From Venturia oleaginea (taxonomy: Eukaryota > Ascomycota > Dothideomycetes > Venturiales > Venturiaceae): a DNA stretch of 64,000 nt. The translations under genes were made by a program, and so were the position numbers. Shown here piece after piece: positions 1 to 64,000 of this stretch. The stretch is taken from assembly GCA_013176395.1 (NCBI GenBank), contig JABMLP010000016.1:744001-808000 (forward strand), written 5' to 3'. Each line of letters starts with the position of its first letter. Positions within the stretch are counted from its first letter, which is position 1. The notes beneath the pieces are model-generated. The model was not told the origin of the DNA. It was given only the letters and a program-made list of their open reading frames with translations, and did not search any database.

Positions 1-1088
1 TTTTTAAATCACTTGAGGCTGAGTCCGCCTGGCATCGAGTCTAGAGCGTATCCCGTCAACGACGGAGATGTCGTGCAGCTGGGTATCGACTTCCGTGGCG
101 GCGAAGAAATGATTTTCCGATGTGTCAAGATCCGGATCGAATGCAATCGGGGTTGGCAGAAAGCGCTTAACAACTTCAAGTAGGTGGTGTATACCATGTT
201 CAGGTGCATGGAGCTAACAACGCAACAGCAAAAAGACCCACAAGCAACTCCGCAACTTGACTCAAGCTAAACCAAAAGATTCAGATACTGCCTCGGTTAA
301 CAGCTCCGAATGTGCGATATGTCTCATGTCCATTGCCGTAGGTGCATCCTTTTACATGCAGTGCGACAGACGCTAATAACAACCAGCCGTGTCAGTCTCT
401 CTTCGTAGCGCCCTGCTCTCACGTGTGGCACTACAAATGCATACGTCCTATTTTGAATGGTCACACATGGCCGAACTTCTTATGTCCCAACTGCCGTGCA
501 GTCGCCGATCTGGAAGCAGATGTTGAAGAGGCAGAGGAAGACTGGGAAGAAGATTCGATCGAAGAAGCCTTAGCCGCCAGCAGGCTTGAAGGCGAAGCGA
601 GCGGAACGGGTGGAAGCTCTTCGGAGGAACCAGATGGTGTACGAACACCTCGAGCCAAGGAACCATTATCAGAACTCCCGAATGGACACACTGTTGCTTC
701 TCATACTGAAGCAAACGATTTCGGAATCTCTCTTTCACCTGTCGCCACCTTGGATGATGAGGCGACTCAGGTCGTCCCAGTCTCATCCACGACAGCCTCG
801 GCCTCTCGAATCATTCCAATTCGCTCGGCAACTGGACCAGCAGGTACAACATCATACGAATTAACAGTGGGTCCGCCTGTACACGAAGGCCCTATGACTC
901 CCAGGAATGATGCTGGACCTTTTGTTCTCGATGGTGGTGCTGGCGCCACGACAGCTGATAACGGAACAATTGTTGGCAGGACAACTGGATCCGTGGCATG
1001 TAGATCAGTGCCGAATTCCGCTTTGTCTACGCAGAGCTTAGATGCCACAGCTGCGGAGGTGGGGCCTTCGAAGTTTGATCGAGCATAA
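1..1088 (+). CDS. dma1: FHA-RING E3 ubiquitin ligase, Dma1-like (5' end cut by window edge)
   Basis: Three exons are visible: <1-179, 229-337 and 387-1088. They are separated by two 49-nt introns, the second with a GCTAATAAC branch site. The first exon is the end of an FHA domain (phosphothreonine binding): it runs through DGDVVQLGIDF and FRCVKIRIECNRGWQKALNNF. After a short linker comes a RING-H2 finger: CAIC, then CSHVWHYKC, then CPNC, so all eight metal ligands are present. The long tail (about 190 residues) is acidic, then rich in Ser, Thr, Gly and Pro. Dma1/Dma2 proteins of yeasts are E3 ligases acting in the spindle-position and septation checkpoint and in septin control; that role is inferred by family. 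About 329 residues are visible and the N-terminus lies outside the window. The FHA-then-RING order and the linker match this family closely. Confidence 0.9.
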
Positions 1089-2640
1089 CTTGAAACGTGC
1101 GGGGCTTTTAATGATAATGTTGCGTGATGTGACGTCTTTGGACGGTGATAATACGAGTAGTCGCTATGCAATTTTGGGATGGGGAATTTTCGGCATATAC
1201 GAGACAGCAGAATGGAGTGGCGTATGGATGGATGGGAACGGGTACAGGAGCTGGGCGGCATATGTTCTGTCTCTGTTAACCTGGTGTGACCAGTTTCGTT
1301 TTGTAATGGGCCCTGCCGGGCAGTTGTAGCGTATGGTATTGTGGTCAGTTACATCTCCGACTATGTAGTAGCTAGGAGATACTGCTATGAGCGCTTTTTC
1401 TTCTCTGCTCCTTGATCCTTGACCGCTTTCTCTGTATGGACTTTTTTTTGACCAAGGTGAGTGCAGTGATGATAATTGGAAAAAAGAAAAGCTTCGCATG
1501 CGGGTAGAACATGCGCAAGTAGAAAATGGCAACTTCAACTCTAGGACGACTTGTTCAATTTTGGTATTGATACTCCCTCTCACAGCTAGACTCGGCAGTC
1601 CAAGAAATAGAGTACAGAATAACGAAACAGATTCCATTATCTCCATCTAAAGTTTAACTAACAAATCTTATCCAGGGCAGGCGTTAACGTTCTCAATTCA
1701 CAGTCTCTACCTCGCAACTAACTGGATTTGTAGTTACGATTTCACGCATGGGGAGATGGACAGGTTCCCTGCCTGCCGTTACCTATTGAACCTTTGAGTA
1801 CCGGACTCTTTGCGCGTCGGCGAGCATGGAGGATGTCATGGCCATTGCCGTCTCCCCCGATCCGATTTCCCGAAATAGGTGTTGTTGTTTTTTCTTGTCA
1901 AGAGGTGTTGGGGTGGTTGCGAAATGGACGGGAGCTTGTATATCCCTACGATATCGAGTAGTGATGTATATAGGCTAGATAAAATATGGAGAGATAACGG
2001 CATATAACTAAGTGGACAACTAACTGGATAATCTGGTTATATTTCTCACCGAAATTCTGGTATGTTTTCGAGAGAGGTTTACATCTTTGTCTTGTCTAGT
2101 ATACGTGCATTGCTGCTATCGAGTCGGATGGATCATGATCGGAGTCTTTGGGTCTTTCAGTTCGGCGTTGGTGGGCCCGCGAGGTCTAGAGGTAGAGCTG
2201 GCTGGCGGGTGTAAGTTAGGTCGCAACTTGAGTCTTGTATGTACTTGAGGATTATGGTACCTTGTAAATGGCACATTCAGGCCATCGCAACTCAAATAGT
2301 ATATCCAATAGCCTCCAATTTCATATTCGTCTACTCCTCGCAATTGCGTGTTGTTAGCGAGGTGAACGGAAAAAGATGGATCAAGAGCTCTACTCACCTC
2401 CGTGGTAATACAAAGAATGGTTTATTCCTAAAATGGGGTAGAAAGAAGGGAAAGAATACTGGCACCTGACACTAGTGTATATTCGGTTACCAATTGATCA
2501 CCTTGGAACAACGAAGCATTGTGCTGTACAAAGAGCAAACAGCAGATCAAACCCATGTTGCTTCACTACATCACTCATCAGACTCGATCAAAATGTGCTC
2601 AAGCTCGCTCTTTCCCCTCGCCTGTACTGTTACCACTCAA
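1089..2640. other. intergenic, no gene seen
   Basis: This stretch holds the 3' flank of the FHA-RING gene. Both strands carry only short frames without recognisable motifs. Nothing else can be supported here. Confidence 0.5.
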
Positions 2641-3455
2641 ATGGCAGACCCCTTCGGCATTACCACAGGCACCATTGGTATCGCCGCCCCTGCGATCCAG
2701 GGTGCAAAATCCTTGCTAGAAACCCTCGATCAGATACATGAAGTACCCACGGTCGAAGTCAAGGAAGAGCTGGGATCACTCAATGTGGCTCTCAATCGTT
2801 CCAAGCTGCCAACGATGAGAAATGGCAGTATTTACCCGATGCCGTGGTTGAGCGAACAACTCTGCCGTTGCGATCATGCGAGAAGTCGTGCAATACTTTC
2901 AACGCCGCCGTCTGTGAATGAATGAAGCACTCCGGCCTTGATAAGATGGCGCTGCAAGATAAGATTAATGTTGGCCTTTTCAAATCACGTCGACTTCAAT
3001 CCATGAAGGAACAGATTCAAGGTTACAAGCTTACCATTAGTAACATAGTCAATTCGGCTATTCTGTAAGTAGCTTCCATGCCCGCGTAAGTAACCTACTA
3101 ACAGCCCAGTCGACTCGCTGAGAAAACCGCCACGGATATCAAGTCAATGAAAAGAGAGATACTGGGTTGACAGGCAGGAATTCAAGAGAGTGCTCTCGAA
3201 GTCAAGACTCTAGAAGCTAGACTTATCCAGGTAACGTTGTTCCAACCCACGGAGACAACTGATTCTTAAGAAGTTCTAGACACAATCAGGCAATTGGAAT
3301 AACAACGATTGGCAGTCCTCACGGCACAGAGAAGTTTCCAGGAAATCCTTTCCATGGCGGAGAAGATGGAGAGGGAAACTGGGATAACCGACATTAGCTT
3401 CGGGGGAAATACTGCTGGATTTCAGGTTGGCTTAAGCTATGGCGACATAAGCTGA
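2641..3455 (+). pseudogene. broken gene with PF17111-like fungal N-terminal domain
   Basis: The frame opens at 2641 with MADPFGITTGTIGIAAPAIQ, followed by a heptad-like helix (LLETLDQIHEVPTVEVKEEL). This looks like the N-terminal domain found on many fungal STAND/NLR-like and orphan proteins (PF17111 type). Downstream pieces of the same family continue in other frames: INVGLFKSRRLQSMKEQIQG, KLTISNIVNSAIL and, near the end, GGNTAGFQVGLSYGDIS with a stop at 3453-3455. An intron-like segment with CTACTAAC lies near 3065-3110. At least one frameshift after about residue 55 and several in-frame stops separate the pieces, so no full-length protein can be made. The gene is therefore called decayed. 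The family assignment is from memory of typical sequences and is moderately secure. Confidence 0.65.
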
Positions 3456-3661
3456 GCGAGGTGATCCGGATATTCTCGTTCGAATGGAGGATTTTTGTGC
3501 CGGCGCTTTATCTGGAAATTGACGCATAGTTAGCAATTCGCATTGTAAGTGTGAAGCTGAGTTTACTACTGATCTACACTTACGTACATTCTATCTGGAG
3601 TCCGATTGTCTTTCCCATCTGGAAGGCCGCTGTTTCTGATCACGGCCACATTATCTCCATC

Positions 3662-4345
3662 TTAGAAATTGGTGAAACCATTATACCACGTGTATCCCCC
3701 AACCACAGCCGCATTGATCAAACACCCCCAAAGGCTCATCTCAACCATGCTCCAGATCCACAGCACACCAACAGGGGGGATCGTCTTCATAATAGCATAA
3801 TAGCCATCTTGATTCCCTGTATGAATCAAATAGCATCCCGCAACTATACTCCCGGCCAGGAACACGGCCTGTCTTGTCTGTGGAAACCGCAGCGCCGTGT
3901 GGCATTTCAGCAGAAACAGCATAATGTAAAGTCCAGGAATCATCCTCAGCGTCTTCCATATAATCTCGCTCCACACGATCTCCTGTCGATATTGATTGAA
4001 TACTAGTACATCGAGCGTAAAATGTACTGCGGCGAGGGATATCGTGTAGACGAGTGCTTCGCCCAAGGGGCCAATCGGTTCTTCGTCTTCGTCTGAGCTT
4101 ATAAATTGTGCATTGTTCTCACCATTCGGCCCTGACTTCCTCTTCCCTTCATTTTTGTAGAAATCTGAAGCTTCGAGCTCGGCTTGTCGTTCGGCAGCGA
4201 GTTCGAAGAGGGTTTTGGATTTTGGTCCTGATCGATCCGGTTGGGCGAGAGGGATACCGGTGACGGTTTGATGGAGGAAGGGCGAATCTTTTGCTGCTTT
4301 TCGGCGTTCAGCACGGTTTCGAGGGGCCGTGGATGTTGAGGACAT
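3662..4345 (-). CDS. conserved fungal four-TM membrane protein (DUF7719-like)
   Basis: A single exon encodes 227 residues from the ATG at 4345 (MSSTSTAPRNRAERRKAAKD). The frame is open further upstream, but the basic, low-complexity start seen here is the usual one for this family. The first 100 residues are hydrophilic and basic with an acidic SSDEDEEP stretch. Four hydrophobic segments follow: around LVYTISLAAVHFTLDVLVF, MIPGLYIMLFLL, AVFLAGSIVAGCYLI and VGVLWIWSMVEMSLWGCLI. The pattern matches a conserved fungal membrane protein family of unknown function that I recognise as DUF7719. It is divergent from the GPI12 gene, with about 250 bp between the two start codons, so the promoter is shared. 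No catalytic motif is visible. Confidence 0.75.
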   Translation of the reverse strand: MSSTSTAPRNRAERRKAAKDSPFLHQTVTGIPLAQPDRSGPKSKTLFELAAERQAELEASDFYKNEGKRKSGPNGENNAQFISSDEDEEPIGPLGEALVYTISLAAVHFTLDVLVFNQYRQEIVWSEIIWKTLRMIPGLYIMLFLLKCHTALRFPQTRQAVFLAGSIVAGCYLIHTGNQDGYYAIMKTIPPVGVLWIWSMVEMSLWGCLINAAVVGGYTWYNGFTNF

Positions 4346-4597
4346 GATGGGCTGGGATGTGTATCGTGGTGACTGTTTGCCAAAACGTCGTTGGAATCGA
4401 TCAAAGGAGGGAGACGCGTGGAAATGCGGCTCAGCGGGACTACCCGCTTGGGTTCTAAATTTGGGCATCCCTGCATCACATCATGTCTACCACCTCGAAA
4501 CGCACTGGCGAAACACCATCAACCTCCTTTCGCCGCAGCGGCGTTGAGCTGCCAGATAGATCCAGATCTCGAGCCCAATCAGGCCCTCGTTATACTG
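4346..4597. promoter_or_regulatory. shared divergent promoter region
   Basis: These 252 bp separate the start codons of the four-TM protein (minus strand) and the GPI de-N-acetylase (plus strand). The region must contain both core promoters. No clear TATA box or named operator is seen. Confidence 0.5.
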
Positions 4598-5564
4598 ATG
4601 AAAATCTTTAAGATGGACTGGTATAATCTTGCCGCCATCCCAGTTATCATCTTTGGCTTCTGGATGTATACTTCACAGATGACACGGTCTTTTCCTACCT
4701 TGACTGGGAAGAGAATCGTACTTCTGATTGCGCATCCGGACGATGAAGCTATGTTCTTTGCACCTGCATTGCTTTCGCTATCAAGGCCGGAGCTTGGAAA
4801 CCACATCAAGATATTGTGTCTTTCCACCGGTATGTTCGATCAGGCAATAGGGTGGAGAGCATTGCTAAAGATGTCAACAGGCGACTCAGAAGGTCTAGGG
4901 GAGATGCGAAGAAAAGAGCTTATGATGAGTGGTCTCTCGCTAGGTCTGCGCTCATCAGAAGATATCCTAGTCTTAGACGACAAGTACTTCCGCCAACGCG
5001 ATTCTACCCAGCTCAGGCTAATCAGTATCTTTTAGGAACTTCCTAGACGGTCCAAAAGAATGGGATGCCCGCCAGATATCCAACCTTCTCACGCAGAATT
5101 TCTCTCCCAAAATGCCCTCCCTAAGCCCAAAATCACAACCAGAAGCTAGCATCGACGTCCTCCTAACCTTCGACTCTCACGGCGTCTCTTCCCATCCGAA
5201 TCACATTTCTCTATACCACGGCGTACACCTCTACCTCAAAACCCTCATGTCTCGTCACAGTGGATGGGAATGTCCAATCGCTTTATACGTTCTCACAACC
5301 ACATCCATGCTCCGGAAATACTTAGGAATCTTTGACATTCCCTTTACAATTGGACAAGCAATTTTTCACAAGAAAATGTCGGGCTTTTTTCCGACACCGC
5401 TTGTTACGGTTTCTGGGGTGGCAGAGTTTAGGAAGGCACAGTGGGCTATGTATGGTGCGCATAAGAGTCAGATGCTTTGGTTTAGGTGGGGATGGATATG
5501 GGGGAGTCGGTATATGGTTGTGAATGATTTGAGGAAAGAGGGTCCGGTAACAAGGATGACTTAA
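4598..5564 (+). CDS. gpi12: N-acetylglucosaminyl-phosphatidylinositol de-N-acetylase (PIG-L/Gpi12)
   Basis: Exons are 4598-4829, 4881-4983 and 5036-5564 (introns 51 and 52 nt), giving 287 residues. An ATG at 4613 is an equally possible start. An N-terminal membrane anchor (LAAIPVIIFGFWMYT) precedes the PIG-L motif AHPDDEAMFF, whose His and Asp residues bind the metal. The second metal motif lies at DSHGVSSHPNH. Splicing reconstructs LCLSTGDSEGLGEMRRKEL and LVLDDKNFLDGPKEWD, both family signatures. The enzyme removes acetate from GlcNAc-PI on the cytosolic face of the ER, the second step of GPI-anchor synthesis. The C-terminal helix (WFRWGWIWGSRYMVVNDL) is also typical. Length fits the family (about 250-300 residues). 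Confidence 0.92.
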
Positions 5565-6030
5565 ATTAGATTGGTACTGAAATTTTGACGGTATTGACAC
5601 CATGCGGATCACACACATCAAGAGAGATTGACAAATTGCTGGTCTGGCATAATTACATCAATGTTGAGTGTGGTCAGATCGGGTCCCGACAGATACGACT
5701 TGCTTCATGTTTCCATGCACGGCCTCCTCCCATTGATCTGATTGGTGGCTCAAAAGTATCGAATGATCGAACGAATCGAAAGAAAGACTCAATCATTACA
5801 TGGAGCATTGTTCTTTAATCATGTGGAAGAGCGAGATTCCAGAATACTTGTAATTTTTTGGCCTATCACTTCCGATGTAAGGAGGATCAACCAATAGCCG
5901 CTACTGGTGAAGACCCCACTGAGCGACGCTGAGGATGAGGGTAGCTGGTCACCAACGAAGGACTCCCCAGGAATCATAAGTGCGATATCCTACAACTGTG
6001 CAACAACAACGAGCCTTACCTAAAGACAAT
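5565..6030. other. intergenic, no gene seen
   Basis: This is the 3' flank of the GPI12 gene and the region upstream of the decayed CorA-like gene. No coding signal or repeat is recognised. Confidence 0.5.
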
Positions 6031-6039
6031 CTTCTCATT

Positions 6040-7083
6040 AGGTGAGAATAGGAGGCTAAATCTGCGGTTTCTGAGCGACGAACTTCAGCGACAGATCGGA
6101 GATAGACCGTTTCGTGACCGTCGATTCGCACTTCTCGAAGTTTTCGACGGCACTATTGCCAACGGAGGAAAGCTTAGGTGGCCAGATCGCCCCTCCAAGC
6201 TACGCCATAACTAGAACCATCAGCGAAGCCCATTCGGTCAACTCTATGTCCTCGAGGATATCACTCCTGGGTACGTGGAGGTGCTCGATTCCCATTTCGA
6301 CCTCGACCCTGCTTTCTTCTCAAAACACTTGAGAAACACGACTTGGGAAAGCAGCTGGGAAGCTGCGGATCCATCTCACCTACTATCTTCCAGTATCAGC
6401 ATAGGCAAGATTTCGACTTACTGTATCTGGTATCCTGAGATGCTGGTGTTCCCTGATGAAGGGATCGAGATTTATAATCACGACACTCGTTACTTTTGCC
6501 GTACGAACCTGTACCGCCAGATCACCATCGTGCACGATTCTAGATGTGCCGGCTGGAGAGTCGGTAAAATTGTGAGGACAGTGTCGGTGGCGATCAAGGA
6601 TCTTGGGGACGGTGTGTGGGAAGGTAGGTTCGGACTACTAAGAAGCTGTAAGATTCCAGCGATGACGACTTTCTTCAGGTCTGATGCTCGTCGATCCTCC
6701 TAATGGGGATACCATTTTCGATCAACAGGGATTAAAAAATCATGACGAAGCCTGTTGCCGTCCCCAAAACTAAACTCTACAAAGGAGGCTTCGTCGACTT
6801 TCGGCCATGGAATCAGCAATCGAGTTCCATTCTCCATATATGTCCACCTGGACACCTTCCGATGCTTGATAACCTCGTTCATTATACCACGAATGCGTCA
6901 AAAGAAAAGACTCCAGACGCGACAGTTTTATCAACGCTCTCCTTCACCAACCAAATTGCGGTTTCCAGATGGATCAACCTTCCCGCCCACCTCAAAGAGA
7001 AAATTTTGAAATTGGAATGGATCCAAGAAAGAACTAGAACAATGAGCAAATCGAATTGGCCATCAAAGGGCCGCGATCAATGA
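6040..7083 (+). pseudogene. decayed CorA-like (fungal Mg2+-transporter-like) gene
   Basis: One frame reads from about 6060 (FALLEVFDGTIANGGKLRW) to 6630, then through a 55-nt intron-like gap into GLMLVDPPNGDTIFDQQG. The central part, VLEDITPGYVEVLDSHFDLD and then PAFFSKHLRNTTWE, is the hallmark N-terminal region of fungal proteins annotated as CorA-like Mg2+ transporters. A TAG stop interrupts the frame at about 6209 (RHN*NHQ). After about 6770 the homologous reading continues only in another frame (TKLYKGGFVDFRPWNQQ). The transmembrane GMN end of the family is not found before the SET gene, so the copy is also truncated. Called a pseudogene. The family call is moderately secure because the C-terminal domain is missing. 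Confidence 0.6.
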
Positions 7084-7320
7084 ATAAGATCGAAATTTTC
7101 TTGCAAGAGATTGGTCATTGGCGATGAGCTCACGGATTCGAACGTCTCAGAAATGGCCAGATTTTGATCCATCGAACCACCCAAGGGCGACTATATCAAG
7201 ATCCTCGAGGGGCAAGGCTGCACTCATCTCTTGAAAAAAATAAAATGGAAGGATGGGACTTCACTCTATATTTTCCGACTCAACGATCTACTCAAAAGGT
7301 TGGCTGTACCGTGGCTCAGG

Positions 7321-8412
7321 ATGTCGCGGTATTACGAGATCCGCGATTGTCCCAACAAGGGATTGGGTGCATTTGCCACGGTAGACATCCCTCGTGGCAC
7401 GCGTTTGACCTTAGAGGAACCGCTACTCGTAGCGAAACGAGGTTCAAACGGCGAAACTTTGACCCAGACCACATTGACAGCTTATTTGGATATGTCTCTT
7501 CCCAAAGGCGAAGCATACGACCGACTGTACTACGCTTCACGCCTCTACGACACTTACTTGGCCGATGTTCAAGAATCGAACAGAGGCAGATTATCCGAAG
7601 CTATCATTGATAGCGTTGCGCGAGTTGCTGCAACGAGTGCCTCGAATTCATACGGCGATAGTGTTTATGAACATGCGTCGCGGTTTAATCACTCGTGCAC
7701 TCCGAATTGCGACCCCTGCAGCACTGTGGACAAGAAAATGGCCATATGTTCAGTGCGCGATATCAAAGCAGGTGAGGAGCTTACAGCGTTATACACTGGT
7801 ACCGGTCAGGCGCACGAAGCACGACAGAGACATTTGAATCATTATGGGTTTGTCTGTGATTGCCCAGCGTGCGATCTGTCAACGGCAGAAGGGATGCTCT
7901 CCGGAGAAAGGAGAACAGAGATTTGGCGCCTCGTACAAGATCTCGATTTCTTGCAAGGTCTATCAGGAATGAAAGCCAACAAAACTTTTGGGCCCCTTGC
8001 CCCATATGTGTCAAAACCGACAGGAGAACCGGATCCTAGTGCTACTATCGCTACACTGGTGAACTTGTACGAGGCAGAGAATTTGGTTGGGAGTGAGATG
8101 ATTGACTGGTCAGCTTACATTTTCACATCTATGACGCGCGTTGTCCAATTGCTCATAGGATAATACAGGTACTATGTTGGATTCTTCTATCATATCTATA
8201 GGCCGATGAGATTCTATGAACCCGAAAAGCCTAATGATGACAAAGAGCAAGGACTAAGGTGGGCGAGGAAAGCGATGGAAGTAAGTCAAGGACTTATTAC
8301 ACAAGAACTCGCTAACTAGTACTGAATATAGACCGAATTTCGTAGGGAGGACTCCTCTGGTTACATGTTCGTATCTGAATGGCTGGAACGGGAGGACGGA
8401 CTGCTGGGATGA
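7321..8412 (+). CDS. SET-domain protein (putative lysine methyltransferase)
   Basis: Exons are 7321-8108, 8169-8280 and 8332-8412, giving 326 residues. The start MSRYYEIRDCPNKGLGAFAT is the usual opening of fungal SET proteins, and earlier in-frame codons belong to the decayed neighbour. SET motifs are present: GLGAFA near residue 14, RFNHSCTPNC (AdoMet and pseudoknot) near 120, and GEELTALY near 150. The cysteine-rich post-SET sequence CDCPAC follows. The helical C-terminal part fits the group. The first intron is placed so that IDW joins YYVGFFYHIYRPMRF; without it the frame stops at 8163. The substrate cannot be told from sequence and may be histone or non-histone. Confidence is high for the fold and lower for the exact 3' exons. 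Confidence 0.8.
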
Positions 8413-9597
8413 TTAAAAGAAATGCCTAAAACAGGCTCCTGCGAGAGACGAAACATTGAGACATCGGACGACAGAATTGCAAGATCAGCACTAACCTTGC
8501 CACAAGAAACGAACAAGACATTGCCGGCCCAGAAACTTCATCTCTATTAATCTCTACCCAGTAATTCCCAAAATCTCACCAACACTCTCTAGATTCCAAA
8601 ACACCACAAAAACCTTCAACCCAGTTCCCGTACCTCCTACAACGACATGGTATTCGCGCAATTTGGCAATGTATAATCTTTGAGACCTCGATGCGTCACT
8701 ACTACACAAAATGTATTAGGATTCCCTGCGAATATAAACCTGTCATCTCCCTGCCTTGTTCCACCTTCGTAAAGACCACCGCCGCTGAGAATTGGAAATT
8801 CATACCGTGTCATTCCTTTGCAGAGCTTTTTGACAATGGAAGGTTTTTCGCTCTTGTAAAAACTTGCAGGATACCCCTTCTCCTCTCCTTGACTATTCCT
8901 GGTGCCTGTCTTTGCATTGTCGCCATTGGCAAGATACTGGATGCGTCTTGCTTGCGCTGCATCGATTGCAGATCTCGTAGAGATGACCGGCGGTAGACTT
9001 GTGAAGGCGAGGGGGAAATTGAGATGGATGATGGGATTCTGGGATTAGTGTAGGGGGCGCTGGATGTGTTGAGAGGTTTGGAGATGGATCGTCTGGCACC
9101 TGAGTGAGTGAGGTGATAACTGCTACCTCGGAGTGTAGCAAGTAGTCCCAATATGAAGTAATCGGGTCCTTCTCATCATTCTAAAATATCACGACCCCAA
9201 TCTTCCCCTCCTTCTTTAGCCAAAATAGGAAAACGAGAGTAACAACACTCGTATTCTTATTATCCCTTGAGGCTCCCGCTCCCACTAGCCCATACTGAAT
9301 CGTAAATGTTTGCTTCGATATGGCTTAGCGAACAGCGGTGCCCAATAACCAATAAGCCACGTACGCCGTCTGTGATGATCCATACTCAACATTCGACCTG
9401 ACACAAAGATATACCTGTAGACTGTGCTGTGGAGCGAACATTGCAGTATCATAGTTTCTATAGGTGAGTCGTAGTCTCACACCAATTGATAGGAGGAAGA
9501 AGTTATTGGTTCATTCCATTCAGATTCCAACATCCGTAAAGCTATATGACCATGGAAGCCTCACCATTGATATCTTACACAAAATCCCACTCCCAAC
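8413..9597. other. intergenic between convergent genes, no gene seen
   Basis: The stretch lies between the 3' ends of the SET gene and the sulfide:quinone oxidoreductase gene. Only short frames without family features occur. Confidence 0.5.
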
Positions 9598-10950
9598 CTA
9601 CCTGATAAACCCCTTCGGTCCTCCCCACGTTCCCTTCACCATCGCATTCCAGTACACCCACGGAAAGAAATCCTTCTTCAAATGGTAAAAAGCACGACTT
9701 GGCGTTCCCTGGTCAACTCCAAACTTGCTAAAGGTCTCCTTAGGCTCGCCACCGTACTTGAATTCCGCCAGCATGACTTTGCCATACTGGGTGAGGAGTG
9801 GACACGACGTGTACCCATCATAGGTCGCGTCCAAATCCTTATCTTTCATGGTCTGCAACAAATTGCGAACAAGGACGGGGGCTTCCGAGGTGATTGCAGC
9901 GACGGTTTTAGACGTGGGCAGACTTGATGCGTCGCCTGCGGACCAGACATTGGGGTATTTGGTGTGACGAGTTGTGGTTTGGTCTACGTCGACGTAGCCG
10001 GCTTCGTTTGCCAAAGCACTGTTTTTGACAAAAGCGTAAGGTCCCATCTTCGGCGTGGCGTGCAAGAAATCAAAATGCTTTTTAACCTCTTTTCCACCCG
10101 GGCCGGCAAAAGTCGCTGTGTTCCCGTCTACAGCGATGAGGTCGAGCTGGAAAAGCCCCTCGACGCCTCTCTCCTTTCGTAATTCTTCGAGTCTCTGGCT
10201 GTACTTTGGGACGCCGAACATGACTGGGAGTCCGGTTGCGAAGCTGATCTTGATTGATGAGGAAGGATCGCTGGCTTTGTACAATCCTGCCCGTTTCCAA
10301 TGGTCTAAGGCGAGCCACATGATCTTTTGCGGCGCACCAGCGCATTTCACAATACCAGCTGGCTGAGTGAAAATTGCGTCACCTTTCTTGAGCTTCTCGA
10401 TTGAAGGAAAGACCTTGCTGCAAGTATCGTAGCTGTAGATGGATGAGACCAGGGCATCCTGATTGGCAAGAGCTTCAGGCAATCCTTTGATACTGTCATA
10501 GTCAAGCTTGATCCCAGGAGCAACGACAAGCTGCTCGTAGCCGATCCTATCATTGTTTCCCAAAGTGATGAAGTTGCTCTCGGGTGAGAAGGTGTCCACG
10601 GTATCTCCATAAAGCTTGATGTTGGAATTTATCAAGCTGTCCAAGGGCTTTCGTAATTCTTCCTTCGTTTTGAGACCGCCACCAACCAATGTCCATCCAG
10701 GTTGGTAGTGATGCCATGCTGCGGGATCGATGATAGCAATGTCGTTTTGTGAGAATTCTCCGGTTCGAAGTAGCTGATGACTAATACTCAATCCGGCGCT
10801 GCCACCACCGACTACCACAACCTTGTGACTTCGAGTTGTTGAATCTACTGGCGATACTGTTGCAAGGCCCCGGATGAATGGGGTGAATCCTGGTTTGTTA
10901 GTAGATGGCCAGGCAGTACGAGCTGCTCGCGTCGAGCGGACGGAGAGCAT
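9598..10950 (-). CDS. hmt2: mitochondrial sulfide:quinone oxidoreductase (SQR/Hmt2 type)
   Basis: A single exon encodes 450 residues. The first about 35 residues are rich in Arg, Ser and Thr and lack acidic residues, as expected for a mitochondrial presequence. The FAD-binding Rossmann motif VVVVGGGSAGLSISHQLL follows near residue 44. IDPAAWHHYQPGWTLVGGG, LVVAPGIKLDY and the second FAD site WSAGDASSLPTSKT are SQR signatures. Cysteines expected for sulfide oxidation are present, for example in GIVKCAGAPQKIMW and in YTSCPLLTQYGKVMLAEF. The enzyme oxidises sulfide at the inner mitochondrial membrane and passes electrons to ubiquinone. Fission-yeast Hmt2 is the named relative and is linked to sulfide detoxification and cadmium tolerance. 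Length fits the family. Confidence 0.93.
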   Translation of the reverse strand: MLSVRSTRAARTAWPSTNKPGFTPFIRGLATVSPVDSTTRSHKVVVVGGGSAGLSISHQLLRTGEFSQNDIAIIDPAAWHHYQPGWTLVGGGLKTKEELRKPLDSLINSNIKLYGDTVDTFSPESNFITLGNNDRIGYEQLVVAPGIKLDYDSIKGLPEALANQDALVSSIYSYDTCSKVFPSIEKLKKGDAIFTQPAGIVKCAGAPQKIMWLALDHWKRAGLYKASDPSSSIKISFATGLPVMFGVPKYSQRLEELRKERGVEGLFQLDLIAVDGNTATFAGPGGKEVKKHFDFLHATPKMGPYAFVKNSALANEAGYVDVDQTTTRHTKYPNVWSAGDASSLPTSKTVAAITSEAPVLVRNLLQTMKDKDLDATYDGYTSCPLLTQYGKVMLAEFKYGGEPKETFSKFGVDQGTPSRAFYHLKKDFFPWVYWNAMVKGTWGGPKGFIR

Positions 10951-12712
10951 GATGAGGTGAGGTGGCTGGATATTAGTTGGAGGCCGCAGCCCTGTGTAAA
11001 AGAAGACTTTTCTTATACTGACAGGGGCTAACTACTAGTACAACACCCTTGTAACGGCGTACCACGATCCACGATATACTGACTCTTCACTCTACCTATA
11101 ATGATGACCCGGTCGGCGACTCCAGGTCGGCGAACATGCCACAGACATGAAAGGATGCAAAATCCATCTTCGAGTATATCCAGGTGTATCTCGGCCTTTG
11201 AACATAGTCTCACGCAGTTTTTTCACTCCAACGCGTTCTTTGTGAAAGTAATCGCGTCTTACGCAAGATGAAGACTTTTCAAGTGCGTCGATAACGCCTT
11301 CTGCCGCAGCCGATATCGGAGGTCTCGCTTACCAAAGCCCAATTCGCTTTCGCTCCTCGGATGGGACATTCACAACAACATCGACAATTTGTGCGAGATT
11401 TGTGAAGATTGTGATTTCGCCGAGGCAACGGGAAAGAAGATGGGGCCTATCAATCGCATAGATCAGCTTGTCTTAGTGGCCTCGATTGCTGAACGTGCCC
11501 GCGCCGCAGCTGTTTGTGCCGCCGACACAGAAGCTTGGCCGGTTACTGTGAGGATGAGGAGGGAGCTTGGATTGACAAGTTACATGATGCCCGAAAAGGC
11601 TTGAAATGATTTGCTAAGTGCTCTTCCACGCTTGTTCATGGGGTAGTTACTTCCACGCTGCGTATACCTGACTCAGAGTATCAACTGGATCGTCGAATGG
11701 AAAGACTGACACAGAATCTGCTGTTGGGGACGAAAAGACCAGCCCTTGTGCACGAGAGAAAGTGTTTACATGTCTCAAGTGGTGATAGAGCCGGCCGGGA
11801 GCTGCTGGAATCATGCAAGTAGAAGCTTCGCATAATCAATCCAAAGAGATGTTCATGTCGCACTCGAATCATACGATATATCGCGTTCCAATCGCTTGCC
11901 GCATTTCTTCGATTGCTTGCTCTCCGATAGTCTCGAGCATCTAGAATTGCTCCTTTCTTCTTTTGACGGTCCTGGCTTCGAGCCTGAGCTCGCCTCTGCG
12001 AGTTTGCTGAGAGTGTCCAACTCTAATATGATTATGGTTGGAGGGCATCGTCCCACGTCTATTCGTCGTTGATAGATTTCGTCAAGGTAGGGATGAATGG
12101 AAGGGAAGGAAGAAACTTGTCAAAAGGTCCCCAATTTGCTATGCTGGTAGCATCGGCCGCAAGCTGATGCGAGCTGAGCCGCACGAGTCAAGGAACGATA
12201 TGAAATCATTTTATCACGAACCCCTCCGAGCTAACACAGATCTTGACACAGCTTTTCATCCTTGGTGAAGAGAACAGCATTGAGACGAGCATGCCGTTAT
12301 GTATTTCCGTCCAAACCCACACCTCTTTCGTGCGGCTAAGATGCAAGCCCGAAGAACTTATCAGATTCTCCAATCATAGCGCCGCATCTCAACATGAGTT
12401 CTCGAAATCGCACGCCAAAAGGCAAGCGGTCCCGCGTCTAGAAGGATTCCTGCCTTTCTTCGTCTTCATTTGACCTTCCCAATCTTCTCTAGGACTGCAT
12501 TTATGACGGCATACGCTCACCGCGTGCCCGGGATATGGATTGTGAATAGTTGTTGAGCTTCACGGAGCTCCAGCCACTGCGGTCATGGCATTGGCTAATT
12601 CAGTTCGGTTGTACCTGATTGTAGAGCTACTTTGTCGTAGCAGTTCGCAGGTGTCTTCAAATAGCTGATGGTCCCGCAGATCGTCTTTAAGGTAAGCATT
12701 ATCACCGACACC
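10951..12712. other. intergenic, no supported gene
   Basis: The stretch lies between the divergent SQR and RNase T2 genes, so it holds both promoters. A 71-codon open frame at 11389-11604 starts with TTG and has no family features. I see no RNA gene or repeat. Confidence 0.45.
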
Positions 12713-13869
12713 ATGAAGCTCTCTACCACACTCTCGGGTGCGATCCTAGCTGGGACGACTACCGCCTCGCTATACGGATACAGCAACCTCAATCATAGTT
12801 GCGTTTTGAGTACGTGCTATCTTTCACATTGTAATCATTGATACTCATTGTACCAGATCCACAACTGCTTTCCTGCTCCACGCCACTCCTGGCTGCTAAT
12901 GCATCTCGCGTCTATGACGCCTGTTGTAGTGAGACATATGGTGGTCTCCTTTTGAGTACTCAGTTCTGGAACACCTACACTGGCCTGGAATCTCAGGGTC
13001 AAAAACTGCCTGCAAACCAATGGACGCTCCATGGACTTTGGCCAGATCATTGCAACGAAAGCTACACTCAATACTGCGATCTGAACCGCCAATACGATCC
13101 AACACCAAGCCCGAACACGACCAATGGACTGCGAAATGGTAGGTCAATGGCATAGACGATTGCTTGCTTTACTAAATCCTGGACAGGAACTGTGGTCCCG
13201 CCTTGGAGGGGGCCAAATATTGGAACTTTTCTTCAGGCCTTGGGGAAGCTTGATCTGATAGCCTGGATGAACCGATACTGGATCAATCAAGGAGCTCCTA
13301 ATACCGACTTCTGGTAACTCCTACGAGATCCAAAAATCGAGCAGATACTAACATGGTCAAGGGGCCACGAATTCTCGAAGCACGGAACGTGCTTTTCAAC
13401 GTTTGATGTCCCATGCTACGGCCCATCATACGTCAACCACTCTGATGTGGTTGACTTCTTCGACACTGCTATCCTTTATTACAATCGCTTACCAACTTAC
13501 GGCTGGCTCTCCGCTGCCAACATCCGCCCATCCAACTCGACGAACTACACCTTATCCGACATGCAGACGGCTTTGCGTAGGGGCTACGGTGCCGTTCCCT
13601 ACCTTGGCTGCTCAGGGCCACGCTACAACACCACGACTGCTGGCCGGGGCTCCAATGATACCGGTTTCACGGTGCTCAGTGAAACCTGGTATTACTTTAA
13701 TGTAAGTCGACTGGATCCTGCAAGCGACTGTTGCTAATTGAATTAGGTCTATGGGCGACCACAGGAAGGGATATGGGTACCGAGAAACGCGTCTGGAAGC
13801 TTGAGTAATTGTGCACAGGCACCAAGAGCAGTCCGATATCTTCAAAGGACGCCATCGTCTGTTCGGTGA
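12713..13869 (+). CDS. secreted ribonuclease T2
   Basis: Five exons (12713-12809, 12857-13138, 13187-13313, 13362-13701, 13747-13869) give 322 residues; introns are 45-48 nt. Residues 1 to about 20 form a signal peptide. Both T2 catalytic segments are intact: NQWTLHGLWPDHC (CAS I, first catalytic His) and GHEFSKHGTCF (CAS II, Glu, Lys, His). Many Cys (for example in CSTPLLAANASRVYDACC) suggest the usual disulfides, and several N-glycosylation sites (NES, NHS, NST, NTT) are present. The enzyme cleaves single-stranded RNA through a 2',3'-cyclic phosphate and acts outside the cell or in the vacuole. Exon joins restore uninterrupted family sequence at every boundary, including FW|GHEF inside the second active-site segment. 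In plant-associated fungi such enzymes may be nutritional or toxic to hosts; that is inference. Confidence 0.92.
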
Positions 13870-15179
13870 GGGTAAAGTCAAGACACGATCAAGCCGGATA
13901 AAATAATAATAATTAACTTAATATAAGTAATGTTAACATATAATGAGTATAAATCATGTGAGCTTCTTGTTGTGGTTATTATTGTGCTGATATCCGCTCT
14001 CTACTGCCGTTTTCTCCAGCCGCCAGTCGAAGCCAGCACCTTTACCGGTAAATGTGTTCGAACTTCGGCCGAAAGAAAGCGGATGTCCGAGGCGCCAAGC
14101 AAGATGATCAATGGAATACTATGTTAGCCACTCTGCTGAGGCCACACACAGCGGCGCTTAATGCCAGCGGAACGTCGGCACATGGACGGGCTATCTCCGA
14201 ACGCCGGTCCAACGGTTTGTCCGTTCCTCGCCTCGCCGTTCACGCGCCCACGTCTCGATGTACGATTTCCAGTCCTTGGCTCCTTGCTTCCGCTTTGCTC
14301 TTCAACCACCAAATTTGCATCATCGACTCCGAGAGCCTGCAACACATCGCGCCCCGTCTTATCGCAATGCTGGACAACGAAAACTGTCGCGTGCAGTCAG
14401 CAACGCCCCTAGATGCAACCTCGATGCGATCATCGGAACTTCATCACCAGTCATCCATTTTAATCGTGTATTCGGATGCCGGCGCTTTGGTAGCGCTGTG
14501 CGGATCTTGTCGCGGCAAGATGGATAATTCGTTGGCTTGGATACTTGGCTCCTGTTCTTGTCCGACTCACCTCTTCCTCAACCTGGGGAAAGTCATGGCT
14601 AACATGCTTGTTGGCTGTAAAGCTGGCGCCAAGCTCGACATGGCTCCTTGACTCGCTTCCATCTCATACTTCCCACATCAGCAGGTCGCTGACAAGCCAT
14701 GTACTTCGTCATATCACAAGTCTTTGTTCCTGATGTTTCGGCTGCCTTGCTGACAAGTTTGACTGAAGTAGCCATTACAAATCACTGTCTTGAGCAAGTG
14801 GTGTAGTAACCTGCTTGTTTAAATCATCTACTTCGTCGCCATCACCCATCGCCTTCTGCCTTTCCCGCCCCTCACCATTTTCGTTGTAGTGTACTTCTCT
14901 TGGTGTCGCGTGCTTCCTTCCTCCACATCGATCCGCGAGGCTCCGAAGCAGCAGACAATTCCCGGCTCGCAAACCCATACAAGGAAAGCGGGCTTTAGAC
15001 ACTCCGTCGGTCAAGTTATCTCGCCGCCATTTCATTCCAAGCTGTGGACCCATTTTCTTTGACATTCCCTAAATCTAACCTACGTCCTGCTTTCTCACGC
15101 CACATTCTGTGTCTTTCTATAACATCCTTCAGATCCTTATTGCTGCCAACAAACCAAATCGACGTCACCTATCGCCGCT
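13870..15179. other. intergenic, no supported gene
   Basis: An AT-rich patch lies at about 13898-13950, just after the RNase T2 stop. A 199-codon frame at 14052-14651 opens with ATG but has no motif and overlaps competing frames on both strands, so it is not called. The end of the stretch is the promoter of the PAP2-family gene. Confidence 0.4.
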
Positions 15180-16581
15180 ATGGGTGGTCTCGGCGCGGTA
15201 CTGGAGCCCGCCATCGTGGTTGGTCTGCTATTTGGTGGAACATGGATCAACCGGAACAAGAATTACAACTTCACGTGGCGAGGCAGATCGCGACCACAGC
15301 CGCCGAGAAGTTCGACCGACGAAGAAAACATTCCAGAGAGTCCAGGATCGTGGACTACCGACGATGCGCTTCTCCAAGAAAAATCAAGTTCAGACTTGCT
15401 GAATCCAGATAATGCACAAGCAAAATGGCAAACGCGAGAACTGAAGCTTTTTGGGTTCTCGAAATCGGTTCTCACGCCAAACTCGCGAGCCTTTGAAAAC
15501 TCGCGATTCAGTCGCATCGTCAAGAAAATGCCTTTCATTCAGGAGGTCTGGTACTGGGGGCTGATCTATTGGGTATGTGTATGACAGCCTCTTCGTAGAA
15601 TATATAGCTAATAGCACCAAGGTCTACCAGCTAGGTAGAGCATTTACTGCCGTCACCCTCGTCGAAGGAACCGTCCACGTCGCACGAAAACACGCCCTCC
15701 AAGTAATCGAGCTCGAACAATTCCTCCATATATTCTGGGAAATACCAATCCAGCAATTCTTCCTTCAACATCCCTCCGCCATGACGTGGATAAACAGGAT
15801 ATACTCCTTCATCCACATCCCAGGCACCATCCTCTTCCTCGTCTGGCTCTACAACTACACCTCTACAACTCCATCCTCAACACCACTCCCTCCCACCCCA
15901 CACAAAACCACATTAGCAGGCCCACGCTTATTCGAGGCAAGAAGAAGAACAATGGCAACGTGTAACCTGATCGCCTTCATCGTATTCACAATATGGCCCT
16001 GCATGCCCCCCCGCCTCCTCTCCGATCCAACATTCAAAGGATCATCAGCCCCCCTAGCCCAAAGCTACGGTTTCATCGACACAGTCCACGGCAACGGTGG
16101 CGAAGGAAGCGTCTGGACCCAAAACAAATTCTGCAACCAGTACGCCGCCATGCCCTCCCCCCATTTCGGCTACTCCCTCCTCATCGGCCTCACTATCCTT
16201 TCTATCCCTCTCACCTCCGACTCGACAACTCAAACCGGGCATCGCAGATCCTCAAGCGGAAATCTGAGTATCAGTTTCAAGGGATCGAGATTGAATATTC
16301 CGTATCCGCATTGGAAGAGGGCTGCTTGTGTTGTGCTTGGGGTTGCGTATCCGTTTACGATTTTGGTGGCTATTATTGCGACGGCGAATCATTTTATTCT
16401 TGATGCTGTGGCTGGAGCGATGGTTTGTGGGGTTGCTTGGTGGGGGAATGGGATTCTTCTTAATTTGTTGCCGCTGGAGGATTGGTTTTTGTATTTTTGC
16501 GGGTTTGCGTTTACGGAGAGGGGGGTTGAAGGTGAGGAGGTGAGGGGGGAGAAGAGTGAGGGGTATTTTGGACGGGAGTGA
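15180..16581 (+). CDS. PAP2-superfamily / Aur1-like integral membrane protein
   Basis: Exons 15180-15572 and 15622-16581 (49-nt intron) give 450 residues. The protein has an N-terminal hydrophobic segment (GAVLEPAIVVGLLFGGTW), a charged linker of about 100 residues and then about six membrane segments. Near the end are two blocks typical of the PAP2_3/Aur1-type phosphatase-transferase fold: MPSPHFGYSLLIGLTI, with the catalytic-region His, and ATANHFILDAVAGAM, with the second His. The expected luminal sequence PCMPPRLLSD also occurs. Relatives transfer or hydrolyse phospho-headgroups on lipids; inositolphosphorylceramide synthase Aur1 is the best-known. This fungal clade is not Aur1 itself and the substrate is unknown. 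Intron removal joins LIYW to VYQLGRAF in a membrane helix. Confidence 0.8.
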
Positions 16582-16605
16582 GGGTTTAGTTGGTGTCTTT
16601 GGATT

Positions 16606-16653
16606 CGGACATGGACATGGATATGGATATGAATATGGATATGGATATGGATT
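16606..16653 (+). repeat. (ATGGAT/ATGGAC)n hexanucleotide microsatellite
   Basis: About eight imperfect copies of the hexamer ATGGAT/ATGGAC/ATGAAT lie 25 bp after the PAP2 stop codon, probably in the 3' UTR. A short related run (GATATGGACGTGGATATGGA) occurs at 62841-62860. Confidence 0.85.
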
Positions 16654-16856
16654 GGCGGATACCCCGGCATATTTCCGTTTCCTATTCCTCGGAGTATGAG
16701 GTGGGTTTTGGCCAACTACGACTGACTACACTTGATAGGAAATGGGATGAACACACACATCAACATCAACGATTAAATCCGGGAACAAGAAATCTTCTTT
16801 AAGGTAATACCAAAATTTTTCATCCTCACCCAATCAATCATAATATAATATATCTG

Positions 16857-16884
16857 CCTTTTCCTCTTCCTCTTCCTCTTCCTA
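16857..16884 (+). repeat. (TTCCTC)n pyrimidine hexanucleotide repeat
   Basis: A short tract of CCTTTTCCTC followed by repeated TTCCTC units forms an all-pyrimidine run between the convergent PAP2 and CorA genes. Confidence 0.75.
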
Positions 16885-17600
16885 CAAAGGTATTCCGGCC
16901 AGTTACAGATTCAGTGTGTATACTTCTTCTAAAGTTGGCTACCTCCGTTAGTCTAAGCCATACCCAGCCTATCACAAAGCACGCACCTAACCTACCCACC
17001 GTTTCGACATCAAAATCATCATCATCCCATGTCCATTACCTCAATGGATTCCTCATCGCCCTTGAAAACCCATTTCTCGTATAGAATAAATCGATCCGTA
17101 CACCGATTCAATACATGACTCATCTCCGAAAGAAAATTTGGGAATGCATAGGACTCGGTTTCAGTGGTAAAGGCGATCGATGGATCTATTCAAGCTTGTC
17201 GTTTGGAGAGACTTGCCATAATGATGAACCGTAGCTCGGACCCGTCGCGCGCTGATATTTTTTCCTACTAATAGCTGTAGGATAACCCAAGCGCGGCGGC
17301 TATACATTTTCGACGTTCGACTTGGATCTATGCCTACAATATTCAAAATCACCGAACCCTGTAAACGAGAAAACATGTCATCGTAATCATTACTACTTAC
17401 TGACGCTGAACCGAAGCCAACAAGGCTAGCCTACCTATCAAAGCCCAACGAGCAGTCTTCAATCGACATGCGATTATCTCAACTCTTCACACTCGACTCC
17501 GAGGTATCCTATCCGCACACCAAACGCCACGCCAAATCGTCAAAATGATAAAGGCAAAAAACCACACCCCATTTCCCGCGGAAATATCCAAACATCAAAT
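16885..17600. other. intergenic between convergent genes
   Basis: This is 3' flanking DNA of the PAP2 and CorA-type genes. Only short frames without motifs are present. Confidence 0.5.
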
Positions 17601-19823
17601 TTACACCTCATTCTTACCAACCTCCCTAGAACGCCGACTCCTCGCTGAAACAGGAACAGATCTCCTATTCCGCGTGCCACCTCGAATCTGTTGTACCCCT
17701 CTCGCCCTCTTCTGCCGAAAGATCCACCATTGCTGTCCCTTGCGCTTGAACCAGCGGTTGAGGGTAGGGTGACTGTGACACAACATTGATTAGCCCAGAT
17801 TACCATCTAGACGCAGGAGAACAGGGGCAAACTCACAGAAGAACACAAATAGTAGCAAACATAACCGGTGCCGTAATCTTCCAAAAATAAGCATCGCTAT
17901 GTTTGATAGCAGCAAACTGCTCGAAATTCATTCCGAAATAACCAGTCAAGAAGGTGAGGGGTAAGAAGAAAATCGTCACGGTCGTAAGGGTTCGCATGCT
18001 TTCGTTTTGGGTAGCGCCCATTTGGTTGAAAAGGAGGTCAATCATGTCTCCCACAGTCCTGCGCATGATGTCGAGTTTCGACACGATCATGAGACAGTGA
18101 TCTTCCACGTCGCCGAGGTAAGTATTTGTGAGTGGACTTATGGAGACAGACGAGGCAACAAGACGACCGGCTTTGTTGGTTCCCAATCCGACGACAGGAT
18201 CGTTACGATGGTCGCGGAGGGCAGCGATGATATTGGCGACGGGCTGCATGTTATTTCTGAGAATGGCGAGTTCGGACGAAAGGATATACAGGGATTTGGA
18301 ATTCTCGATGTCGGGATCGGTGAGGACGTCTACTTCGAGTTCGCCCATTGTGTCTTCGTAGGCTGAGATGACAGGCATGGCGAGATCGATGATGGCGTCC
18401 ATGACGGCTTGGACTAGCATTGAGGCATCGGCGCTGCGGCGTAGGATTGTATCGACTGTTTCTAGACGTTTCAAGATTGGGCCTTCAATGTCGTCGGCGG
18501 AGTGCTCGAAGAAACAGATAACTGTGTTGTCAGCTGTGATGAAGATGGATACCTGCTCTACGCTCACGGCGAGATCTCTCTTTGTGAGCATCGAGTTGCG
18601 TTCCATGTAAATCGTTCTCTCAAAATTAGCTCCTCCTCGATAGCGCTGCAGGGTTCTGTAAGGAGATGGCGGCGGATAATTCAACGATGCTAAGTTGTGA
18701 CCTCCACCGAAGCCCATATCATGCTTTTGATCCTCGAACTTTTGGGTTGGTGAAGGAGGAAGAGGCTTGCCATAGGCGTCTTCGGGTTCTCCAAATAGCC
18801 ATCTCCGCCAAGCTGGAAGCTTCTTGTGACTCTTTCCATCAGTGATCTCGTGGCACTCGTTGTTTAAATCGGCGTCTTCCCTCTTGGTACGGATGAGCTT
18901 TTGAAGCGTCAAGAGAACTTGAAAGTTTGGTTAGTGAAGTGAGCTGGGCAAAAGCTTGACTGTGATTGCCAAGATACAGATAAAAGAAGTCGATGGACAA
19001 GATACGGTACAAAGAATGTACACAGTAATGACTGGAATGCGCACAGGCGATAATGGCAGCACATAGCTTACGTCATCGCAAATATCATGCCGGATTTGCG
19101 CAGCAATGCGATGCCCAATAGAAGTGTCTGGTATTCGAGTTCTGTGTACATTCGCATATCCGTATATAGACACTCAACATAAGATAAGGAGAAGGACCTA
19201 CTAAAAGCGTGGTCCGAATACCAATCGGCCTTTGTCCTCCCCCGAGTGTTCATGAGATCCTCAATCGCCAACCGATGTAGATTGTGTTTGTTGCCCAATT
19301 CCTTGATGACATCCCAGCTGAGACCATTGACATTGATCCACCGGCAGGCTACCCAGTCCTCCCTTGGGTCCTTCAAGAATTCCACCAGACCTCCATTGTC
19401 CAACTCGTACTTTGACATGCGCTCATCGGAGAAATCGACGACTGTAATTTGGCATTCCTGCATCAAGCGATCGAAGTGCGCCTCGGGCTCTTTTGAGGTG
19501 TCGATGCCTGGCTCTGCTCCTGGCTCCTCCCAGTTTGGTCGCGATGGGCTATGGTAATTGCGGACAGTATTCTGCCGGGTGGGTCGTCTATGTAAAGATT
19601 CCGAGAGCGACGAAGCACTGCTGTGAGATCTTCCCCTTTCCATGCTGGAAGTATTTCCTCGATGGATGTAATTGGGTGAGCTAAGAGTGCTGTGTCTTCG
19701 TGGTGCTGGAGAAGGGTTTTCGAGACTGAATCTGTTGATGCTGGGTGCGGCCTGTGTCGCCGGAGGATTCCTCGACCTCGAAGATTGGAAGTCGCGAATG
19801 CGAATATCACCACTGTCGGGCAT
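17601..19823 (-). CDS. CorA-family divalent metal ion (Mg2+) transporter
   Basis: Exons on the minus strand are 19202-19823, 17837-18917 and 17601-17772, giving 624 residues from MPDSGDIRIRDFQSS. The frame is open 5' of this ATG, but that extension is low complexity. A Ser/Arg-rich tail of about 130 residues leads into the CorA cytosolic domain: WVACRWINVNGLSWDVI and LHRLAIEDLMNTRGRTKADW. Long helices follow (YEDTMGELEVDVLTDPDI). The membrane end carries the diagnostic loop YFGMNF after TIFFLPLTFLTGY, then a second helix. The last exon supplies a basic tail (RWFKRKGQQWWIFRQKRARG). Members form pentameric Mg2+ channels in the plasma, vacuolar or mitochondrial membrane; this one resembles fungal Alr/Mnr2-type proteins, and the location is not determinable. 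The 284-nt first intron is long for this genome; its 3' end has ACTAAC before the acceptor. Confidence 0.85.
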
Positions 19824-19943
19824 GGTGCGAAAACAACACGGTCTTGCTAGTGTGAATAGGGAGGGAATTGAACGCCGGGAATGCGTGCTGTAGCCATTCC
19901 AGGTTGTCGCTCTGGATTGGTAAGGAAACCGATGGATTCCCGT

Positions 19944-19970
19944 GGTACTGGGACTGGGACTGGGACTGGC
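19944..19970 (+). repeat. (GGGACT)n short tandem repeat
   Basis: About four copies of the hexamer (TACTGGGACTGGGACTGGGA and onward) lie just upstream of the CorA-type gene start. Confidence 0.8.
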
Positions 19971-20444
19971 TTTGACAGCTGCTGAGCTGATGACGACCGA
20001 CACGCTGAATAGTGTAGATGTGCGCGTGGAATAGGATAGCGTATGGGAGGCCACCGAGGCCATGAATATGAATACTCGTACAATACCGAGCCTGATCACG
20101 CAAATACAAATACACGCCGTGTTATTATCGCCTGCAGAGTCGGACGGGTTGGGCAGACACTGACCGCCATTGGTAGCCGGGGCCGGGTCTGGATTGTTAG
20201 CAGTCCCCTCTGGTCGGTTGACAATTGACAAGCTTCTAGCGCTGATGACAATCTCAACGTCAACGTCCGGCCAGCGTAGGACCACAGTAGAAGGATGCTT
20301 GAAGCCCAGACAAATTGGGACCTGGAGATTGTAATATATATGGGATGCAATGTAATCATGTAATTTCTGCTGGCTGCATAAATGGCATTAAATCAGTTTC
20401 ACCTGCAGGGTAGCCGCCAATGAAGTCTTGGTACGCCTCTCACT

Positions 20445-20474
20445 CTGCACTGGCACTGGCACTGGCACTGGCAT
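20445..20474 (+). repeat. (GGCACT)n short tandem repeat
   Basis: About five copies of the hexamer CTGGCA are seen in the region upstream of samB. Confidence 0.8.
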
Positions 20475-21086
20475 TCTCCTCACACTTAACATCCACCCTC
20501 ACCACACTCCGCCAACAACTCTTCACTCCAAAAACCATAATACCATCCATCTGAACACGTCTATCCATCGCCAGATAGACTCCTACCAAAACATACCGTA
20601 CACAACAGCATACCTCATTCTATGGCCTGAAAGTCCCATCCATTCGTGACTTTGACGCCCGAGAGGAGTTCCCAGACGGCCTGCCACATCCCGACGACGC
20701 CTTAAGACCTGTCCGGATTCCCGCCGGATTCCCGCAGGATTGCCCATCGCAACACTTTCTCACTCGAGAAATCGTGTGCGAGGCCAAAGAGTAGTCAAGG
20801 TCACGCTTCGCCGAGACAGCTGTGAGCATTCTCCCTGCCACCAATACCTGCATCCGCCGTGCCACCCAGACTCGGTCACAAGCGATCGATTGGCTGTTGG
20901 CAGATTACTGGAAGGAAATAGTCCAAAAGTCACTGTCGGCCTTCCTGTTTGTCTCTCGTCGCCCTCCAGAACAATCCAACTTCGGGTGCTAATCGCCGCC
21001 ATACAGCCATTGCCATCACGGTCGTCCTAGTGTGTCCTGCCGAGCGCCCTTTCATACGGAAACTCACCTGAGCGTACTTCATCACC

Positions 21087-22874
21087 ATGAGGGAGGTCAA
21101 TTTTAGCATTCCGAATGCCAACAAGGCGTCGGTGGGCATCACCACCGCTCTATATGACCGTCGTGCCCTCGACTGCACTTCGACTTTGCCACTCATCAAT
21201 TCGTTGAACAACTTGGCCTATCTTACAACTTCATCCGCCCGGATAAGAGATATTCTGACTGTCGATGGCGGTGTCGAGAGGCTGGTCTGCATACTAAAAG
21301 AGGGTCGTCTGAGCAAGGAGATGATGGACTGCTGGAAGTGGAACCTTGCTTTCCAATGCGTTGTCAACATAGGAGTACGAGGGTCAGAAACAGTGCGGAC
21401 AAGAGTCGTTGAAGCGGATATGGTCCCTGTAATCGCCACTATCCTCGACAATTACATCAAAGTCATCGACAAGTGTCGAGAAAAGGCCGATGCCGAGTAC
21501 AAGCGGAACAAATCAGCATCTCGTCCCCCATCTCACAGTTTCTTCCAACGCGCCGATCAGCTTCTTGCTGTACACGCGAATGGGTTGGACAGGATCCGAA
21601 GACAGGCCCCGCCTCCAATCGACATTCCCGCGACGGCAGGAGACTCTGTCGAGGAGGCTACAATGGCATCATTCTCTTTAAGCTCTCCACCCGAGCGGAC
21701 CACATTTGCTCGCTCGCATCATCACAATCGCAGTACCGCGGAAACAAGGACAGCCCTTTTTGCTCCACACGTCCAAAGCACTCGATCATTTGCACCCCAG
21801 CCTCCAGTCACATCGGTGCCAGCCAATGCTCACAACTTCTCATTGCGTCCAGGGAGAGATACTGACCGGATCCCATCGATGTTGCCATCCGTCCCGGCAG
21901 CAGAGCTATCTCGGCCGGAGTCGCCTACAACGCCAAGCGCCCCAGGAAACCCTCACATCCATCTTCTCCGAAGACGGCCCGAGAGACGACCATCCATTCG
22001 CCATCAGCTGTCCATGTCGCAAGACTCGGACGAAGCTGCAGATGAGGCAGATGGTGATGCCAGCAACTCGGGCAACGTTTCGAATGATGAGGCCGTTGTG
22101 GGGATTGAGAGCGAGATCAACATGCAAGATGTCGTTGACCAGGATGCCATTATTGAATCGGGAGGATCACCCGTACAGCTGGACCCTCCGAATTCAGAAA
22201 CGGCCGAAGTCGATGCCTTCAGTCTAGCGCGTGCAGCCATCGAGAGCAGCATGGTCACGCCTACCAACAATCAGACTGCCCTCAACCTAACTATCTCACC
22301 CATACAGAACATAACACCTACACAACCTCTTCCAATCACAGTCAACCCTTACGCCCGTTATGCAACGGAGCGATCCATTTCATCCATGCCCAGGGACGAG
22401 GACGTTCTAATGTGCCTGCAACTCCTTGCCTACGTCTCCAAATACTGCAATTTGAGGTCATACTTTCAGCGATCGCATCTCGTGCCTAAGCTGAAGATCT
22501 CGTCATCGGAAATGGCCATGTTCGACGGAGACGTCGCGGCCAGCAACGCTGCTCCTGATGAAGAGCTCATCGAGGAGTATCTCCAGCCCGACGACTTCAA
22601 CATCTTCCCACTTGTTGAGAAGTTCACGGTCCACCATCATTCACAAGACATGCAATACTGGGCAGGCGTTGTGATGCGCAACCTGTGTCGCAAGGATGAC
22701 GCGAGAGGCGGCATTCGACAGTGCGCATACTACCAATGCGGAAAGTGGGAGGAGTTCGCTCGGCAATTCGCCAAATGCAGAAGATGCCGACGGACAAAGT
22801 ATTGCAGCAAGGAATGCCAAAAAAACGCGTGGATCTACCACCGACACTGGTGCGTTGCAGCAGCAGCGGCTTGA
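21087..22874 (+). CDS. samB: MYND-type zinc-finger protein SamB/Mub1
   Basis: A single exon encodes 595 residues. The start MREVNFSIPNANKASVGITT is diagnostic of SamB/Mub1. An armadillo-like helical part (about residues 30-150) is followed by a low-complexity Ser/Pro-rich middle and a conserved helical block (DEDVLMCLQLLAYVSKYCNL). The C-terminal MYND finger spans about residues 547-590: CAYYQC, CRRCRRTKYC, CSKEC and H-x3-C ligands. The yeast homologue Mub1 partners the E3 ligase Ubr2 to degrade Rpn4. In Aspergillus, samB affects hyphal growth polarity and the timing of development. Length and domain order match the family. A role in ubiquitin-dependent control is inferred from homology. Confidence 0.93.
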   Translation: MREVNFSIPNANKASVGITTALYDRRALDCTSTLPLINSLNNLAYLTTSSARIRDILTVDGGVERLVCILKEGRLSKEMMDCWKWNLAFQCVVNIGVRGSETVRTRVVEADMVPVIATILDNYIKVIDKCREKADAEYKRNKSASRPPSHSFFQRADQLLAVHANGLDRIRRQAPPPIDIPATAGDSVEEATMASFSLSSPPERTTFARSHHHNRSTAETRTALFAPHVQSTRSFAPQPPVTSVPANAHNFSLRPGRDTDRIPSMLPSVPAAELSRPESPTTPSAPGNPHIHLLRRRPERRPSIRHQLSMSQDSDEAADEADGDASNSGNVSNDEAVVGIESEINMQDVVDQDAIIESGGSPVQLDPPNSETAEVDAFSLARAAIESSMVTPTNNQTALNLTISPIQNITPTQPLPITVNPYARYATERSISSMPRDEDVLMCLQLLAYVSKYCNLRSYFQRSHLVPKLKISSSEMAMFDGDVAASNAAPDEELIEEYLQPDDFNIFPLVEKFTVHHHSQDMQYWAGVVMRNLCRKDDARGGIRQCAYYQCGKWEEFARQFAKCRRCRRTKYCSKECQKNAWIYHRHWCVAAAAA

Positions 22875-24439
22875 TGGTCGCCCCAGCCCCAACGAAACGT
22901 TTGATTTCTCCTTGAGCGGCATTGCTTGCGTGCGTCATTTAGGGGGAGTGGGCATCTTGAAAGGCAGGTGTCGCTTTTGTTTTCATCCGGCGTCGAAATG
23001 CATAGGGCAAGGCAGCGACGGTTGGATTAGCTATATACCATTAATGAATGTTCACGAAAGTAGGAGGAGGAAAGGCAGAAAGAGGAGGAAATATTGATAA
23101 ACATAGACACAGCCACCTTTTTGATGGATGTTGGTATTTTTATGGGAATCTCATGGAGCACGAGGCATTGTTGGGGCGCTTTTGCAGTTCTTCTTGGGTA
23201 CCATCATTACCTTTTCCGCGACTCTTTTATTTTATTTTTTCTTTTGTATAGTCTGGTATCAGTCTGCATGTATGGACTTTGCTTTCTTGCGAGGATACAC
23301 GGTTGTGTTAGCGCATTTGCGTCGTCGAGGCATTGTCTGGCGACGGTGGCGAGTCAATTCTTCTGAGGCTGCTGTAATGCTTTGGCACTGGCAAGTCTGG
23401 AACGACATGCTGTGCGTACTGGATGGGGTCGGACGGAAACATTTGGGATTCACTAGGGAGTAGTGAGAGATACAGTCGATAAGATGATGAATGCAGTCTG
23501 GATATATCCACTCTTGTTCGAGTGCTAGTCTCTTGCTGTACCTCGTACAACGAGGCTCTCGCATGCCCCAAGGAGGCCATGGCTCCGGGTCACGTACAAG
23601 GTGGGGATGGAGGGATTTGATCTCGAAACGAAAGATTTGTATCCTCTTCTTGTATCCCGCGACTTTTGGTCGTGCCTGGCCGAGTGAAGGATGTAAAAGT
23701 CGCGCCTGGCTAAGGATGTGTATAATGGAGCAATGGGAAAAGAGTCTCTTCTCATCCTCCGCTCCCCTGCTGTGAAGTGATCCATGATTATGAATCTTAG
23801 CGAAAACGACAGCACTTAGTCCCGCGCATTTTTTATATTAATATGTCAGATTGCGATAATGATGCCACGTTGACACTGCGTCGCTCGTCTCGCCACGGTC
23901 GCTTCTATGGATGAACACGATGGTAAGAAGATGTCGGTTGTAGGGAGAGCTCCCAGGAGTGCAAAATATCTGTGTTCTTTGTTTTTTTTACCCCTCATGG
24001 GCCAAGAGTTCCCAAGGAACGGCAAGGATGCGCTGAGCTAGATTAATGATCAACGGGGGATTGAGGCTGTGCTGTCCGGAATTGCATGCATGACATCAAA
24101 TAATTAAATACACAACCCTCCAATACACACTCTCTCTCACCTTCGCTGTGAACAACTACACACTACACTCGCTATCTCGTCGATACCCCCTACTCTGCGA
24201 CAATGGAGCGCGAATAGAGTATAGGGCTGAACCCCACGATATACCTTTGTTTCGTCCGCCTCTTGTTAAGCTCCACATCAACCATCCAATGCGCAATTGG
24301 ATGGAGAGCCCCGGCACCACCAAGACCAACAGACGGCTATGAGTCCGAGGGCCATCCCAATACGATATCGACGACTGGAGGACGATAGAGTGATTGATTC
24401 ACTTTCGACGAAGAGCTACGTTGTTCACTACGTCACGCA
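22875..24439. other. intergenic, samB 3' flank and flippase promoter
   Basis: No gene is supported in this 1.56-kb stretch. A CT/CA-rich leader-like tract (TACACACTCTCTCTCACC) lies about 300 bp before the flippase start and is consistent with a promoter or 5' UTR. Confidence 0.45.
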
Positions 24440-27400
24440 ATGACTGGGGACGACGACACCGGTGGCATCCGCCGGAGAAGTACGAGTCGCGATGAAGAGG
24501 AGAATGCTTTTGAGATGCATACAGCTAGGAGGCACCACCAGGAGACGACGTACCGAACAAGACCTTCAAATGCTTCCTCATACAATCCAGGTCACGGCAG
24601 AGTGGTCTCAACCTCTGGGACCGACGCAACTCCAGTCACTTCTCCCAGCACTGGACAGCCTCGGGTCGTGAGGTTCTCTACAGAACTGGATCGGCATCAG
24701 GACAACTTTGGACTTCAACGATCGCAGTCGGACTCCGGGTTGCATTCGCAGGGCTGGACCTCAACCAACGCGAATTCTGGCAAAGGTCCAAAACATGCGC
24801 TTTCTGTAAATACTGGACAGGGTGAAAGAGAAAGTTCTGAAGAGATGCGTCGAAATTCAAATGTTACCTCGCCAGTTTCGCCAAACTCGGCGACCTCACC
24901 GCTGTCTCCAGCGTCACGAAGTAGGGGATATTCGTTGCGTCGAGCCATATTCAACAAGAACATGACTGGGGGACAAAATGCGGATGGCTCGATCATAGAG
25001 ATGCAGGAGCCGGGACCTTCTGACGGGTCGGCGACGACTAACATCCAGTCTACGCTGAAGAACAGCGAGACTATTGTCACAATCACTCCCATATCAGAGA
25101 AAATCCCAGAAGGAATCAAGGAGAAGGGCGGCAGAGTGGCTACAGCTCTTCCCCAATATGAATCTTGGGTGCAAAGACGGTCGCCGAAGAGGAACCAGTA
25201 TTTCAAGCGTTTAGCGGCAGCGGCCGAGAATCTCCGCAAGACTATTTTCAGGGAGCATCCGCTTCCACCTAGCAAAGATGGCCGACAAATCAATCTTGAT
25301 GCTTCTCGAAAAGACACCCTGAAAGACGAGCGGACGGGCAGGAATTATGTGGACAACTTCATTCGTTCATGTCGATATAATGCCTGGAACTTCCTACCAC
25401 GGCAGCTTTTCGCCCAATTCTCCAAACTGGCCAATTTCTACTTCCTTCTTGTCTCCATCTTACAGATGATCCCCGGACTCAGCACGACAGGAAACTACAC
25501 GACCATCGTTCCCCTCATCTTTTTCGTGAGCATATCCATGGGAAAGGAAGGCTATGATGATTTTCGGAGATACAAGTTGGACAAGGAGGAGAATAACCGA
25601 GAAACTCAAGTGCTGCGTCCGAATAAGTCAACCCGCCCTGACAAGTCCATAGCTGCAGGACCAACCAACTGGTCTACTATCAAATGGCACAAACTACGTG
25701 TCGGCGACGTTGTCAAGTTGAAGCGAGATGAACCCGCGCCTGCCGATTTGGTCATGCTCCAGTCTAGTGGGCTCAATGGAATCGCGCATGTGGAGACCAT
25801 GGCCCTTGATGGCGAGACCAATCTCAAACCAAAGTCGACAACCTCTTCGCTTGCAGCGGTTTGTCCCACAGAGGATGACATCACCAATGTGCAGGCGCAC
25901 TTCGTTGTCGAAGATCCCAACATTGACCTTTACAAGTTTGAAGGACGTGTAACTGTGGACGGCAAGACTTCTGCACTAACGAACAACGAAGTCATTTACC
26001 GCAACAGCATCCTTCGCAATACTCCTGAGTGTATCGGAATGGTTATCTACACGGGAGAGGAGTGCAAAATCCGAATGAACGCCAATAAACACCCTCGCAT
26101 TAAGGCGCCACGCCTTCAATTCATCGTCAATCGGATTGTCATTGTCATTGTCATTTTTGTACTCCTTCTCGCCCTGTTCAACACCATCGCGTTCTCCATC
26201 TGGCAAAGAACGACGGCAAAACATGCTTTCTATATCAAAAATGCGCCGGTCCCAATGTTCCAGACGCTCACGGCGTTCTTCATAATGTTCAATACCATGA
26301 TCCCACTCTCACTTTACGTCAGCATGGAAATTGTCAAGCTAGCGCAGATGATATTGATGAATGATGTGGACATGTATGACGAGAAGACGGACACGCCGTT
26401 CAAGGCGCAGACTTCGACCATCAACGAAGAACTGGGACAGATCAGTTATGTCTTCTCAGACAAGACAGGAACCCTGACGGACAATGAGATGAAGTTTCGT
26501 AAAATGAGCGTTGCAGGCACAGCTTGGCTGCACGATGTCGATCTGAAACAGGAGAACAAGCCAAAGCTGCTTCACAAAAAGAGGAATAAAGGCAAGAAGC
26601 CTGCGCGGAAGTCTTTCGCTCTAGCTAATCAGCGAGACGGAGCCTTGGAAGATGTGGAGGGTAACGAGCCTTTGGCAGCACAGGCCGTTGACAACGACGG
26701 AGATGGTGTCGCCGAGTTCTCTGAACCCCAGTGGCATTCTTCTGCTCGGCCAGCAAAATCTCAGCCTGTATTGCGGACACGAGAACTCATTCGATACATT
26801 CAGCGTAAACCATACACAAATTTCGCAATGAAAGCACGGCTGTTCTTGCTCGAGATTGCTTTGTGTCATACTTGTATGCCTGAAATCAAGGAGGATGGGA
26901 CCACCGACTTTCAGGCTTCGTCTCCTGATGAGCTAGCCCTCATTCGTGCAGCTCAAGAATTGGGGTACCTGTTCATGGACTGCGATATGGCTACTGTAAC
27001 CATCAAGCACTCGCCTACCGGCACCACAGATGACGACGAAGTCACCGAGACCTATGAAGTCTTGGACGTGATCGAGTTCTCCAGCAAGAGAAAACGAATG
27101 TCAATCATTGTCCGCTTTCCCAACAAGCGTATCTGCGTCATGACCAAAGGCGCAGACTCTGTCATCATGAAGAGGCTCAAGTTGGCTAGTCTGGCGAGCA
27201 GGAAGGTCACAGAGATCGAGAAAAAGGCAGACCGCAGGAAAAGCATGGAAGCCCAACAAGCCTTAGCCAGAAAATCTTCAGTACAGATGAAGAGATCGGG
27301 TAGTCTTTCTCGGCCGAGCATGACCTTGGGACGGCTGAGTATTGGGCGCCTTAGTATGACTGGCCAGCGCCTACAACCTGTTCAGGATGAGGTCGACCAT

Positions 27401-29531
27401 TGGTTAACAGAAAGAGAGAGGGATGTGGATATGTCGGGATTCGAGGAAGAGAACCAGTATTATTCACCTCGACCATCTGCTCAAATCAATCGTCAATCTT
27501 TCGCCATGTCTGAGGCACGGAGCTCAATACTCTCTGATGATGACGAGGACCTCGTCGATGACACGATGGTCAATGACGATGCATTGGTGATCGAGCGGTG
27601 CTTCCAGCACATCAATGACTTCGCGACTGAAGGTCTTAGGACCTTACTTTATGGGTATCGATTTATTACCGAAGACGACTATGCAGGATGGAAGAAAATC
27701 TACCTCGATGCTACAACGAGTCTTGTCGATCGTGAGCGTAAGATCGATCAGGCGGGTGAGCTCATCGAGCTTGATCTGGAGCTTGCTGGTGCTACAGCTA
27801 TTGAAGACAAACTTCAAAGGGGTGTGCCGGAAGCGATTGACAAGCTCAGACGGGCGAACATCAAGATGTGGATGCTTACTGGTGACAAACGTGAAACTGC
27901 GATCAATATTGGTCACTCATGCCGCCTGATCAAAGATTATTCAACAGTCGTTGTGCTGGACCAAGATGTTGGAGACGTGGACAAGACTATCGGCTCAGCC
28001 TTGATGAACATTCGAAACGTGGCGACCGCGCATTGTGTGGTTGTTATAGATAGCCAAACTTTGTCCATGATTGAGGAGAAGAAGACGCTCAAGAAACTGT
28101 TTTTCGATCTAGCGATTGAGGCAGACTCAGTCATCTGCTGCCGCGCCAGTCCATCACAAAAGGCCAAACTCGTCAAAGCTATCCGGAAGCGAGTCAAATC
28201 TTCTGTCACCCTGGCCATCGGTGATGGTGCAAACGATATCGCCATGATCCAAGAAGCTCACGTCGGTATTGGCATTACCGGAAAAGAAGGTCTCCAGGCT
28301 GCGCGAACTTCTGATTATGCGATTGCACAGTTTAGATTTTTGACTAAGCTGTTGCTTGTCCACGGACGCTGGAATTATATTCGCACTTGCAAATATATCG
28401 TGGGCACTTTCTGGAAGGAAGTGGTGTTCTACCTCACGCAAGCGCTATACCAGCGCTGGTGTGGATACTCGGCAACCTCTCTTTACGAGCCTTGGTCACT
28501 TTCCATGTTCAACACACTCTTCACGTCTCTGCCGGTGATATTTACTGGTATCTTCGAGAAGGACCTGCTGCCTGCGACACTACTCGCTGTTCCCGAACTT
28601 TATATGAAGGGACAGAAGAATGGAGGTTTCAATATTTGGATCTACATGGGCTGGATTTTCATGGCTGCCACGGAGGCTATGATCATTTTCTTTTGCATGT
28701 GGTCGCTTTTTGGAATGGTTGCGTTCACGGACGACAATTCGTTGTTTGCCATGGGCGACATGACTTTTACTGCCAGCGTCATTTTTATCTCGGTCAAGAT
28801 GCTGTAAGTCGTCCTAATTTTCGTTATGTTCACCACATGAATATCATGTTAATCATAGGACCAGTGTCATTGAAATGCACAATAAATCCTGGCTTGTACC
28901 TGTCGCCCTCCTAATATCCATCGGCGGGTGGTTTCTCTGGAACATCATTCTCTCTGCCCTCTATCATAACAACGTCATCTACTTCGTCAAGGGCACCTTT
29001 TTCTCCAAGTTCGGCAAGAATCCTCTTTGGTGGTTTACACTCGTCCTCATCCTCGTCTCTGTCATCGCATTTGAAATCTCTGTCATCAGTCTACGAACAG
29101 CGTTCTTCAAGACTGATGTAGACACGTTTCAAGAATTGGAAAGGGACCTCGGTGTTAGGATGAGGTTTGAAGAGGCTTCGGCGGAATTTCTGGCTATGGG
29201 TTGGGAAGGCAAGGGCGAAATGAAACAGAAGGCGGAGGAAGAGCGGGCACGCAAGGAAGTGGCTAAGAGGAAAAAGGAGGAGGAGCAGATGGACAGGGAG
29301 ATGGAGGTTGGAGAGTTGTTAAGGAACCGACCTAGCGGGTTGGAGAGGATGGAAGGGCTTGAACGGCTTGAACGGCTTCAGAGTGTTGAGGAGGGCATGG
29401 TCGGTGCTGGTGATAGGAGGAAGAGTAAATTTTTGGTCGAAGAGAGTAATGAGGAGGCTATTCAAAAGAGTGGGGATGTGCTTGATACGCTTAAGAAGAT
29501 GAAGGGCAGGTTTGGGAAGAATGGGGATTGA
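24440..29531 (+). CDS. dnfA: P4-type phospholipid-translocating ATPase (Dnf1-like flippase)
   Basis: Exons 24440-28803 and 28859-29531 (55-nt intron) give 1678 residues. A hydrophilic Ser-rich tail of about 250 residues precedes NQYFKRLAAAAENLRKTIF and the first membrane pair (NFYFLLVSILQMIPG). Hallmarks are present: DGETNLK of the actuator domain, phosphorylation motif SDKTGTLTDNEM, nucleotide-binding FQASSPDELALIRAAQELGY, MLTGDKRETAINI and hinge GDGANDIAMIQEAHVGIGI. Membrane segments M3-M10 follow and end with FWKEVVFYLTQALYQRWCGY and LYEPWSLSMFNTLFTSLPV. The C-terminal 170 residues form a charged, heptad-like helix. These pumps move aminophospholipids to the cytosolic leaflet at the plasma membrane and endosomes and usually need a Cdc50-family partner. 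The long N-terminus is typical of the Dnf1/DnfA branch rather than Drs2. Confidence 0.93.
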
Positions 29532-30640
29532 ACACTTTGAATTGACGAGGGCTGACTTTTTACAGATGAGCGAACGTATGGATGGGTTTTGGCGGGCTTT
29601 TTGTTGTGTCCGGTGTCGGTTTTGATGGTGGCGTTTTGGGTACGGATGGTATGATACACCAATGCGTTCGCGAGCGTTTTCTTTGGGTTGGCTTTTCATG
29701 GATGGGGGAGATGGACCGTATGAGTCGTGTACATATGTTGTAGTATGACTATTGCAGTATTCTATATGGAGAGGTTGTGTTTATATGAAGTGCATCCTTG
29801 AATCTCCGTAATGACCTTGTTACTTTGAATGATTGCAATGGCGGGGTTGTTGATTGTGAATTGATTATGGTATAGGCTTATCGACTATATATACAACGAT
29901 AGGGTAGTTGGGTAGGGAATGGGAAACTTGGAAGGTTTCAACGTCGGGACTGTATGGAATGCGGGGAAATTTTATGGCGGGGCGTATATTCTATAATTAT
30001 AAAGTAGCGGCTTTGGAACTGGACGGATGGTTCCTGGGATACCTATGTTTTTGATGCAGGCGCGAGGATATGGGTCTGTGGGTGTTTCCGCCTTCCTCGG
30101 TCAAGGCATGTAATTGAATGGTGTTTGACTTTGTGATTTGGGGTTTTTGTTGTAAGCGGTGGTGTTGTTAGTTGTTTAGGTGGTGGTTGTATCTGTGCTG
30201 GAATTGGAGTGGTGATGTTTTTGCTTTTGAGGAGGCGATGGGGTGAGGTGGGGTGGGGATTGGGAATTGAGATATTGGGATGTGGGGATGTTTGAGGTAA
30301 TGGTGGGTGGTGGTTTGCGACTATGCTATGTGCGAAGTAACTACGCCACTCCTGATTAGGACTCGAGGGGGGATTAACTCTATTTTTCCGCTCATCCGCC
30401 TATTCGCCTGTACAAAGTGGGATCGCCTACTCGCCCTGGCTTTACTCGCTCGCGCCGCGCGCCGCGGACTATTGAGAGGCCTGGGTATAGTCTTGGAGCT
30501 TCTGGTAGGTTATAACTATGTATATATATGGACCCCCATCGCTCTTAGCAACGTGCTCGCGCTTCCATCCGCCGCGTTTCCGTCTCACTTCCGTCGACTT
30601 CAATCGAACTCTCTCTACTTTCCCAGTATTTATATTCAAT
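29532..30640. other. intergenic, G/T-rich strand-biased stretch
   Basis: The plus strand is markedly rich in G and T between about 29540 and 30310 (for example GGTGGTGTTGTTAGTTG). No gene, RNA or clear repeat unit is seen. A TATATATGG element lies at about 30520 upstream of the broken kinase gene. Confidence 0.45.
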
Positions 30641-31619
30641 ATGCTCCGAACTGCAGCGAAAATGGCAGCTTCCACGGCAGATTATACGGGGACAAGCGGT
30701 CGCCGCTATGCATTCAAACAACTTCTCCAGGAAAAACACACATATAGGCCGCGTCTGGCTCGCAATATTCGTATCACATATAAATGCTGAACCACATTCT
30801 TTCCTGCGGATGTTGATATACTTGGTCTAACAACCAAAAATTCATCATGAAGGATATTCCGAAATCCATCTTTGAGGGCTTCGAAACAGGCCTCCGATCG
30901 CGAAGTAAGGAGACGCCGAATCTTCGACTTCCGGTTGATGAGATCCCCGGCCAGAAGATTTTGGTCTATCGATTTCTCACTGAGGACTTCTTAACCCTCA
31001 TTCGAAAAAACCGGTTCGATAAAACCACGAAAGGAGATTCTGAAAATCGGGTTTACGAGGTCCCGTGGATCTTCATGATCGGGTTATCGTTCATCAAGGT
31101 TACATACCTTTCTCTTCCCTTACTGAAACAAGAGCTTACGATTATGTATCTAGACATAAAACCAGATAAGATCATGGCCGACTGCAGCGGCGAGGGCGAA
31201 CAAATCGTTGTCGACGTAGCTCAACTTAAATTAACACTGTTTAACCTCTCTAACATTATGTTGCGTATACGCTATACTCAATCGCGTCATCTTTGGCCCC
31301 GATGATGCTCTTCATCTTTACTTATCTAGAGGGGCAATCCCCGAAACGATACGGCTTCAGCGTCAAGCATCATATTTTGGTGATCGGGATGGGATTAATG
31401 GGCTGATGAGGCATGTTGGGGATGAACAGACGAATTTGGAGGTATTGAGTCTTCTTTGGACCGATTGGTATGCAGAGTACCATACGTATAGGCACTTTCT
31501 CCGATTGGGCTGAAGTGTGGGACGGTGCGTTTAGGGAACTTGTCTTGAGAATGATGAATCTGGATCCTGCTAGACGTATTACGGCAAGGGAGGCTTTAGA
31601 ATATCCCTGGTTCAAATAG
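30641..31619 (+). pseudogene. broken protein-kinase-like gene, activation segment deleted
   Basis: The 5' end encodes MLRTAAKMAASTADYTGTSG and then RYAFKQLLQEKH. After a shift of frame it reads IGRVWLA, then QKFIMKDIPKSIFEGFE and LRLPVDEIPGQKILVYRFLT. The catalytic-loop remnant is YLDIKPDKIMAD, with Asp kept but the usual Asn replaced by Lys. The sequence then jumps to CVYAILNRVIFGPDDALHLY and finally [20 protein letters not shown] plus [14 protein letters not shown] with a stop at 31617-31619. The metal-binding and activation segment between loop and C-lobe is missing, and at least three frame changes are needed. It belongs to a kinase-like family common in filamentous ascomycetes. It cannot encode an active kinase. 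Confidence 0.7.
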
Positions 31620-31801
31620 GTAGATCTAAAACAAGCTAGCTAAAGGAAATCTAGTCCGCTTCATAAAGACCGAGTCTCTTTCACCCAATTCAGCTGCCAT
31701 GTGACAGGGAGAGAGTCGGGATGGTAAAGTAGATTGGAAAGATTCAACTGATTACATTAAGATCCCGCAAAAAACCACCTCACCCAATTCAACCTGCCGA
31801 C

Positions 31802-32750
31802 TTAAACCTTTAGGTGCCCCGACTTCTTTAAAGCCAAACACGCAGGACCAAGCGGCGCAGTAAGTTTGTTACCTGTAAAATCCAAAATGGAAATCCCCTT
31901 CTTCATGCAAAGTTTCTCGGGGATACTACCAGTCAACGCGTTATTCATGAACAGACCTTCCTTTAAGTTCTTCATGTCGGCGATGGACGGGGGGATAGGA
32001 CCGGAGAGACCGTTGTTGGCGAGGGTAAGGTAGATGGCGGTTGATTGACCGATTGCGGGGGAGATGGGGCCAGTGAATTTGTTATTGTTTAGCCATAGTA
32101 CGTCCAATTTCAGTGTGAAGGCGCTGGCTGGGATTGGGCCGGTGAGAGCGTTGAATCTTAGATCGAGGAAGGTGAGTTGTGTGGCGCGCAGGATCTGCTT
32201 AGGGAATTCTCCTGTGAGCTTGTTGCCGCTGAGGTCTAGTGTTGAGGTTAGACTAGTGGGTTGTTTATGCGGGGATGCTTTGTTGCTGACCTAGCTCGAA
32301 GAAGTATTTCATCCTCGAGACATCGGGAAAGTCTCCACTGAAGTCGTTTGAATTGGCGTGGAAGAGCATGATGTCGGTCAGCTTTTCGACCAAGTTGGTG
32401 AGTTTGAGAGGGCCCTTTAGGTGTGCCTATATAATGAGATGTGAGCGTGGGCTTTTCCTCAGGATATCTTTCAAGACACTTACGCCATTGAGATTAACTC
32501 CGGCCACTACCTTCGCGCCGTCACTAATCTTCGTATCACAGATGACACCTTTGAATCTGCATGGATCGGTACCGACCCATGTCTTTGTGATACCCTTGGG
32601 GTCAGACTGGACAGTCTTTGCGAACGCTGCAAGGGTTGCCGCATCTCTAGCCAGGTTATTTGGAGGACCTGGGTGTGGGACAACACGCTTGCTGTATGAT
32701 GTTGCCGAAGCCACTGCAAGAAGAGAAGACAGAATGGCAAGATATTTCAT
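31802..32750 (-). CDS. secreted plant-type leucine-rich-repeat protein
   Basis: Exons on the minus strand are 32484-32750, 32291-32426 and 31802-32235, giving 278 residues. A signal peptide (MKYLAILSSLLAVASATS) is followed by a plant-like LRR N-cap with the pattern W-x-G-x2-PC...GV-x-C (KTWVGTDPCRFKGVICD). About six to eight repeats follow, several with the plant-type LxGxIP core: NKLTGEFPKQI, NALTGPIPAS, NKFTGPISPAI, NGLSGPIPPSI and NALTGSIPEKL. There is no transmembrane segment or kinase domain, so the protein is probably exported. Such repeats bind proteins or glycans; in plants the similar polygalacturonase inhibitors bind fungal enzymes. The role here is unknown. All three exons join in frame and the introns are 55-57 nt, each with a usable branch site. 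Confidence 0.85.
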
Positions 32751-33660
32751 ATTGAAGGAACGAATGATTATTAGAAAGGAGTACAAAAGAGTGTGGTGTG
32801 GTTGAGAACAAAGGTGAGGTGGTTTAGCAAAACTTTATCGACTCTATAACTCACAATCTCTTGCTCGGGAGTTTTCCCGAGACCTGTACATATAGAGGGT
32901 CAGGCATGACCGTACATCCGCATCTTCTCCAAAGGATTGCCTATATTCCCCTGGTTTCCATCGCGTTCTTATACTGCTTCAGAGTACCTCCACTTCAAAT
33001 ATAGAACATTCAATAACATCGCCGTTCATGGCCAGGAAAACATGGGGGACTGACTGGTAGATGGTTTCTCTCTGGTTCTAGCAATGGCTTGTGCTCATGT
33101 CAGCGGAGGCGGGACTTAATTTCGTCCACCAACACATTTTTCCGGTTCATCAGAGTGACCCTGGAAAGATGGAGGAGCACGAGGCTAGCGAAAAAGAACC
33201 TCGTACAAGAATATAGCCAAGCTTCTAGATGCAGACAGACTGGGGTGTTTAGATCCCTCTCAATTCGATACGGAAAGATGTGAATAGTCTTGGTCAGGAG
33301 TTCGTCGCGAAGGCGTCCGGGAGATGCAGTCGCAACGACCAAGCAGTATGCGACCTGGATCTGAGAGCTTGCTTGTTCGTGTCTTGGTTGATGGAGGTGG
33401 AAGAGTAGGAGTTGAAGGAGTGATGGATGGGATGCCCGAGCCGCGGCTGGAGGCCAACCCGAGTAGACGCGTCGCAGACGCGTTTCAAAGACTCTTTGTC
33501 AGTAAACGTGTTGGTATCACATGGTATAAGGAAAGACCTCGTCATAGGTGAAGGATATATAGGTATGATAAGGCTGCATCTTGTTGTTCATGTTTCTTTC
33601 TATTAAAAGACGGGATGAGAGGACCACCCCTAGTTTACATAAGCAAGATTACTTAAGCTA
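32751..33660. other. intergenic, LRR gene promoter side and transposon flank
   Basis: No gene is supported. The proximal part is the LRR gene promoter. The distal part runs up to the TA target site of the pogo-type element. Confidence 0.45.
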
Positions 33661-34775
33661 ACGTAGTCTATAGGCCTATGCGCCATATATGCCTGTGCGC
33701 CAACCCCACTGAGTATTCTTACAAAAAACGTATATATTTCAAGAACACCGCCATCTATAACAGTAATATACATTTTAATTGGTTCTTTGACGCTCTGGGC
33801 AGGTCCTAGCATTATGCTCAAGCGACTGGCATACGCTGCACTTTGGTGGTGCTCGTTGCCGTACCTGAGCAGGTACATTTTCAACCCCCTCAGTAGGCGT
33901 ATTCTGCTAGCCACCAGAGACCTATCTCGTTGGTTGTCCAGCCGTTCTCGCTCACGCCAATTGCCCAATCTGGTGGTAGGATCCCGTCTGAATATCAGGC
34001 TGCCTGGTGCATTACTGCCTCGAAAATAACGAGCGGAGGGATTGGAAACCCTTTCGCACAAATAGCCTCAATAACCGTAACCCACTCACGGTTGCCTGGC
34101 TGCGTTGTCCTCGGTCTCCTAGCCTTATCTGCTCCTGTAACAACCTTTGCAGTTGAAATTACCCCCATCTGAAAACCAGTCTCGTCAAAATTGTAGATAT
34201 CGTCATCGAGGATGCCATGCTCAGCTTGTGTACGTCGTACGCCTTCAAACCAGGCTCGAATTAGGTCTAGGTCTTCGCATTTTGCTCGCTGGTTGTCGTA
34301 CTTGCGGTTGTACTTCGATTTTAGTACGTCGTGGCGGTTAATAAAGTTGCGTACCCAGCATTGGCCTGCAGAGACGAGTTGGCCATGTTGACTGGCTAAA
34401 AGGCTTGCCATAGTCCGTACGGCGGCAACAGTAGGTGGCATACCGCGTTCATCCATTGAAAGTATACGCTGTACAAGATACTCTTCTTCGGTGGGTGTAA
34501 GGAGGCGGTTTTTCGCGGTAGAACCAAGTCGTGGTTGAGTACCAGCAATACGGCGTTGCAGGGTATCTCGTGGGACGTCATAGGCTTGCGAGGTAGCTCT
34601 ATAGCTTTGAAAATCGCCGTTTTTATAGGCTTGAACAGCTAGTTCAAGCCTACCTTCTCGGTGTAAGGCCTCTTGTCGTTGTGGCGGTACCATCTCGTGT
34701 GGTAATAGAGGAACGCGTCGCGTTTGGTAGGGTTGGCGCACAGGCATATATGGCGCATAGGCCTATAGACTACGT
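33661..34775 (-). mobile_element. deleted pogo/Fot-type (Tc1/mariner superfamily) DNA transposon
   Basis: The 1115-bp element is bounded by perfect 46-bp terminal inverted repeats (33661-33706 and 34730-34775, beginning ACGTAGTCTATAGGCC) and flanked on both sides by TA, the expected target duplication. Inside, on the minus strand, is the N-terminal part of a DDE_1-type transposase. Relatives of this type are nearly twice as long, so the 3' half of the gene has been lost by internal deletion. The perfect repeats imply that the ends are recent or still usable in trans. Confidence 0.88.
33900..34747 (-). pseudogene. truncated DDE_1 transposase with CENP-B/psq helix-turn-helix
   Basis: Translation from the ATG at 34747, which lies inside the terminal repeat, gives 250 residues to a stop at 33995. 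Residues about 30-70 (ELAVQAYKNGDFQSYRATSQ) are a psq-type DNA-binding helix-turn-helix. Residues about 90-150 are a CENP-B-type second DNA-binding domain. The first catalytic Asp is in DIYNFDETGFQMGV. The stop is TGA where relatives have Trp after EAVMHQAA. Family sequence continues past it as DGILPPDWAIGVSENGW and then breaks off before the second catalytic Asp. No functional transposase can be made. Confidence 0.8.
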
Positions 34776-35134
34776 TAGTTACACATTTGGACAAATAACC
34801 ATCTCTCTTCCTCTCGTACGATCCTATGCTTCTAGAATTCCATCTCACCATCATCGTGTCCCATGGAAGAAAGAGACCAGGAGTCGATACGTCCCAGATA
34901 ATAGCTATTAGAGAGGAAGACTGGGAGTCGATACCTTCTCCGGTGCGTGTCTTTCCACCATCCGGTTGGCACCTGGGTTTTTACCATCCCTCGAATGTGT
35001 GTGCATCTCGAGAACAAGATGAGATTTGCCTTCGCAGCGCTATTCTCCACTTCTTATGTGTTGGCATGTTTGTTCATGAAGAGCCTCTCAATACAGCAAG
35101 ATTACATTGGCTAGCTCTACAATCAGATTGTACC
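34776..35134. other. intergenic, no gene seen
   Basis: A short stretch lies between the transposon and the 3' end of the amidase gene. Nothing is recognised in it. Confidence 0.45.
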
Positions 35135-36817
35135 TCATTTCAAGTCCAATACTTGTTTCAACGCCGCCAACGCGCCGAACAAATTATTGTCATGATATTT
35201 CCTTCCATTGATCTGGAGGTTAATCGGTGCACCTTCAAAATTACCCTCATCCCACAACTTCTTAACATGTCCACACTCATCGCTCAACTCTTTATAGTCT
35301 GCCGCGTAGTCTTCTTTAGCTTTGGCAACAACCGGCGTCGGAAACACAACACCAGGATAATCTACAAAGTTGTACAGACTCGTATAAGTCCAGTACAACG
35401 CGCTGTCATGGTGGCAAGACGGTCCGACAAAGGCTGGCCCAATAACCACATCAACTTTCTGCTCTGTCCAACTGTCCGCGAACTTGCATCGGAAGTCGTC
35501 TCGCTCGAACCTTTGGTTACTGATGGCTATGGCGTCTAGCATGCCGTGCGGCTCTGCATCTTTCCAGATCCATTCGCTGAGAGGGTGGACTGGCTCGCCC
35601 GAGGCAGTGATGGCGTCTTTTGTGGCTTTGCCGCCTTCGGGCCAGTACATTCTGCGAATTTTTGACCAGGCTTCCTTGGCGCCGTAGGGTTTGAAGTCTT
35701 TGATCTCCAGGAGTGAGGCATATTTTGGATCTGAGAGGGCTTCTTTGGCCCACGCGATTGCGCGTTTCACTGGAGGTTGCGGCTCGATAAAGCCGTCATT
35801 GTTGACGATCCCGATTCGAAGTTTTCTAGGTGCGGCTGTTTGCAACCCAGTCCATGGGATAGGAATCAGACGAGGATCGGAGAGATATGGCTTTGTCGAC
35901 AAGACAAGCTTTGTGAAGAGATCCACGTCTCTCAGACTCCGACACATTGGCCCAACTGCGCACAAAACGTTCAATTCTGCCGGGAAAGCTTGATTAAGGA
36001 GGCCTTTCATCGGTAAGGTATAAGACGTCGGTTTATAACCATAGATGCCACAAAACGCCGATGGCCCTCTGATGCTTCCACCGATATCCGTTCCAACGCC
36101 CATGGGCGAGCCATACATCGCAATCAAAGCTGCTTCTCCCCCGGTCGACCCTCCAGCGGAGAGATGAATGTTGAAGGGATTCAAGACCCGCCCGTAGTGA
36201 GAGTCACTCTCAAGATGCATGATCGTCTGAGGCTGGTTCGTTTTGCAATAGAACACCGCGCCGAGACTTCGAAGAATACCAATTAGCTGGCTATCTTTCT
36301 CATCTTTGACTGTGCTACCAAAACAGCCCTGTGATGAGAAGGTGCTTGCTATAGGCATGTGTTCTTTGATGGATATTGGCACGCCGTGGAGGGGACCAAT
36401 GGTTCGACCATTCTTTTCTAGATAGTCGTCGAGGATCTTGGCTTGCTCGATGGCAGAATCCATGAACCACTGGGTGAGGCAGCATGTCAGCTGGTGACAG
36501 ATGATGGATCGCTTGGCAAATGCTGCCGCCACGGCCACAGCTGTATATCGTTTTGTAGCGATTGCTTCCGCAAGAGATGTGCAGTCATGAGTTTCTGTGA
36601 TTTCGATCTCCTGGGTTGTCAAGATACCACATGTCGATGGAATCTTCGAAACGTCGACCGGTGGGTTGGTGATGATATCGGACGGAAGCAGGTACCCGGC
36701 AGGAACTTTCTTCCAAAAAGCTGTGAGTAATGCTGAACGCTTTTCTTCGAAGTCTGGAGTCCCTTTTTGTAATTCCAGAGTTTGGACGACTGGGAAGTGT
36801 GCCCCGTTAACGATCAT
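35135..36817 (-). CDS. amidase-signature family amidase (acetamidase-like)
   Basis: A single exon encodes 560 residues. The Ser-cisSer-Lys catalytic triad of the amidase signature is visible. The Lys lies in GVPISIKEHM (about residue 150). The cis-Ser lies in the glycine-rich SAGGSTGGEAALIAMYGS, and the nucleophile Ser in GVGTDIGGSIRGPSAFCGIYGY. The N-terminal region (LLTTQEIEITETHDCTSLAE) and the length fit fungal acetamidase and fatty-acid-amide-hydrolase relatives. The reaction is hydrolysis of an amide to a carboxylic acid and ammonia; the substrate is unknown. No signal peptide is seen, so it is probably cytosolic. It stands alone between transposons. The signature is intact and no frameshift is seen. 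Confidence 0.9.
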   Translation of the reverse strand: MIVNGAHFPVVQTLELQKGTPDFEEKRSALLTAFWKKVPAGYLLPSDIITNPPVDVSKIPSTCGILTTQEIEITETHDCTSLAEAIATKRYTAVAVAAAFAKRSIICHQLTCCLTQWFMDSAIEQAKILDDYLEKNGRTIGPLHGVPISIKEHMPIASTFSSQGCFGSTVKDEKDSQLIGILRSLGAVFYCKTNQPQTIMHLESDSHYGRVLNPFNIHLSAGGSTGGEAALIAMYGSPMGVGTDIGGSIRGPSAFCGIYGYKPTSYTLPMKGLLNQAFPAELNVLCAVGPMCRSLRDVDLFTKLVLSTKPYLSDPRLIPIPWTGLQTAAPRKLRIGIVNNDGFIEPQPPVKRAIAWAKEALSDPKYASLLEIKDFKPYGAKEAWSKIRRMYWPEGGKATKDAITASGEPVHPLSEWIWKDAEPHGMLDAIAISNQRFERDDFRCKFADSWTEQKVDVVIGPAFVGPSCHHDSALYWTYTSLYNFVDYPGVVFPTPVVAKAKEDYAADYKELSDECGHVKKLWDEGNFEGAPINLQINGRKYHDNNLFGALAALKQVLDLK

Positions 36818-37868
36818 GCTGACTAAGATTCAGACTACTCAGGCGAGAGTTGTTGCGCGAATGTCTCCGTCCAATGTTCGAAATGTGCAAGAGTTATCTT
36901 ACTATATATATAGTAGAAGCAAGAGAGTCATGCAAGGACAGTTCCAAGGCGATTAACAATAGGGGCAGTGATTGATAGACAGCCATCAAGGATCTCCATT
37001 CGGACATGAGCGCAACTTCGATCCCGTCAGCTGACATCTTCATTTTCTGCAAGTTATCATGCTGCGAACGGTAGAGAGAGATCAGTAAAGGTTTAGCGAA
37101 GAAGTAGCGGCGATCTATCTTGGAGATTGTGGTCCACCTCCACATGATTGTCATTGATATGTCTTATCACCTCTGTCAACTGTCAAGTATCGAACTCTAT
37201 CTTGATTACCTTAAGCTACTGACGTATGTTTATGACTCTGCTTCGCTTGGAGGCGCGTTTGACATACTGTAATGACCACGACCTTCGGCAAATTACCAAA
37301 CTCTTGGGATCTGTCTTGGGACTTATACTCTGTCGTGCAAAGATCCAGGAGTATGGATTAAATCGATGTTCGGTGCTGCGCTTGTTCAGTACGACTTTGG
37401 AGAATATTTCGTATGTTGCCTATACTCTGTGAGGTGAATAGATAGCAAAATCTTTAAGATTTGGGCGTTTAATCACAAGCTTTGACATTGAGGTTGATAG
37501 TTTTAGTACAGCCATGAACTTCGCGAGCTCAATCTCGAACTCAAAGCGTGTAATGAGGCGCCAAGCATTGTTGCGGTTTTTTCATTTGGGCTTGCACTAG
37601 ACCGAGATAGTGAGATGCAGCCGTTTCGGGACCTATTACCTCTGGCTACATCTCGCCTAATTCTTCAATGAATTATACCTGCGGAGAGTCTATCGTCTCG
37701 AAGCCTACTAGAGAGTCGACTTTTCTGACCTCCGCCATGAGAACTATCACAGGCTGCTCTAATCTGGGGCTAGGGAGTCGGCCGACAATGCACAAGAGGT
37801 AGGCCTAACACTTCCTCACTTTCTACCGTAACACCCACTTTCCCAACTTCACTCACCCATCATCCAAT
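36818..37868. other. intergenic, no gene seen
   Basis: The amidase promoter (with an ACTATATATATAGTA palindrome at about 36899) and about 1 kb without coding signal run up to the interrupted tRNA gene. Confidence 0.45.
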
Positions 37869-37891
37869 GGTGAGATGACCGAGCGGTTTAA

Positions 37892-37941
37892 GTAAGTTTG
37901 ACTATTCAGACCAATCAACTCGTTCTAACATCGTGTCCTAG
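37892..37941 (+). other. spliceosomal-intron-like insertion 1 in the tRNA D arm
   Basis: This 50-nt segment starts GTAAGTTTGAC and ends TCTAACATCGTGTCCTAG. It carries a consensus 5' splice site, a CTAAC branch motif 14 nt before the end, and a TAG acceptor. Removing it joins GGTTTAA to GGCTCTAGG, restoring a Leu-tRNA D arm exactly. Size and signals match introns in neighbouring protein genes. Confidence 0.65.
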
Positions 37942-37998
37942 GGCTCTAGGTTAAGGTCACCAACCTTAGCATCGAATTCCTAGTGGAGAAATCCTCGT

Positions 37999-38049
37999 GT
38001 AAGTTGATTTCACCTCGGAAATGGATGAGCGTGTACTGACATTGTAAAG
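37999..38049 (+). other. spliceosomal-intron-like insertion 2 before the tRNA T arm
   Basis: This 51-nt segment starts GTAAGTTGATT and ends TACTGACATTGTAAAG. It carries a consensus 5' splice site, a CTGAC branch-like motif and an AAG acceptor. Removing it joins CCTCGT to GGGTTCGAATCCC and completes the T stem. Confidence 0.65.
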
Positions 38050-38077
38050 GGGTTCGAATCCCATTCTCATCATACTC

Positions 38078-38082
38078 TTTTT
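38078..38082 (+). terminator. candidate RNA polymerase III terminator
   Basis: A run of five T lies 6 nt after the tRNA discriminator base; a second five-T run follows at about 38097-38101. T-runs at this distance are the normal Pol III stop signal. Confidence 0.6.
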
Positions 38083-38895
38083 GTCTTATCCATCTCTTTT
38101 TGTCGATCGTGTTTTGGTCGTGGCTAGTCTTGGTTTTCTGTCTTTGGGGTGAGTTTAGGGGTAGTCTTCATGTCAGGATGAGTTGTAAGAAGATTGCGGA
38201 CTGCACCTCAGCCAGTCTTTTGATTTGCTCCTTTCGAGACTCTTCCCGAAGCTCCGATCGTTCCTCGGATAGGCTTTATACTTTCTCGTGGTGCAGGATC
38301 TGTGAGTGCTGTCGGACTAGCAGGTACCTAGCATTGTCAAAGCAATAGACAAGCATGCTTACGCTGGAGCGAGATCGCACGGGAATTTCAGTTGGTAAAC
38401 TTACCTTCTATTGAGATGCGAGTTCACTGTCTCCTCCACATCTCTCTTGCCCTTGAACGACATTATTCTACATTGACCCCAAATACTGGTTCATCGGAAA
38501 TGGCGGCATCTGAAGCTGGCAAACAATCGAAGAACAATATCTCTTGAAGCTATGAGCAAGAGCAACGAGAGATAGAGGATGTGCTCCAAATACTGCTGGC
38601 CCATGTACTCTTCGATTCCTTGTGTCCACTGAAGAACATGTCGAGCTCGCGGCGAAAGAGATGAACGACCGATGGAAGATGACACGTTTCTCGCAGCGTG
38701 GCAGAATTGGTAGATTCCTAGAGACCGCAAGAAGAACGAGGGATTTGATAGCATCCGCGGAGAAGTGCCTTCTTTGAGTCGATAAAGTGCAATCAGCGCT
38801 CGCACACGGCAGCTTCTTTATCCGTTGTCGAAGAGCGATAAAGAGTTCGTGCCCCGCGAAGATCAACGATGAACCTGTGATCCAGCGGTGTGTAG
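38083..38895. other. intergenic, no gene seen
   Basis: The stretch lies between the tRNA gene and the MITE. Only unsupported short frames on both strands are present. Confidence 0.45.
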
Positions 38896-39042
38896 TACCG
38901 TATTATCTTGCCAAAGTGAATTCTGAGACATGGGTGGCATTAATCAAGTTTGTCAGCAAAAATATGATATTTTACGCATGGACGAAGTTTGTATGTAAAA
39001 ACATCCCTGTCCCAGAGTTCACTGTTGCAAGATAATACGGTA
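38896..39042. mobile_element. 147-bp MITE with about 38-bp imperfect inverted ends
   Basis: The left end TACCGTATTATCTTGCCAAA is mirrored at the right end (reverse complement TACCGTATTATCTTGCAACA). The first 16 bases are identical and the match continues through AGTGAA-TCTG-GACA with about five mismatches. TA at both tips fits a Tc1/mariner-type target duplication. There is no coding capacity, so it is a non-autonomous element. It lies 150 bp from a full-size mariner but its ends differ from that element. Confidence 0.8.
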
Positions 39043-39192
39043 TCTGGCATGTCCTCGCGAGATACGAAGCAATAAGAACCCTATCATCCAACAGCCAATG
39101 TTCCCGGCTTATCCGTTCCGGCTCTCTGGCATAAAGATTGACATCGGCCCGGAAGGCACAGAAAAGTTTAAACCCCGGGACCAAGCGCTATA

Positions 39193-40529
39193 CTATGGTC
39201 TCTACGGAATTAAAGGTTAGCTGCACATCATCCGCAGGGGCCCTCAGGGCTTCATTTTTCTCGTATGTTCCAATTGTATTTGGTGTAATATACATCTGAA
39301 TAAGCTACCATTTCGTATGCCAGCCATTTGCAGCAATCATGTCAAGGCACCTCTGATGCATACTTGCAATTAATCCAAAAAGAGCCTCCTCTGTAACCAC
39401 CACGTCCCAGGCCTCCTACACAATCCTACCTAGCTCAGGGTAGCCATATTCTCTATCTGGGTAATTCTCTTCAATGTAGTCCTTCATCCAGTTCCAGATG
39501 GTCTCAATTGGATTCAGATCTGGAGAGAAAGCCGGCCAATAAATGAGGTAGACCCCTCTCCGTAAGAACTCCTATTTTGTTATCTTTGCACCGTGACCTG
39601 GAGTCCCATCCTGCATTAAGAGGAGTCCCTTTCCTCGTACGTAGTCTGAAATCAGAGGGACCAGGTGTTCTGTATAGGTAGGACCACTGATAGAACCCCA
39701 GCCCTTCTCCCAAAAGAGAGAAGGTCCTCTTTCAATGCCTGAAAAGGAGCCCCAGAACATCCATCTTTTCTTCCGTACAAACTTCTCAAGGATAAAGTCA
39801 GGGTGAAGAGATTCACCCTTTTTTCGTGTCACATATTGCCTCCGGTGTCTCCCTCCTGTAACCCAAGTCTCATCAGTCCACAGAATACGTGTCCAATCGT
39901 ATAGGGACCAGTTGAAGTGCTCGTGAGCGAAGGCAAGTCTCTCTTGGCGGTTTTTTTCGCTGAGTGGTGGTTTAACTCGTGCAATTCTTCAATAGTAGCC
40001 TCTCTTTTCAAGGGCTGCTCCAATTACTCTATCAGAGACTTTGAAATGACTGAATTGGGTTGAGAGTTCTAGATAGGACATGAGGCGGTTCTTTTTACAG
40101 GCGGTGACAAAGGCTTCAAGCTCATCAACCTGTTCTTCGGAAAGAGGGGTTTGGATCCCACATGGCCCTTTTTCTGCGGTGTAGGTTGGCCAGGAGCGAT
40201 AGCTTTCTGAATTTGACGTAGAGAGATATCAACTTGAAGAGGAGATTTGAATGAAAGAAAGTAATCTCTGATTGCTGCAACCGTGAAGCCAGCGTCACGT
40301 AGAGTAAGAATCTTGAGCCTGGTATCGCGTGAAAGCTCCTGACGGCGTTTCTTCTTTGGTGTAGCCATCTTCAGAGAGGATGAAAAGAATGAGTAATGGC
40401 AAGAATGGCTGCATGCGGGTTTAAAACACCAAAAATCGATGGTATCATGTAATTTGAGCTTCATTTATAACCCCAGTGACCCCCCTGCAGATGATGTGCA
40501 GCTAGCCTTTAATTCCGTAGAGACCATAG
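39193..40529 (-). mobile_element. mariner/Tc1-type DNA transposon with mutated DD34E transposase
   Basis: The 1337-bp element lies between TA dinucleotides (39191-39192 and 40530-40531). It has about 45-bp inverted ends beginning CTATGGTCTCTACGGAATTA, with two mismatches in the first 45 bases. The length is standard for mariner. The single transposase gene on the minus strand is disrupted by nonsense and frameshift mutations, so the copy is not autonomous. Confidence 0.88.
39305..40368 (-). pseudogene. mariner-type transposase, DD34E, inactivated
   Basis: The reading starts at the ATG at 40368 (MATPKKKRRQELSRDTRLKI). The helix-turn-helix part is ILTLRDAGFTVAAIRDYFLS. One frameshift occurs near 40130-40150. 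The catalytic residues are all visible: first Asp in ILWTDETWVTGG, second Asp in LLLMQDGTPGHG, and Glu in SPDLNPIETIWNWM, 34 residues after the second Asp. Three in-frame stops are present, after RGYY (TGA for Arg), after AKITK (TAG) and in GRIV*EAWDVV (TAG). All are explained by C-to-T changes, as repeat-induced point mutation would cause. The reading ends at NGWHTKW and a stop at 39305. Confidence 0.85.
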
Positions 40530-41261
40530 TACAAAGTCAAAACCATCAGGCGCACGCTCTGGAGCTGTTTCAGATTGAAATGTCGCGCCCAATACGCTGC
40601 TATGGTAATGGCCAAGAGCTGTCGAGCAATCGAAGAAGCCTTCTAGAACGTGTAAGTCGATATTGCCCTTGGGAACGTGCAGGCCGATGACATAGTGACA
40701 TCTACTGCCGTTTTAGATAAGAGGAGACTGCGTGATTGTGTTTTTGATCGCATTCCATGCGCAAATCAGGGAGATCATCCCTTATCTGTTTTTCGGAAAG
40801 TCGGTGATTCGAAAAGTGGACCAGAATGGATGGCACAGATGTGGTTGCGGCGCGCTGGCTAAAACGCAGGCTCTAAAATGTCCTGAAATTTCACAGACCA
40901 GATACGGGATCATGTTGTGTAGATCCATCTCCTCTTTGTACATTGCCCATGACCCAACTCGGCGTCGAAGACGCTCGAATGCCTCGGTAGAATCGCAAAA
41001 ACGCTCGATCGGTCTCTGTCCGTTCACGTTGTCGGTGAATTTCGAGCGAGGCAAATCGTGAGAGCGCGGCACGGAAGTCGTTGTCATACGGTGTGCTATC
41101 CTAGTCAATTGATCAGAGTTTATCTAGTGAATTAACCACTATACGCAGCTCTTCTCAACGTGCGAGTTGTTGCCGTGGAGTCGAGCTTCTCTCCGGATGT
41201 GATAAGATAAAGACGTGAGAGTATATATCTGGATGTCTTGTACCTTAACCTGCGCACCCAA
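40530..41261. other. intergenic, no gene seen
   Basis: The stretch lies between the mariner and the secreted-repeat gene. No supported gene. Confidence 0.45.
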
Positions 41262-41327
41262 AGTCAATCACCTCCAAGTCAATAACCTACAAATCGGTCA
41301 ACCTACGAGTCGATCAACCTAACAGTC
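41262..41327 (+). repeat. degenerate 15-16-bp minisatellite upstream of a secreted-protein gene
   Basis: Four imperfect units of the form AGTCAATCACCTCCA / AGTCAATAACCTACA / AATCGGTCAACCTACG / AGTCGATCAACCTAAC end 30 bp before the start codon at 41358. They are probably in the 5' UTR or core promoter. Confidence 0.7.
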
Positions 41328-41357
41328 ATTACCGCGACGAGTCAAAGATCAGCTGCA

Positions 41358-42087
41358 ATGCATTTCACCAACCTCGCCATTATCACGCTCACTTCGTGGA
41401 CTACAATTGTATTTGCAGCTCCCACGCCGATACCAGTGCCGCAATGGTTCGATCCCAACGAGCCCGGCAACCGACCGATGCCGCCAGTGTCTGGCAATCC
41501 ATATATCGCAAATAGCGCAGGCTCTGGCCTAAACGCCCCCGCGAGTATACTCGAGTGAGTTCGGCATCTCATAAGCTCTTCCGTATGTGAAAGCTGACTT
41601 TGATCGCAGTACACCTCAGAAAGGACAAGACGGTACATACTTGACCAATGGTTTGGGAACATACCACAAGTCGGATAAGGGCACAACTATGTCGAGTGCT
41701 CTGGGAAGTATCGAGAAATCAGGAGGAGCAACAACATGGTCAAATGGCCTTGGTAGTGTTACTTACGGCAAGGATGGTCTAAAGTTGGGGTTGCCTGGAT
41801 CAAAACCAAAGAAGGCACCAGAATTCGGACCGCAGGCTACGCCACAGAATTCTGGACCACAGTGGCAGAATCCTGCACCGCAGAACTTTGGACCACAGAA
41901 TGATGGATCACAGAGTTTTGGACCGCAGAATGTTGGACCACAGAGTTTTGGACCGCAGAATTTTGGACCACAGAATGTTGGGCCACAGAATTCTAAGCCA
42001 CACTGGCAGAATGTTGGACCGCAGAATGTTGGACCGCAGAATGTTGGACCATCTGGATCGGGGTGGACCTTGGTGGGCCCTCCGTGA
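41358..42087 (+). CDS. small secreted protein with GPQ-type tandem repeats
   Basis: Exons 41358-41554 and 41610-42087 (55-nt intron) give 224 residues. The signal peptide is MHFTNLAIITLTSWTTIVFA with likely cleavage at FAAPTP. The middle part has three similar blocks with the core TNGLGTY, SSALGSIEKSG and SNGLGSVTYGKDG. This resembles repeated Gly/Ser-rich beta-like modules of fungal secreted proteins. From about residue 150 to the end there are about 14 copies of a pentapeptide-like unit (F/V)GPQ(N/S), with 15-bp unit repeats in the DNA. There are no cysteines and no membrane anchor. No known family is recognised. It may be a wall-associated or effector-like protein; that is inference only. 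Confidence 0.8.
41818..42050 (+). repeat. 15-bp-unit coding tandem repeat (GPQN)
   Basis: Repeated units related to TTGGACCGCAGAATG encode (F/V)GPQ(N/S). Neighbouring copies are nearly identical in sequence, so length polymorphism between strains is likely. Confidence 0.85.
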
Positions 42088-43702
42088 AAGCTTGGATGAT
42101 TGTGTATTTGTAGTTGTCTAATTCAATGATTTTGAGCCATTTCGAGCTTTTTTCAAAGTTTGTCACTCCGAGAATTTGCCACCATGGCGGTGCGTAATGC
42201 TGCGCCACAGTCGTGAGAGGAAATCTGCAAAGACATGAGGCCGCCGGCGGAACATGAATCGGCCCCCATTTGCAAGGCATAATCCTGCCTAATGAGATAG
42301 CACTAGAAATAATAAGCTGGCTGGATTCCATCTGGCTGGACTTGCCTTGAACTACACTTCTGTTCACCTTTCATGCGCTTCAGAATGTACCATAATAGGA
42401 AACATAAGGAACCAACCTTTCCTTCCTTGTTGACATGTACAGCTTACAACTCACCTCAGCAGGAGTAAAGCCGCGAGTTCAGAATAGCTCCAGGACAGCC
42501 ACTTGACGACATACTCGGCGCGAATTCGCGACGCACGCTCTGTGGACAGATTCGAGTTGCGTATCGCACAGATGGTACGAAAGAGATGCAGGCAGCAGAA
42601 AAGCAAAGATCGAGAGCTGGACGAACGAAAGCTGCTATTTTATGCTGCTGCATAGCCCGGGATTCGTCTTGATGGCTTTGGTGGCCAAGACGACTCAACC
42701 GTTCACCTTCAAAGTGATGGGCGACGAGGATCGTTCCAACGGATGTTCCTGACGGACAACCTTTGATGAAGCGGAAAGGAACAAAATGGATCCCGTATAT
42801 CCGCACTCGTAACGACTCAGCCCACGGCCGAGGCAAAAGAATGCTGACCAAACAACAACACAGAATGCTGAGCACGATACAAAGGATGAGTGCTCATGCC
42901 GGTGTATGCAGAACCGGCCATGGCGAAAAAAGCGGTGTTGCTTTGGCTGTACTCGGATATCTCAGCTCATGCTGCGCCTCCGCTAGGTAATAAGGGGATC
43001 AAAGAATGTTGGAAGAGCGAGACCAAACAAGAAGTTGAAGTACTGGTGAAATCGATGATGTGGCAACGGCGGAATCTTCCGCTCCAATTTCCTAGTGAAG
43101 CTTGTGGCTGAGTCAATCAAAGTCACGCGGCCCGCTTCTTTCTCCGACCGATTTTCCTCCATCTCCAAAAAATAAAGAACCTCAGTCATCTCTCCCATCT
43201 CCCGTCGGGCATCAACTTTCTGACTTCCTCCCATCGAGCACTCCAAGCTTCAGTGAGTCAGTCATTCCACTCGGGCTTGCGAGACCCATCAGAGTTTGGG
43301 ACTCACCTTGTTCAGCCTGTCACCGGACCATTTTCGCGTTTAGAAGGAAGCTGTGTCAACCTAGAAGTTGATTCGGCCAGTCCGGACGTATATAACAAGT
43401 CCGACGCGTCTTTTCGCGTCCATCGGCCTGGCCTACCTCTTCGCCTGACTTGTTCGACCTGGTTTTGCCACTTTTGTATCCAAGAGCATCGTGGCACCAA
43501 TTACCAAGAGCGATCTTCAGCCACAAGCAAATCCGAGTTTCGAAACGTTGACTCCTAGTACGGATCCCAGTCACGCGGGCAAGCAGTCTTCCATCACACG
43601 GCTCAGCCACAAGTGGTCGTCAGAATAAGAAGAAAGCTGTTGCCTTAGGATATTCACCGAAACCGCAGCCTGCACGTCAAAATCGCTGTTCCATATAACA
43701 AA
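42088..43702. other. intergenic, no supported gene
   Basis: No coding signal is convincing on either strand in this 1.6-kb stretch. The last part is the promoter and leader of the C2H2 gene. Confidence 0.45.
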
Positions 43703-44839
43703 ATGAGTGAACACGAAGTATCCCAGTTGGAACGCGCTCCTGACTCTCTACGCTCCGCTGTTGATCCAACACTCCAAGAAGTACTTCTTCAAGAGCAACA
43801 TCGCCAATTGTCAGAGCAAATGCATCACCAAGACTATCCGGATCCGTCATCAGGCATCCAACACCCCCATGTTCAAGAGATGATGCACTCGGACCATATG
43901 CATCATTCCGACCAACACGATTTGGGGGAAGATATGTCCTCGCCTGATCGTCAAGAACCGTTTTCACCCCGTCGAGGATATACACACAAGCGAAGCGAGG
44001 AACCGCAACGGAATGCCCAGGGAAAGATGATATGTAAATTTCAAATTTCATGCTCGCATTTGACTTTTGAACGACGTTGCGAATGGAGGTAAGCAGTTCA
44101 TAGATTTACAGCAGGGTCACTCATTCAGTGCCCTTAGATGAGAATCTAAATTTGGAAAAACACTTGTAGTTGGAGATCAACAGCGATCAATTCCCGGCAA
44201 CCTGATTTCCAAAGATCGCCAGAAATTCATCGCAATTGATCTCGGATCGAGAGGTTTTGAAATTGACTGTATCTCTCGTCACCGGGCTAACGTCATGATA
44301 GTAAACACATGGATAAGCACGATCGGCCCTACAAGTGCCAGGAACCAGGCTGCGAGAAGCTTCAGGGATTCACATACTCTGGAGGTCTTTTAAGACATCA
44401 ACGAGAAGTGCATAAGATGCACGGAGGAACGAAAAAGGCATTGTACTGTCCGGTTGAGACTTGCAAGCGCCATTCAGGATCGGGTTTCACAAGAAAAGAG
44501 AATCTGTCCGAGCACATGCGACGGGTTCACCGAAGCACGAGTGATAGTGTGGATATGAATGGCCACGACGCCAACCTTCTACAGGCTGTCGCGACGGAAG
44601 CTCGAACTCTCGAAGAGCTTACTAGCGATGGAGAACGTTCCACAAAACGAAGGCGAGTTGAAGGGCTCGACGATTTTACAGCTGGAGAGCCCGAAGCAGT
44701 TACAAAGCTACGACAAGAAAACGAAGACCTGAAGCAACGTATGAAGCAGATGGAGAATGAGTTGCACCAACAGCGCACTTTGCTCCAAGATATTCTCGCC
44801 AGACAACAGCCACCGACCTCAACAGGCCCGATGACTTGA
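43703..44839 (+). CDS. C2H2 zinc-finger transcription factor with C-terminal coiled coil
   Basis: Exons 43703-44088 and 44302-44839 give 307 residues; the 213-nt intron is long but ends with GGGCTAACG and an AG acceptor. The N-terminal 110 residues are rich in His, Gln and Asp. Splicing completes the first finger as C-x5-C...CEWSKHMDKHDRPYKC, where the join lies in the finger helix. A second finger is CQEPGCEKLQGFTYSGGLLR with HQREVH. A third is CPVETCKRHSGSGFTRKENL with HMRRVH. A basic KRRRVEG sequence may be a nuclear signal. The last 60 residues (LRQENEDLKQRMKQMENEL and onward) form a heptad coiled coil for dimerisation. It is probably a sequence-specific nuclear regulator; targets are unknown. 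Confidence 0.85.
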
Positions 44840-45964
44840 AAGAAAGGTACCCGTCCCTTTTTCAGCCTTACTTACCACCTTTGACGCGAATACTGTGGGT
44901 AATCGCGTCCTTATACGACCACCAGCGTCTTTATGAATATCACGACAACGATATGTTTGTAAAACAGTGCGATAATAGATGTTTCAGCAGGTAGAGACAG
45001 CAGGGTGTGCTGTTATCGATGACAGCTAAAGAGGTTACGGAATCAAATTGGACTTGTACGCGTACGCATTGGCAGCGAGATTTGTGGTGGGATTTTGTTT
45101 GCATAGCACGCATAAACAGGGCGTATTTCATCGCAGGGTTGCTTTTAGACTACTTTCCTCACGGATTTGGCTATGCATCAAGTTTTGCTGGGGCTCTCGA
45201 GTGTCAATTTGCTGTTTCAGGTGTTCAGGAAGGGAATACCCAATCAGTTTCAGTTCTTATTTTTCGCTCAAAATTGTACGATATGTTTGTTCATGCCTAA
45301 ATGGTTGAATCCGCTTCAGGACCGAGGTGCCACGCTCCACAAAGTTCTGGGCATGGTGTTTGTGCCCCCATGCCTCTCTGACTCACATCTGAATGTACCA
45401 TACTGCAATGGAATGGCACTTACACACCTCCAAGCCTGGCCACATGACACCGCGACATTAACGTGCCTAGTGGATGTCTAGCTCATCCAACCACCGTTCT
45501 CCCTCAAAACCTGCTTTTCCAGCCTTCTCCTCCGCGATGAATCACATTCATTTGCCTTCTCCGAGAAAGTTTCGCGTCCGTGGTACCCGAAAGCAGCCAT
45601 CTTCACGTCCGCGGTGACGCCTCGCAGTGGCGCTTTTGGCGAGTGCTCGTCATGCAGCCTCGGCTTCCCGTCGCGACTGAATCAGCATCAATTTTCATCA
45701 AGAGATAAATACTCAAACATACAGGTCTCTTCACTAATGGCACATCAAATCGATTGATCTCAGATGTCGTCGAAAGAAGCTCAGTGGTTACCCCGCTCGG
45801 TATCTTCAGCTGGAGCAGCCAGGCAACGACGCTGACCGGTCGTTTCTGCCTCCCATCACCCATATCTATCTGGATGGCTTATCATCATGTAGTCAATAGC
45901 CTCCAACATCGCCACGGCGCATACGAACAACCTCTACACCATAAGCCATCAGGCTTACTCGAAC
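44840..45964. other. intergenic, no supported gene
   Basis: Only short frames without family features occur between the C2H2 gene and the 446-residue orphan gene. Confidence 0.45.
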
Positions 45965-47362
45965 ATGTCCTCCGATAAAAGGCGTAGCAGCATTTCCTCA
46001 GACTGGAAGGAGCTGGATGCAGTTTCTGGCATTGATGGCATATACGATGACACGGCGTCAATACTGTCACTACCCTCGACTCTCAATGACAGTGAAGGCT
46101 CAGACGACTCGGATGGACCGACCTCTACGGGCCAACCAAGCGAACAACCAGAGTCGACCGCCCTTCCAACACGCGAACAGATTTCCGATGGCTTAGGTCC
46201 TACCGAATACGTCGACGATGACACAGACTCCGTAGCGTCCGACGAGACTACCACTGAAGATCTTCTCGATATGGTTGTTGAACCACCGATCCTTCTCAGC
46301 AACCTCGAGTCCCTACAGTCCATTCTGAGCGAGATCATACCGTCTTGTGAAGAGCAAGATAGCCCAGACACACATCAGGCACTCTCGGGAGTTTTGGCAG
46401 CACTGTGCAGACTGCTTGGTACAATTGCGGATCTCAAAGAGGTAACATTGGGTTATGTCAAAATTTGGAAGCCCAACGATCCATTCTCTGCAGCACCTCA
46501 ATTAGACCCTCTTCTGTACAAGTGGTGCACGACCTGTGCGCTCAAGCTTTACAATTTGCAAGCAGACGATCAAGTGGCGGCCGAGTCCAAGGATTACTCA
46601 GACTGTATTGACAAGCTCTGCGACGATTTGAGCGTCTTCCTCCGAATCTTGAGAAGGTACGAACCCTAAAGACCATGGAACTTGAGCCAATACAAAAACT
46701 GAACTGTTTATAGCGATCTCGATGAATATCAAACACTTCAATTGAACTTTCCGAAACTCCCAGCGGAAGAGCTTCTGTCCCACCATACATATCTCCATCG
46801 CCGCTATCGAAATACCGAGTCACAGCCAGTAGCTGATGGGCCCATCCCTGCTCTACGCCGACGACTATATGCGCTCAAGGACGAGATCGGTAAAGCAAAT
46901 AGCATCATTAGCGATTCCCTTGTTACCAAGGTATTCTATAGGGACACGGAAAAGCAATTGCGAGAAATACAAGCCTTGCAGACTCGCACGTTCGGGGCCC
47001 TTGGGGTACTGCTTAGCAACCATGGGAGCGACTGGATTGAGCAAATGATTGCTGGTGGCATGTCCTATGCGGAGTTTACAAATTTGGATGGCAAGGAGAT
47101 TCAGGCAATTGAAGACAGAATATCGGAATTTGGCGACCTCCTCGATGTTCTCAGGTTTTCGAGTTCGTACTCCCCCGGCAATGTGGCGATAACCAATTCC
47201 AAGCGAGGCCTTTCTCTCTCGGGGGAAAGGTATGATGGGGCAGAAGGCACCTGCAGGAGCGATAATGCAGACTTTGTTCCTGCTGCACTTGGCTGTGAGA
47301 GTGTCAAGGCTATGCTCTTGGGTTTGAACTCAATGCTAAAGATTGAGGCTGAGAAGCATTAA
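45965..47362 (+). CDS. hypothetical fungal protein with acidic N-terminus and helical body
   Basis: Exons 45965-46656 and 46714-47362 (57-nt intron) give 446 residues. The opening MSSDKRRSSISSDWKELDAV resembles a Ser-phosphorylation-prone WELV-like head. Residues 20-110 are acidic and Ser/Thr-rich. The rest is predicted to be helical, with blocks LLSNLESLQSILSEIIPSCE, LAALCRLLGTIADLKEVTLG and, in exon 2, LRRRLYALKDEIGKANSIIS and FRDTEKQLREIQAL-like heptads. No membrane segment, signal peptide or catalytic motif is visible. The intron joins LRR to SDLDEYQTLQLNFPKLPAEE cleanly. I do not recognise the family. It is real by length, codon phase across the intron and absence of stops. Confidence 0.7.
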
Positions 47363-47789
47363 GCATGAGGGAACATGAATGCAATGCGATTGAAAGTGTT
47401 GTCTGTCTAGCACATTTCCATTTTTCAACACAGCGAAATTCGAGCTCATTGATTGGTCCTTACTATGGATTTGTTCAACTGCCAATCGATGTCGATAAGT
47501 TTCTAGCAACTGAAACCGCCAGAATTCATCGCTCGCGTGTTCGACAAGAGAGACTCCAGACTGAGAGGAGCATTGAGTGCCGGAAATGTCTGTGGTCAGA
47601 GACGCCCAACAAGCCACACAGGTCTTTCGACCCGGGCCTCATTGTAAGCATAAAGTCAGAATGATGCCCACCTTCAGATTCTCTCGGTTTTCGACTCCTC
47701 CCACCAATCAACGTCAGAATCTCACCGCCTTCTTTTCCAGTTGCCTGATTCTCGATTGCCTTGCTGCGCCCTGCCTATCTCGACCAACC
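47363..47789. other. intergenic with a short dispersed-repeat copy
   Basis: No gene is called. Bases 47485-47509 (AATCGATGTCGATAAGTTTC and on) closely match 51485-51508. Confidence 0.45.
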
Positions 47790-49120
47790 ATGGACGACGC
47801 TGAGCTTGACCAAGCCTTTTGGGACCAATGGATGCTCGACTTTGGAGTGCCGGTATCCAGGAACGGGTGAGTTGAGAAAAAGAAGGAAGCTAACTGTCGG
47901 GCCAAGAATTCATCTACAGCCGCTGTCAATCCAAACCTCTTTCTCCTCCAGTGAAAGCAATTCTCTAGGCCTTGGGGTTACATATGAGCCTTCACCGCCG
48001 ATGTCCCTGAAGTTAGGATCTGTTCCGGATATCTTTTCTGTCTCAGCTTCTATATCCGCTACCTCGACATTTGGACCGGTCAGAGCATCGCCAGTAAGCA
48101 TCGTTCATCGATGCCCACACATAGAATGCCAACACAGCAAGGCCACCTTCACACGCCAATCGGACCTCCAGCGCCATCAGGCACGAAGGCAGCACTTTCT
48201 TCTGCTATGCTGTTGGCTGCACAAGAATAGGCTCAAAGCCCTTTAACTGTTCGGATAAGCTGAGAGAACATGTCCCCCGAGGCCACGGCCATGACGCTCA
48301 ATACCAGTGTCCGGTAGAAAATTGCTATTGTGGACCTCTGCCATTGTCGCTGTTCGTGGTACATATCCTGGGTGCGCATAAATCAGACTTGACAGCTGGT
48401 ATTGCAGACTTGTGGCAACCATTACTTGAGGTCATATTCTGTCCTCTCAAGCCATGTCGGAAACCACTCAAAGACGGCGCTATGTTGATCAAACATCTGC
48501 AAGAACAACACTCCGAGCGTGATCATCTTGCTCGATCGTCCTCCATGACTGCGGCATCTCTGGACCCCATCTCTTGCGAGGTGATTTGTCCAATCTGTGC
48601 TGAGCGATTCGGAACTGCGGTCGACGCTCTTCAACATGTCCTTCTCAGTCACATGGTGGACAGAGATCACTTCCAAGCGTGGTTGGCAGCCGTAAATCAT
48701 TGGCGCTGCGGTCGTGGGGACACCAAAATCACCATCACAGAGTTGATGGCCGGGATCATAACACATCGAGGAGTCTTGTTTATAGGAGATTCAATCCCGT
48801 GTCCTGTATGTTCGCATGAAACGCACTGGAAACTCTCCGTGATTATAGAGCGGTGGAAATCACGTCGCCAGAATTGGTTGTCAACCGTGAAGCTATCCTC
48901 GGATTATTTCCGATGCTTGCACATCACTGTGTCTTCGACGATCCGAAGAGAACTACAACATCTTGAAATGTAAGTTCATCCCGTCGTTGGTTGGGGGTTT
49001 GTCGCTTATGCTATGGATAGATCAGAGCGTAGACGACGAGGTTGGTTCAGAAATGGGGTACCTGGTGGCCGACGAAACTACCGCAAGAGATTGTGTAGCA
49101 ACTTTGTGCTATTCAAGTAG
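47790..49120 (+). CDS. C2H2-type zinc-finger protein with one apparent +1 frameshift
   Basis: Exons are 47790-47866, 47907-48969 and 49021-49120. Their summed length minus one base is an exact multiple of three (412 residues). The frame set by HRCPHIECQHSKATFTRQSD with LQRHQARRQH shifts at the TTT at 48196-48198; dropping one T gives QHFFCYAVGCTRIGSKPFNC and then SDKLREHVPRGHGHDAQYQC. These are paired C2H2-like fingers. Further Cys pairs follow: CPLKPCRKPLKDGAMLIKHL, CPICAERFGTAVDALQHVLL and CPVCSHETHW. Exon 3 adds a basic tail. The arrangement resembles fungal C2H2 proteins with atypical, widely spaced fingers. The single extra base in a homopolymer could be a sequencing error or a young disabling mutation. 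Confidence 0.65.
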
Positions 49121-49834
49121 GAGCGTGGTTTTGAAGGATGTGGACTGTTCACGGTGTTGTTGGAAATTGCTTTTCGGATTCGATTTCGGTATGTCCCTAA
49201 TACTCTCACTCCGCTTTCGAATACTTTTGATGCGTTGAATCTTTCCTGTTCTTTCGTACTTTGCTCTCACATTCTTTACGATGCGCTTTTATCTTATCTC
49301 GGTTGCGCTTTAGGTTATGTATCTTTAAAGAAGAAAAAGAAAAAAAACAATAAAAAATGGGTTTCTTTTCAAGCAAGCGTCTTGGTCGCTACTGTGAAGA
49401 GTAACGAAAATGAGATGCCAGTTGGACCATACTCTTCGAGACTGACATGGTGAAATCTGTGTCACTCAATACTGCCGTGAAGTGAAGATTATCTAGAGGT
49501 TCTACAAATACAGCCTTCGTCCCATACCAGACCCAATCCCAAACGGCTAACAAGTTTTCTTCTAGATCCTGGGTATCTCAAATCCGAAGTTGAAAACTAA
49601 AGCTTAAACAAATTCCCGTCAACTCCCCGGTTAACTCTTTGATCCACTCGATCTTAGGAGAAGTGACCTGTCGTTTTTTAGCGATGGATAGGAGATGCAG
49701 AGGGGATTACTTACAACAACAGCCGTGTTCGAACGGGAGAGCCACATTTTGGTCGTGCAGGCCTACAACGCGTCCAGAAATCATCACAGTATTTAATTTC
49801 GTCGCGTTGTTGGAAGGAAAATCCGTAAAGGGTA
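49121..49834. other. intergenic, A-rich tract, no gene seen
   Basis: The region between convergent genes contains an A-rich run at about 49327-49360. Nothing else is recognised. Confidence 0.45.
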
Positions 49835-50416
49835 TCATAGAAGTTCCTCGTATTTCCACATCCCCTCCATCCGTCTCATTTCCGGATCTAAGCCCTGTCG
49901 GCGAATAGCCTCTCGTCTACCCACGTCCCCGCTCTTCCCCTCGCGCTTCTTCGCCTCCTTTCGAGCCTTCTCCCCCTCCTTGCGAACCTTCTGAGCCTCC
50001 TTCCGAGCCTTCTCACCCTCCTCCCGAACCTTCTGAGCCTGCGCTACCTGGGCTTTCTTGGCACAGTGTAGACAATACTCGTGTTGTCCGCGTCTCCTCT
50101 TCTCCATACATGTTGATGCCGAGACGAGACTCGTTGCAAAGGCGAGGGATATATGGCCTATTGCTAGTATGCCTGCGACGTATGTAGGACCTGCGAGGTG
50201 TAATTCCCGCATTTCGTAGTGGATTTGTGTTGCGACGCGGTGTTTTGAGCGGATGCGTTTTGCTTCTAGTGTGTTTTCTAGGCGTTGGAGGGTTTTTACT
50301 TTTTTGGGTGGGTTGAGGTGGGATGGGGTTGGTTTGGGGAAGGAGGAGGAATCGGAGGAGGAGTCGGGGTCTGTGGCGTTGATTTGGGGTGTTAGTAGGT
50401 GGTAGGTGTAATTCAT
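49835..50416 (-). CDS. hypothetical protein with one membrane segment and charged heptad repeats
   Basis: A single exon from the ATG at 50416 gives 193 residues. The N-terminal 50 residues are Ser/Pro-rich. A basic helical stretch (LQRLENTLEAKRIRSKHRVA) leads to one hydrophobic segment (YVAGILAIGHISLAFATSLV). A short Cys motif CLHCAKKA follows. Then an alternating Lys/Glu/Arg region has three copies of a KVR-EGEKARKEA unit, predicted to form a long single helix or coiled coil. There is no signal peptide. I do not recognise the family. The DNA of the charged part is itself repeated (about 33 bp per unit). Confidence 0.6.
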   Translation of the reverse strand: MNYTYHLLTPQINATDPDSSSDSSSFPKPTPSHLNPPKKVKTLQRLENTLEAKRIRSKHRVATQIHYEMRELHLAGPTYVAGILAIGHISLAFATSLVSASTCMEKRRRGQHEYCLHCAKKAQVAQAQKVREEGEKARKEAQKVRKEGEKARKEAKKREGKSGDVGRREAIRRQGLDPEMRRMEGMWKYEELL

Positions 50417-50626
50417 TTTGACGTTGGTGGATTGGGAGATTGGTTTTGGTGTTGGCTATGAGGGATGGGAGGTGATTCTTGCTGTTATACTTCTATTGTG
50501 TGGAAAATTTGGTTCAACGTTTTGGCTCGGGATCAGAGCGAGGCGCGGGCATGCGAATATTAAAACCACCTCATCGTACCATGGTTCGGTGTAGTCATCA
50601 GGTTGCACAGCGGAATCCAGGCCTTT

Positions 50627-50935
50627 CTACGATACGATCATTTTCGCATCAAGGTTTTGAAAAGGAGGGTCGAAGAAGCCAAGTTGTGCCTCCTCAGGAC
50701 CTCTTAACAGCATGAGATATCCATTGCTTTCTGTCATTCGAAGCAGACGTCGTGATATCGTGAATTCGTCCTCTGTAGCAGTAAGTTTGTCTCCCACAGG
50801 CAGCTCATACACTTCGCCTCTCATCCAAAAGTGATCCGGTAGCTTTGAGTGTGGTGTTATTCCCGAGTTCGCCTTCAAAGCGATCTTAACAAATCTCACG
50901 CGTAGTGTTAATCGATGATTCCTAGCGGTTCTCAT
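50627..50935 (-). pseudogene. possible remnant of an unrecognised gene
   Basis: A 102-codon ATG frame ends with a well-composed stretch: PDHFWMRGEVYELPVGDKLT, then ISRRLLRMTESNGYLMLLRG and GFFDPPFQNLDAKMIVS. This looks like real protein. Upstream, the coding-looking reading changes frame within the duplicated segment and meets stops, so the 5' part appears decayed. The family is not recognised. The call is tentative. Confidence 0.3.
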
Positions 50936-51010
50936 GGTATCCTTCTGAGTCTGCCGCCAAAGCGACCTTCCCAAACTCCTTACGCAGCATTGATCGATGG
51001 TTCCTAGCGG
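50865..51010 (+). repeat. diverged direct duplication (64-bp copies, 82-bp period)
   Basis: Copies at 50865-50928 and 50947-51010 align without gaps. Both end in ATCGATG-TTCCTAGCGG. By hand count they differ at about 18 positions, of which about 14 are transitions. Confidence 0.65.
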
Positions 51011-51884
51011 GTTGTGAGTGAAGAAATTTGAAGAAATTATAAGGTTAGCCACGCCACGCCGCACCGAAAGAAAAACCAGTATCTTAGAACGCAAAGCCTA
51101 CCCCTGAACGTTAAAAAGTCGAGTCTGAAGCAAGTAAATGGACCAGTGACAGAAACCATGCAAATTCCTTTGCGCATTGGGAATGGAAGGGGAAAGACTG
51201 ATGTCGAGCTCATAATCAGACTCGATCACGAGTGAGCTTATGCCTTCTAGCGCGACAACAACATAACCACAGCAGCAGCAAAAGCCCCAACCCAGTACCA
51301 GTCTTATCCACACCAGCTGTAGGCACAGCAAAAGCTCTCTTCCCTCAATTAGTCGCAGGACACTTGCTGCAGTTAGTCCCGAGACGACTGAATCAAGGTT
51401 ATACTGTAGCTTCATCAATACAATACCTTTCCCAGTATCTCGAAATCAAAGATACCGTTAGTGTTAGAGCCGCTGAACTCAAGATCAATATCGATAAGTT
51501 TCTAGTAATTTGAAAGAAGAGGGTGTCTAGAAATTCATCGATATCGATCTCGAGTTGCGCGTATTTGTCTTAGTTTAGGTAGACTGAAAGAGGTACTGAA
51601 TTAGGACTGATTTTATGTTCGATATTAATAAATTTCCGTTATCGAGTTGCGAAAATTTGCTGGATTTTTATCGATAGCGACCTGGAAGTAGTGACTATTA
51701 TCAGAAAGCTAGATTCCCGGGCTCGAGGACAATGAAAGGAGATATTAATTAAAGACTCCACGGCCGCGATCGATGGATCTGATATACCCACCACCAATTG
51801 TTCCCCAGAGATTATTCAGGCGTGACCTCCTAGGACTTACTTGAAAACAAGAACAAAATCAAGCTTCTCTGCAATACTGCATCC

Positions 51885-53609
51885 CTACCTCTGAGCAACC
51901 TTGAGCTTGACCATCAAAGGCTTCTTCTCCCATAACGTAAATACTCGTTGATCAGCCCATTGTTGGCTTTCCGGTAATAGTTCGAAGTCGAAGTTGTAGA
52001 CGAGCTTGGCCAAGATCAGGCGCATTTCGTGCATGGCCATGTTCTGGCCGACGCTATGAAACGGTTAGTATATCCAAGGGCATGACTGGACGATGAATGA
52101 AGAAATTTTGGGGAAAAAAGGAGTGCATGTCACCTACCAATTGCGGGGACCAACCGAAAAGGGTTGACAAGCACCACGACGATCATTGATGAACTCCTGA
52201 GGGATTGGCTGGACCCATCTCTCTGGCTCAAACGAGTGTGGCTGGTAGAAGTTTGTGGGAGAGTGGCAGGCGGAGTATTGTGTGACACATACTTGGGCAT
52301 CTGCGGGAATGAGATGGTCGCAGATCGTCGAGCCGCCTTTGGGAACGCGACGAGGAAGTCCTACTGGTACTGGCGGATATATTCTGAGCCCTTCTTCTAT
52401 ACACGCGTATATATAGGGAGTCTGAGATAACCGTTCCATGGTGATGTCGTCGTCGTGTTGGAATGTAGAGCGCAAAGCATCCGAGAGTTTCGCCATCTTC
52501 CGTGGATTAATGAGCAGTAGATATAGCAGACCACTAAGCTCTGTGGCAGTCGTTTCTGTATGATCGATTTAGTGATGCTCAAAATCTAATATCGGCAAGT
52601 TCGTTACCTGTGCCAGCTCCCATGAACAAAGCGGCGTTGCTATGCATCGCTTTCAAGCTAAGGCCGCGGCCGAGTTCTGCTTGTCGAAGGACTAAGCCCC
52701 AGATGTCTGGGCGCTCCGTCTTGATCTCCAAGCGCTTGTCCACCTGCTCGGCTGAGTAGTTGAAATGAGCTTTCCTTTTCTTCCCAAGTGCTTTGGGTCC
52801 CAAGAAATCGATGATGATCTTGAAAACGAAGAACGACTTGAGACCACGGAGGTAAGTTCCGAATTTAAGAACTTTGAAGATAAGCGCCACCCAAGGAGTA
52901 TAGTCAGACTTCTCCAGAAGACCTAGAGGTGCACCAAAAGTCAAGTCGCCCATGATATCGAAAGTTGTGAAGTCTGTTCCGTGGTCAATAACGTGGACTT
53001 GACAAAGATGGTGATTGACAACCTACTCAGCATGCGCACCATATCAATCCCTTTCTCTGGATTCTCCTTGATTAAGATGTTCAACTTCTTCACCAGCAAG
53101 TCGATATATTGCAAGAATAGGGGCTCCTGCTCTTTGAGAGCCCTGTCGCTGAAAGCTCCGGCGAAGACTTTGCGCATTCTAGCATGCTCGTCATCACGGG
53201 TTTCGCTAAGCAACCCGGGAACTCCATTCGGTGGTTTTGCGTAAACTTCGAGGTCCTTGTAAGGGCCCGGCTTCTTGAATCCGTGTATGTCTTTCCAGGC
53301 GCGTTCATCGATGAAAGAAAGCATGTTGGGTGCGAATCTAACCACGGGACCATATTTGAGGTGAAGTTCGTGATTCCATTTGTGCGGGATTCCTTTGAAT
53401 AGGTTGAGTATATAGGGTGTATTGCTGACAGCAGCGAATCTTGGGCCAGGAAATCGGCGTAAGGGATGGAGGAAGCCGTTATAGAGGAGTGTCCAGAACT
53501 GGTAAGCAACAACATATGCTATAGTGGCGAGCAGGATGGTTGAGACAGAAGCTGAAGAGAGGCTGCCATAGAGCTCTGTCAAGGGAGACTTTGGACTATG
53601 CGAGGCCAT
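51885..53609 (-). CDS. cytochrome P450 monooxygenase
   Basis: Exons on the minus strand are 53027-53609, 52608-52973, 52138-52555 and 51885-52053, giving 511 residues. An N-terminal membrane anchor (VSTILLATIAYVVAYQFWTL) is followed by the proline-rich LHPLRRFPGPR. The I-helix oxygen-binding motif is formed across an intron (FMGAGT|ETTATELSG). The K-helix ExxR lies in EEGLRIYPPVP, PERW lies in FEPERWVQP, and the heme loop is FSVGPRNCVGQNMAMHEMRL with the ligand Cys created by the last splice. All introns (53, 52, 84 nt) join in frame. It sits in the ER membrane and uses NADPH-P450 reductase. The overall look is of the CYP3-like fungal group used in secondary metabolism or detoxification. The substrate is unknown and there is no adjacent biosynthetic cluster. 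Confidence 0.92.
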
Positions 53610-55551
53610 GATGGAAATGGATCTGGAGGGAATGGAGGGCTGGGAGAAGGGCGGCAAGACGATTGAACCTCAAATGGGCAGCCTGTTGTCTGCATTCCAC
53701 TCACGTGAATGCATCGCGCCGGCCGGGCACGCTGGCGGTAAGGGATTGAGCGGCCGGGTGGCTTTTAAGCGACGCGTTCTTGATCTCTGTAGAGGTGCAT
53801 AGAGGGGCGTGAGGGGCATTCCGTGCGACGAGCCGGTTCCGCCCATTGTTGGTCGGCTCGTACCCCGGTACACCCGATGAGGCAGGTATTCTTAGATAAG
53901 AGTACGTAGAATTCGTATGCGGTATAGAAGCTACAGTCAACGTCTTTCTCGTAGCGGCAATAGAATAACTCATCTGGACACCACCACATCACGTGCACGC
54001 TACTTGAAACGCCCTTCCTCGGATCTACCTCCGTACCCTTAATGATCAACACCATGACTTTCCCATCCTCACTTCATACTGTCTCAACCCAATACGATAC
54101 CGTCAAATTGAATTCCATGTTGCTAACCTTCTGGAAGACATATAAAAGCAATCTCGCCAGAACTTTAGACATCTCGCTCATGATTGGAGAGTGCTGTATG
54201 AAACTAAGTCATCCTGATAGACAGATGTTGACCATCCCATTTTGCCATCTGTCGCACTGTGAACGAAGAATTCTGACCCGGTCCGACACTTCGCTGCAGA
54301 TGAAGGATGCTCGCCTTTGTCAACATCTCTTCGTATTCATTGCTCCGAGCCCTTCTTAGTCAGAAGCATACATCTCACGGAAACACGGCAGGCATGCATC
54401 ATCCTCAAGCTTTCGACACTCTCGGGCCATGCATCTTTTTTAGGCACAAATCGTACGAGGACATGCCTGCACTTCTCTATCGTTCGTCGTTCTTCGTTTG
54501 CCGTTCGTGCGAATACACCATGCAGAGTGGGTGAATCATGATGGGACGCCAGCAATGAAAATCGTTCCAGATTCCAGGCATGCTGCGCGGCCTGGAGCCC
54601 GCACGATAAAAACGGCAATTTGATATCGAGTTTCCACATGGCTCCTGGATCCGATCAATTTAGGATTTCTGCCCCCGCAATTACGCCTTTCTCCAATCCC
54701 CACTACTTTCTGAATGCCGAACGATTCTTTTAGCACCTTTAGGATCAGGATAGTAGCAGAGTTGATCCACTCAGGCCAACCCTTCCATCTGAGCAATCAT
54801 GTAGCCGAAAACCTTCATGCTAACCTCATTGTCGGTATTGCCGCCTCACTCTCTGGATGTCGTGCCGAAGATGTAACGCTCAGATACGCCTGCACATAGG
54901 GAAGATCTTCAGAGGGCTACATTAACAAGCATCTTGGTTCCCATGACCCGCAGTCCCGTCCTTTAAGAGTATCTTTTCACGAGCGTTGGCCGTGATGGAA
55001 TCCTGCCATCATAAGACGCAATTATCCTCGGCATGTTCGTCTCCTCCACGATTAAGATATTGGTACCATCATGGCAGAGAAATGGAAAGCAACATGAGTA
55101 CAAGTACATATCACCTCACGTCAAACTTTCACCAGCAACCCAATGGATGCAAAAGCGCTAAGGTAGCCACCAGGAAACCGCTGGACTGAGATGCGTTTGA
55201 TGGGGCTGTACAACCAGCCTATTCCCTGGCACTGGGCTCTGGGCCACTATCAGGGGATCTTTTTGCGGATCAATTAATCAAATATAGTGCCTCTTATGAG
55301 AAGGACTTCATTTTGAATGAGCTTGAAGCTACCATTTACTTGGCGTATTCACCAAAATATCAAACCCCTTTAGATTCGTAGTAGTAGTTTTTTTTAGCGG
55401 GTTTGTATCGACAAGTTCAACCTCACACCGTCGTGCTGGGAGAACAAGCGACTGAACCTCCGATCACCCATGCGGAGAAACACTCCGCTACTGTCAACAA
55501 ACTAGTCCAGAACGCTTAGTAGTTTTGACGGTTTGCCTCCGCTACTGCGCA
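53610..55551. other. intergenic between divergent genes, no supported gene
   Basis: The 1.94 kb holds the promoters of the P450 and the kelch gene. All open frames are short and unsupported on both strands. Confidence 0.45.
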
Positions 55552-58044
55552 ATGTCGCGTTCGGCCGATAGCACGCTGGTGCTCTCGTTGCGATTGTTCT
55601 GGCTTTTTCTCATTGCTCAATGCTTCGCTGCGACTTCAGAAGTTGACGCTGTCCGCGATAGGTGCACAAGATGGCATCACTCTGGTAATTGCAAGCCGAG
55701 AGCCGGCTGGAGCACCTTCACTGACCGTATCAGCTATGCTCAGAGACAATTCCATTTTCGTGGACGGCGGTGTACAGCTATACCGTAAGCCAGGATACAC
55801 GTGGCTCGGATTCAGTACGTATTCCGTCTGTAATTGTCCTGTAATCCGGTTCTACGCAAGCTAACCTCTGGATTAGACAAGTACATGTTCGAAATTGACT
55901 TGAGCAGGCCGTGGGACACAAGGACAAATTTTACTGAGAAGCGAACTGGGCGCTTTGGAGATTCATCAATGGGATCTAATCCTCCTAACATGATTCGGGG
56001 CGGTCTATGGCGAGGGCCTCCCAATGATAGCAGGCTATACACCTTTGGCGGCTCGACTTTTCTGGCCAACAACACGGACTTGGACTGGAGACCGCCTGCC
56101 GACGACCAATACTCACTATGGTCCTATGACACCGCCTCCATGAAATGGGCGCAGTACGACATCAGTTACGCAGTCCCTAGACGTCCAAATTGGGGGTCAG
56201 TGGCAGAGGCCGTGGAGTTGGGCGTTGGATTTTCGTTGAATGGTCAGATTGATAGAGGATCTTCCAATGTGATGTACACCATGGGAGAATATATCGGGGG
56301 AACGTTCACGAACACAACCTACGATCAGACGACTTACCTGGGTGGACTCGCGATCATTGACATGTTTGGTAAAGTGAAAGCTAGGAATGTCTCCACCGAG
56401 AGTCTTGGACCTCCTCGCGTGGCAAGTGGTCTAATCTATGCCTCGAGTTTTGGAAAGACCGTGAACGGTAGTCTGATCACATTCGGTGGCATGAGAGGCG
56501 TCGATCCCCACACAAACACTTTCCGCAACGGAGCATTGGTGAGACTCGAATTTATGGTGGCAGTGATTTACAACTAATTGGTCATAGATTGGATTCGAGA
56601 CTGTTTCGTTGTGCGACTCGTGGCAGGAGGAAAGACCAATCTGGTTCACGCAGCCGACTTCTGGTGAAATTCCGCCTCCTAGGATGGATTTTTGCGTTCT
56701 TCCGATGCCGAAGTTGCCACAGGACGGTTCTAGTCACAACTTGTAAGTACTCTGTCCCCAAGTCATGGCAAAGAAAAGCCTGCACGTTGATATGGTTAAG
56801 CTAGCACTGAATCTGGCCCGTTTCGTAAATCTCTATTCAGCGATATCTTAGCCATCATTCTCCAACCTTGGCCGTATTCTGACATAGCATAGTTATATGT
56901 ATGGCGGATATGACCCTATCAGAAACATCATGTACGATGACGTTTGGGTCATCTCGCTCCCTGTCTTTCAAATGGGTAAAACTTGACAATGGCGGCCCAT
57001 TGCCACGTTTCGGACACTCCTGCCATTGGGCAGGCACAAGTCATATGATCTCCATTGGAGGATCTCTCGATGCGTCCTTGTATGGTGTCGAAACCTCGGG
57101 CGAGATTCCATCAAATCTAAACACGATGAAGTGCGACCCAGTAGAGGGGGTCAAGATCTTCGATCTGAGCTTGGGTACTTGGGGCACTTTCTCACCTGGA
57201 CCTCAAAGTCCTGTATATCGAGTTCCTGCGCAGGTCGTCGCAGTGATTGGAGGGTCGTATGTACTCCTCATCCCATCGAGTTATCTCATCCACTAACCAT
57301 CCACACAGTCCAGATGGTAGAGCGACCGTGAGCTCACCAGTAGGCGGCTTCGCCCACCCAGCCATCGCAACAATGTTCGACCAAGCCAGAAGAATAACAA
57401 CCCAACAACTTGCAACATCCTTCTCAGCCTCAAATCCAGGCACCGGCTCCTCCTTCACCCAAAACCAAGGCCACGTAAACATAAAAGCAATCGCCGGCGG
57501 CGTCATCGGCGGCGCCTTGGGGTTCCTCCTCATCCTCGGTCTAGCAATCATCTACAAACGCCGCCAATCCCGCTCTATCGTCGAATCCGGCACAGGCGAT
57601 ACCCCAAACCCCTACGACCACCCCCCCTACAACCCCTACGACGAACCCAAGGAACTCCCCGGCGCCGAACTCTACCCTAAGGAAGTCAAGGGAACGGTAC
57701 TCCATCACGAATTACAGGCCGAGGTTCCCGCCTTCCCTTGTTTCAGTCCGGCGGAGTTGGAGAGTCCGGCGGCTTGTCATGAGAAGGATAGTACGCCCTG
57801 CGAGAGCCCGACGTTACCGATGGCGGAGTTTATGTTTGGGACGGAGGGACGGAGTACGAGGGAGGGGAGTTTGAGGGGGGTGTCTATGTTGCCTGATGCT
57901 GAGGCTGAAATTGTGGATTTGGAGGGGTTGGGGCTTGCGAAGGATGAGACGAGGACGAGGGTTGTTTCGGTTTTGGTGGATGATGGTGATGGGGATGATG
58001 AGGAGGTTGTGGAGGAGACTATATCTATTAAAACGAAGGCGTAG
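55552..58044 (+). CDS. kelch-repeat single-pass membrane protein (one apparent +1 frameshift)
   Basis: Six exons are placed: 55552-55684, 55734-55814, 55877-56538, 56588-56742, 56893-57256 and 57309-58044. Their length minus one base is divisible by three (709 residues). A signal peptide (LVLSLRLFWLFLIAQCFAAT) precedes a kelch beta-propeller: DNSIFVDGGVQLY, RLYTFGGSTFLANN, SLITFGGMRG, YMYGGYDPIRN and HMISIGGSLDA. The propeller is followed by a Ser/Thr/Gly-rich stem, a membrane helix (AIAGGVIGGALGFLLILGLA) and a cytosolic tail of about 160 residues, Pro-rich then acidic. In exon 5 the frame slips at CAAATGG (about 56970-56976); removing one A gives LPVFQWVKLDNGG, the expected kelch strand. The family is typical of fungal cell-surface proteins of unknown function. 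The 150-nt fourth intron is less certain than the others. Confidence 0.8.
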
Positions 58045-59287
58045 GCGGGGTTGAGTGGTGCTGTATGTTAGGATGGGTCTACTGCCCTTTTATTTTACCT
58101 TTAATGTTGTTTGGCTGGTGGGGAATTTGAAGTTGTAGTGTGGTGTGCATTAACGATCTTTACGACCTATTTAATCTTACTAGAACTGCATTATAAGCAC
58201 CAGACAAATCATTCTTACTCTGCAAATCCTAACACCGATCTCGAAGAAACGACAGTGAATAATCTCTAGAGATCAGTAAATAATGATGGTCCGCCAACTC
58301 CTGAAACAACACGCTTCTAAAGACCCAACATCCCCAAAACCAAAACCATCCCCCTCCACCAAACCTCAGGCATAAACGACCAAAACCACCTAAAAGCCTC
58401 ACTCCCAAGTTTCCCTACTATAAGAAATAAATCCAACATCACCATCACCATTCAAAAAAACCAACAGTCAATACTACCACATCCGCTTACAGCTTCTGTC
58501 TAAACCTATTCCCACTAAAATCTAGTAAGCTACCTAGAATTTATAAATAGAAACTATATCCCTTCCAGCCAACCACGGAGACCTTAAAGCATAATTCACC
58601 GGGCCGGGTTTGCTACAGCGTAGCTTCTTCCTTCCTGGCTAAGAATTATCAACAAGATAAAATACTAGATCCTTTCCTTTTGAAAGATATCTAGAAGCGG
58701 AACCTCATGGTCCTTCTCGTTCCTTGGATGACTTGGTAAGGAATCGGTATTACTCAGCACCTGAACGCGACTCGCGACTGCTCCGAGTAAGAGAGATGGA
58801 TGGTTTGGGAGGGATTGTATCTTACTTGGCGATTCGTGAGTTATTTCTTTCTGATGAGATATTGGTCGTCTGGCGAGATAGTTAGGAAGTTCAATAGGAA
58901 ATATCCTACTCGAGTGGAGTGAGTGAGTGAGATGGTTTTGCATAACCCAGCATGTGTGACGGCTTGCTAGGCTACTGGAACAACCACAGTGTCCAAGCAC
59001 CTAACAAGGCCCCACAGTACACGGGCCACAGCAAGACCTATAAGTAGGTCTTGCCCTCAGCCCCCATTTACATAGCTACCTGTAGTTCGCTATCACATTT
59101 AGTCCATACCTGGTTGCTGCTCACGCCTTTCATTAGTTACTACTAGCCGTGACACCATGGCCACAAAAACATCTCGCAAATCCTTTCAATTCTACACCTC
59201 ATATCCATCCCATCCCAAATCCCCCATACCATCGCAAATCCCATTCTCAACTCATCATTCTCCCCTCCTTCCCTCCCTCCCTTCCTT
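58045..59287. other. intergenic between convergent genes, contains a perfect hairpin
   Basis: No gene is supported. A 10-bp perfect inverted repeat with a 4-base loop lies at 59031-59054. The last 130 bp before the EFL1 stop are strongly pyrimidine-rich on the plus strand. Confidence 0.45.
59031..59054 (+). repeat. perfect 10-bp hairpin GCAAGACCTA-TAAG-TAGGTCTTGC
   Basis: Ten paired bases with a 4-nt loop are found between the 3' ends of two convergent genes. It could be an RNA structure or a fragment of a transposon end. Confidence 0.7.
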
Positions 59288-62200
59288 CTACCTCTTCAAA
59301 GTCTTCTGCTTCTCCCCATGCTCAACGACCTTCCTCCCCTCAACAAAAAGCCCCTTCCTCGTCCTAACACCATCCATATACCTCTTAGCAACATTCTCCC
59401 TATCCCCATCCACGCCCAAATCCTCCAACTCCTCCTCGGTCCTAGGAACCCAATAAGGATCCTCATCATTAACACCCTCATACTCGAACCCATAAAACCT
59501 CAACTGTGGTTGCGCAGCCCCACTAGTGCGCTGACGAATCTCTGTTGCGAAGCCGAAGGATTCGGCGACTGGGAGGAGGGCGAGGATGGTGTAGTTGTCT
59601 GAACTACCTTCTGCTAATGTTTCGCTGCTGATGATGCCGCGGCGGCGGGTTATGACGGCGTAGACTTTGCCGAGGACTTCTGTTGTTGCTGTTATTTCGC
59701 ATGAATACATTGCTAACAAGAGTCTAGGGCTCCAGTCTTTGAATCCAAGGTCGATGGATGAGCGAACGGTCTTGATGATTTCGCCCGTCAGACGACCCAG
59801 ATCTTGGTCGGTGGTGTTCTCGGCGATGGTGATGGATTCGAGGAAGAGGGCGATGCCTTGGACTGGTTCGTGGCAGAGGGGTCCTTGGTAGGTTGATAGT
59901 TGGAAGGCGTAGATGATTTTGTCGGAGAGGGAGGAGGGCGTCAGGGTTCCATTTGAATGTTCCATTTCTGAAGTATCTTGTTCTCGGAGGCTAGAAAATA
60001 GATTAGCAGTGGTACCGAGTAACGAGATATTGCATCACTTACAGTCTCCCACAAGTTCCGCCATGAGTCGCATCAATTAGGAGATTTGGTCCAACACGAC
60101 GAGGACCAAAAGCAGCGATTTGTTCAACAACGTCCTTCCAGATGTGTGCCTCACCTTTTGCTTCAGCAAAGGCCACTTTGAGTTCAGTCCTGAACTCCTC
60201 AAGCGACAAAGTCTTGCCAGTTTCCAGCACGTTCGCTTCCTCCACACTTGCCGCATCCGCAGCCTCATTATGTGCCGGATCGGCTCGAGTGCGATTCTTC
60301 TCTTCTTTAGCCCGTCGCTCAGCATACAATCTCTTGATCGCACCGGCGTTCTTGGTCAGAAACTCTGTCACCCCTTTGGGCAACGGTCTCACCCTCGTTC
60401 TGATGGTGACTTGCTTCGAGCTCGTCTCGGCGACCACTGTACCTCTTCCAAATTCCTTGTCTCGAGGCGCATTCATTTCCGCCTGCTTTACTATCGATTC
60501 TCGATACGGTACGATCGGCTCTCCAACACTGATCTCGCATCGCGCAAACCGCTCCTTGAGATCTTTTAAGCATCGTTCCAAGTGTAGTTCTCCGGCGGTG
60601 GCAAGAACGTGTTCACCAGATTCTAGGACTTCGTAGATGGCACATGGATCGCTCTGCTCCAGCATTTTAAGCCCGGTGACCATCTTGTCGAGGTCCAACG
60701 GGTTTTCCGGTTCCAATGCTACGCGTACGATAGGTTGAGTTCCGAGATTAACACCAGCTAAGTTGATGCCGCCTTCGAGCGTCGAGCACAGGGTCCCAGA
60801 TTTGAGAAGGTGACCGGCAAGACCTTCTATGCCAAAGATGACACCGGCAGGAACGGAATCGAGCGCTTCGAGTCCACGACCCATGAGCAGGTATAGCGCT
60901 TCAACCTTTACCTTCTGAGGGATTGGAGCCGCTTTAGCATTCGCGGGTGTGAACTTGGGCGGTAGCACGTAGACTTCATCGCCAACGGATAGCGTGCCGG
61001 AATACAGTCTTGCAAATCCGATGAGGTGCTCTGGATCTTCCTTGACTTCTGAATCATCGCCACCATTCCGAGCATCATCTAATGTCGTTGAGCTGAATGC
61101 CGAAGAAATTCCATGGAGGGAGTCCTCATCGTCGCCATTGTCTGCCGCCTGTGCAGCTGCAAATTCTGCCCTCTTTTTCCGTGCAAGTGCGCGTGCTTCT
61201 TCTGGTGTCATGCCGCTTCCTCCTCTTCGCTTGTTTCTGGGTAGCTCACTCTCCGGGATCGCCACCATCTTGCTGACGTATGCAACTTTGGGTGCTTCTG
61301 GCTCTCTCTTGAAATTGACCATGGCATCCTTGATTTTGGAATCGACGAAATCTGCGCCGCGCGATGTATTGATCAATTCCGGCATGCGCGTCGCTTGAGA
61401 GGTAATCGGCGAAGGTAAGTGCTCAATGACTGAAACCAGAAGAGCTGTCGAAAGGGGCAGCCACGCTGCGAAGACAGTGGTAAGGACTGCACGAGGATCG
61501 CGAGACCGGATAACATGAGGTGGTATTTTCAATGACAGCGCATTTGTAATCTTCTCCAGTCGATCGGCATCTCTGTAAATGAAAAGTATAAGTATTTGCT
61601 AGTCAAAATAGAGTACATGATGCTGGTGATGATGAAAACATGTAGGAGATCCACGCACCCCTTCCCATTGTTGCTGGACGTCGCATCGTAGACGGCCCAG
61701 ATGTTATCAAGCACAAGCTGGACAAACATGGGCTTCAAGTTTCTGCCCTTCAAATGCTTCGAACCGAGGATTCGTTTCGTCCTCGGGTCGAGGTAGAAAT
61801 CTCCCCAGAGAATCTTCTCCAACGTAGCACGCTTGATGCCGAGCTTCTTGTCGTAGATGGCAGCGAACTGTTTGACAGTGAATGCCCAGCCATCGGTGGC
61901 ACTGCTAAAAATGACGTTGCTCTTTTCTGGGGCAAAGTAAAGGTCTTCATCATCTCGCTCTTCGTATTCTGCTGGAGTGCTAGTATCAATGCCTTCGTCT
62001 GTTTCTTTGACACGGCCTGTGGCAGATCCATCAACGTGATCTTGCAGCTTTGCGGATGCAGCGTTCACTCGCTCTTCAATCCTCTCTCGCCATTTGAGAT
62101 CATCTTCCATACGCTCACCTTGGAAGAAACTGCCCATGACAGCATTTACTTGTTCCAAAAGTCGAGTGAGATGTGTGTAAGCTTCACCCGGGGTCAATTG

Positions 62201-62750
62201 TAGTTCCGTGATAAGGCGGTCCATCTTATTGATCACAAGCAATGGCTTCAACTTTTCTATCCATGCCTGACGGAGAACTGTTACGGTTTGACTGCACACG
62301 CCTTCCACAGCATCGACCAGCACAACGGCGCCATCGGAAAGTCGCGATGCGGTGGAGACCTCGCTACTAAAATCTATGTGACCTGGTGAGTCTATCAGGT
62401 TTATCAAATAGTCCTTCTGCTCAGGTTGTGCGTCCGGGGCATTTCGTCGGAGGAGGGAGAAGTATAGGGAGATGGCGGAGGATTCCATGGTTATGCCTCG
62501 CTGCTGCTCATCCGGGCGTGAGTCAAGGTAGCGCACCTTGCCAGCGAGTTTGGGCGATATAATTCCATTTGTAGCGATCAGAGCATCTGTAAGAGAAGTC
62601 TTGCCGTGGTCCTAGAATGCCTTCTGTCAGCGAGGATGGACAGATGGAATGCTCGCTGTTACCCACCACATGGGCCAGAATACAGATGTTCCGCACACCG
62701 TCGGCAGCTTGCTGCAATGCAATAAGCTTGTCCGGGCTAACGACAGGCAT
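59288..62750 (-). CDS. ria1: ribosome-assembly GTPase Efl1/Ria1 (EF-2-like)
   Basis: Exons on the minus strand are 62667-62750, 61659-62611, 60043-61572 and 59288-59990, giving 1089 residues. The G1 motif is created by the first splice (ILAHV|DHGKTSLTDAL). RGITMESSAISLYF is the switch I region. IDSPGHIDFSSEVSTASRLS is G3, INKMDRLITELQ is G4, and domains II-V follow as in EF-2. A large charged insertion (about residues 160-210 and 400-480) is characteristic of Efl1, absent from EF-2 itself. ELHLERCLKDLKERFA and THGGTCGRL|LREQDTSEME are later signatures. With Sdo1 (SBDS), Efl1 releases the anti-association factor Tif6 from pre-60S subunits in the cytoplasm. Length matches yeast Ria1 (about 1110). 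Confidence 0.95.
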
Positions 62751-63326
62751 GATGTTGTATTGTTTGCGTGTTTGAGGGGCGTCTCGAGAGCTTTGTGCGC
62801 GGGCCTTCAGCCGATCTCTCGGAGCGTGTTTCTCAGTGTGGATATGGACGTGGATATGGATGGCCTTCGGTTGGCGACAGTGGTGAAGCACGATATGTCC
62901 ATATGAGAGGGAGGTGTTGGGTATATCACAATATTTTCTTCGGACTGCCTGCTTTGGATGAGCATACCACACTTTTGCTCCGCTCCATCTCTCCGCAGAG
63001 GAGAAGCGCAGGAGCACGGCCTCTGAACAATTACCGCCAATGAATAATTCGAAACATCATCAACACTGGACATTTCTTGCTGGCTAATTATAATTACACA
63101 GAGCCTCATTGGAGAGAGATGATTCAATTTTCAATCGACAGCTCTGGTACTCCGACGCTCGCTTCACACCGCCCAGCGATCCTGCCTCCATATATTGACC
63201 CCTGGCGACTGCCTCTTACCTTCAGGGATTGATTAGCTAAATATATTGCCTCGCCTGCTATTATTCTCCCCAGCAACCTGGGTATACCATGAACACGATC
63301 CAAACAGACTTCTCACGAGCATATAC
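62751..63326. promoter_or_regulatory. divergent promoter region of ria1 and the PH-domain gene
   Basis: The 576 bp between two divergent start codons contain a short GATATGGACGTGGATATGGA tract next to the ria1 start. No gene is seen. Confidence 0.5.
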
Positions 63327-64000
63327 ATGAAGCCTACAATGACAGAGACTACAAATCTAACGACTTCAACGGCTGCAAAATTGCAACAATCGCAACCGGT
63401 TACCGTTCCACTCGCACCCATGAAGATCCCAGATGGAGCCCGCGAACAGCGGGGTCTTTTCCTTGACAGCTTTTCTCCTGTCAATCAAAACGGGAGCTTC
63501 GAATTCGATCGCGTTCTCAAGTCAGGCCAGGTGCATAAGAGAACGCGCAAGACGAAGGTACGGACTGAAGTCAACCGTTATTTACCGTATGTGCTCATCA
63601 TGAATAGTCATGGAAACCCGTTTCTCTAGTCCTGCGGCCAAACATCCTCTCCATATACAAAGATCATGACTGTACAAAGCTTCGGCACCAAATAAACCTC
63701 TCGGACCTCACAGCCGTTGCCCGTCAACGCGACCCGAAAGGCAAGGCAAAGCATGTCTTTGGCCTATTCTCACCCGAGCGAAATTACCACATTGAAGCAC
63801 CAAACGATAAAGAGGCACAAGCTTGGGTTGATCTGATTCGGCATGAAGCACGGATAGACCGGGACGAAGAGGAGAACATGACTCTCATGAGCCCAGCTGT
63901 GGGCAAATCACCCAGCTCTAATTTCTTCGGTCGAAGCGCACCACAGTCCTCCAGCGGATCAGACCCAGAACCCCTCAAAGTGCAAAGGCGAGCACAAAAC
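63327..64000 (+). CDS. PH-domain protein (3' end cut by window edge; apparent +1 frameshift at first splice)
   Basis: Exon 1 is 63327-63586 and exon 2 starts at 63630 after a 43-nt intron (GTATGTG...CTCTAG). A Ser/Thr/Gln-rich head leads to LFLDSFSPVNQNGSFEFDRV and then LKSGQVHKRTRKTK, the first strand of a PH domain. Exon 2 continues as RPNILSIYKDHDCTKLRHQI, NLSDLTAVARQRDPKGKAKH and VFGLFSPERNYHIEA, with the C-terminal PH helix AQAWVDLIRHEARI. With the canonical GT-AG sites the join is out of frame by one base; one C too many in TTACCGT or AGTCCTG would explain it. PH domains of this type bind phosphoinositides or protein partners at membranes. The remainder of the protein lies outside the window. 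Confidence 0.65.

Follow-up and report, generated by a model that had tools for sequence, protein, structure and literature searches.

Spliceosomal-type introns in a tRNA-Leu(AAG) gene of Venturia oleaginea and in a class of 30 tRNA genes of the same genome

How is a transfer RNA made from a gene that is interrupted three times, and twice by segments resembling the introns of protein-coding genes? The textbook division of labour assigns mRNA introns to the spliceosome and tRNA introns to an endonuclease and a ligase. For the window analyzed here, a stretch of 64,000 nucleotides from Venturia oleaginea, a first-pass annotation had described a tRNA-Leu(AAG) gene at odds with this division, with two extra inserts beside a normal 21-nt intron and a spliced form of 82 nt. 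We ask what these inserts are, whether they are confined to this gene, and whether the spliced product is likely to be used.

The locus at 37869-38072 is a class II tRNA-Leu(AAG) gene of four exons, all on the plus strand, and its letters and coordinates match those given earlier. Exon 1 (37869..37891), as delimited by ARAGORN, comprises the 5' acceptor strand, the 5' D stem and the D loop through A21, and contains an undivided A-box region, TGACCGAGCGG (37876..37886), with A at position 10 where three sister genes have G. A spliceosomal-type intron of 50 nt follows (37892..37941; GTAAGT...CTAAC...TAG), placed at tRNA positions 21|22 (our own numbering), with a branch-site-like CTAAC at 37925..37929. 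Exon 2 (37942..37956) carries the 3' D stem, the 5' anticodon stem and the anticodon AAG, and is separated from exon 3 by a canonical anticodon-loop tRNA intron of the endonuclease type (37957..37977, 21 nt; ARAGORN i(40,21)). Exon 3 (37978..37998) provides the 3' anticodon stem, the variable arm and bases 1-2 of the T stem. The second spliceosomal-type intron, 51 nt long (37999..38049; GTAAGT...CTGAC...AAG), lies at positions 50|51 in the same numbering and has a branch-site-like CTGAC at 38036..38040. Exon 4 (38050..38072) completes the T arm and adds the 3' acceptor strand and the discriminator A, and it holds an undivided B box, GGTTCGAATCC (38051..38061). A T5 run resembling a Pol III terminator (38078..38082) starts six bases past the gene end at 38072; TTTT does not occur within 37869-38072. 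Joined, the exons measure 82 nt. Both inserts thus begin with GTAAGT and end in AG, in agreement with the ends first reported for them. The motifs CTAAC and CTGAC are likewise present; the branch-type A lies 13 nt from the end of intron 1 and 10 nt from that of intron 2, where about 12-15 nt had been given.

Removal of both extra segments is required for this gene to be read as a tRNA. ARAGORN called tRNA-Leu(aag) only with both 37892-37941 and 37999-38049 removed, and called nothing at the gene with neither or just one of them removed. Rfam cmscan found no tRNA, neither at the unspliced locus nor across the window; at the locus this is expected because the exons are short. When any segment of 38-95 nt could be taken out with no sequence rule, the best structure was restored by 36 segments for the first insert and by 4 for the second, and each of these sets holds exactly one GT...AG segment, which has the boundaries originally proposed. 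The endonuclease-type position, one base 3' of the anticodon, is occupied by the 21-nt segment and not by the two extra segments.

The window copy itself may be drifting. Of its 82 exon positions, 5-6 deviate from the three closest sisters, among them A10, which breaks a D-stem pair, and a T for G just before the anticodon stem. The minimum-energy fold of its spliced form is not a cloverleaf and retains the acceptor and T stems; the corresponding fold of a sister retains the acceptor, anticodon and T stems and not the D stem (3/4 stems). Function is less sure for this copy alone than for the class to which it belongs. Elsewhere in the window, a P-type ATPase shares 87-89% identity with proteins of Venturia nashicola, V. 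inaequalis and V. effusa, and a P450 shares 84-85% with proteins of V. nashicola and V. inaequalis, which points to a member of the Venturiales. An open frame on the minus strand (33998-34762), about 3 kb from the tRNA gene, encodes Tc5-type transposase DNA-binding and Psq HTH domains.

All genome counts were obtained from one assembly (G000; 46.08 Mb, 61 contigs), the sole eukaryote genome searched. The Rfam tRNA model yielded 58 matches in the whole genome, 62 at E<=10, in a run that scored just 63 of 1697 candidates, so that many genes, uninterrupted ones too, were missed. Only five of the 30 interrupted genes described below were among its matches, a sixth (L098) was partly found at E<=10, and the window gene was missed, which means that the tRNA annotation of such genomes is incomplete. 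ARAGORN, run on the Rfam matches, already made T-arm inserts visible in Ser(AGA) and Gly(CCC) genes. The search pattern, a B box followed by a T run, had 131 matches (several per place) vs 19 for the reversed pattern, and a further B-box run 101 vs 16 reversed (about 100 of the 101 matches listed). Most places matching the first form of the B box were examined; a second form matched 30 times, as often as its reversed version (30), and eight places were examined, and a third form gave 14 matches vs 33 reversed, with six places examined and a seventh already in the set. B-box matches were excluded if the Rfam list had them as well, if they lay on contig C38, which is mitochondrial, or if they were duplicates (one case, C22:156637).

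Candidate genes were scored with a purpose-written tRNA parser. Uninterrupted nuclear genes of the Rfam list score 24.8-30.5, with the exception of initiator-type tRNA-Met genes, which the parser does not recognise, and two tRNA-like repeats. Removal of GT...AG segments, tested on 88 loci, restored many tRNAs to this range; loci without a tRNA reached at most 21.7, and one tRNA-like locus without a clean parse (L082) scored 24.2. This test, which had no branch rule, supplied 30 of the 43 introns of the final set. The other 13 came from an enumeration requiring a branch motif (L121, L139, L140) or from reading by eye (L073, L086, L115, L124, L143). Because genes were found with B-box patterns and mostly with GT...AG removal tests, the set favours GT...AG introns, and the patterns are biased against introns inside the B box. 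Ambiguous readings include a Ser(CGA)-like locus with a possible acceptor-stem intron (L060), two loci of odd isotype (L070 and L038), and L107, for which the parser offers two equally good splice choices and ARAGORN accepts a 52-nt removal, not the tabulated one of 48 nt. Several repeated sequences were also recorded. On contig C58 (18,945 bases), two organelle-like tRNA-Arg(TCG) genes of identical sequence are oriented in opposite directions (L021, L022), and near-identical tRNA-like sequences with their flanks on C19 and C60 (L051, L052) are perhaps part of a repeat. A stretch with GTCTCTAGGTTAAGG is repeated on five contigs (C19, C28, C40, C41 and C42); in three of these (C19, C40 and C42) its distance from the contig start is about 14,090-14,113, which looks subtelomeric.

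The window gene is not alone. We found 43 GT...AG inserts in 30 tRNA genes specific for eight amino acids (Leu, Pro, Ala, Glu, Gly, Arg, Ile and Ser), with one to three inserts per gene. They are 47-89 nt long (median 53, n=43) and occupy about 15 sites, from 9|10 to 57|58 in our own numbering. A hand list contains 53 nuclear tRNA genes without such an intron, which puts the interrupted share at 30/83, both counts being incomplete. The Leu hosts have the anticodons AAG, CAG, CAA and TAG, and include a TAA-like gene that lacks part of the D arm and keeps a GT-AG intron in the T arm (L115, G000:C34:343522-343577; uninterrupted sister L024). One Leu(AAG) gene, L124, combines three GT-AG introns with a 34-nt anticodon-loop intron. 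In the Ser(GCT) genes L139 and L140 the intron splits the anticodon stem, which is continuous in the uninterrupted sister L018.

ARAGORN called 28 of the 30 genes in spliced form, 26 with the amino acid and 24 with the anticodon that we had assigned. There was no call for L115 and, as curated, L107; L121 and L103 were called as other tRNAs, and L085 and L089 as Leu in a different anticodon register. With the unspliced genes the program made no call in 23 of 30 cases and an incorrect one in six; only L048 was assigned to the right kind of tRNA. An Arg(TCT) gene with a T-arm intron (L132, G000:C20:147054-147083) has A in place of the usual T at position 33. The reading of the class is unaffected by this gene and by the ARAGORN mismatches, since it does not rest on them. 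By eye, one base is lost from T-arm C runs in L073, L086 and L097, through either drift or homopolymer errors of the assembly.

The inserts have the features of U2-type spliceosomal introns, namely GT/AG ends with G at +5, a branch motif that precedes the 3' end by a short and constant distance, and the length of mRNA introns. Among the 30 introns whose discovery involved no branch rule, 27 have G at +5, which was not a search criterion, as do 39 of all 43; A at +3 occurs in 32 of 43. The motif CTRAY lies within the last 20 nt of 24 of those 30 introns, as compared to a mean of 2.5 and a maximum of 9 for shuffled interiors, and of 33 of the 43 overall. In 34 of 43 introns a branch-type A (YTRAY) precedes the 3' end by 10-12 nt. 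Canonical tRNA introns of the same genome provide the contrast: GT...AG was seen in 0/53 and CTRAY in 3/53, which, together with the sites 21|22 and 50|51, upholds the view that the two window inserts are unlike tRNA introns. The initial comparison with neighbouring protein genes is also borne out in size, as the inserts of 50 and 51 nt stand beside protein-gene introns of 61, 53, 52 and 52 nt mapped by homology in the window, a small comparison set from which two further EFL1 introns, one of about 55 nt by eye, were excluded.

GT...AG ends were themselves a search criterion in the removal test, and without that rule they were recovered in 32 of 39 cases. In this boundary test any segment of 38-95 nt could be removed, and GT...AG was among the structure-optimal segments of 32/39 introns (expected 1.9), compared to 17/39 for the next commonest pair of dinucleotides. 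Where the optimum was tight (at most nine optimal segments), GT...AG fitted in 19 of 23. The seven introns without a GT...AG optimum are in L054, L062, L089, L100 (twice), L106 and L121; four introns of L073, L086 and L115 are outside the 39 covered. Because the genes of this test had been chosen by GT...AG removal, single removal without any rule at all examined loci is less biased. Seventeen loci then reach a score of at least 25.5, and GT...AG is included in 12 of the 17. The five others are L054, whose intron is beyond the tested range, L062 and L106, in which another segment scores slightly higher, L100, which has two introns, and L082, which is unexplained.

We conclude with high confidence, from features of the sequence, that the window gene would give rise to a pre-tRNA-Leu(AAG) that contains two spliceosomal-type introns and one of the endonuclease type, and that would be transcribed by Pol III and processed by both the spliceosome and the tRNA endonuclease and ligase, as one member of a class of 30 genes. 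The undivided A and B boxes would serve Pol III for initiation, and the T5 run for termination. The introns of 50 and 51 nt would be ordinary short GT-AG introns excised by the spliceosome, and the 21-nt anticodon-loop intron would be excised separately by the tRNA splicing endonuclease, followed by ligation. Transcription by Pol III, excision by the spliceosome, the order of processing and the function of the mature tRNA are what we infer here. The suggestion of the first-pass annotation that the transcript needs both machineries is strongly supported by recurrence across the genome, by the splice signals, by the conservation of exons and by the fact that no Leu(AAG) gene free of a GT-AG intron was found, and thus seems well founded.

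Among other Pol III genes of this genome, introns of the same type occur in U6 genes, which also favours this reading. Four U6 genes (L156-L159) are uninterrupted. Two others, L170 (G000:C12:1178091-1178250) and L171 (G000:C36:59841-60006), contain GTAAGT...CTAAC...AG introns of 52 nt and 58 nt, respectively, at two different sites, that of L170 being between CAGAGAA and GATTAGC. In a diverged U6 copy (L172, G000:C2:1122156-1122218), a GT...AG insert of 49 nt occupies the same site as in L170. Among the 5S genes, 32 of 33 above-cut-off matches are 120-121 nt long and one is 106 nt, and none is visibly interrupted.

The first-pass annotation had raised a second possibility, that mobile, introner-like introns had landed in the gene. 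Under this hypothesis such elements would recently have spread into tRNA genes, which is compatible with removal by the spliceosome. Introns are indeed present in some and absent from other near-identical paralogs, and one pair of introns is clearly related although its members occupy different positions. This pair, the only one among the 43 introns, resides in two related Leu(AAG) genes, at 30|31 in the anticodon stem of L124 (contig C59) and at 57|58 in the T loop of L143 (contig C60); 27 of 31 bases match, with a score of 37 vs a shuffled maximum of 25, and 39 of 58 columns agree end to end. Such a pair could have arisen by reverse splicing or by some other form of intron transfer. Introner-like elements, however, are recognised by many near-identical genomic copies, and for 20 of the 43 introns, which were compared to the genome by BLAST, there were self matches only, so that no repeat family was found for these 20. 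The second-best intron pair has a score of 26, owing to 13 bases shared around the branch site, and all others score at most 22, compared to the shuffled maximum of 25. From these 20 introns and the pair scores, a recent spread of introner-like elements appears unlikely. We see about even chances for a broader proposal, again drawn from sequence comparison, in which the spliceosome would be a tRNA-processing enzyme in this lineage, decoding of the Leu codons CUU/CUC and the Arg codon AGA would depend on it, and the introns would perhaps have arrived by reverse splicing of excised introns into structured RNAs and subsequent gene conversion, as proposed for U6.

The extra segments could also be non-canonical tRNA introns like those of Cyanidioschyzon merolae, nucleomorphs and archaea, which the tRNA endonuclease would remove via bulge-helix-bulge motifs. 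In those systems introns can interrupt the D arm, the T arm or the anticodon stem, and one gene can carry several (PMC4090602). Pairing between exon ends and intron ends, measured with a simple proxy and not a bulge-helix-bulge covariance model, was nonetheless not above shuffled sequence for the extra introns (3.02 vs 3.28), whereas it was for the canonical introns (4.45 vs 3.93 with the same proxy). Removal by the endonuclease, which we consider highly improbable for these segments, is also at odds with the GT-AG ends, the +5 G, the constant position of the branch motif and a length like that of introns in protein genes.

Equally improbable is that the interrupted genes are pseudogenes or relics, broken by insertions while intact copies do the work. 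Signs of decay do exist, in the drift of the window copy and in the defects of L115, L073, L086 and L132. The class as a whole, however, has lost neither its stems nor its conservation, and the exons are conserved whereas the introns hardly are. In six isoacceptor groups exon identity amounts to 93-100%, while same-arm introns reach 52-73% in global alignment, where shuffled sequences average 53-58%; the small excess is partly due to shared splice signals. These signals have been retained despite diverged intron bodies. Stem changes are paired: in Ser(GCT) genes the pairs 57/73 and 60/70, flanking the T intron, differ between L018 and three interrupted genes, and the pairs 27/43 and 28/42 of the anticodon stem differ between L050 and the others. 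After removal of the introns, interrupted L048 is identical to uninterrupted L013 at 80 of 80 compared exon bases, and other interrupted genes are near-identical to their uninterrupted sisters (L106/L093, L095/L117, L100 and L062/L120, L053/L032).

Nor were intact copies found that could take over. The first-pass annotation had named many intact Leu(AAG) genes, together with a lack of spliced reads, as observations that would reduce the locus to a relic, and none of the six Leu(AAG) genes found is free of a GT-AG intron (0/6). The Leu exon pattern has six exact matches (four AAG, two CAG), all of which have a GT-AG intron in the D arm (6/6). When one mismatch was allowed there were 17 matches, nine of which were examined, and one (L143) is a tRNA gene. 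L124 and L143 represent a second type of Leu(AAG) gene; they are the sole matches to their own exon pattern, and both are interrupted. The two matches to the Arg(TCT) pattern, one of them L132, are interrupted as well (2/2). Exon patterns thus revealed no GT-AG-free copy of Leu(AAG) or Arg(TCT), although a divergent copy could escape them. Since such introns interrupt all the Leu(AAG) and Arg(TCT) genes that were found, some of the tRNAs of the cell probably depend on the spliceosome.

An assembly artefact can practically be dismissed, as the one-base T-arm deletions of L073 and L086 hint at homopolymer errors but 43 different inserts with a common splice grammar on many contigs are not expected of misassembly.

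Other features weigh against the proposed reading. Some inserts interrupt the A box (9|10, 13|14 and 15|16) and that of L143 the T loop, and such inserts should weaken Pol III promoters. The T-loop intron of L143 cuts the B box, and a B-box-like sequence, AGTTCGAATGC, is found inside the intron itself. TTTT occurs inside the introns of L062, L075, L089, L107 and L139 (5/43 vs 9.4 in shuffles) and TTTTT in none (0/43 vs 2.8 expected; 4% of shuffles reach zero). This scarcity of T runs hints, if weakly, at selection favouring read-through by Pol III.

If true, essential tRNAs that need both systems would break the rule of separate splicing pathways and tie translation capacity to spliceosome activity. 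The genes would also offer a natural system with many intron gains or losses in short RNAs, in which structure reveals function, and would thereby open the hypothesis of intron gain by reverse splicing to experimental test. The first-pass annotation knew of no described case, and the literature that we searched (titles and abstract openings, with many subscription papers outside it) likewise contained no report of spliceosomal introns in tRNA genes. In the accessible part of the tRNAscan-SE 2.0 paper, a search for non-canonical introns is described for archaeal tRNAs.

The known systems nearest to these genes share some of their features. The tRNA introns of C. merolae, nucleomorphs and archaea are alike in their positions in the D arm, T arm and anticodon stem and in their number per gene; for C. 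merolae and archaea the source describes a link of these introns with bulge-helix-bulge motifs and the tRNA endonuclease, and it gives a length of 3-24 nt for the non-canonical introns of the nucleomorph that it cites (PMC4090602). The introns described here differ in being about 50 nt long, with GT-AG ends, a branch motif and, by the simple proxy, no such pairing. A second comparison is with the gain of introns through introner-like elements in Dothideomycetes. It concerns the same fungal class, but no multi-copy family emerged for the 20 of 43 introns tested. Fungal U3 snoRNA genes are alike in that normal spliceosomal introns interrupt a small structured RNA and intronless and interrupted copies coexist; the genes described here differ in that the hosts are tRNAs of many isoacceptors, with positions throughout the molecule. 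In fungal U6 snRNA genes of Schizosaccharomyces pombe and others, an mRNA-type intron interrupts a small structured Pol III RNA, and these genes are thought to have acquired their introns by reverse splicing (PMC10484740). In contrast to U6, the hosts here are tRNAs, and a single gene can combine up to three GT-AG introns with one of the endonuclease type. Small structured RNAs with spliceosomal introns are already known from U6 and U3, whereas the tRNA hosts and the double dependence on two splicing systems appear to be new.
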